A DNA stretch of 34,330 nucleotides from Negativicutes bacterium (GTDB lineage: Bacteria > Bacillota > Negativicutes > Sporomusales > JAOACF01): the NCBI GenBank assembly GCA_026417995.1, contig JAOACF010000012.1, positions 1-34,330 of the forward strand. Direction: 5' to 3'. The position numbers and the translations under genes are program-made. This document shows, one piece after another, positions 1-34,330 of this stretch. Position 1 is the stretch's first letter; the number at the start of each line of letters is the position of its first letter. The notes beneath the pieces are model-generated. The model did not search any database. It was not told the origin of the DNA and worked only from the letters and a program-made list of their open reading frames with translations.

Positions 1-253
1 AGCGGATACCGCCGCCAAGCTGCACCGGAATATTACCTGACCGGATGATAGATTTAATTGTTTCAGTATTTACCGGCTGCCCCGCCAATGCGCCATCAAG
101 ATCAACAATGTGTAGATATTCCGCCCCTTCTGTCTGCCAACGCCGCGCCATATCAACTGGATTATCGGCAAATACCGTTTCCTGATCAAACCGCCCTTCC
201 GTCAGCCTTACACATTTGCCGCCGCGTATATCAATTGCCGGGAATACAATCAT
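1..253 (-). CDS. hisA: HisA, ProFAR isomerase (N-terminal part, cut by window edge)
   Basis: HisA isomerises ProFAR to PRFAR, the fourth step of histidine synthesis, in the cytoplasm. Only about 84 N-terminal codons lie in the window; the rest continues past the left edge. Translating the minus strand from the ATG at 253 gives [17 protein letters not shown], with the expected catalytic Asp at residue 8. HIVDLDGA follows near residue 48, and the phosphate-binding LGGGIR sits at the window edge. The ATG overlaps the hisH stop in an ATGA, so the two genes are translationally coupled. hisF would be expected next, outside the window. Confidence 0.95.
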
Positions 254-858
254 TCCATCAGATCCTTAAAATTGCTTAAAATCTTCATGCCGACCGCGCC
301 TGATTTTTCCGGATGAAACTGTACGGCCTGCAGTTTACCGCGTCCCACCGAGGCGGTAACCGGGCCGCCGTAGTCGGTTGTAGCCGTGATAAGCGAGGTA
401 TCGGTGGGAAGGGCATGGTAACTATGCACGAAGTAAACGAAGGATTGCGGCGGCAGATTGCGATACAGCAGGCTTGCGCCGCGATAATCCAGGCTGTTCC
501 AGCCCATGTGAGGCACCTTTAGTCCCGGCGCATCGATACGCCGCACAATACCCGGCAGAATGCCCAAACCTGCTATGCCAGGGTCCTCTTCACTGCCTTC
601 AAATAAAAGCTGCAACCCCAGACAAATACCCAAAAAAGGAATATCACGGACTACAGCCTCCCGGATCACCTCGATCAGTCCGTGCTTTTTCAGATTGGCC
701 ATACAATCGCCGAATGCGCCCACTCCCGGCAAAACCACCTTGCCGGCGCGGCTGATTACCCGCGGGTCACTGGTCACCGTCACCTTAGCGCCCAGTTTAA
801 GAAAAGCTTTTTCGACACTATACAGGTTTCCCATCCCGTAATCAATAACCGCAATCAT
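250..858 (-). CDS. hisH: HisH, glutaminase subunit of imidazole glycerol phosphate synthase
   Basis: This is the class I glutamine amidotransferase subunit that feeds ammonia to HisF, making IGP and AICAR from PRFAR. At 202 residues it has normal length. The triad is visible: Cys79 in GICLGLQ, and His182 and Glu184 in QFHPEKS. The oxyanion-side loop PGVGAFGD lies near residues 44-51. The gene overlaps hisB upstream and hisA downstream by 4 bp each. AICAR released here is the substrate of PurH, whose gene is at the other end of the window. Confidence 0.97.
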
Positions 859-1445
859 AACAACATCCCCTTGGTTGACATGACGCCACCGATGCGCGCG
901 TCTCTGCCGGAAGCTTCGTCAAGCGCGCGTCCGAGAGCCTTAAACACGGCTTCGATGATATGATGGGCGTTTTTCCCGGCCAGCAGCCGTACATGCAGCG
1001 TTAAGCCAGCATGCACCGCCAATGCGCGCAGAAATTCCTCCAGCAGTTCTGTGTCAAAGCCGCCGACTTTGGCGGCGCTGATGCTGACATCATAAGCCAG
1101 GAACGGTCTGCCGCTAATATCGAGCGATACCATCGCCAGCGCTTCATCCATCGGAACGAAAGCGGTTCCGTACCGCCTGATGCCGCTTTTGTCGCCAAGC
1201 GCCTGACTTAGCGCTTGCCCCAGCACGATGCCGGTATCTTCTACTGTATGATGCGCATCAATATGAAGATCTCCCTCAGCTTTAACTGTTAGATCAAATA
1301 ACCCGTGCCGGGCAAATAAGATCAGCATGTGATCGAAAAAGCCGATGCCGGTCGTGATGTCGGCGTTGCCGCTGCCATCCAGCTTGAGCGTTATACTGAT
1401 ATTGGTCTCTAAAGTGCGCCGTTCCAGCGCGCCAATCCTATTCAT
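855..1445 (-). CDS. hisB: HisB, imidazoleglycerol-phosphate dehydratase (monofunctional)
   Basis: HisB dehydrates IGP to imidazole acetol phosphate using two metal ions. The 196-residue chain is the dehydratase alone, with no N-terminal histidinol phosphatase domain like that of the enterobacterial fusion. The duplicated metal-binding motifs are clear: DAHHTVED near residues 63-70, and [12 protein letters not shown] toward the C terminus. It overlaps hisC and hisH by 4 bp. No histidinol-phosphatase gene is seen in the window, so HisN/HisK must be encoded elsewhere. Confidence 0.97.
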
Positions 1446-2521
1446 CTGCCAACCTCCTTAGCCGTTTGTCCGAAAAAATTGGCAATCGTGGATATTACCG
1501 CCCGGTTTTCCCTTTCACTGCCTACCGTAATACGGATGCAGCCTGCCAAGCCGGGGTATTTGCTGAAATCCCGCACGCCGATGCCCTGCCGGCTGAAAGC
1601 TGCCGTCAATTCCGGCGTTCTGTCCGTCTTAAGCAGCAGGAAATTGGTTTGGGATGGATATACCGTGATGCCGTCCATGGCACCAAGCGATTGCGCCATG
1701 CGCTCACGTTCGGCAACAATCCTCTGCACTGCGGCTAAGACCGCCGTTTTTTGCCGGTAAACCGCTTCGGCGACGGCCAAAGACAAGGCATTGACATGAT
1801 AGGGCAGCAGCACTTTGCCAATGACCGCCAGAGCTTCACTGCCGCCGACAAGATAACCTACCCGGGCGGCGGCCAGGCCGTAAGCCTTGGAAAAAGTGCG
1901 GGCGACAATCAGATTGCCATACTTGGGCAATAGACTTAAGCAACTCTCACCGAAAAATTCATAATACGCTTCATCCACGACCACCGGACAATCCAAGCTG
2001 CGCACAATATACTCAATATCCGCCGCCGACATTACTGTGCCGGTCGGATTATTGGGGTTGCACAGAATCACGAGGCTTGCCGCTTTCTTTTGCGCTGCTT
2101 CGATCACTTTTTCCGCCGGGACTTGAAATTCCGGCGTAAGCTCAACCGGTACGGCTTCACAGTCTGCCAAGCGGGCGTATACCTCATACATGGAAAAAGA
2201 TGGGCTGGGATAAACGATGCAGCGCCCCCTGCCGCCAAAAGCGTAGCAACAAGCCCCCAGCAGCTCGCTTGAGCCATTGCCTACCAGTACGTTTTGCGGT
2301 TCGACGCCAAGGTCTGCTGCCAGCAGTTGCCGCAAACTTATCGCCGCTATTTCCGGGTAGCGGTTTAACGCAACCTTTGTCATGGCTTTGTTGACCTGTT
2401 CGGCAATATCGGGACTAAATCCGTCCGGCATTTCATTGGCGTCAACCTTAATGCGCCACGCTGCTTCGTCTACCGCATACGGCTTTAATAAATCAAGTCC
2501 CTCACGGAAATACAGTTTCAC
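1442..2521 (-). CDS. hisC: HisC, histidinol-phosphate aminotransferase
   Basis: This PLP-dependent fold-type I aminotransferase converts imidazole acetol phosphate plus glutamate to histidinol phosphate. It has 359 residues, normal for HisC. The PLP lysine is Lys212 in [17 protein letters not shown]. The substrate/cofactor motif CNPNNPTGT is near residues 154-162, and VVDEAYYEF near 181-189 carries the Asp and Tyr that contact PLP. The start overlaps the hisD stop by 4 bp. Family members can also act on aromatic keto acids, but the operon position favours the histidine role. Confidence 0.96.
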
Positions 2522-3861
2522 GGTCTCTCACCTCTTACGCGGACAGCGTTGGCATGAGCAGCAAGCCCTTCGGCCTCTGCCAGCCGGATGACATCCGCAC
2601 TGACTGCCTGCAGCGCCTGTTTTGTATAGGCGATAATACTGGTTTTTTTCATAAAAGTCTCGACGTTAAGCACGGAGTAAAATCTGGCCGTACCGCCTGT
2701 CGGCAGCACATGATTGGGTCCGGCCAGATAATCGCCGAGCGGCTCGGGGGAATAAGGCCCAAGAAATACCGCTCCGGCGTGACGCACCAACGGCAGCAGC
2801 GAAAATGGTTCAGCAGTCAATATTTCCAGGTGTTCCGGCGCGGCCACATTGGCAAGCTCCATTGCCTCCCGGATATCGCGGGTGACGATTATTAGGCCGT
2901 TTCGTTCCAATGCTTCCCGCGCAATCTCCTGGCGGGGCAGCTTGGCTAACTGAAGCTCTACTTCCTGTTCGACCCGGTCGGCTAATTCAGCGTCATCGGT
3001 AATAAGTACGCTGGAAGCAAGCGGGTCGTGTTCGGCCTGGCTGAGCATATCGGCGGCAATAAACCCGGCATCAGCCGTTTTATCGGCAACGATAAGGATT
3101 TCGCTGGGTCCGGCCAGCATATCGATGTCGCAGTAGCCATAGACTGCCTTTTTCGCCAGCGTAACAAAGATATTGCCCGGCCCGGTAATTTTGTCAACCT
3201 TTGGCACCGTTGCAGTTCCAAAAGCCAGCGCGGCCACTCCCTGCGCGCCGCCGGCTTTAAATACCCGGGAAACCCCGGCCTCCCGTGCCGCAGCTAATAC
3301 ATAGGGATTGACACTGCCGTCGCGGGCGGGCGGAACAACCATGATAATTTCCCGAACGCCGGCGACCGCTGCCGGTACGGCATTCATGATAACGGATGAG
3401 GGATAAGCGGCGCTGCCGCCCGGAACATAAATTCCTACCCGCTCAAGCGGCAGGCAATTCTGCCCTAGCACTGCGCCATGCTCCCGGTACGTAAGCCATG
3501 ATTTCGGCAGTTGCTCCTGGTGATATTTCTTAACATTGCCAACCGCCAGGCGGATGGACGCCAAGACCGCCGCATCAATCCGGCGAAAAGCCTGCTCATA
3601 TTCCTCTGCAGATACTTCCAGCGTCGCCGGGGTTAACTCAGCACCGTCGATCAGCCGGGTATAGCGTAAAAGCGCCTTATCCCCCTCGCATTTTACATCG
3701 GCAACGATCATTGCCACGATCTCCGCAGCCGTCATATCTTTGCCGAAAGTGGCGCGAATACGCTCCTTCATTTTATCGCTAAGCTCCACAGCTTCAAATG
3801 ACGGTTTTACTAATGCTCCGGCAATTGCAGCACCGCTAATATTGGTGGCTAATCTTTTCAT
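2518..3861 (-). CDS. hisD: HisD, histidinol dehydrogenase
   Basis: HisD carries out the last two steps, the four-electron NAD-dependent oxidation of histidinol to histidine. It has 447 residues. The zinc ligands are recognisable as Gln275 and His278 in SQAEHDP, Asp377 in GDYLAGPNH and His436 near the C terminus. The catalytic Glu/His pair is Glu343-His344 in APEHLE. Other family motifs seen are YVPGGSAAYPSS and ITGPGNIFVTLAKK. It overlaps hisG upstream and hisC downstream by 4 bp each. Confidence 0.97.
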   Translation of the reverse strand: MKRLATNISGAAIAGALVKPSFEAVELSDKMKERIRATFGKDMTAAEIVAMIVADVKCEGDKALLRYTRLIDGAELTPATLEVSAEEYEQAFRRIDAAVLASIRLAVGNVKKYHQEQLPKSWLTYREHGAVLGQNCLPLERVGIYVPGGSAAYPSSVIMNAVPAAVAGVREIIMVVPPARDGSVNPYVLAAAREAGVSRVFKAGGAQGVAALAFGTATVPKVDKITGPGNIFVTLAKKAVYGYCDIDMLAGPSEILIVADKTADAGFIAADMLSQAEHDPLASSVLITDDAELADRVEQEVELQLAKLPRQEIAREALERNGLIIVTRDIREAMELANVAAPEHLEILTAEPFSLLPLVRHAGAVFLGPYSPEPLGDYLAGPNHVLPTGGTARFYSVLNVETFMKKTSIIAYTKQALQAVSADVIRLAEAEGLAAHANAVRVRGERP

Positions 3862-4523
3862 TGCAGTTTCTCGCTTTCGATTAGTGTTTTTAGTCGTTCC
3901 ACCAGGGCATTGATACGGGCGAACTTCATCTTATAGCTGACGCGGTTGGCGATGAAGCGGGCGGTAGACGAATGGATCTGGGCAATTTCCACCAAGTTAT
4001 TTTCCTTAAGGGTACGCCCTGTTTCCACCAGGTCAACAATCACTTCCGCCAGTCCGACGATTGGCGCCAGCTCGATTGATCCGTTCAACTTAATGATCTC
4101 CATCTGCATCCCGGCGCTGTAAAAAAACTGTTCGGCAGTGTGCGGATACTTGGTGGCGACACGCATATGCGTGTAATCGGTCAGTTTCTCGCGCCGCAAA
4201 CCGGCTGGTACAGCCATCATCATTCGGCAAAGACCGAATTTGAGATCAAGCAGTTCATATACATCCTTGTTTTCCTCAAGCAGTACATCTTTGCCGATGA
4301 TGCCGATGTCAGCGGCGCCGTACTCCACATAAGTGGGCAAATCCGATGTCTTGGTAATAATAAATTTAGTTTTGCTCTCCTCATTGACCAATACGAGTTT
4401 GCGCGAATCTTCTTTCAGACCTGCGGCCGTATACCCTGCCTGAGCTAAGAGACCGGCGGCCGGCGCAAACAGTTTGCCTTTGGGCAGCGCTATTGTCAGG
4501 TAATTCATATCGCTCGATGTCAT
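3858..4523 (-). CDS. hisG: HisG, ATP phosphoribosyltransferase, short form
   Basis: HisG catalyses the committed step, ATP plus PRPP to phosphoribosyl-ATP. At 221 residues this is the short form, which lacks the C-terminal ACT-like feedback domain and needs HisZ to be active and histidine-sensitive. hisZ is encoded at 5650-6834, in a separate operon. The N terminus reads MTSSDMNYLTIALPKGKLF. The conserved core begins at the second Met, so translation could also start at 4508. The first ATG has a GGTGG element about 5 nt upstream and is taken as the start, with moderate certainty. It is the first gene of the his operon. Confidence 0.95.
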   Translation of the reverse strand: MTSSDMNYLTIALPKGKLFAPAAGLLAQAGYTAAGLKEDSRKLVLVNEESKTKFIITKTSDLPTYVEYGAADIGIIGKDVLLEENKDVYELLDLKFGLCRMMMAVPAGLRREKLTDYTHMRVATKYPHTAEQFFYSAGMQMEIIKLNGSIELAPIVGLAEVIVDLVETGRTLKENNLVEIAQIHSSTARFIANRVSYKMKFARINALVERLKTLIESEKLQ

Positions 4524-4545
4524 TTGTCCACCACTTTACTTCATT

Positions 4546-4598
4546 ATGTTAAAGTATTAACATATTAATATGGTATCATTGAGATTTTTACTCGTCAA
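4546..4598 (-). promoter_or_regulatory. his operon promoter with overlapping palindromes
   Basis: On the minus strand, TTGACG (4593-4598) and TACCAT (4570-4575) are spaced by exactly 17 nt, a good sigma-A match. A 12-bp perfect palindrome, CATATTAATATG (4561-4572), overlaps the -10. A second inverted repeat, ATGTTAA-4-TTAACAT (4546-4563), covers the expected transcription start. Both are placed where a repressor would block initiation. YerC, encoded nearby, is a candidate ligand; that link is inference. Confidence 0.6.
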
Positions 4599-4674
4599 TC
4601 CCCCTTTGTAGGATTTTTTTGCATAGTTGTAGAAATGATTGGTAAAAAATAAGTACTCAAAGGAGGTTGCGCCA

Positions 4675-5619
4675 GTGCCTACTATCCTGATATTAAATAA
4701 ATTGGCCGAACGTCATAAGACCATGATCCATAGTGTTGCTGATGATATAGCGGTAATCAGCTGCGAACTGGATGAAGCCGGACAATATATTGCAGATGCT
4801 GATATCCTCGTCGCCTGGGGTTGGATGGATATACGTCCGTTGTTTTTACGCGCCGCTAAACTCAAGTGGCTGCATGCGCTCAGTGCAGGCGTAGAAACTT
4901 TGATATTCCCTGAAATGCAAAATAGCGGCATCATCCTTACCAACTCGCGCGGCATTCACGGCATTCCGATTTCAGAACACATATTTGCCATGATGCTTAC
5001 CTTTACACGGGGCCTTCACCTGCTGTTAAAACAACAGGCGGCGAAAAAATGGCGCCGTGTGCCGACTGATGAACTTCATGAAAAAACATTGGGCATCATT
5101 GGTTTGGGAAGTATCGGGCGTGAAATTGCCAAAAAAGCCAAAGGACTTGGCATGAATGTCGTTGCTACCAAACGCGCGGTTACTACAGAACTGTTTGTCG
5201 ACAAACTGTACCCGGCGGATCAACTGCATGAAATGCTGCCGTTATGCGATTTTGTGGTTGTCGCTTTGCCGCTCACCGAAGATACGAAAGGCTACTTCCG
5301 TCTGGAGCATTTCCAGGCCATGAAACCTACTGCCTATTTCTTTAATATTGCCAGGGGAGCGGTTGTTAACGAGCCAGACCTTATAACTGCCCTGGAGCAA
5401 GGGTTAATCGCCGGTGCCGGTCTCGATGTTTTCGAGAATGAACCATTACCGGAAGAAAGTCCGCTGTGGGAGCGGGAGAATGTTATCATTACGCCGCACT
5501 TAGCCGCACTGTCCCCTTATTATCTTGATCGGGCAATTAAACTTTTTGCCGATAATCTGGCCCGCTATGTAAATGGCCGGGAGATGCTCAATATTATTGA
5601 CAAACACAAAGGTTATTAA
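4675..5619 (+). CDS. D-isomer-specific 2-hydroxyacid dehydrogenase
   Basis: This is a cytoplasmic NAD(P)-dependent oxidoreductase of the phosphoglycerate/glyoxylate/hydroxypyruvate reductase superfamily; the exact substrate cannot be told. The GTG start at 4675 is chosen because AAAGGAGG precedes it by about 8 nt, giving 314 residues starting MPTILILNK. The Rossmann motif GLGSIG is at 143-148. The catalytic set is Arg227 (NIARGAVV), Glu254 (DVFENEP) and His275 (ITPHLAA). Lys166-Arg167 follow the second beta strand, where NAD enzymes usually have Asp, so NADP(H) use is likely (inference). There is no ACT domain, which argues against a regulated SerA. It is monocistronic, divergent from hisG and convergent with hisZ. 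Confidence 0.85.
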   Translation: MPTILILNKLAERHKTMIHSVADDIAVISCELDEAGQYIADADILVAWGWMDIRPLFLRAAKLKWLHALSAGVETLIFPEMQNSGIILTNSRGIHGIPISEHIFAMMLTFTRGLHLLLKQQAAKKWRRVPTDELHEKTLGIIGLGSIGREIAKKAKGLGMNVVATKRAVTTELFVDKLYPADQLHEMLPLCDFVVVALPLTEDTKGYFRLEHFQAMKPTAYFFNIARGAVVNEPDLITALEQGLIAGAGLDVFENEPLPEESPLWERENVIITPHLAALSPYYLDRAIKLFADNLARYVNGREMLNIIDKHKGY

Positions 5620-5651
5620 AAAAGGTTCCGGCATGCACCGGAACCTTTTTT
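5618..5651. terminator. Bidirectional intrinsic terminator
   Basis: A perfect 14-bp stem (5618-5631 with 5638-5651) has its own A-tract on one side and T-tract on the other. It can therefore end both the hydroxyacid dehydrogenase transcript (plus) and the yerC-hisZ transcript (minus), and it lies immediately after both stop codons. Confidence 0.92.
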
Positions 5652-6834
5652 ACTCGCAATATATAAGCCTGGCAAACCGTTTTCGCTGCCTGAACGCTTC
5701 TGCTTCTGCCGCAGACTGGGCATGAAGCGCAAGCTCAACCATGTGCCCCTGACTGCGCAGCGCTCCGGCAGCCGCAATGGCCGCATTAAGCATCCCCTCC
5801 CGCCAGGCCACATAAATCCCTCGACTGTCACCAACAGTTTTCAGGCCTTGCCGTTCCATGGCCAGGAGCAGCCGTTCGATCCCCAGCGCGAAACCGGTAG
5901 CCGGACAATCCATGCCAAAAAAGGCCAGCATCCGGTCATACCGCCCGCCGCCGCAGACCGGGAAACCCAATCCTGGCGTATATCCCTCGAAAACCATGCC
6001 GGTATAGTAATCAAAATCACGGATGAGTCCCAGGTCAAAGTTAACGTACTCGCTGACGCCGTAACTCTCCAGCAGGCAGTAAATCTCGGACAAATTGTCC
6101 AGCGCCCGCCGGCTCACTGTGTTATTCACCCGTGTATAAGCCTGTTTCAGTATCTCCCGTTTGCCGTGAAGCACCGGAATATCCCTCAGCAGTTGCTGCG
6201 ATGCGGCGCATAAGCGGCTGGCAGCCACCATCTCGCTTAATCCCACCAAATCCCGTGATACCATGCACGTTTTTAACTGTTGACGCTCGGTTGCTCCCAG
6301 TTCATATTCGTCCATAATACCATTAATAAATTCAACCTGGCCCAAACTGATCTGAAATTGTTTTAATCCCGCGTCAAGCATGGCTTCGGCCGCCAGCGCT
6401 ATAATCTCCGCGTCGGCGCCCGCTCCCGGACTGCCCATCAGTTCGACGCCGGCCTGATAAAACTCACATTGTCTGCCCGCCTGTGCCTGCTCGTAGCGAA
6501 ACACATTGGTCAGGTAAAACAGCCGCAGCGGCCATTCTTCCTGTGTGAGACGGGTCGCCGCCACCCGCGCAATCGGCGCTGTCATATCCGGCCGCAGCGC
6601 CAAGATGCGGTTATTTTTATCGAGAAACTTGAACATGTTATGCTGAATGTCGCCGCCTACGCCTGTCGTCAAGGCGTCAAGATATTCAAAAGTTGGCGTT
6701 ACAACTTCATCATAACCCCAGCGTGCGAAAAGGCCGGCGATCGTTGTTTCCACTTCACGTTTGCGCCTGGCATCTCGGGGCAAAAAGTCACGTGTGCCAT
6801 AGGGTATCTGGGGCGCAAAATTCTGTCGGCTCAT
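5650..6834 (-). CDS. hisZ: HisZ, ATP phosphoribosyltransferase regulatory subunit
   Basis: HisZ is a histidyl-tRNA-synthetase-like protein without charging activity. It forms a hetero-octamer with short HisG and confers activity and histidine feedback. The 394-residue chain starts MSRQNFAPQIPYGTRDFLP. Class II synthetase-type motifs are visible, including LALRPDMTAPIARVAATR (motif 2 region, about residues 77-94) and CGGGRYDRML near 310. HisZ is favoured over HisS because the chain is shorter and the ATP/aminoacylation motifs are degenerate. It lies 6 bp after yerC, in one operon, and its partner hisG heads the operon on the other side of the hydroxyacid dehydrogenase. Confidence 0.93.
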   Translation of the reverse strand: MSRQNFAPQIPYGTRDFLPRDARRKREVETTIAGLFARWGYDEVVTPTFEYLDALTTGVGGDIQHNMFKFLDKNNRILALRPDMTAPIARVAATRLTQEEWPLRLFYLTNVFRYEQAQAGRQCEFYQAGVELMGSPGAGADAEIIALAAEAMLDAGLKQFQISLGQVEFINGIMDEYELGATERQQLKTCMVSRDLVGLSEMVAASRLCAASQQLLRDIPVLHGKREILKQAYTRVNNTVSRRALDNLSEIYCLLESYGVSEYVNFDLGLIRDFDYYTGMVFEGYTPGLGFPVCGGGRYDRMLAFFGMDCPATGFALGIERLLLAMERQGLKTVGDSRGIYVAWREGMLNAAIAAAGALRSQGHMVELALHAQSAAEAEAFRQRKRFARLIYCE

Positions 6835-6840
6835 GGCATT

Positions 6841-7167
6841 TTACTCCTGTTCCTTCGATGCAGCCTGCTCTGTCGCATTCGCAAGCCGTTCGAGAATAAT
6901 CTTATAGCCATCCGCCCCGTAATACAAACAGCGTTTCACCCGGCTGATCGTCGCGGTACTCGCCCCTGTCTGCTCGACAATATCATCATATATATAGCCT
7001 TCTTTGAGCATGCGGGCTACCTCGAGTCGCTGCGCCATTGCCTTAATCTCGGCAATGGTGCAAATATCTTCAAAAAACTGATAGCACTCTTCCCTGGTTT
7101 TTAATAATAAAATCGCCTCGACAAGCTGATCGCTGAGTGCATCCTGAATTTTGGGGTTCACCGGCAT
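6841..7167 (-). CDS. yerC: YerC/YecD-type TrpR-like DNA-binding regulator
   Basis: This is a 108-residue helix-turn-helix protein of the TrpR-like YerC/YecD family. The HTH is visible around residues 55-77, where DDIVEQTGASTATISRVKR reads as a typical recognition unit. The ATG at 7167 is preceded by AAAGGAG at a good distance. It is co-transcribed with hisZ, 6 bp apart, which points to control of histidine synthesis. Homologues in Firmicutes have been proposed as his regulators; the ligand and operator are not shown by sequence. The natural test sites are the palindromes over the his promoter (4546-4572) and the inverted repeat upstream of this gene (7268-7290). Confidence 0.85.
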   Translation of the reverse strand: MPVNPKIQDALSDQLVEAILLLKTREECYQFFEDICTIAEIKAMAQRLEVARMLKEGYIYDDIVEQTGASTATISRVKRCLYYGADGYKIILERLANATEQAASKEQE

Positions 7168-7267
7168 TTGACTTCGCTCCTTTCGTATCTGAGGCAGCTA
7201 TTCCGATTATTACCAGTATATTCGCCCCTCACTCGTATTTTCCTTTATTTCTGTGAGTCTTTAGCGT

Positions 7268-7290
7268 CTTAAAATAAATGGTATTTTAAG
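7268..7290. promoter_or_regulatory. 23-bp inverted repeat between yerC and the met promoter
   Basis: CTTAAAAT (7268-7275) and ATTTTAAG (7283-7290) are perfect 8-bp arms around a 7-nt spacer. The element lies about 100 bp upstream of yerC and just 12 bp before the met -35 box. It could be an operator for yerC or an upstream element for the met promoter. On the minus strand it contains ATACCAT, also found at the his promoter, but a shared 7-mer of this kind can be chance. Confidence 0.4.
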
Positions 7291-7302
7291 GTATAAAAAC
7301 TA

Positions 7303-7330
7303 TTGACATCTTAGAATGTCTTGTGATAAT
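7303..7330 (+). promoter_or_regulatory. Promoter of the metNIQ transcript
   Basis: TTGACA (7303-7308) is separated by 16 nt from GATAAT (7325-7330). A TG dinucleotide one base before the -10 makes it an extended -10 promoter. The transcript would start near 7337, about 20 nt before the SAM riboswitch. It is the strongest sigma-A match in the window. Confidence 0.88.
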
Positions 7331-7355
7331 ATTTTTTCCATCAACCGAATATTGG

Positions 7356-7509
7356 TTTTTCATCAAGAGTTGGCTGAGGGACTGGCCCGATGAAGCCGCG
7401 GCAACCATCGCTTTGCGAAACGGTGCCAATTCCTGCAGGATTACCATCCTGGCAGATGAAGAACGGCTGAAACTAGTGAAAAAGCCTCTTCGTTCTGCGA
7501 AGAGGCTTT
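7356..7509 (+). ncRNA. SAM-I (S-box) riboswitch with terminator expression platform
   Basis: The aptamer spans about 7356-7463. P1 forms between TTCATC at the 5' side and GATGAA at the 3' side. The S-box core GAGGGACTGGCCCGATGAAG (7377-7396) and GGCAACC follow, with GGTGCCAATTCC further on. The expression platform is a perfect 12-bp terminator stem (7481-7492 with 7498-7509) followed by TTTT. AGAACG (7460-7465), part of the P1 3' side, can pair with CGTTCT (7491-7496) as an antiterminator. The design is therefore a classical OFF switch: bound SAM frees the terminator and shuts off metNIQ. Confidence 0.96.
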
Positions 7510-7537
7510 CAGTTTTAGGAAAGGAGTGGACTTATTT

Positions 7538-8596
7538 TTGATTACCTTGCGTGACATTCACAAACAGTATCCCGGCGCCAACGGAGGCGTCCATGCCCTG
7601 CGGGGAGTAACTGTAGAGGTAAAGCGCGGCGAGATATTTGGTGTTATCGGCAAAAGCGGCGCCGGCAAAAGCACTTTGATCCGCTGCATTAACATGCTGG
7701 AACGACCTACTTCCGGCGAGGTTATCGTCGACGGCCAAAATTTAACCTCGTTTTCCGAGCAACAGCTCCGCGAAGCCCGCAAAGGCATCGGCATGATCTT
7801 TCAACACTTTAATTTGCTCTCTTCCCGTACAGTCTTCGGGAATGTAGCTTTTCCTCTCGAGCTTGCCGGCAAAAGCAAAGCGGAAATTGCCGCCGAAGTG
7901 ATTCCCTTTTTGGAACTCGTGGGGTTAGCGGACAAAAAAGATCAGTATCCCTCGCAACTCAGCGGCGGGCAGAAACAGCGCGTCGGTATCGCCCGGGCGC
8001 TGGCCAGCCGTCCCAAGGTGCTGCTTTGCGATGAAGCAACTTCCGCACTTGATCCCAAGACAACAAAGTCGATTCTGGAACTTTTGAAAGATATCAACCG
8101 CAGGCTTGGTCTTACCATCGTGCTGATTACCCACGAAATGCACGTGATCAAGGAAATCTGCGACCGTGTGGCCGTAATTGAGGACGGCAAAATTATTGAG
8201 CAAGGTTCGGTTTTGGAGATATTTACCAAGCCACAAATGACTACAACCCGCGAATTCATCAGTTCTATTGTTAACCACGACCTGCCGGATATCTTTACCG
8301 GCACCGTATTCTCCGCTACCTCTGGCCCGGACAGCAACCTGATACTGCGTCTATCCTTCATCGGCCACTCCGCCGAAGAACCGATTATCGCTAGCATGAT
8401 CCGCCGGTTTAATGTGGATGCCAGTATTCTATACGGCAATATCGACCACATTCAACAAACTCCGTTTGGCACGCTTATTGTTGAGTTATCCGGCGACCAA
8501 GCAGGTATTCAGAACGCTCTAAACTATCTGCGGGCACGCGAATTAGGAATTGAGGTGATTGGCTATGTCGCCAGAAATACTCGCGCTGTTGGCTGA
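7538..8596 (+). CDS. metN: MetN, methionine ABC importer ATPase
   Basis: MetN is the nucleotide-binding subunit of the methionine importer and works as a dimer with MetI at the inner membrane. The start is taken as TTG 7538, giving MITLRDIHKQYPG over 352 residues, because GGAAAGGAG lies 11 nt upstream. The in-frame GTG at 7526 falls inside that Shine-Dalgarno. Walker A GKSGAGKST is at 38-46, followed by the signature LSGGQKQR, Walker B VLLCDEATSALD and the switch His in LITHEM. The C-terminal 100 or so residues form the NIL (ACT-like) domain that binds methionine and causes transinhibition. It is controlled by the SAM riboswitch directly upstream. Confidence 0.95.
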   Translation: MITLRDIHKQYPGANGGVHALRGVTVEVKRGEIFGVIGKSGAGKSTLIRCINMLERPTSGEVIVDGQNLTSFSEQQLREARKGIGMIFQHFNLLSSRTVFGNVAFPLELAGKSKAEIAAEVIPFLELVGLADKKDQYPSQLSGGQKQRVGIARALASRPKVLLCDEATSALDPKTTKSILELLKDINRRLGLTIVLITHEMHVIKEICDRVAVIEDGKIIEQGSVLEIFTKPQMTTTREFISSIVNHDLPDIFTGTVFSATSGPDSNLILRLSFIGHSAEEPIIASMIRRFNVDASILYGNIDHIQQTPFGTLIVELSGDQAGIQNALNYLRARELGIEVIGYVARNTRAVG

Positions 8597-9242
8597 GTCC
8601 CTGCTGGAAACCATCTACATGGTGGCAATTTCGGCGCTTATTGCCACGCTGCTTGGAATTCCCCTCGGCGTTATACTTATAACCACCGGTAAGGGCCACA
8701 TCCTGGAAAACATTCCCCTCAATCGCACATTGGGCTCTATCGTCAACGCCTGCCGTTCCACACCGTTTATTATTCTGATGGTTGCGATCATTCCTTTTAC
8801 CCGCATGATCGCCGGCACCTCCATTGGCACCAATGCGGCAATAGTGCCGCTGAGCATTGCCGCGATTCCCTTTGTTGGCCGTATCGTTGAAACGGCGCTG
8901 CGTGAAGTTGACTACGGCTTGATTGAAGCCGCTCAGGCGATGGGGGCTTCACCGCGCGAAATTATAACTAAAGTATTAATCCCCGAAGCCATGCCTGGCG
9001 TTGCCGCCGGTTTGACCATTACGGTCATCAATCTGATCGGGCATTCGGCTATGGCCGGCGCTATCGGCGGCGGCGGACTCGGCGATTTAGCCATCCGTTA
9101 CGGTTATCAGCGTTTCCGGGCCGATATCATGCTTGCCACCGTTTTAATCCTCATCGCCTTAGTGCAAATTGTCCAGTCCTGCGGCGACCATATAGCAAAA
9201 AGACTAAATAAAAAACAAATAGGAGGAAGCTCTCATGCGTAA
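8565..9242 (+). CDS. metI: MetI, methionine ABC importer permease
   Basis: MetI is the membrane permease of the MetNIQ importer. The ATG at 8565 is preferred over an in-frame TTG at 8559 because GAGGTGA sits 6 nt before it; this gives 225 residues. About five transmembrane helices are visible. The EAA coupling loop that docks on MetN reads EAAQAMGASPREIITKVLIPEAMPG (given here only as the family landmark near residues 125-150). It overlaps the end of metN by 32 nt and metQ by 8 nt. Confidence 0.95.
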   Translation: MSPEILALLAESLLETIYMVAISALIATLLGIPLGVILITTGKGHILENIPLNRTLGSIVNACRSTPFIILMVAIIPFTRMIAGTSIGTNAAIVPLSIAAIPFVGRIVETALREVDYGLIEAAQAMGASPREIITKVLIPEAMPGVAAGLTITVINLIGHSAMAGAIGGGGLGDLAIRYGYQRFRADIMLATVLILIALVQIVQSCGDHIAKRLNKKQIGGSSHA

Positions 9243-10053
9243 TCTTAACAAATCCATTGCCATCCTTTTGGTGCTGGTATTCTCCGTCGCCTTGCTCGGC
9301 GGCTGCAGCAGCAAGCAAAGCGCCGGAGACGCAGCGAAGCCGATCAAGGTAGGCGTCACCGCCGGCCCACATGCTGAAGTGTTCGAGGTAGTAAAAAAGG
9401 TGGCTGAAAAGGACGGCCTAAAAATTCAAATTGTCGAATTCAACGATTATATCCAGCCCAACGTTGCGCTCAATCAGGGCGATATTGACGTCAACAGCTA
9501 TCAGCACCAGCCTTACCTCGACAACATGGTAAAAGACCGCAAATATGAAATAGTCTCTATCGCCAAAACGGTAATCTTTCCCATGGGGCTATACTCCAAA
9601 AAGATTAAAAGTGTTAACGAACTCAAAAACGGCGCAACCGTTGCCATTCCCAACGACCCCACTAATGGCGGCAGAGGGCTGCTGCTTTTGGAAAAACAAG
9701 GCCTGATCAAACTAAAAGAAGGCGCAGGCCTCAAAGCTGCGGTCACGGATATTGTGGCAAACCCCAAAAACATTAAGATTAAGGAACTGGACGCCGCCCA
9801 AATCCCCCGTTCGCTTGACGATGTCGATTTGGCCGCCATTAACACCAACTTCGCCATGACCGCCGGACTTGTACCCACAAAGGACGCCATTGCGCTCGAA
9901 GACGGCAACTCCCCTTACGCCAATGTCATTGCCGTTCGCACGAAAGACAAGGATAACCCGGTCTTCCAAAAACTGGTCAAAGCCTATCAGTCGGAAGAAG
10001 TTAAAAAGTTCGTCGCCGAACACTTTAAAGGCTCGGTCATTGCCGCCTGGTAG
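9235..10053 (+). CDS. metQ: MetQ, methionine-binding lipoprotein
   Basis: MetQ is the substrate-binding lipoprotein (NlpA family) of the methionine importer. The signal peptide ends in a lipobox LGGC with the lipidated Cys at residue 24. The mature domain begins IKVGVTAGPHAEVFEVVKKVA, with YQHQPYLDN near residues 87-95, typical of MetQ. It has 272 residues, normal length. The AGGAGG site lies inside the end of metI and the ORF overlaps metI by 8 bp. Regulation is through the SAM riboswitch. Some family members bind D- or formyl-methionine; the sequence does not decide this. Confidence 0.95.
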   Translation: MRNLNKSIAILLVLVFSVALLGGCSSKQSAGDAAKPIKVGVTAGPHAEVFEVVKKVAEKDGLKIQIVEFNDYIQPNVALNQGDIDVNSYQHQPYLDNMVKDRKYEIVSIAKTVIFPMGLYSKKIKSVNELKNGATVAIPNDPTNGGRGLLLLEKQGLIKLKEGAGLKAAVTDIVANPKNIKIKELDAAQIPRSLDDVDLAAINTNFAMTAGLVPTKDAIALEDGNSPYANVIAVRTKDKDNPVFQKLVKAYQSEEVKKFVAEHFKGSVIAAW

Positions 10054-10066
10054 TAAAGACAAAAAT

Positions 10067-10104
10067 GAAGCAGAGGACTATTCCCCTCCGCTTCGTTTTT
10101 TTTT
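10067..10104. terminator. Bidirectional terminator between metQ and the TetR gene
   Basis: GAAGC (10067-10071) and GAGG (10073-10076) pair with CCTC (10085-10088) and GCTTC (10090-10094) across one mismatch. T9 follows on the plus strand, and an A-run before the stem gives Ts on the minus strand. The T-tract overlaps the last codons and stop of the TetR gene, so both convergent transcripts end here. Confidence 0.85.
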
Positions 10105-10732
10105 ACGCCTGTTGTCTGGCGATGCCATATAAAAATACGCCGGCAATCTTTTCCGCCGTTACCGCGAGATCAGGATCAACAAGTTTTTGGAATACCATGG
10201 CAACAATGACGCTAAACAGGCCCAGCGACACTTGCGCCGTATCGCAAGGCTTGATATCGCCGCAGGCGATAGCTTCCTGCAAAACTTTGTCAATACAGCC
10301 GATCGTCTCGCGAAAGCGTTCACGATATTTTTCCCGCTGTTCTTCTTTAAAGCGGGAATACCCTTCGCTGCCAAATCCTCGCACTTCGTGCATCATAACG
10401 CGCCACAAATCTGCATTCTTGGTGTAAAACTCCAGGAATAGCCTGATCAGCGTCTTGATTTTGACAACTGGCGGCTCTTTGTCCGCCACCACTGCTTCCA
10501 GCTTTGCCTCAAAGGGTTCACTGATTTCTTTAATGAGCGTGTAAAATAACTGCTCTTTGTTGTTGAAGTAGTTGTATACCGTTCCTTTTCCGGTATCCGC
10601 CAACGCGATGATTTCGTCCACTGTAGCGCGGTGATACCCTTTCCGGGAAAAAACAATATAGGCTGCCTCCAGGATCTGCTGACGTTTATTCTTACAGTCT
10701 TCTGCAATCCCGGCCTCCCAGCGAGAACTCAT
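10103..10732 (-). CDS. TetR/AcrR-family transcriptional regulator
   Basis: This is a one-component repressor with an N-terminal TetR HTH. The motif region runs about residues 18-62 and includes AAYIVFSRKGYHRATVDEI and GKGTVYNYFNNKEQLFY. The C-terminal half is the helical ligand/dimer domain, whose ligand cannot be predicted. The start ATG 10732 is preferred to an upstream TTG (10744) because GGAGG lies 6 nt before it; this gives 209 residues. It has its own strong promoter (10763-10791) and is convergent with metQ. The upstream APC permease on the same strand is the only obvious nearby target apart from itself. Confidence 0.9.
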   Translation of the reverse strand: MSSRWEAGIAEDCKNKRQQILEAAYIVFSRKGYHRATVDEIIALADTGKGTVYNYFNNKEQLFYTLIKEISEPFEAKLEAVVADKEPPVVKIKTLIRLFLEFYTKNADLWRVMMHEVRGFGSEGYSRFKEEQREKYRERFRETIGCIDKVLQEAIACGDIKPCDTAQVSLGLFSVIVAMVFQKLVDPDLAVTAEKIAGVFLYGIARQQA

Positions 10733-10762
10733 AGTATCCTCCAAAAGTGCGACCTTGATTTA

Positions 10763-10791
10763 ATTATAGAAAGTAGCACTGCCAGAGTCAA
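10763..10791 (-). promoter_or_regulatory. Promoter of the TetR gene
   Basis: On the minus strand TTGACT (10786-10791) is followed after 17 nt by a perfect TATAAT (10763-10768), about 30 nt upstream of the start codon. No clear palindromic operator was seen around it. Confidence 0.85.
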
Positions 10792-10803
10792 CCATACATA
10801 CCA

Positions 10804-10828
10804 AAGCTGCCGTGTATAAGCAGCTTAT
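10804..10828 (-). terminator. Hairpin at the end of the APC permease gene
   Basis: AAGCTGC and GCAGCTT form a 7-bp stem around a 9-nt loop, overlapping the permease stop codon. On the minus strand there is no proper T-tract after it, so it may be a weak terminator or a 3'-end stabilising hairpin. Read-through into the TetR gene is possible. Confidence 0.45.
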
Positions 10829-12138
10829 TTATTTTTGTTATGCAGATACCAATAAAAAGGCAATCCCGCGGCAGTAAGGCCGGCGGCGTAAAGCGTGTCG
10901 AGAGGATTATCGAGCATGGTCGTCACCAGAATAAAAACTGAGCCGATAATCGCTATCCAAGGTACGACCGGATACCAGGGAACGCTATAAGGCCGCTCAC
11001 CTCCGGGATGTCTTTTACGGAGAATAAATACGCCAAAAAACGCCAGCACAAAAAAGATGTAAATGGAAAAAATAGCAATATCGGACAAGCGATCCGGGTC
11101 GCCCACCAAAATCATCAAAAAGGCCAAGACCACCTGAAAGACAATCGCATGGATGGGCGTGGCGTACGTTGGATGAAGCCGCAGCCACAAATGAGACGCC
11201 GGCAAATGCCCCCTTTCCGCCATCGCAAAGGGAACGCGCGGGAACGTCAGGATTTTAGCATTCAAGGTGCCAAAGATTGAGACCATAATGCCGATGCTTA
11301 TCAGCTTGCCGCCAATATCGCCAAACAGCAGCCCGGCGGCTGTTCCGGCGGCATTCGGCCCCAGTCGGACAATATCGGCGGCCGGCAGTATATGGAGAAG
11401 AGCCAGATTAACAGAAAGATACGCTGCCATAACGACAGTAAGACCAATTGTGATAGCCTTCGGCAATATTTTTGCCGGCTCCTTCATTTCCCCGGCGACG
11501 AAGCCTACCAATGCCCAGCCGTCGTACGCCCATAATGTAGCTAATATGGCTGCACCCATTCCTGTCTTTTCCGTTAAGCCGCTTGGCATATTAAAAATAG
11601 TCCCTTTTCCCCACAGCAAGCCGAAAATGGCTATGAGCGCGATCGGAATCAGCTTCCCCGCTGTGGCTGCCGCCTGAATATAGCCGCCGTAGCGAACGCC
11701 CAAGCTGTTAATGACAGCTAAAAAACAGACCGTGCCAAAGGCGATCCATAATTTCGCCGTATCCGGCATGCCAAAGAAATGCGCCGCCAAAGAGCCAAAA
11801 TAGAGGCCCAACGCGCCTAATACGGCCGGCCCATATATTAAAGACTGCACCCAACCGCAAAGGTAGGCCCATAATTCGCCATAGATCTCTTCCAGATAGG
11901 CATAAAGCCCGCCTGTTCGCGGCAACTGTGCCGCTACTTCCGCGATTGTAAGGCCGCTCGCCAGCGTCATAATGCCCCCCAGCACCCAGGCTAACAGAGC
12001 CATATTAGAATCTCCCGCTGCCTCAATAACTTTCCCCGGTTTTACAAAAATGCCAGACCCAATTACCGAACCGATAACAATGGATGTCGCAACAACCAGT
12101 CCGATATCCTTTTTAAATTTTGCCTCAGCGTCCCTCAT
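10825..12138 (-). CDS. APC-superfamily amino-acid permease (LAT/SteT-like)
   Basis: This is an inner-membrane transporter with about 12 predicted helices. The start at 12138 (MRDAEAKFKKDIGLV) is chosen because AGGAGGT lies 7 nt upstream; a longer frame back to 12186 has no such site. The first helix carries the APC substrate-binding break GSVIGSGIFVKPG near residues 23-35. The 437-residue length and motif style resemble the L-type/serine-threonine exchanger branch (SteT, YfnA). The substrate is not determined. It is monocistronic with its own promoter at 12198-12226 and is followed by the TetR gene. Confidence 0.88.
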   Translation of the reverse strand: MRDAEAKFKKDIGLVVATSIVIGSVIGSGIFVKPGKVIEAAGDSNMALLAWVLGGIMTLASGLTIAEVAAQLPRTGGLYAYLEEIYGELWAYLCGWVQSLIYGPAVLGALGLYFGSLAAHFFGMPDTAKLWIAFGTVCFLAVINSLGVRYGGYIQAAATAGKLIPIALIAIFGLLWGKGTIFNMPSGLTEKTGMGAAILATLWAYDGWALVGFVAGEMKEPAKILPKAITIGLTVVMAAYLSVNLALLHILPAADIVRLGPNAAGTAAGLLFGDIGGKLISIGIMVSIFGTLNAKILTFPRVPFAMAERGHLPASHLWLRLHPTYATPIHAIVFQVVLAFLMILVGDPDRLSDIAIFSIYIFFVLAFFGVFILRKRHPGGERPYSVPWYPVVPWIAIIGSVFILVTTMLDNPLDTLYAAGLTAAGLPFYWYLHNKNK

Positions 12139-12197
12139 TTCGCACCTCCTGTCATAATTAAAAACCATCCTTATTGGTATGTTCAAGGACGCGCCAA

Positions 12198-12226
12198 ATT
12201 ATAATAACTACCACACAAAACGACAA
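12198..12226 (-). promoter_or_regulatory. Promoter of the APC permease gene
   Basis: On the minus strand TTGTCG (12221-12226), a 17-nt spacer and a perfect TATAAT (12198-12203) form a reasonable sigma-A promoter. It lies about 60 nt upstream of the permease start. Confidence 0.7.
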
Positions 12227-12330
12227 ACCCCTGCAAAAATTGGTTTGTTTTGCTTTATTCCTCATAGTTTTTAGCAATTCCGGGATTCTAATTCACCGGC
12301 CGGAGATGACCGGTACGGTCTCGCAAGAGC

Positions 12331-12357
12331 ACCATTTGCCCATCCTGGGCATACAAT
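12331..12357 (+). promoter_or_regulatory. Candidate sporulation-type (sigma-E/K-like) promoter
   Basis: CATACAAT (12350-12357) matches the mother-cell sigma-E/sigma-K -10 element. An AC pair (12331-12332) lies 17 nt upstream of it, the sigma-K -35 arrangement. No convincing sigma-A promoter was seen in this interval. The start would fall near 12363, about 30 nt before the AGGAGG of the FGCRP-repeat gene. These sigma consensus sites are short, so this is suggestive only. Confidence 0.4.
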
Positions 12358-12405
12358 GCAATAGGTAACATAACTACTCAAACTTTATTATTAGGAGGAA
12401 TGCCT

Positions 12406-12630
12406 ATGAAGTTTCATAAACGCGCCAAATGGGAGTTGCCGGAAATTGAAGAATGGGAAGAAATTGAACGCGCCGAGGATGATGAGCGGCAGTTTATCAT
12501 TATCGGCGGCGGTTTCGGCTGCCGTCCCCGCTTTTTCGGCTGCCGCCCCCACTTCTTCGGCTGCCGCCCCCGCTTTTTCGGCTGTCGCCCCTTTTTTTTC
12601 TGTCTGCCGCGCCCCTGCTACCCCATCTAG
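12406..12630 (+). CDS. Small Cys/Arg/Phe-rich tandem-repeat protein, function unknown
   Basis: I do not recognise this gene. The 74-residue frame starts at ATG 12406, 7 nt after a strong GGAGG; an ATG at 12400 is too close to that site. Three zones are visible: a basic N terminus, a strongly acidic stretch with Glu/Asp around residues 12-26, and four tandem copies of Phe-Gly-Cys-Arg-Pro-X-Phe (residues 37-64). The tail holds two further cysteines (CLPRPC). There is no signal peptide. It stands alone between two operons with its own ribosome site and terminator, which supports a real gene. Spore coat or metal/haem binding are possibilities only. An antiparallel Ala-rich frame is an artefact of the repeats. 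Confidence 0.72.
   Translation: MKFHKRAKWELPEIEEWEEIERAEDDERQFIIIGGGFGCRPRFFGCRPHFFGCRPRFFGCRPFFFCLPRPCYPI
12514..12597 (+). repeat. Four tandem 21-bp repeats
   Basis: Four consecutive 21-nt units (12514, 12535, 12556, 12577) encode FGCRPRF, FGCRPHF, FGCRPRF and FGCRPFF. Changes between copies are mostly in third positions or at the sixth residue, so the peptide pattern is kept under selection or the expansion is recent. Copy 4 contains a run of eight Ts. Confidence 0.9.
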
Positions 12631-12645
12631 CATACCAAAAATTTA

Positions 12646-12675
12646 CCCCCTGCAGTTTACTGCAAGGGGGTTTTT
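12646..12675. terminator. Bidirectional terminator between the FGCRP gene and nuoN
   Basis: CCCCCTGCAG (12646-12655) pairs with CTGCA-GGGGG (12660-12670, one bulged A) around a TTTA loop and is followed by T5. On the minus strand the stem is followed by TAAATTTTT, so it can also end the nuo transcript. Confidence 0.9.
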
Positions 12676-12677
12676 CG

Positions 12678-14096
12678 TCACATCCCAAAAAACGATTTAG
12701 CGGCCGCCAACGACAGATCACTCAATACTGCCGGATAGACGCCGAGCACCACCGTCACTGCCAGCGCGGCCATAACGGCCAGACGCATGCCGCTCTCAAC
12801 CGCTATGGGCGCCGGATCTTTCGGTTCGTCCCGCCAGATGACCAAAGCCACCCGCAAATAATAGTATACTGAAATCATGGACATTACAAAGCCGATAAAC
12901 GCCGGCCAGTAAATTCCCTGATCCATGATCGCCGAAAACAGCAGGAATTTGCCGACAAAGCCGGCCATAGGTGGAATGCCCGCCAGCGAGAGCAGACAAA
13001 CGGTCATTACTGATGCCAATAGCGGCTGGCGCTGCCAAAGGCCGCCGAACACAGCAATCTCATCCGAGCCGGTTGCTCTCTCCACGGCGATGACCACGGC
13101 AAAAGCGCCTACGTTAGCTACAGCGTAAATCATGCTGTAAAACAGGACGCCATTAACTCCCGCTGGGTCTGCCGCCATAAGGCCGACTAGGATATAACCG
13201 GCCTGCGCAATTGACGAGTAGGCAAGCATCCGCTTGATGCCGGTCTGCGGGATGGCGACAAGGTTGCCGATAATCATGGTAATAGCGGCAAGAACCGCAA
13301 TAATCCCCAACCAATTATCCGGGGCGACAGGAGTGCCGCCCAAGAAAACTCGGAGCATGGCGGCAAACCCGGCTGCTTTCGATGCCACGGCCAAAAAGGC
13401 CGTCACCGGCGTCGGGGCGCCTTCATAGATATCAGGCGACCACATATGGAAAGGCACGGCGGCGATTTTAAAACCAAAGCCCGCCACCAGCATTACCGCG
13501 CCCAACAGCAGTACCGGGCTGGCAACGCTCACCGGCGGCATTTTGGCAAAAAGCGTGGTCCCGGCTGCCCCGTAAACTAAGCTCATGCCATACAGAATGA
13601 CGGCTGAGGACAACGCGCCCAAGATGAGATATTTCAGGCCGGCTTCCGCTGACTTGCCGCTGGTCAGGTTATAGGCTACGAGAATATAGAAGCTGATTGT
13701 CATTGTTTCCAAAGAGACGTAGAGGGTGATGAGATCGCCGGCAGAAGCCATGCCCATCATGCCGAGCAGCGCGAAGACCATCAGGACATAAAATTCATTG
13801 CAGTTGCCGGTAAAGTCTTCAACATAGCTCTTGCCGGCAAACACTACCAAAATGGCGGCAATGATAAAGACCTGCTTCATGAATACCGCGTAATCATCCA
13901 GAATCCAGGTGCCGCTGAAACCGCCGCTGTTTATGCCATATTGCGTGAAGGTAATAAGCAATAGTACCAGCAGGCCGGCAAGAGTGGCGTGCCCTAACCC
14001 CCGGCGGGCATCCTTGCCGGTAACAAGCGACAGGATTAACAGAACTGAACCGAACAGCGCCGTGGCGATTTCAGTGGATAGCAAATTAAAATTCAT
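12678..14096 (-). CDS. nuoN: NuoN, complex I antiporter-like subunit
   Basis: NuoN is one of three Mrp-antiporter-like proton channels in the membrane arm of complex I. It has 472 residues and about 14 helices. The functional charged residues are in place: Glu130 in VSLETMTISFY (TM5), Lys210 in GFGFKIAAVPFH (TM7) and the TM8 Lys in ASKAAGFA. It is the last gene of the nuo operon and overlaps nuoM by 4 bp. Confidence 0.95.
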   Translation of the reverse strand: MNFNLLSTEIATALFGSVLLILSLVTGKDARRGLGHATLAGLLVLLLITFTQYGINSGGFSGTWILDDYAVFMKQVFIIAAILVVFAGKSYVEDFTGNCNEFYVLMVFALLGMMGMASAGDLITLYVSLETMTISFYILVAYNLTSGKSAEAGLKYLILGALSSAVILYGMSLVYGAAGTTLFAKMPPVSVASPVLLLGAVMLVAGFGFKIAAVPFHMWSPDIYEGAPTPVTAFLAVASKAAGFAAMLRVFLGGTPVAPDNWLGIIAVLAAITMIIGNLVAIPQTGIKRMLAYSSIAQAGYILVGLMAADPAGVNGVLFYSMIYAVANVGAFAVVIAVERATGSDEIAVFGGLWQRQPLLASVMTVCLLSLAGIPPMAGFVGKFLLFSAIMDQGIYWPAFIGFVMSMISVYYYLRVALVIWRDEPKDPAPIAVESGMRLAVMAALAVTVVLGVYPAVLSDLSLAAAKSFFGM

Positions 14097-15613
14097 TTTA
14101 CACCACCTCCAAGCGCCGTCATTTGGCTGACTTTGGCTAATACCGTATCGACAATAGGCTGTACGCCGGCATTAACCATGTCCATTAGATACCAAGGGAA
14201 CATGCCGGCCAGAATAAGAACTGCGCCCAGCACTACCAAAGGAACCATCTCGGGGCCCTTAATATCTTGCAGATCGTCAAACTCCGCGCGGCGCGGGCCG
14301 AACAATACATTGGCCAGCACCCGCAAGGTGTAGAGCGCGGTAATCACCACACCGGCGATGGCCAGCACGGCCAGCACCGGATATGCGGCAAACGAGCCGA
14401 TAAATATGGTAAATTCAGGCACAAAAGATACCAAGCCGGGCAAACCGAGGCCGGCCATTCCGGCCAGCAGCATGCCTGTCGCCACCCGTGGCATCTGGTG
14501 TCCTAATCCGCCGAGGTCAGGAATCCAACGGGTATGCGTCCTTTCGTACACCCAGCCAATCATGGCAAAGAACAGCGCCGACATGACGCCATGCGCAAAC
14601 ATATTGGCAACTGCGCCGTTCACGCCGATTACGTTCATTGCCGCCAGGCCAATCAGTACATAGCCCATATGGCTTACCGACGAGTAACCTACAACATATT
14701 TCAAATCCTTTTGCGCTAGCGCGATAAACCCGGCGTAGGCCACATTGCCCACGGCAAGCAGCGCGATTACCGGCGCCCAAAACTTAGCCCCCAGCGGCAG
14801 TGTCAGTACGCCAATACGCAGCAAACCATAACCGCCGATTTTTTTCAAAACGCCAGCATGGATCATCGATACCGCTGTAGGCGCGCCGGCGTAACCGTCA
14901 GGCGACCAGGAGTGGAAGGGAAACATGGATAAGAGTGAACCAAAGCCAAAAGCCAGCAGCGCAAAGCAGTAAATTTGGAAGCTTTCCGAAAAGCTCGCCT
15001 GCGCCAAAGCCGACATAAGAAATGTCCGCTGTCCTGCCGGATAGGCGTTCAGGTACAAAGCCACCAGGCCTACCAGCAGGAACGCACTTCCGATCAGGAG
15101 GTAAATGGTAAGCTTCATGCCTGCATATTCTTTGGTCACCCGTTTGCTCGATCCCCAAATGATAACCATAATGTAGATCGGGATAACCACTACTTCATAA
15201 AACAGGAAGAAGACAAACAAGTCAAGCGACACGAAGGTTCCCATGACACCGGCAATTAACAAGAGCAACAGGATAAAAAATTCTTTTGTCCGTTTGTCGA
15301 TATTCCACGAGGCGAAGATTGCCGAAAAGCCAATGAGATTTGTTAAGAGCAGCATTGGCAGGGAAAGGCCGTCTGCGCCCAGAGCCAGCGTAATGCCCAG
15401 CTCTTTAACCCAGGGAATGCTAATAGTGTACTGAAAGCCTCCCTTGACAAAATCGTACATGAAATACGCGGCCAGGGACAGTAGCAATGCTATTCCCATG
15501 GAAAAAGCAGCAATCCAGCGAATGAGCCGCCGCTCATCCTTGGGTATGAATATAAGCAGCATGGCACCCACGATCGGCGCGAGAAGCGCTATTGCAATCG
15601 GTGAGAAATTCAT
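14093..15613 (-). CDS. nuoM: NuoM, complex I antiporter-like subunit (TM7 lysine apparently replaced)
   Basis: This is the middle antiporter-like channel of the complex I membrane arm, 506 residues and about 14 helices. Glu140 of TM5 (LFYEVVVIP), the TM8 Lys pair at 257-258 (GVLKKIGGYG) and the TM12 Glu (PEFTIFIGSF) are present. Anchoring on the conserved P-x-H-x-W after TM7 (FPFHSWSPD, residues 231-239) puts Leu227 where E. coli NuoM has the pumping Lys234; the segment reads GFGSLLSMFPFH with no lysine. Both neighbours NuoL and NuoN keep theirs. The gene overlaps nuoL and nuoN by 4 bp each. Confidence 0.95.
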   Translation of the reverse strand: MNFSPIAIALLAPIVGAMLLIFIPKDERRLIRWIAAFSMGIALLLSLAAYFMYDFVKGGFQYTISIPWVKELGITLALGADGLSLPMLLLTNLIGFSAIFASWNIDKRTKEFFILLLLLIAGVMGTFVSLDLFVFFLFYEVVVIPIYIMVIIWGSSKRVTKEYAGMKLTIYLLIGSAFLLVGLVALYLNAYPAGQRTFLMSALAQASFSESFQIYCFALLAFGFGSLLSMFPFHSWSPDGYAGAPTAVSMIHAGVLKKIGGYGLLRIGVLTLPLGAKFWAPVIALLAVGNVAYAGFIALAQKDLKYVVGYSSVSHMGYVLIGLAAMNVIGVNGAVANMFAHGVMSALFFAMIGWVYERTHTRWIPDLGGLGHQMPRVATGMLLAGMAGLGLPGLVSFVPEFTIFIGSFAAYPVLAVLAIAGVVITALYTLRVLANVLFGPRRAEFDDLQDIKGPEMVPLVVLGAVLILAGMFPWYLMDMVNAGVQPIVDTVLAKVSQMTALGGGVK

Positions 15614-17532
15614 CCGGCCACACCTCCGCTCTGCACTCCGGCAGTCGTTACGCCTAACAGGCCGCTAAGCAAAATAATAAATACAACCGAGGCGAAGAAC
15701 ACCAGTGCGTAATGCTGCACCTGCCCGTTTTGCACATACCGGAAGCGCTCTCCCGCAAAAGCGGTAAGCCTGGCCAGCCCGTTGACAATGCCGTCTACGA
15801 TATAGAGATCCACCCAATAGAGTATTTTGCCTGTTCCATCCGCGAACACCCTATTAATCCATTGGAACAGTTCGTCAATGTAATACTTGTTGTACGACAG
15901 GGTGTACAGGAATCCGGCCTTCGCCGCCAGATCCTTGGCCGCAACCTTTTTGGCGCCGTAGATGGTCCAGGCCAGAGCGATGCCCAGTAAGGCCAGCAGC
16001 ACCGAAATGCCGGCGACATCGGCATGAAATTCAGGGTGATGGTAGGCCCCATACCGTACCCAGTAGCCGAAGCCCTTCGCAACAAAAGGCGCTCCAACAA
16101 GCCCGCCGACTACTGACAACACAGCGAGAACACCCATTGGCACCAGCATGGATACCGGCGATTCGTGCGGGTGATTCTCGGGGTTTTCCTTGCCGAAGAA
16201 AGCGGTAAACACCATGCGGAACATGTAGAAGGCCGTCATAAACGCGGTTACCGACGCCAAATAATACAGGCCGGTAAAGCCGTGCAGCTTGGTCATAACC
16301 AAAATTTCATCCTTCGACCAAAAACCGGCAAACGGGGGTATCCCGGCGATGGCAATGGCGCCAATCACCATGAAGGCCGCCGTCCACGGCATTTTGCGGT
16401 AAAGGCCGCCCATCTCGAAAATGTCCGCCTTGCCGTGCAGCGCGTGCAGCGCCGAGCCGGCTGCCAGGAACATCAGCGCTTTAAAGTAGGCGTGGGTCAT
16501 GAGATGAAACATTGATGCCGTCAGACTTCCTACCCCTAAGGCCATAATCATATAGCCAAGCTGGGATATTGTCGAGTAGGCAAGAATGCGCTTCATTTCA
16601 CGCTGCGTAAGGGCAATCGAGGCCGCGAAGAAAGCGGTGAAGCCGCCCAGGTAAGCGACGAAATGCTGCGCTTCCGGCGCGACGCTGAACATCGTGAAGG
16701 CCCGGGCCACCAAGTACACCCCGGCTACGACCATGGTAGCCGCATGAATGAGCGCAGAAACCGGCGAAGGGCCTTCCATAGCGTCAGGCAGCCACACATG
16801 GAGCGGGAACTGTCCCGATTTGCCAATAGGTCCGATAAATACCAAGAAACCAATCGTGGTCAGCAGCACCGGCGCTTCTTTGGCAAAAGCGGGAAGCTTG
16901 CCGCTGAGCTCGACAAAGTCCATAGTTCCCAGGAAAGTCTGGATTAGGACAATGCCGACCAATAAGCCAAAATCGCCCACGCGGGTTGTCATAAACGCCT
17001 TTTTTGCCGCTTCCCGTGCGGAAACCTTGTAATAATAGTAGCCAATCAACAAGTAAGAGCACAGTCCGACTAACTCCCAGAAGACAAACAGTTGCAGGAA
17101 GTTGGTGGCAATTACCAGGCCCAGCATTGAAGCGGCAAACAGGGACAGATATGCGAAAAATCGCGTAAACCCTTCATCGCCGTGCATATAGCCGGTAGAA
17201 TAAATCATAACGAGCGTACTGATGAGCGTAACGACAAACAACATCATAGCGCTCGTGCCATCAATCAGACATCCCATCTCCACGCTAAGTCCGGCCATGG
17301 AAAACCAGCGCGCGGAATAAACCAGCGGCTTTTCCACAAGTTCCGGCCGGCTAAACACCGCCCCGGCAACACCCAGGGCCAGCAGGAAGGATATGCCTGT
17401 CAGGCTGATAGCGGTAGCCGCAGCGGCTTTTTCATGTCTCCTAAGACCGAAGACAATCAAAACAAAAGCCAGGAAAGGCAGCGCCGGAATCAGCCATGCG
17501 TGATAAAGAGCGAAATTTACGAAATCAGTCAT
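15610..17532 (-). CDS. nuoL: NuoL, distal antiporter-like subunit of complex I
   Basis: NuoL is the distal proton channel and carries the long lateral helix that braces the membrane arm. It has 640 residues, near the usual 610-650. Glu153 (FVFWELVGLCSYL), Lys238 (GPIGKSGQFPLHVW) and His263 (LIHAATMVVAG) mark the conserved ion path. The C-terminal 100 or so residues contain the amphipathic lateral helix and a last anchor helix. It lies 25 bp after nuoK with only a weak ribosome site, and overlaps nuoM by 4 bp. Confidence 0.96.
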   Translation of the reverse strand: MTDFVNFALYHAWLIPALPFLAFVLIVFGLRRHEKAAAATAISLTGISFLLALGVAGAVFSRPELVEKPLVYSARWFSMAGLSVEMGCLIDGTSAMMLFVVTLISTLVMIYSTGYMHGDEGFTRFFAYLSLFAASMLGLVIATNFLQLFVFWELVGLCSYLLIGYYYYKVSAREAAKKAFMTTRVGDFGLLVGIVLIQTFLGTMDFVELSGKLPAFAKEAPVLLTTIGFLVFIGPIGKSGQFPLHVWLPDAMEGPSPVSALIHAATMVVAGVYLVARAFTMFSVAPEAQHFVAYLGGFTAFFAASIALTQREMKRILAYSTISQLGYMIMALGVGSLTASMFHLMTHAYFKALMFLAAGSALHALHGKADIFEMGGLYRKMPWTAAFMVIGAIAIAGIPPFAGFWSKDEILVMTKLHGFTGLYYLASVTAFMTAFYMFRMVFTAFFGKENPENHPHESPVSMLVPMGVLAVLSVVGGLVGAPFVAKGFGYWVRYGAYHHPEFHADVAGISVLLALLGIALAWTIYGAKKVAAKDLAAKAGFLYTLSYNKYYIDELFQWINRVFADGTGKILYWVDLYIVDGIVNGLARLTAFAGERFRYVQNGQVQHYALVFFASVVFIILLSGLLGVTTAGVQSGGVAG

Positions 17533-17557
17533 GGTCTAATTACACCTACCTCTCCCA

Positions 17558-17869
17558 CTACCACTTTAATAAGTTGAGATCATCGACATGAATTGAATCG
17601 CGGAGGCGATATATTGAGATAACCAGCGCCAGCCCGACTGCTACCTCGGCTGCCGCTACCACAATCACAAAAACAGCAAACAGTTGACCGACAAAATCTG
17701 CGGGAGCCACAAACCGGTTAAAGGCTACCAGGTTGATATTTACGGAGTTGAGCATCAGCTCAATACCCATGAGAACGGCTACCGCATTACGCTTGGTCAG
17801 CACCCCGTACAGGCCAATGCAGAACAGCATGGCGCCTACGGCTAAATAATGCTCCAGTCCGATAGTCAC
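17558..17869 (-). CDS. nuoK: NuoK, complex I membrane subunit
   Basis: NuoK is a small three-helix subunit (103 residues) next to NuoJ and NuoN, homologous to MrpC. The two membrane glutamates needed for coupling are Glu37 in [12 protein letters not shown] and Glu75 in [11 protein letters not shown]. It overlaps nuoJ by 4 bp. Confidence 0.96.
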
Positions 17870-18378
17870 TTGGCCTCTCCTCCTCTCGCCAGGATGATCG
17901 CGCCAATCATCGCCGCCAGCAGCAGGATAGCAGCGAATTCAAACGGAATAAGAAAATCCCCGAGCATAAGGCGGGCGAGTCCTTCAATCGAAGGTTCTTT
18001 GCTTATCAAGCCTTGCATGGCAAACTTGGATTTAAGGAGGGAAAGCATAATCACTGCGAATAGCGCTCCGGTAATACCCAAACCCCAAATATACGTCTTG
18101 GTATTGACAGGGTTTGATCCAGCCGCACCAGGAGTTCGGGTAAGCATAACACCGAAGGCGATAAGCACCGGGATGGCTCCGCCGTAGATCAAAACCTGCA
18201 CAGCAGCGAGAAAGTCGGCGTGCAGCAGCACGTAGATGCCTGCTACGCTCACAAACGAAATTGCCAGAAAGAGCGCGGCGTGGATGAGGTTGCGCAGCGT
18301 TACCGCCGCTACAGCCGAAAGCAGTACGACCGCCGATACCAAATAAAACATAATCCCATAAACCGCTTCGTTACTCAT
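17866..18378 (-). CDS. nuoJ: NuoJ, complex I membrane subunit
   Basis: NuoJ is a five-helix subunit at the NuoA/NuoK interface that contributes to the central water path. The open frame extends back to 18441. The start is placed at ATG 18378 ([17 protein letters not shown]) because AAGGAGG lies 11 nt upstream and the extension is hydrophilic sequence overlapping nuoI. That gives 170 residues, normal length. The conserved TM3 segment [19 protein letters not shown] is present. It overlaps the end of nuoI by 8 bp and nuoK by 4 bp. Confidence 0.94.
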
Positions 18379-18802
18379 GCGTTTCGGCCCCTCCTTCCCG
18401 CTCGGCTGCTTTCTTCGCGTTTGCCACGGCGATACAGTCAATGATCAGATGTTTCCGGTCATAACCGGCAAAGTCAAATTTCTTGTCCCACCGGATACAT
18501 TTTTGCGGGCAGTTTTCAATACAGAGGTTGCAATACATGCAGGCGCCGGCGTCATACTCATATTCGCTGAGTTTGCGCTTGCCTGCCTCATCTTTAACAG
18601 TGACCAGCCGGATAGAACCATTGGGACAGTTGAGCGAGCACAAACCGCAGGCAATGCATTTTTCCGGCTCGAGCGCCAGCTTGCCGCCCCGGAACCGTTC
18701 GGTCAGCTTCGGCCGAACTTCCGGGTATCTTTCCGTGGCTTTTTTACGGAAAAACTCCCGGAGCGTAATGCCGAGACCGGTAAGTAAACCTTTGCCGTAC
18801 AT
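18371..18802 (-). CDS. nuoI: NuoI, 2x[4Fe-4S] ferredoxin-like subunit of complex I
   Basis: NuoI carries clusters N6a and N6b that pass electrons to NuoB. Two C-x2-C-x2-C-x3-C motifs are complete: Cys49/52/55/59 and Cys88/91/94/98. At 143 residues it is close to usual length. With no NuoEFG genes beside it, NuoI would be the exposed electron entry point of the complex, as proposed for ferredoxin-using 11-subunit complexes (inference here). It lies 3 bp after nuoH. Confidence 0.96.
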   Translation of the reverse strand: MYGKGLLTGLGITLREFFRKKATERYPEVRPKLTERFRGGKLALEPEKCIACGLCSLNCPNGSIRLVTVKDEAGKRKLSEYEYDAGACMYCNLCIENCPQKCIRWDKKFDFAGYDRKHLIIDCIAVANAKKAAEREGGAETHE

Positions 18803-18805
18803 TAC

Positions 18806-19852
18806 TTATCCCCCCATCGCCCGGTAGGCAAAAATGCCGATACCTGTAATCAGAATGTTGGCCAGCGATACCGGAATCAAATATTTCCAGCACAGCGCCA
18901 TCAGTTGATCCACTCTAAGACGGGGGAATGTCCACCGTACCCACATAAAGACAAAAATCATAACATATGTCTTGCCTAGGAACCAAACCCAGCCCGGCAA
19001 AAAAGACGGCCCGTGCCATCCCCCGAGGAAGAGCGTGGAAGCAATCGCCGAAACAGCAAACAGGCTGGCGTATTCCGCAAGGAAAAACATCGCCCAGCGC
19101 ATGCCGGAGTATTCAGTAAAGGGACCGGCGATAATCTCGGACTCGCCTTCCACCAGATCGAAGGGCATACGGTTGGTTTCAGCCGCTGCCGCGATTAAGT
19201 AAATAACAAAGGCTACAGGCTGCAGCAAAATAAACCATATCCCGGACTGCTTCTCAACAATTACCGATGTCTGTAGCGAACCGGTCAGCATGACTACACC
19301 CAGGATAGAAAACACCAGTGGTATCTCGTAGCTGACCATCTGAGCCACAGCGCGCATGCCGCCGATAACCGAGTACTTGTTATTTGAGCCCCATCCGGCC
19401 ATCAGAAAGGCAATTGTAGCCACAGATGATACCGCAACGAAGTAAAAAATACCAATATTGAGGTCAACCGGGACCAGGTTCTTTCCAAACGGCAGCACTG
19501 CGTATACCATCACCGGCGGCACAAACAGCACAACGGGAGCCATAGCCCACACCCACTTGTCAACGCCTTGGGGCCGGTAATCTTCTTTGGTTAACAACTT
19601 AATAACATCGGCTACCGTCTGAAACATGCCGTACGGCCCCAGCCGATGCGGACCAAGCCGCGACTGCATAAATCCCGCCACTTTACGCTCCGCCAGGATT
19701 AAAATAACGGCATTGGTAAAGATAAGGGCTACGCAGGCGATAAGCGCCACAAAATACATAGCGACATCAACCGCGTCAGGGCCGGGCAGCACGCCTGCGA
19801 ACAGTTCCCGCAGACTTGCGCCGATGCGCAATAAAATATCGTCATTAGGCAT
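18806..19852 (-). CDS. nuoH: NuoH, quinone-chamber membrane subunit of complex I
   Basis: NuoH joins the peripheral and membrane arms and forms most of the quinone channel. It has 348 residues and about eight helices. The conserved cytoplasmic loops are clear: [21 protein letters not shown] near residues 53-73, [15 protein letters not shown] near 90-104 and the acidic loop [17 protein letters not shown]. The ATG at 19852 follows a GGGGGG-type ribosome site, 15 bp after nuoD. Confidence 0.96.
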
Positions 19853-19867
19853 AATGCATTTCCCCCC

Positions 19868-20962
19868 TTAACAGTCTACTTCGCCCAATACGGGATCGAG
19901 CGTTCCCAGGATAGGAACCACGTCCGCTAGCAGATAGCCCCGGCACAGCTCATCCAGCAGCTGCAGGTTAACGAAAGCCGGACGCCGTACATGCAGCCGG
20001 TAAGGTTTGGGGCTGCCGTCGCTCACCAGATAGTAGCCTAAATCGCCTTTGGAATTCTCCACATGATGATAAATTTCGCCGGGCGGCGGTTTAATCAGTT
20101 TGGGAACCTTGGCCATGACCGGGCCTTCCGGCATCTGATCAAGCGCCTGGCGCACAATTCTGGCCGCCTGTTCCATTTCGCCCAGCCTGACCATCATGCG
20201 GTCCCAACTGTCGCCGACCGTTCCCAGTGGTACGTCAAAATCAAAGCGGTTGTAAATGCCATAAGGTTCGGCTTTGCGCACGTCGTAATTGACACCCGAC
20301 GCGCGAAGTACGCCGCCGCTGGCGCTCATTGCCAGCGCCCGCTCGGCTGACAGTACGGCAATGCCCTTAAGCCGCGCCTGCAGGATTTCGTTGCCGACCA
20401 GCAGGTTGCGGTATGTTTCCATCATGCCGTCAAAATCATCTAAAAACTTGCGGCATGCCTCAACCCAGCCCTCGGGCAAATCCTGAACCACTCCGCCATA
20501 ACGGATATAGTGGAAAGTCATGCGGGCGCCGCACGCCATATCAAACAAATCGAGGATGCGCTCACGGTCGCGAATAGCAAAGACAAACCCGGTCAATGCC
20601 CCGCATTCGCCCACAAGCGAGCCGAGAAAGATCTGATGCGAGGCGATACGGGAAAGTTCGGCCATAATAACACGGATATATTCCGCTCTTTCGGGCACCT
20701 CGACGCCCATAAGCTTTTCAACCGTTTGGCAAAGACCAAGCGCGTTGCCCATGGAATGCAGATAATCCAACCTGTCGGCGTAGGGAAGAACCTGCGGGTA
20801 GGATTTACTTTCGCATATTTTTTCGATGCCCCGGTGCAGATAGCCCACAACCGGCTTAGCCCTGATGACCGTTTCACCGTCCAGTTCGAGAATAACGCGC
20901 AGAACCCCGTGGGTAGAAGGATGCTGCGGCCCCATGTTTAGTTCGTATGTTTGCGTCCGCAT
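19868..20962 (-). CDS. nuoD: NuoD, 49-kDa-type quinone-site subunit of complex I
   Basis: NuoD forms the quinone site with NuoB and descends from the large subunit of [NiFe] hydrogenases. It has 364 residues. GPQHPSTHG carries His18 and RLDYLHSM carries Tyr67; the 49-residue gap equals that between His38 and Tyr87 of Thermus Nqo4, the two quinone-headgroup ligands. The NiFe-ligating cysteines of hydrogenases are absent, which supports complex I rather than an energy-converting hydrogenase. It is separate from NuoC, not fused. The ribosome site is GAGGTG. Confidence 0.96.
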
Positions 20963-20974
20963 TTCAACACCTCT

Positions 20975-21436
20975 CTATTCCCGCGGCTGCATCCGGAAAT
21001 CCTTGCGCAGCGGATGCCCCGCGAAGTCCTCATCCAGCAGGATGCGCTTGAGCTCTGGATGGCCGGCGAAGGTAACACCCATCAAATCATATGCTTCCCG
21101 TTCCATCCAGTCAGCGCCGGGCCAGAGCGAAACGACAGACGGAACTTCCGGCTTGTCCTTCGGGACCTTAACTTTAACCGTTGCCTTAACGCCACGCGTT
21201 ACTGAGAATAACTGATAAATAATTTCAAAACCCGCCTCGCCGCGGTCAACCGCCGTAATATCCCCTAAATAATTCATGCTTGAGGCGACATCATCACGCA
21301 GCATTTTCATGACCGCAAGCAGACGCTCCGCCGGTACGGTCAACAGACAGGCTCCCTCCCCGTCAAGCTGGCATCCCAGCCCGGCCAGGTCAGATAACTG
21401 ATGCTCGGTAAGTTTGGCAAATAAGTTTTCGCTCAT
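20975..21436 (-). CDS. nuoC: NuoC, 30-kDa-type subunit of complex I
   Basis: NuoC is a cofactor-free peripheral-arm subunit that packs against NuoD. It has 153 residues. The conserved C-terminal signature is visible: [19 protein letters not shown] followed by [22 protein letters not shown]. It overlaps nuoB by 4 bp and is 12 bp before nuoD. Confidence 0.95.
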
Positions 21437-21948
21437 TCTTTCTTCCTCGCAATATCGGGATTTTGAATTTTTGCCTTTAGCTGCAACAGTCCGTCAATGA
21501 GCGCGTCCGGACGCGGCGGGCAGCCAGGCACATATACATCGACAGGCAGTATCTTATCGACGCCAGGGACGACGGAGTACGAATCCTTAAAGGGGCCACC
21601 GGTACAGGCGCATCCGCCCATCGCGATAACCCACTTCGGCTCAGGCATTTGTTCGTATAAGCGCTTCATTGCGGGCGCCATTTTCCAGGTAAGCGTGCCG
21701 GCGACAATAATAATATCCGCCTGACGGGGCGAGGGACGAAACACCTCGTAGCCAAAGCGGGCCAGATCAAAGCGGCTCGCGCCCGCAGCCATCATTTCAA
21801 TGGCGCAGCAGGCCAGACCTGACGACAGCGGCCACAGCGAGTTGGAGCGAGCCCAGCGTACTATGGCGTCAAAGCTGGTAACAATGATGTTATTTTTCAG
21901 AAACTCCTTGATCTTCGATTCATTCAGCGTGTCATTTTTCATTTCCAT
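21433..21948 (-). CDS. nuoB: NuoB, N2 iron-sulfur subunit of complex I
   Basis: NuoB binds the terminal [4Fe-4S] cluster N2 that reduces the quinone. The four ligand cysteines are present: tandem Cys47-Cys48 in GLACCAIEM, Cys113 in [11 protein letters not shown] and Cys143 in VPGCPPRP. It has 171 residues and no transmembrane helix. It overlaps nuoA by 10 bp and nuoC by 4 bp. Confidence 0.96.
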
Positions 21949-22295
21949 CTAAATACCTGCTCCTTCCACGCATACCAGTATCCTATCAGCAGGATGGCAA
22001 TAAAGATCAGCATCTCGACAAACGCGAACAGTCCCAATTGCCCAAACTTGACGGCCCACGGATACAGGAAAACCGTTTCAACATCAAAAACGACAAAGAT
22101 CAGAGCATACAGAAAATAGCCGCTCTTAAACTGCACCCAGGTTTCGCCGCGGGTATCCATACCACATTCGTAGGCCAGCCCTTTTTCCGGCGTATCTTTT
22201 TTGGTGGAGAGCAAATAGGACACTGCGAAAACCGCTAATGGTATGATTGCTGCCACTCCCGCGAAAAGCAGAACTCCGAAATACTCCTTTAACAC
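21939..22295 (-). CDS. nuoA: NuoA, complex I membrane subunit
   Basis: NuoA is a three-helix subunit (118 residues) at the arm junction. The loop after helix 1 shows the family pattern [40 protein letters not shown], recognisable by its Cys and by the FDVE motif in helix 2. The GTG start at 22295 follows a GGGGGG-type site. It is the first gene of an 11-gene operon, nuoABCDHIJKLMN, with nuoEFG missing. Confidence 0.95.
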
Positions 22296-22378
22296 TCGTT
22301 GTTCCCCCCTTTAGCATGCCGATTTAAACGATATACATTAGACAATAGTTCAAAAATGCACATAATGCCCCAAACTTC

Positions 22379-22430
22379 ATTATAAAAAAAGTTGCCGGTT
22401 CTTTTGTGTCAAATTTGTGAACTTTCCGGC
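22379..22430 (-). promoter_or_regulatory. nuo leader: -10-like box and T-tailed hairpin
   Basis: On the minus strand, GCCGG (22426-22430) and GTTC pair with GAAC and CGGC (from 22394), a bulged stem around about 17 nt, followed by T7. This looks like an intrinsic terminator. The T7 runs into a perfect TATAAT (22379-22384). A perfect TTGACA sits in the hairpin loop, but 22 nt from that -10, too far for sigma-A. The 84 nt from the -10 to nuoA contain no other convincing promoter. It may be a second purL terminator abutting the nuo promoter, or a control element. Confidence 0.4.
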
Positions 22431-22505
22431 ACACGCTATATTTAGGCATTTATTACGTCAAATCCTGCACAAAACAAGCTTTTGGGCAGCCGTGATTAAA
22501 ATTTA

Positions 22506-22530
22506 CCCCCGCACCGTCGCGGTGCGGGGG
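22506..22530 (-). terminator. purL terminator hairpin
   Basis: A perfect 11-bp GC-rich stem (22506-22516 with 22520-22530) has a 3-nt loop and lies 10 nt after the purL stop. On the minus strand it is followed by TAAATTTTAAT. The T-tract is broken, so some read-through toward nuoA is possible; a second T-tailed hairpin lies further on (22394-22430). Confidence 0.82.
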
Positions 22531-22540
22531 TTGTCGTCAG

Positions 22541-25500
22541 CTATTGAAAATATTTTACGCCGGCTTCAAAAATTCGCTGGTCTTTTTCCCCGGGGACATT
22601 TATCCCCACATTGGCGCCTATTCTCTCCGAATGGGCCATTTTGCCGAGTATTCGTCCGTCCGGGCTGGTAATCGCTTCAATAGCCTCCAAAGAGCCGTTC
22701 GGGTTGAAACGGATATCGTAACTGGGATTTCCGTCAAAATCCACATACTGCGCGGCAACCTGCCCGTTTCGAAACAGCTGCCCAAGCTGTGCGGCCGTGG
22801 CGACAAAGCGCCCCTCGCCGTGGGAAACAGGTACAGTGTGTACATCGCCTACCTGGGTCAGGCTAAGCCACGGCGACAGATTGGAAACGATCTTGGTGCG
22901 AACCATCGTCGAAACATGGCGGCCAATAACATTGTACGTAAGCGTCGGACTGTTGTCATCAAGATCGCGAATTTCGCCGTAAGGCAAAAGCCCAAGCTTG
23001 ATAAGCGCCTGAAAACCGTTGCAAATGCCGAGCATCAGGCCATCCTGGCACGCCAGAAAAGCGGCTATTGCTTCCTTTATGCGCGGGTTGCGGAACACAG
23101 CGGCAATAAACTTGCCTGATCCGTCCGGTTCGTCGCCTGCGCTGAATCCCCCGGGAAGCATAATGATTTGTGAATTTTTGATTTTAGCGGCAATTGCCGC
23201 AACCGAAGCTTCAATGGCCGCCGCCGAGTAATTGCGCACTACCACCGTCTCGACAATACCGCCCGCCCTAGCGAAAGCTTTGGCTGAATCGTACTCACAG
23301 TTGGTTCCGGGGAAAACCGGGATAAAGACGCGCGGCTTGGCAAAAGGCACAGCGCGTTTAGTATTGGTTCCACCCGTGTACGTCATGCTGCATGGCTTGC
23401 CATCCGCTTGTTTTGCCCGGGTGGGAAATACCTTCTCCAGCGGTTTTTCCCAGGCAGCAACCGCTTCTTCCAGCGTAATCGTCGTACCGTTTATAAGAAT
23501 ATGCGCTTCTTGGACCGTTGTCCCCAATACCTGATACACCGTGCCGGCAAGTTCACGTTCGACGTCGGCGCCAGCAGGCATTTCCAGAATGAATGCGCCG
23601 GGCTGCGGGGCGAATAATTCCGCTTCCGTCATTGGCCGCGAGAAGGCCATGCCTATCCGGTTGCCGAAGGCCATGCGGCTTACTGCCAGGGCAATACCGC
23701 CTGATCTAACGGTACTGCTGGCAAACACCAGCTTACGGTCTATCAGGCCGGCGACAGTATCAAAAGTCTTGTTCAGCGCCGCAAAATCCGGCATGCCGCT
23801 GCCATCACGCTCTACCGGCAGATATACCACCTGACTGCCAGGCTGTTTAAACTCCGGCGAAACAATGCGGCGGGAATCGGTTACCGCTACGGCAAAAGCT
23901 ACCAGTGTCGGCGGCACATGCATGTCCTTATAAGTACCGGACATGCTGTCTTTGCCGCCAATAGCCGGGGTGCCAAGCGCAGTCTGGGCATAGTAGGCGC
24001 CGAGCAGCGCGCTGAATGGCTTGCCCCATCTATTTTTGTCCTTGCCGAGCTTTTCAAAGTATTCCTGCAACGTCAGGCGCACTTTTTGACGGCTGCCCCC
24101 CAGTGCCACAACCTTCGCAACCGCTTCCACCACCGCATACAGCGCGCCGTGGAAGGGGCTCCACTTGGCCAGTTGCGGATTATACCCATAGGTCATGATC
24201 GTAGCCGTATTGGTTTCGCCTTCAAGCACCGGCAGTTTTGCTACCATGCCTTCCGCCGGCGTCTGCTGGTAGCGGCCGCCAAACGGCAGCAACACCGTAC
24301 CGGCGCCGATGGTACTGTCAAATCGTTCTACCAGCCCTTTCTGACTGCAGTGGTTGAGTTCCTCCAGGTTAGCCAGCCAGGCCTGCTTGATGTCCGGCAA
24401 AGCTGCCGCGGCAAGTTTAGGAATACGGTCAAAATATGCACTCGCTTCATCCGGCTTCTTTACCAGAACAGCGGCGAATTGCCGGCAGCCATTGGTATTC
24501 AAAAACTCACGGCTGATGTCAACAATTGGACGGCCGCGCCACTTCATTCTAAGCCTGGCTTCCGCCGTTACTTGAGCGACAATTGTGGCCTCTAGATTTT
24601 CCTCGGCGGCAAGTTCTTGAAAGCGGGGGGCGTCTGCCGCTGCAACGACTACCGCCATCCGTTCCTGCGACTCCGAAAGCGCCAGTTCGGTACCGTCAAG
24701 CCCCTCATATTTTTTCGGAATAGCGTCCAGATTAATTTCAACGCCATCGGCAAGTTCACCGATTGCCACGGATACGCCGCCGGCCCCAAAGTCATTGCAG
24801 CGTTTAATCAGCCTGCTTGCTTCGGCGCGCCGGAACAAGCGCTGAATTTTACGCTCGGTTGGCGGATTGCCCTTCTGCACTTCCGCGCCGCAAGTGGCCA
24901 AGGATTCTTCAGTATGCTCTTTTGACGAGCCGGTCGCGCCGCCGATTCCGTCTCGGCCGGTACGGCCCCCTACTAAAATTACAACATCGCCTGGCTGCGG
25001 GGTTACCCTTACCACATTCCGGCGGGGCGCAGCCGCAATCACCGCGCCAATTTCCATCCGCTTAGCGATAAAATCCTGATCGTAGACTTCGGCGACCTGC
25101 CCGGTCGCCAGCCCGACCTGATTGCCGTATGCGCTGTAGCCGGCAGCCGCCAGCGTTGTAATCGTACGCTGCGGCAGTTTGCCGGGCAGCGTTTCTTCCA
25201 CCCGCGCCCGGGGATCACCGCTGCCGGTGACGCGCATCGCCTGATAGACATAGGACCGCCCGGACAGCGGGTCGCGAATCGCTCCTCCCAGGCAGGTGGC
25301 CGCCCCGCCGAAAGGTTCAATCTCGGTGGGATGGTTGTGTGTCTCGTTTTTAAACATTACCAGCCATTCTTCATTTTTTCCGTTGACATCAACATCAACG
25401 ACAATACTGCATGCGTTGACCTCATCCGATGCATCAAGATCCGCTAGCCTGCCTTCCAGCCGGGCCTGCTTCATGGCAATGGTGGCGATATCCATCAGCG

Positions 25501-26317
25501 ACATTGCCTTGGCGTCATGGCCGTACACCGCCTCCCTAGCCGCTAGATACTGGCGGTACGCATTTGCCACAGGAGCCGTAAACGTTCCGTTTTCGATCGC
25601 AACATCTTGTATTTCCGTTAAAAATGTAGTATGCCGGCAGTGATCCGACCAGTACGTATCAATTGCTCGGATCTCGGTAACGGTGGGCTCCCGCTTTTCG
25701 GTATTGCAAAAATATTCCTGGCAAAACAGCAAGTCTTCAAAGCTCATTGCCAGCCCCATGTTGGCCATAAGCCGGCGGAGTTCTTCCTCGGTTTTGCCGC
25801 AAAAACCCGTTATTTCTTTCACGTTAGCCGGTTCGGGCCAATCGCAGTTAAGCTTGTCGGGCTTGTCCAGGGAAGCTTCACGCGCTTCCACCGGATTAAT
25901 CAGATACGATTTTATCCGGGCAAACTCGCTATCCGAAATACAGCCTTCCAGAATAACTAGTTTAGCGGTCGCCACCTCCGGACGGTCCTCTGCGGCAATG
26001 ACCTGGATGCATTGCGCCGCCCAGTCGGCTCTCTGGTCATACTGGCCCGGAAGATATTCCATAGCAAACACCCGCGCTCCAGGGCTTACCGGCAATTCCT
26101 CGTCATATATCAAATCTACCGGCGGTTCGGCAAAAACTGTCCCCCGCGCCTGACGGTAAACCTCGCCGGATATGCCGGCAATGTCATAGCGGTTCACCAA
26201 ACGCACCTTGGTTAATCCGCGAATATCCAGATTTGCGCGTAAATCATCCAAGAGTCCCTGGGCCTCAATATCAAATCCACTCTTTTTTTCAACATAGATA
26301 CGCCGCACCGTGGTCAC
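22541..26317 (-). CDS. purL: PurL, single-chain phosphoribosylformylglycinamidine synthase
   Basis: This enzyme makes FGAM from FGAR, ATP and glutamine, the fourth purine step. At 1258 residues it is the fused form, with PurS-like N terminus, two AIR-synthase-like halves and a glutaminase domain, matching the clostridial/streptococcal lineage (VEKKSGFDIEAQGLL at the N terminus) rather than the split PurS/PurQ/PurL of Bacillus. Landmarks are YWSDHCRHTTF near residue 226, FKNETHNHPTEIEPFGGAATCLGG in the first half, and the glutaminase Cys1099 (GICNGFQ), His1229 and Glu1231 (HSERIG). The GTG start has GAGGAGGT upstream. It is monocistronic and divergent from a LysR gene. Confidence 0.96.
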   Translation of the reverse strand: MTTVRRIYVEKKSGFDIEAQGLLDDLRANLDIRGLTKVRLVNRYDIAGISGEVYRQARGTVFAEPPVDLIYDEELPVSPGARVFAMEYLPGQYDQRADWAAQCIQVIAAEDRPEVATAKLVILEGCISDSEFARIKSYLINPVEAREASLDKPDKLNCDWPEPANVKEITGFCGKTEEELRRLMANMGLAMSFEDLLFCQEYFCNTEKREPTVTEIRAIDTYWSDHCRHTTFLTEIQDVAIENGTFTAPVANAYRQYLAAREAVYGHDAKAMSLMDIATIAMKQARLEGRLADLDASDEVNACSIVVDVDVNGKNEEWLVMFKNETHNHPTEIEPFGGAATCLGGAIRDPLSGRSYVYQAMRVTGSGDPRARVEETLPGKLPQRTITTLAAAGYSAYGNQVGLATGQVAEVYDQDFIAKRMEIGAVIAAAPRRNVVRVTPQPGDVVILVGGRTGRDGIGGATGSSKEHTEESLATCGAEVQKGNPPTERKIQRLFRRAEASRLIKRCNDFGAGGVSVAIGELADGVEINLDAIPKKYEGLDGTELALSESQERMAVVVAAADAPRFQELAAEENLEATIVAQVTAEARLRMKWRGRPIVDISREFLNTNGCRQFAAVLVKKPDEASAYFDRIPKLAAAALPDIKQAWLANLEELNHCSQKGLVERFDSTIGAGTVLLPFGGRYQQTPAEGMVAKLPVLEGETNTATIMTYGYNPQLAKWSPFHGALYAVVEAVAKVVALGGSRQKVRLTLQEYFEKLGKDKNRWGKPFSALLGAYYAQTALGTPAIGGKDSMSGTYKDMHVPPTLVAFAVAVTDSRRIVSPEFKQPGSQVVYLPVERDGSGMPDFAALNKTFDTVAGLIDRKLVFASSTVRSGGIALAVSRMAFGNRIGMAFSRPMTEAELFAPQPGAFILEMPAGADVERELAGTVYQVLGTTVQEAHILINGTTITLEEAVAAWEKPLEKVFPTRAKQADGKPCSMTYTGGTNTKRAVPFAKPRVFIPVFPGTNCEYDSAKAFARAGGIVETVVVRNYSAAAIEASVAAIAAKIKNSQIIMLPGGFSAGDEPDGSGKFIAAVFRNPRIKEAIAAFLACQDGLMLGICNGFQALIKLGLLPYGEIRDLDDNSPTLTYNVIGRHVSTMVRTKIVSNLSPWLSLTQVGDVHTVPVSHGEGRFVATAAQLGQLFRNGQVAAQYVDFDGNPSYDIRFNPNGSLEAIEAITSPDGRILGKMAHSERIGANVGINVPGEKDQRIFEAGVKYFQ

Positions 26318-26376
26318 AAGCAGACCTCCTCACACAAGCTTCTTTTCATGCCAAGAAACAACTTACTATTAAGGCC

Positions 26377-26420
26377 ATTGTAACACACTACCACTAATTA
26401 GTATAATTAATAATATTAAT
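26377..26420. promoter_or_regulatory. Overlapping divergent purL/lysR promoters with LTTR-type palindromes
   Basis: On the plus strand TTGTAA (26378-26383), 18 nt and TATAAT (26402-26407) form the lysR promoter. On the minus strand TACAAT (26377-26382) is the best purL -10, and its -35 position falls on the lysR -10 with a poor match. Two perfect palindromes lie here: ACTAATTAGT (26393-26402) and the 15-bp ATTAATAATATTAAT (26406-26420), which contains the LysR-type T-N11-A pattern. The geometry fits autoregulation of lysR and control of purL, which is inferred. Confidence 0.55.
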
Positions 26421-26442
26421 ATAAATTATAAGAAGGATTAAT

Positions 26443-27333
26443 ATGAACGTCGATTTCGAACTATATAAGATTTTTTATTATGTAGCCAAGCATTTAAGTT
26501 TTTCGCAAGCTGCCGCCGAATTGTTCCTGTCACAGTCGGCCGTGAGCCAGGCGATACGTCAGTTGGAAGAAAAACTTGCCTGCCGCTTGTTTAACCGGAA
26601 TACTAAGCAGGTGCGTCTCACTCCAGAGGGAGATCTGCTGTTTCGCCATATCGAGCAAGCTTTTCATTTTATTAAGGCGGGCGAGCGCGGCATTGCCGCG
26701 GTCCGCTCCCTACAGCAGGGCGAAATTCATATCGGCGCCAGCGATACCATTTGCAAATACTATTTGCTGCCCTCTTTCAAACAATTCACCGAACGATACC
26801 CCGGGATAAAAATAAAGGTAACCAACCGTTCGTCATCTGTTTGTCTCGACCTGCTCGGCAAGGGCCTGATTGACGTCGCGGTGGTAAATTTGCCGGACGC
26901 ACCGGCACCGGTTAAGGCCGAGAAAATCAGAACGCTTCAGGATGTGTTCATCGCCGGCGCTGCCTTTGGTGAATTGCGCGGCAGGCGAGTCCCTTTACGG
27001 GAATTATGCCGGTACCCACTTTTAATGCTGGAAAAGCATTCGGTTACCCGTGATTTTTTTGACAGGCTTTTGCTGCAGAACGGCATCACGGCTGTGCCGG
27101 AAATCGAACTGGGCAGCGTTGACCTATTAATTGCCCTGACGAAAATAGGCCTAGGCATCTCGTTTGTAACCCGGGATCTACTCGACCGGGATATCGAGGA
27201 CGGCAGCCTGTTTATCGTCGAATTGGCCGAGCATATTCCGCCCCGTTATCTGGGGGTGGCGACTAATGCTGCCATTCCTTTATCCGCCGCAGCCGAGCGC
27301 TTCATTGAAATACTGACCGCGCGGCGCTCTTAG
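26443..27333 (+). CDS. LysR-family transcriptional regulator
   Basis: This 296-residue LTTR has the usual two parts. The N-terminal winged HTH spans about residues 1-60; FSQAAAELFLSQSAVSQAIRQLEEKLACRLF covers the recognition unit and the dimer helix follows. The C-terminal periplasmic-binding-type effector domain begins near residue 90 (EIHIGASDTICKYYLLPSF). The effector is unknown. AGAAGGA precedes the ATG. It is divergent from purL with overlapping promoters, so purL is the first target to consider besides itself. It converges on the DUF456 gene. Confidence 0.92.
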   Translation: MNVDFELYKIFYYVAKHLSFSQAAAELFLSQSAVSQAIRQLEEKLACRLFNRNTKQVRLTPEGDLLFRHIEQAFHFIKAGERGIAAVRSLQQGEIHIGASDTICKYYLLPSFKQFTERYPGIKIKVTNRSSSVCLDLLGKGLIDVAVVNLPDAPAPVKAEKIRTLQDVFIAGAAFGELRGRRVPLRELCRYPLLMLEKHSVTRDFFDRLLLQNGITAVPEIELGSVDLLIALTKIGLGISFVTRDLLDRDIEDGSLFIVELAEHIPPRYLGVATNAAIPLSAAAERFIEILTARRS

Positions 27334-27340
27334 GCGCCGC
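27321..27340. terminator. GC-rich hairpin at the lysR stop
   Basis: GCGGCGC (27321-27327) and GCGCCGC (27334-27340) form a perfect 7-bp stem over the lysR stop codon, in an 18-bp gap between convergent genes. No T-tract follows on either strand, so terminator activity is uncertain. Confidence 0.45.
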
Positions 27341-27351
27341 AGGTTGTCAGG

Positions 27352-27864
27352 CTACCACGGCAGTCTCATAATAATCGCGGCGGCCATCGCGACGCCAATA
27401 GCGAATTTGATTATCATGCCGACAAACTGTCCTTTCATGGTTCCCAGCGCCACCCGCTGCGCTTTCCCGGCGTCGCGGGATACGGAAAGCTCCGCATAAT
27501 AACTTGCGCTGTAAGCCCCCAACATAGCGCCGATAAAAGACCCGAGAACAGGCAAAACTGCTGTGCCCACTACTCCCCCAGCCAGGGCACCGAAAACCGC
27601 CGCCGCTATAGCCCGCTTAGAAGCCTTTTCCCTTTTCGCCCCCACAGCGCCCGCCAGAAACTCAGCCAGTTCACCTGCAGCCAAACCGGCTGCAAGCAGG
27701 GCGAGAAACCGGTAATTGAATTCAGAAAAACCATCATAAAAGCCATAGCCGGCAGCAACGAGCAGGATCGCCCAGTTGCCCGGCAGCGTCAGCGTCGTAA
27801 GTCCCAGTGCCAGCAAAAGCAAAATAATAACGATGCTGTTTACAATATAGGTCTCCAATACCAT
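27352..27864 (-). CDS. DUF456-family membrane protein
   Basis: This small integral membrane protein of unknown function has about five helices. The pattern LGLTTLTLPGNWAILLVAAGYGFYDGF near its N terminus and the Gly/Ala-rich later helices (FGALAGGVVGTAVLPVLGSFIGAMLGAY) are typical of DUF456. The frame is open to 27924, but the likely start is ATG 27864. GGAGGG there is very close, so the TTG two codons later (27858) is also possible. It has about 170 residues and is monocistronic, between lysR and a LytS-type kinase on the plus strand. No functional claim is made. Confidence 0.82.
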   Translation of the reverse strand: MVLETYIVNSIVIILLLLALGLTTLTLPGNWAILLVAAGYGFYDGFSEFNYRFLALLAAGLAAGELAEFLAGAVGAKREKASKRAIAAAVFGALAGGVVGTAVLPVLGSFIGAMLGAYSASYYAELSVSRDAGKAQRVALGTMKGQFVGMIIKFAIGVAMAAAIIMRLPW

Positions 27865-28033
27865 TCCCTCCACTTCTCTACCAATAGTATAGAGATTTCT
27901 GCGTCCATAAACCATAGGCTGCATTTTTTCCCTATATTCAGAGCTAAGGGGATAAACTGCCGGAAAGGGATTTGCCGTTGAAAACTAGAATCATATATCA
28001 GAGCACGGTCTTTTTCTTTGCGAGGTGAACTAG

Positions 28034-29728
28034 ATGAATTTTAACCTTGTGCTTAATTTGGCGGGAGATATGGCATTGCTTGCGCTTGTAGCCTATTTAA
28101 TCGGCCGCAGCAAGTTTATCGCCAACTGCGTGAGTCAGCCCATGAATTTTAGACACTGGCTTGCCCTGACTTCTATATTTTCGGTCTTAGCCATTTTGGG
28201 AACGTATAATGGCATTCCGGTTGAGGGTGCTTTTGCCAATACACGGCTTATCGGAACGTTAATGAGCGGTATTATGGGTGGCCCGCTGGTAGGTTTTAGC
28301 GTCGGCCTGGTCGGAGGGATGCACCGCTACTTTGTAGGCGGCTTTACCGCCGAGACTTGTGCAATCGCTACTGTACTCGGCGGTTTATTCGCTGGGCTGG
28401 CACGGCAAAAGATCGGATTGCACCGTATGACCTGGAAAACGGCGGGGGCAATTGCCCTTATTGCCGAAATTGTGCAAAAAGGCATGGTGCTGGCTTTCTC
28501 TAAGCCTTTTGAAGCGGCTTGGGCCCTGGAAAGAATTATCGCCGTGCCCACCACGCTAGTTTCGGTATTGGGAACAGTCGCCTTTATGTTCATTATCAAG
28601 GATATCCAAGCCCAGCAAGAAACCCACGGTGCAAAAGCCGCAGAGCTTTCGCTCCGTATCGCCAGTCATACCCTCCCTTTTCTCAGGCAAGGCCTGACCG
28701 GCGCATCAGCCGCTGCAACCGCCGAAATCATTTATAAATTAACCCGGGTTGATGCCGTATCCATCACAGACAGAGAGAAAGTGCTCGCCTTCATCGGACG
28801 TGGCGACGACCACCACCGCCCGGGAGAACCCATCTTAACCCAATCGACCAAACGGGCAATTGCCGAAGGATCGCTCTCGGTTTTACGCACTTTTGAAGAC
28901 CGGGGATGTCCGGTTCCGGACTGCCCGTTGCAATCGGGTGTGGTGGCCCCCCTGACGGCATATGGCGCGGTAGTCGGGACCATTAAGCTATCCCGCGCGG
29001 CAAAAGGCGGAGTCAGCGAAACAGATATCGAAATTGCCCGCGGCATTGCCCAGTTGTTATCCGTGCAGATTGAACTGGCGGAAATCGATGCCCAGAAAAA
29101 GATGCGTGAAAAAGCGGAACTCAAAGCGCTGCAGGCGCAAATCAATCCCCACTTCTTATTTAATACCTTAAACATCATTATGTCCTTTTGCCGTACCAAG
29201 CCGGAAGTGGCCAGAACACTGATCGGCCATTTGGCAACAATTATGCAGTACAGCTTTGCCAAGCATGATGACTTTGTCACCTTAGCCGAAGAACTCGAGC
29301 AAGTCAAGGCTTATCTTGAAATTGCCAAATCCCGGTTCGGCTCCCGGCTAACCGTCACCATTGACGTTTCCGAGGATATCTTGCATACCCCTGTTCCTGT
29401 GCTTGCGCTTCAGCCTCTGGTCGAAAATGCTGTCCAGCATGGTCTTTTCCCTAAGCTTTCCGAGTGTCATTTGGCCATTAAGGCTTATCAGAAAGACGGG
29501 AGCGTTTTTATCTCAATTGCCGATAACGGGATTGGCATTGCCGCCGACCGTCTTAAACACATCTCAGCGGCTCGCGCGGATGGTATTGGCATTCAGAACG
29601 TTCAGGCCCGCTTACAAGGCAGCTTCGGCGAACAATACGGCTTAACTCTGGACAGCGCGCCCGGACAAGGAACGGTGGCAACAATCCGGCTTCCCGCATA
29701 TAAGGAGGCAAACGCTCATGCGGTATAA
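28034..29728 (+). CDS. LytS-type membrane sensor histidine kinase
   Basis: This 564-residue inner-membrane kinase is the sensor of a LytS/LytT pair. The N-terminal 190 residues hold the 5TMR-LYT-type membrane domain (GTYNGIPVEGAFANTRLIG; GGPLVGFSVGLVGGMHRYFVGG). A GAF-like domain follows at about 200-345, carrying the pair Cys292/Cys297 in GCPVPDCPL. The HisKA_7TM/LytS H-box INPHFLFNTLN has the phosphoacceptor His373. The ATPase domain shows the N-box LVENAVQHG (Asn465) and DNGIGI. GAGGTGA lies before the ATG. The response regulator overlaps its 3' end by 11 bp. The signal is unknown; known relatives sense pyruvate or envelope state. Confidence 0.92.
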   Translation: MNFNLVLNLAGDMALLALVAYLIGRSKFIANCVSQPMNFRHWLALTSIFSVLAILGTYNGIPVEGAFANTRLIGTLMSGIMGGPLVGFSVGLVGGMHRYFVGGFTAETCAIATVLGGLFAGLARQKIGLHRMTWKTAGAIALIAEIVQKGMVLAFSKPFEAAWALERIIAVPTTLVSVLGTVAFMFIIKDIQAQQETHGAKAAELSLRIASHTLPFLRQGLTGASAAATAEIIYKLTRVDAVSITDREKVLAFIGRGDDHHRPGEPILTQSTKRAIAEGSLSVLRTFEDRGCPVPDCPLQSGVVAPLTAYGAVVGTIKLSRAAKGGVSETDIEIARGIAQLLSVQIELAEIDAQKKMREKAELKALQAQINPHFLFNTLNIIMSFCRTKPEVARTLIGHLATIMQYSFAKHDDFVTLAEELEQVKAYLEIAKSRFGSRLTVTIDVSEDILHTPVPVLALQPLVENAVQHGLFPKLSECHLAIKAYQKDGSVFISIADNGIGIAADRLKHISAARADGIGIQNVQARLQGSFGEQYGLTLDSAPGQGTVATIRLPAYKEANAHAV

Positions 29729-30446
29729 GGCTATAATTGTCGATGACGAACCGCCAATTTGCGATGAAATCGAATATTTGTTAAAACGGGAAGCTGATGT
29801 CGCAGTAATCGGCAAGTTTACCAATTCGCCGGAAGCCCTTGCCTATATCAGCCAGTCAGCATGCGACTTAGTGTTTCTCGACATAAAAATGCCCGGCTTA
29901 TCCGGTTTGGAGCTGGCGCAAAAGCTAGTATATATGCGCCGTCCGCCGCTATTGGTGTTTATTACCGCATTTCCCGAACATGCCCTTGCCGCTTTTGAAA
30001 CTCCTGCGGTGGGATATATTACCAAACCGATCACCGAAAGCAAACTGGCCGGGATTTTGCATAAAATCCGCAGCATCAGCATTAGATCCAGCGTTCCGGA
30101 TAAACCCGCGATCAATAAAATCTGCGCTCTAAAGAACGGCAAAATCATCCCGCTTGACAAACAGGAAATCGTCTTCACCTACGTCCGGGAAAAGGATGTG
30201 TTTATTCGCACAAAAACCGGGGAATACACAGCGGCCTTAACGATGCAGGAACTGGAAAAAGCGCTGTATGAGCCGAACTTTTTGCGCGTTCACCGCCAGT
30301 ATCTGGTTAACCTGGATAAAGTGCAGGAAATTATCCCCTGGTTCCACGGCTCATTCCTGCTGCAGATGGACGACTTTAACTCCGAGAAAGTTCCCGTGAG
30401 CCGCAGTAAAACGAAGGAAATCAAAGCGATCATGGGACTAAAGTAA
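29718..30446 (+). CDS. LytTR-family response regulator
   Basis: This is the 242-residue cytoplasmic partner of the upstream kinase. The receiver domain has the acidic pair Asp9-Asp10, phosphoacceptor Asp55 (FLDIKMPG), Thr83 and Lys103 (YITKP). The C-terminal LytTR DNA-binding domain covers about 140-240, with FTYVREKDVFIRTKTGEYT and FLRVHRQYLVNLDKVQEI as landmarks. AAGGAGG sits inside the kinase gene before the ATG. LytTR regulators in such pairs often control an adjacent transporter. Here the DASS transporter gene is next, in convergent orientation, and is the leading candidate target (inference). Confidence 0.93.
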   Translation: MRYKAIIVDDEPPICDEIEYLLKREADVAVIGKFTNSPEALAYISQSACDLVFLDIKMPGLSGLELAQKLVYMRRPPLLVFITAFPEHALAAFETPAVGYITKPITESKLAGILHKIRSISIRSSVPDKPAINKICALKNGKIIPLDKQEIVFTYVREKDVFIRTKTGEYTAALTMQELEKALYEPNFLRVHRQYLVNLDKVQEIIPWFHGSFLLQMDDFNSEKVPVSRSKTKEIKAIMGLK

Positions 30447-30485
30447 CGCAAAACTCATCAACTCGGCCCGCTTTCTGATTACACA

Positions 30486-30521
30486 AAAATCCGCCGTTCA
30501 CATAAATGCACGGCGGATTTT
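30486..30521. terminator. Bidirectional intrinsic terminator
   Basis: AAAATCCGCCGT (30486-30497) and ACGGCGGATTTT (30510-30521) form a perfect 12-bp stem, T-rich on both strands. It separates the convergent response-regulator and DASS transporter genes. Confidence 0.92.
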
Positions 30522-30534
30522 GCTTGTAACTTTT

Positions 30535-32025
30535 TTAAACCAGCCCCAGCCACTTCCAATAGGTCGCGCCCAGCAGCATTATCAGTGCATAAGCAATGAT
30601 CGTAAGCGGAATGCCTGTTCGGATAAAATCACGCACCTCGAATGTTTCGGTGCCGTAAGCTACCATGTTCTGGGGAGCATTTACCGGCAAAATGAAACCA
30701 AAGCTGACAACATACTGCAGGATCATGGTCAGCCCGACTACATTGACGCCCGGCGTCTTAACACTCTGCAGTATGGAAATGATGATTGGAATCATAGCCG
30801 CCGCCAAAGCTGTAGCACTGGCAAAACCAAGGTGAATAATAATCAGGAAAGCGGCCAGAACGCCAAGTATCAGCAGTGCCGGCATGGTTTGGATGCCAAA
30901 AGCGGTTACAATTATTTTCGCCAACCAAGCTGCCGCTTTAGTGGACAAGAGCGCCGAACCCAAGCTTATACCTACGCCGAACAAAATAATCGTTCCCCAG
31001 TTAATCTTGGGCTGAGCTTCCTTCCAGGTCATAACACCGATTCCTGGCAGCAGCATTAGTGCGATAGCCACAATGGTCGTGGTCGAGGTATCAAAATTAT
31101 GCAGCACCTTCTCGGTTGCCCACAGGAACAGTAACGCACAGGACATTACCAGCAGCTTTTTCTCTTCCGTCTTCATCGGACCCATTTCAGCCAGCAGCCG
31201 CTGCACGGCTTCCTTGCCCCCGGCGATCTCTTCCGTTTCCGGCGGCATAAGCTTCATCAGGACATAATATAAGACGACCGACATAATTGCGGAAAAGGGT
31301 GCGGCGGCAATAAACCATTCCATCCAGGTAATATCAACGCCAAGCTGGGACTTAATGAACCCCACGGCGATCATATTCTGAGCCGCAGCCGTTTTAATGC
31401 CAACATTCCACAGACTGTCCGCCTGGGCAGTCGCAATCATCATAACACCGGCAAACCTGCTTTTGGTATTGACGCCAAAGGCAATGATAATGCCCATGAC
31501 AATAGGAACCATGCAGGAAACGCGGGCGGTGGTGCTGGGCACGAAGAAGCTGAGAATGAACCCGACGATGATGACCCCGGCTAAAACCCGGTTTGTCTTT
31601 GCGCCGATCTTAGACAAGACAAACAAGGCAATCCGCTTGTCCAGCCCGGTTTGCATCATGGCTGCAGCGATAAACAGCGCGCCGCCCACCAAGGCAAAGG
31701 CCGTATTGCTAAAGCCGCCCAAAGCAGTCGTCAGCGCCTTGGTAGTACCGGTGATCACTTTAGGGTTGGCCACATCGGGCGCCGTGCCGAGCAGGACAGC
31801 CATTAAGCTCATAATAACAGCCGCGCTGACAGGGTAAGAAATTGAATCGGTCATCCAAACGATAACGGAAAACAGTAAAATACCAAGCATGCGATGACCT
31901 GCTGTCGGCAGTCCCTCAGGCGTGGGAACAGCCAAAACAGCCGCTAAAATTGCGAAACCCAGGACTAAGCCATAGCGTTTCAAAAACGGTTCTTGCACAG
32001 GTTGCTGCCGAAGTTCAGTTTGCAT
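30535..32025 (-). CDS. DASS-family (SLC13-like) anion transporter
   Basis: This inner-membrane symporter or exchanger for di/tricarboxylates or related anions has about 12-13 helices. The start is ATG 32025 (MQTELRQQPVQEPF), with AAAGGAG upstream; the frame extends further without a ribosome site. It has 496 residues. The first hairpin/substrate motif reads PSTTARVSCMVPI and the pseudo-symmetric second one ASATALAAAMIPI, where many characterised members have SNT. The substrate therefore cannot be read by homology to VcINDY, and CitT/TtdT-like or plastid-type members are closer in style. It is monocistronic and convergent with the LytS/LytT pair. Confidence 0.9.
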   Translation of the reverse strand: MQTELRQQPVQEPFLKRYGLVLGFAILAAVLAVPTPEGLPTAGHRMLGILLFSVIVWMTDSISYPVSAAVIMSLMAVLLGTAPDVANPKVITGTTKALTTALGGFSNTAFALVGGALFIAAAMMQTGLDKRIALFVLSKIGAKTNRVLAGVIIVGFILSFFVPSTTARVSCMVPIVMGIIIAFGVNTKSRFAGVMMIATAQADSLWNVGIKTAAAQNMIAVGFIKSQLGVDITWMEWFIAAAPFSAIMSVVLYYVLMKLMPPETEEIAGGKEAVQRLLAEMGPMKTEEKKLLVMSCALLFLWATEKVLHNFDTSTTTIVAIALMLLPGIGVMTWKEAQPKINWGTIILFGVGISLGSALLSTKAAAWLAKIIVTAFGIQTMPALLILGVLAAFLIIIHLGFASATALAAAMIPIIISILQSVKTPGVNVVGLTMILQYVVSFGFILPVNAPQNMVAYGTETFEVRDFIRTGIPLTIIAYALIMLLGATYWKWLGLV

Positions 32026-32059
32026 AGCATCTCTCCTTTGCTGTATTTTTTCCCCCTTC

Positions 32060-32111
32060 ACTATACATCCCGGTTGGCACAACTGGCGAGAAATTTCTCC
32101 CGAATTGCCAA
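32060..32111 (-). promoter_or_regulatory. DASS gene upstream region with nested inverted repeats
   Basis: On the minus strand TATAGT (32060-32065) is a plausible -10 about 35 nt before the start codon, with no good -35. Directly upstream are a perfect 12-bp palindrome GAGAAATTTCTC (32088-32099) and, nearly concentric with it, TTGGCA (32074-32079) and TGCCAA (32106-32111). A poor -35 with palindromes just upstream suggests an activated promoter, which is inference. Confidence 0.4.
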
Positions 32112-32169
32112 AAACGGCATTTTAACTGCGCAATAAGCTTACCCAATTGCATGAACCTGTAATGTATAT

Positions 32170-32220
32170 AAAAAGAAGAACCTGTCCGAACCCGGCCTAC
32201 AGCCGGTCCGAACAGGTTCT
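32170..32220 (-). terminator. purD terminator
   Basis: A long imperfect hairpin (32177-32220) has AGAACCTGT paired to ACAGGTTCT at the base and CCGGC to GCCGG near the loop. On the minus strand it is followed by TCTTTTTAT. It starts 3 nt after the purD stop. Confidence 0.88.
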
Positions 32221-32222
32221 AG

Positions 32223-33494
32223 CTATTTCCGGTTAATTGCTTTGGCGCCGATATCCTTACGGTACTGCATCCCCTCGAACTTAATTTCGGGAATTGCGCC
32301 ATATGCCTTTCGCACCGCCGCCGCCACATCGGCGGCGATAGCGGTTACGGCCAGCACCCTGCCGCCATTGGTGACTATCTCGTCTCCCCGTTCTGCCGTA
32401 CCGGCGTGAAAAACAATCGCCCCCATTTTTGCGGCATTTTCCAGGCCCGTAATTGTATGTCCGGTCTGGTAGCTTCCGGGATAGCCTCCCGCGGCCAGAA
32501 CTACGCTGACAGCAGCCTGTTTTTTCCACTTCACTTCTAGTCCGGCGAGTTTCCCGTCAACGCAAGCCTCCATGACGGCTGCCAAGTCAGTGTCCAGCAG
32601 CGGCAGCACCACCTGCGTCTCCGGATCGCCAAACCGTGCGTTAAATTCTACAACCTTAGGGCCTTCGGCGGTAATCATCAGGCCGGCGTAGAGACACCCC
32701 TTGTACAGGCAGCCCTCCGCCCGCATTGCGTCCACCGTCGGCTGGAGAATTTCCCGTACAACCCTTTCCCTGATTGCCTCAGTTACCACCGGCGCTGGTG
32801 CGTAAGCTCCCATCCCGCCGGTATTGGGCCCCTGATCATTATCGAAAATACGCTTATGATCCTGCGCCGCCGCCATCGGCACGACCGTATAGCCGTCGGT
32901 GAACGCCAGCAGTGATGCTTCTTCCCCTGTCATAAACTCTTCAATCACAACCTGACTGCCGGCGCTGCCAAAGGCACGGTCGCGCATGATCAGGTCAATG
33001 GCGGCCAACGCCTCGTTTTCCGTCATGGCCACAACCACGCCTTTGCCGGCGGCAAGACCGTCAGCCTTGATAACAATCGGCGCACCTTGTCGGCGGATAT
33101 AGTCTTTGGCGGCTGCCATGTTAGTAAAAACAGCGAAATTGGCGGTTGGAATATTATATTTTTGCATCAGACTCTTGGCGAATGACTTCGAACCTTCAAT
33201 TTGCGCCGCCGCCTGCGATGGCCCGAAAACCTTCAGGCCGCGCGCAGCAAAATAATCGACGATGCCATTAACTAAGGGAAGTTCCGGCCCGACCACCGTA
33301 AGATCAATAGCCATTTGCGCCGCAAACTGATACAGCGCTTCATGGTCGCTGCTATCCAGCCGGACGCATTCGGCCAGATCGGCAATGCCTGGGTTTCCCG
33401 GAACGCAATAAATTTGCTTTACCCTCGGGCTTGCTGCCAGCTTCCAGCAAAGCGCGTGTTCACGGCCGCCGCCCCCGATAACAAGTATGCGCAT
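32223..33494 (-). CDS. purD: PurD, phosphoribosylamine-glycine ligase (GAR synthetase)
   Basis: PurD joins glycine to phosphoribosylamine with ATP to give GAR, the second purine step. The start is ATG 33494 (MRILVIGGGGREHALCWKLA), with AAAGGGG about 7 nt upstream; in-frame starts at 33512 and 33515 lack this fit. It has 423 residues and is a typical ATP-grasp enzyme: the N-domain GGGGREHAL, DGLAAGKGVVVA near residues 145-156, the family signature FNARFGDPETQVVL and the C-terminal B-type domain. It lies 17 bp after purH in the usual purH-purD order. Confidence 0.96.
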   Translation of the reverse strand: MRILVIGGGGREHALCWKLAASPRVKQIYCVPGNPGIADLAECVRLDSSDHEALYQFAAQMAIDLTVVGPELPLVNGIVDYFAARGLKVFGPSQAAAQIEGSKSFAKSLMQKYNIPTANFAVFTNMAAAKDYIRRQGAPIVIKADGLAAGKGVVVAMTENEALAAIDLIMRDRAFGSAGSQVVIEEFMTGEEASLLAFTDGYTVVPMAAAQDHKRIFDNDQGPNTGGMGAYAPAPVVTEAIRERVVREILQPTVDAMRAEGCLYKGCLYAGLMITAEGPKVVEFNARFGDPETQVVLPLLDTDLAAVMEACVDGKLAGLEVKWKKQAAVSVVLAAGGYPGSYQTGHTITGLENAAKMGAIVFHAGTAERGDEIVTNGGRVLAVTAIAADVAAAVRKAYGAIPEIKFEGMQYRKDIGAKAINRK

Positions 33495-33511
33495 AGCGCC
33501 GCCCCTTTCCA

Positions 33512-34330
33512 TCAATGTTTAAAATGGCGCACACCGGTAAATACCATGGCGATGCCATATTTGTCGGCCATAGCGACAGACTCTTCATCCCGCACCGAGC
33601 CCCCCGGCTGGATGATGGCGGCAATGCCTGCCTTAGCCGCCGCTTCCACCGTATCGGCGAAGGGAAAGAACGCATCTGACGCCAAAACCGCGCCCCGTGA
33701 CTTTTCGCCCGCCTGCTTGATAGCTATTTCCGCGCTGCCCACCCGGTTCATCTGTCCGGCGCCAATCCCCAGCGTCTGCCCCTTTGCCGCAAGTACGATG
33801 GCATTTGACTTAACATGCTTGACGATCTTCCAGGCAAACAGGAGATCTTGCCATTCCGCTTGCACGGGCTGACGCTTGGTGACGATCCGCATATCCGCCT
33901 GTCCGAGAATTGCGGTGTCTGGTTCCTGAAGCAAAAGGCCGCCGGAAACCTTTTTCAAATCATAGCTATTATGTCCGCCGGCAATTTGCCCGGCCAACAG
34001 GCGAATGTTTTTCTTCTGCTGCAGAATTGCAAGCGCGTCCGGCGTAAACTCCGGGGCAATCACCGCCTCGATGAAAATGGAGCTGAGTTTTTCCGCTGTA
34101 AGACTGTCAACCGGATAGTTAAGCCCGACAATGCCGCCGAAAGCGGAAACAGGATCTGCCTGATAGGCTTTTGCGTACGCCTCGGCCAGCGTATCGCCAA
34201 TAGCCGCGCCGCAGGGATTGGTATGCTTGATAATGGCGGCTGCCGGCCCGGTAAATTCGGCGACAACGTACATCGCCGCCTCCAGGTCGACAATATTGTT
34301 ATACGACAGCTCTTTGCCATGCAGTTGACG
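33512..34330 (-). CDS. purH: PurH, C-terminal AICAR transformylase part (cut by window edge)
   Basis: PurH is the bifunctional enzyme for the last two purine steps. The window holds 272 C-terminal residues; the 5' part, including the IMP cyclohydrolase domain, lies beyond the right edge. The visible frame begins [20 protein letters not shown] and is open to the edge, so the internal Met at 34273 is not the start. The transformylase motif [14 protein letters not shown] carries the catalytic Lys-His pair, and the chain ends with [12 protein letters not shown] and GVRHFKH, as usual. It consumes the AICAR produced by HisH/HisF. Confidence 0.96.

Follow-up and report, generated by a model that had tools for sequence, protein, structure and literature searches.

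A 74-residue repeat protein encoded in the window studied here is probably the precursor in a RiPP-type system that is timed by sigma-K, uses a radical SAM/SPASM enzyme and likely yields a spore-layer product. The window is an entire contig of 34,330 bases (G000:C22); the genome it comes from is in 236 contigs and incomplete (89%). We propose that in late sporulation the mother cell, via sigma-K, would make the precursors (that of the window and another on contig C166) together with one enzyme, whose N-terminal RiPP recognition element (RRE) would grip the leader W-x-x-P-E-I while its radical SAM/SPASM part would modify the Cys-x-Pro-Arg repeats. The modification would most likely consist of Cys thioether cross-links, and the products would most likely join a spore layer. 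More tentatively, and a little short of an even chance, this would be a lineage-wide system of spore-forming Negativicutes: a single RRE/radical SAM/SPASM enzyme would cross-link dispersed Cys-x-Pro-Arg proteins in trans under sigma-K timing, giving a thioether-linked, reduction-proof spore layer.

Research on RiPPs has mostly concerned their action as antibiotics or signals. The peptide maturase described here, a radical SAM enzyme, follows sporulation across a class; it is nearly always single-copy, with several candidate substrates each time, and has a conserved sporulation promoter. If true, the proposal extends radical SAM peptide chemistry to a structural purpose, identifies constituents of the spore layers of outer-membrane-bearing spore formers, which are poorly known, and offers an enzyme with naturally repetitive substrates; cultured Pelosinus and Sporomusa would allow a direct test. 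Each part is of a known kind. As far as we found, what is new is their combination, the sigma-K timing, the use of one enzyme for dispersed repeat proteins and the link with sporulation throughout the lineage; the open literature searched (subscription papers being outside its scope) gave no account of radical SAM enzymes with the spore coat or of RiPPs with Sporomusa.

The repeat protein and its family

The preliminary description of this DNA had reported a 74-residue frame with its start and a strong AGGAGG, four 7-residue Cys-Arg-Pro-Phe units, a terminator of its own and a -10 element with an AC 17 nt ahead, all of which are present (Table 1). The four units follow one another at an exact spacing of 21 nt, and more C-x-P units (CLPR, CYP) continue after them as far as the stop codon. 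The terminator stem has a folding energy of -18.9 kcal/mol (z -4.5, no shuffle being equally good); on the opposite strand a terminator is also called there, for nuoN. The gene is flanked by a divergently pointing amino-acid transporter gene and the end of nuoN. A conserved neighbourhood with either of these is absent from all fetched family loci, so the position of the gene gives no clue. ORFs in other frames across the repeats (12391-12721) were regarded as by-products of the repeats. Elsewhere in the window, a SAM riboswitch (RF00162, 92 bits) at 7357-7462 on the plus strand precedes a gene for a MetN-like ABC transporter.

Table 1. Features of the repeat-protein gene in the window, and the partner enzyme on contig C166 of the same genome
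Feature	Position	Strand	Remark
74-aa precursor-like protein MKFHKRAKWELPEIEEWEEIERAEDDERQFIIIGGGFGCRPRFFGCRPHFFGCRPRFFGCRPFFFCLPRPCYPI	12406-12630	+	ATG 12406, stop 12628-12630
Shine-Dalgarno AGGAGG	12393-12398	+	starts 13 nt ahead of ATG
Sigma-K-type promoter	12331-12358	+	AC 12331-12332, 17-nt spacer, CATACAATG 12350-12358
Leader motif W-x-x-P-E-I-x-x-W, residues 9-17, candidate RRE-binding motif	12430-12456	+	
Acidic linker	12457-12492	+	ends in D-E-R-Q
Core, four 21-nt units encoding FGCRP(R/H/F)F	12514-12597	+	first unit at 12514
Intrinsic terminator	12645-12675	+	stem-loop 12645-12671 followed by T's
Radical SAM/SPASM enzyme, own genome	C166:14204-15433		operon with family member

Compared singly with Pfam and NCBIfam, the window protein matched no family, and the peptide family as a whole gave no significant match in Pfam, NCBIfam or the PDB. 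A search of 381 genomes of the same class returned relatives with E-values as low as 2e-15. They share an architecture in which a leader, W-[E/D]-x-P-E-[I/M]-x-x-W, leads into an acidic stretch, often closed by D-E/D-R-Q, and then into a Cys-x-Pro-Arg repeat; W9, P12 and W17 are invariant in alignment A1, whose rows were picked partly by the leader motif. In 85 distinct family proteins, Pro stands two residues after 793 of the 827 core Cys (96%), with an aromatic residue (F, W, Y) at +1 in 68% and Arg at +3 in 67%. Core Cys are mostly spaced by 5 or 6, Cys content across the family is 10%, and Cys and Pro are the sole near-invariant residues of the core. The relatives are short, with a conserved leader and a variable or repetitive core, as RiPP precursors are.

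The family profile matched 55 of the 381 genomes, usually 1-7 times and at most 10 times per genome, which refutes the earlier view of the protein as an orphan without a family. A search for homologues in related genomes had been named as a check at that time; relatives with a conserved frame occur in tens of genomes. A variable repeat number had also been foreseen, and near-identical copies from the Pelosinus group indeed have 13 and 14 C-x-P units. When all GTDB species were scanned, the single peptide gave no confirmed relative and the alignment 20 confirmed loci, the named ones among them from Pelosinus, Sporomusa, Lucifera and MAGs of Selenomonadales/Sporomusaceae, with a few titled Bacillota MAG only. 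The family spans the spore-forming Negativicutes and occurs almost nowhere else. Tens of genomes hold homologues that agree in frame, leader and Cys-x-Pro-Arg repeats, and the promoter element described below lies upstream of most of them; the 74-residue gene is therefore not a chance ORF.

The promoter element and the genes behind it

The -10 element of the window gene, CATACAAT at 12350-12357, follows its AC at 17 nt in an exact match to the pattern. The preliminary description had assigned it to the mother-cell sigma-E/K type; this holds, with sigma-K as the best choice owing to the AC at -35, which is the -35 of sigma-K promoters (PMC3789822). Exact CATATTATGTA lies upstream of 50 of the 83 relatives, with 0 expected from shuffles, and an AC stands exactly 17 nt before CATA..AT in 48 of the 59 relatives that have CATA..AT at a suitable distance. 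The family promoter thus carries the AC -35, the 16-17 nt spacing and the CATA..AT -10 of the sigma-K regulon. Upstream of spoIVA, CATATTATGTA was found in 0 of 18 readable regions.

The genome of the window carries both spoIVA and a sigK gene, and a second AC-N17-CATACAATG, its -10 identical to that of the window, lies about 20 nt ahead of sigK. The promoter search of this one genome gave 11 matches against 5 in the reversed-pattern control, so that single matches are no proof alone. Over five genomes, AC-N17-CATAYYATGTA occurs at 28 sites and its reversed control at 3. Family members lie behind these sites, as do genes for small Cys-rich proteins, a DUF2935 protein and a ferritin-like protein.

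The sigK gene itself (G000:C26, about 6108-6600; L141:1462-1950, 1943-2554) aligns with TIGR02846 only from position 8 to 145 of 227. The ORF after it, on the opposite strand, is similar to the C-terminus of a large serine recombinase; by sequence, sigK of this genome appears to hold a skin-like element. The genes found behind AC-N17-CATATTATGTA (L145-L172, L231-L241) make up a candidate sigma-K regulon that includes a DUF2935 protein of the window's own genome (C159) as well as ferritin-like, small Cys-containing (L163, L171) and Asp/His/Lys-rich (L157) proteins.

The ferritin-like gene, which shares the promoter in another genome, and the high Cys content of the family would both suit a spore metal-binding or redox-storage protein with the Cys as ligands. 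We consider this a most improbable reading: the CxxC pairs of usual metal sites are absent, nearly all core Cys are held in C-x-P at the spacing given above, and the family is linked with a RiPP-type enzyme.

The partner enzyme and its predicted recognition domain

In each of the five genomes (5/5), one homologous protein of about 410 residues lies behind the searched promoter. It has Pfam Radical_SAM and SPASM domains, and its CxxxCxxC, GGEP and SPASM cysteines are invariant. On contig C166 of the window's genome, a second family member lies 8 nt downstream of the enzyme, in an operon behind AC-N17-CATATTATGTA. Among 28 enzyme loci, a Cys-x-Pro repeat ORF comes after the enzyme in 21 and just before it in 2 more, while CATA..AT lies at most 120 nt from the enzyme start in 26, with exact AC-N17 in 18. 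All 21 ORFs after the enzyme, which were found without using the leader motif, contain W-x-x-P-x-[I/M/L/V], and in many operon-encoded relatives the motif ends in Met. Operon and co-occurrence are those of a dedicated maturase; the window gene is not adjacent to the enzyme, which would therefore act on this orphan copy in trans.

Compared with NCBIfam, the enzyme matched no peptide-maturase equivalog above cut-off, and none of the curated maturase or precursor models for sactipeptides and ranthipeptides scored above theirs. The closest PDB folds of the whole enzyme are SkfB, SuiB and CteB, and the closest PDB entries by profile are SkfB, CteB and SuiB. Only one further, distant enzyme (3.6e-63) was found among 399 genomes drawn across the phylum. 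In G486, outside the class, the enzyme (L246:9442-10701) has two Cys-x-Pro (CDP, CSP) repeat ORFs just before it (L246:8723-9031, 9060-9299), and their leader differs from the family leader. That a distant homologous enzyme stands beside Cys-x-Pro ORFs with another leader suggests that the enzyme targets the C-x-P core.

We modelled the N-terminal 86 residues of the enzyme with a 25-member alignment as input (pLDDT 90.8). In the PDB the best matches were the leader-bound RREs TbiB1 and TfuB1 (TM up to 0.70), followed by the RRE-bearing LynD, CteB, SuiB and PbtF; Foldseek E-values for this domain taken alone are modest, the best being 1.4e-3, but the matches are mutually consistent. The Pfam PqqD match of this domain reaches only 0.1. 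The enzyme N-terminus is thus predicted to fold like a RiPP recognition element. Discrete lasso RREs bind [Y/W]xxPx[L/V/I/F/A], and in paeninodin-like Bacillota leaders the first residue is typically W (PMC13381572); the window leader W9-E-L-P12-E-I14 (WELPEI) fits this motif exactly. The RRE fold and the leader motif were found independently and agree. Unlike the lasso systems, with which it shares the B1-type RRE fold and the leader motif, the present system has a radical SAM/SPASM enzyme and a repeat core; lasso-type machinery was rejected, the B2 protease and C cyclase being absent in the two enzyme neighbourhoods examined.

The sactipeptide/ranthipeptide pairs SkfA-SkfB and CteA-CteB are alike in combining an RRE, radical SAM and SPASM or twitch maturase with short precursors made of a leader and a Cys-bearing core, and the solved structures closest to the enzyme include SkfB and CteB. 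They differ in that here several genome-scattered precursors with repetitive C-x-P-R cores occur per enzyme, the promoter is of sigma-K type, the spread is that of a sporulation gene and no exporter is seen beside the operon. The near-invariant Cys and the similarity to SkfB and CteB suggest Cys-to-carbon thioether bonds as in sactipeptides and ranthipeptides. Provided that a modification occurs, such thioethers would be our first choice at about an even chance, since Cys and Pro alone are near-invariant in the core and since SkfB and CteB form Cys thioethers (PMC8326336, in part general knowledge). As an alternative, a ring may join aromatic and Arg side chains, which the aromatic-Pro-Arg order would suit.

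With SkfB as the nearest solved maturase, the product might be a secreted antimicrobial or cannibalism RiPP like the sporulation killing factor. We find this very unlikely: neither exporter, leader peptidase or other protease, nor immunity gene stands beside the operon in the two enzyme neighbourhoods examined, the copies are scattered and number up to 10, the promoter is a late mother-cell one, and the family is nearly universal among the spore formers of the class. A RiPP for development or the spore surface, as we prefer, has a counterpart in the SapB-type developmental RiPPs of Streptomyces, which serve these ends and not killing; SapB is a lanthipeptide surfactant, its enzyme and precursor unrelated to those described here. 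The preliminary description had placed the protein in a spore-former setting, which stands given its near-restriction to spore formers, and had offered, as a guess, a spore-coat cross-linking or metal-binding role, overlooking the radical SAM/SPASM partner with its RRE. With this partner, a post-translationally modified, RiPP-type protein becomes likelier than a coat protein that merely forms disulphides or binds metal.

Spread with sporulation genes

The sporulation gene spoIVA (TIGR02836) is present in 52 of the 381 class genomes. The peptide family occurs together with it in 47 genomes of the 381 (Fisher 7e-46), and the enzyme is found in 51, nearly always as one copy, 48 of these genomes being spoIVA-positive (Fisher 2e-52); the co-occurrence of peptide, enzyme and spoIVA is partly phylogenetic. 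A family match without spoIVA is seen in 8 genomes, of which 2 are incomplete and 6 are marginal cases from family f28. These weak f28 matches (E 3.6e-4 to 0.01) were regarded as chance, because the f28 genomes have neither spoIVA nor the enzyme. Among the four spoIVA-positive genomes that lack the enzyme, three lack the peptide too, a joint loss with p 0.0018. Conversely, in three enzyme-bearing genomes (G091, G094, G315) the profile found no peptide and none was seen beside the enzyme; the substrates of these enzymes may have diverged.

The sigma-K-type promoter, the restriction to spore formers and the orphan position of the window gene would also be expected of an unmodified, disulphide-linked Cys-rich coat or exosporium protein under sigma-K control, the enzyme modifying only its operon-encoded relative, and Cys-rich coat proteins are common. 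This explanation is unlikely in our judgement, though it deserves some weight: the orphan copies have the leader motif and C-x-P core of the operon copies, and they disappear jointly with the enzyme. As a putative RiPP-type precursor, the window protein still resembles the coat and exosporium proteins of the sigma-K regulon in C. difficile and B. subtilis in its AC / CATATTAT-type promoter and its near-restriction to spore formers, and is unlike them in belonging to a family without Pfam or NCBIfam match that is tied to a peptide maturase.

Upstream of spoIVA, many species (L210-L229) share a stretch of conserved sequence about 70 nt before the gene; it contains another strong Shine-Dalgarno-like site and an ATG (AAGGGAGGGATG) and is possibly a leader ORF or a control element.
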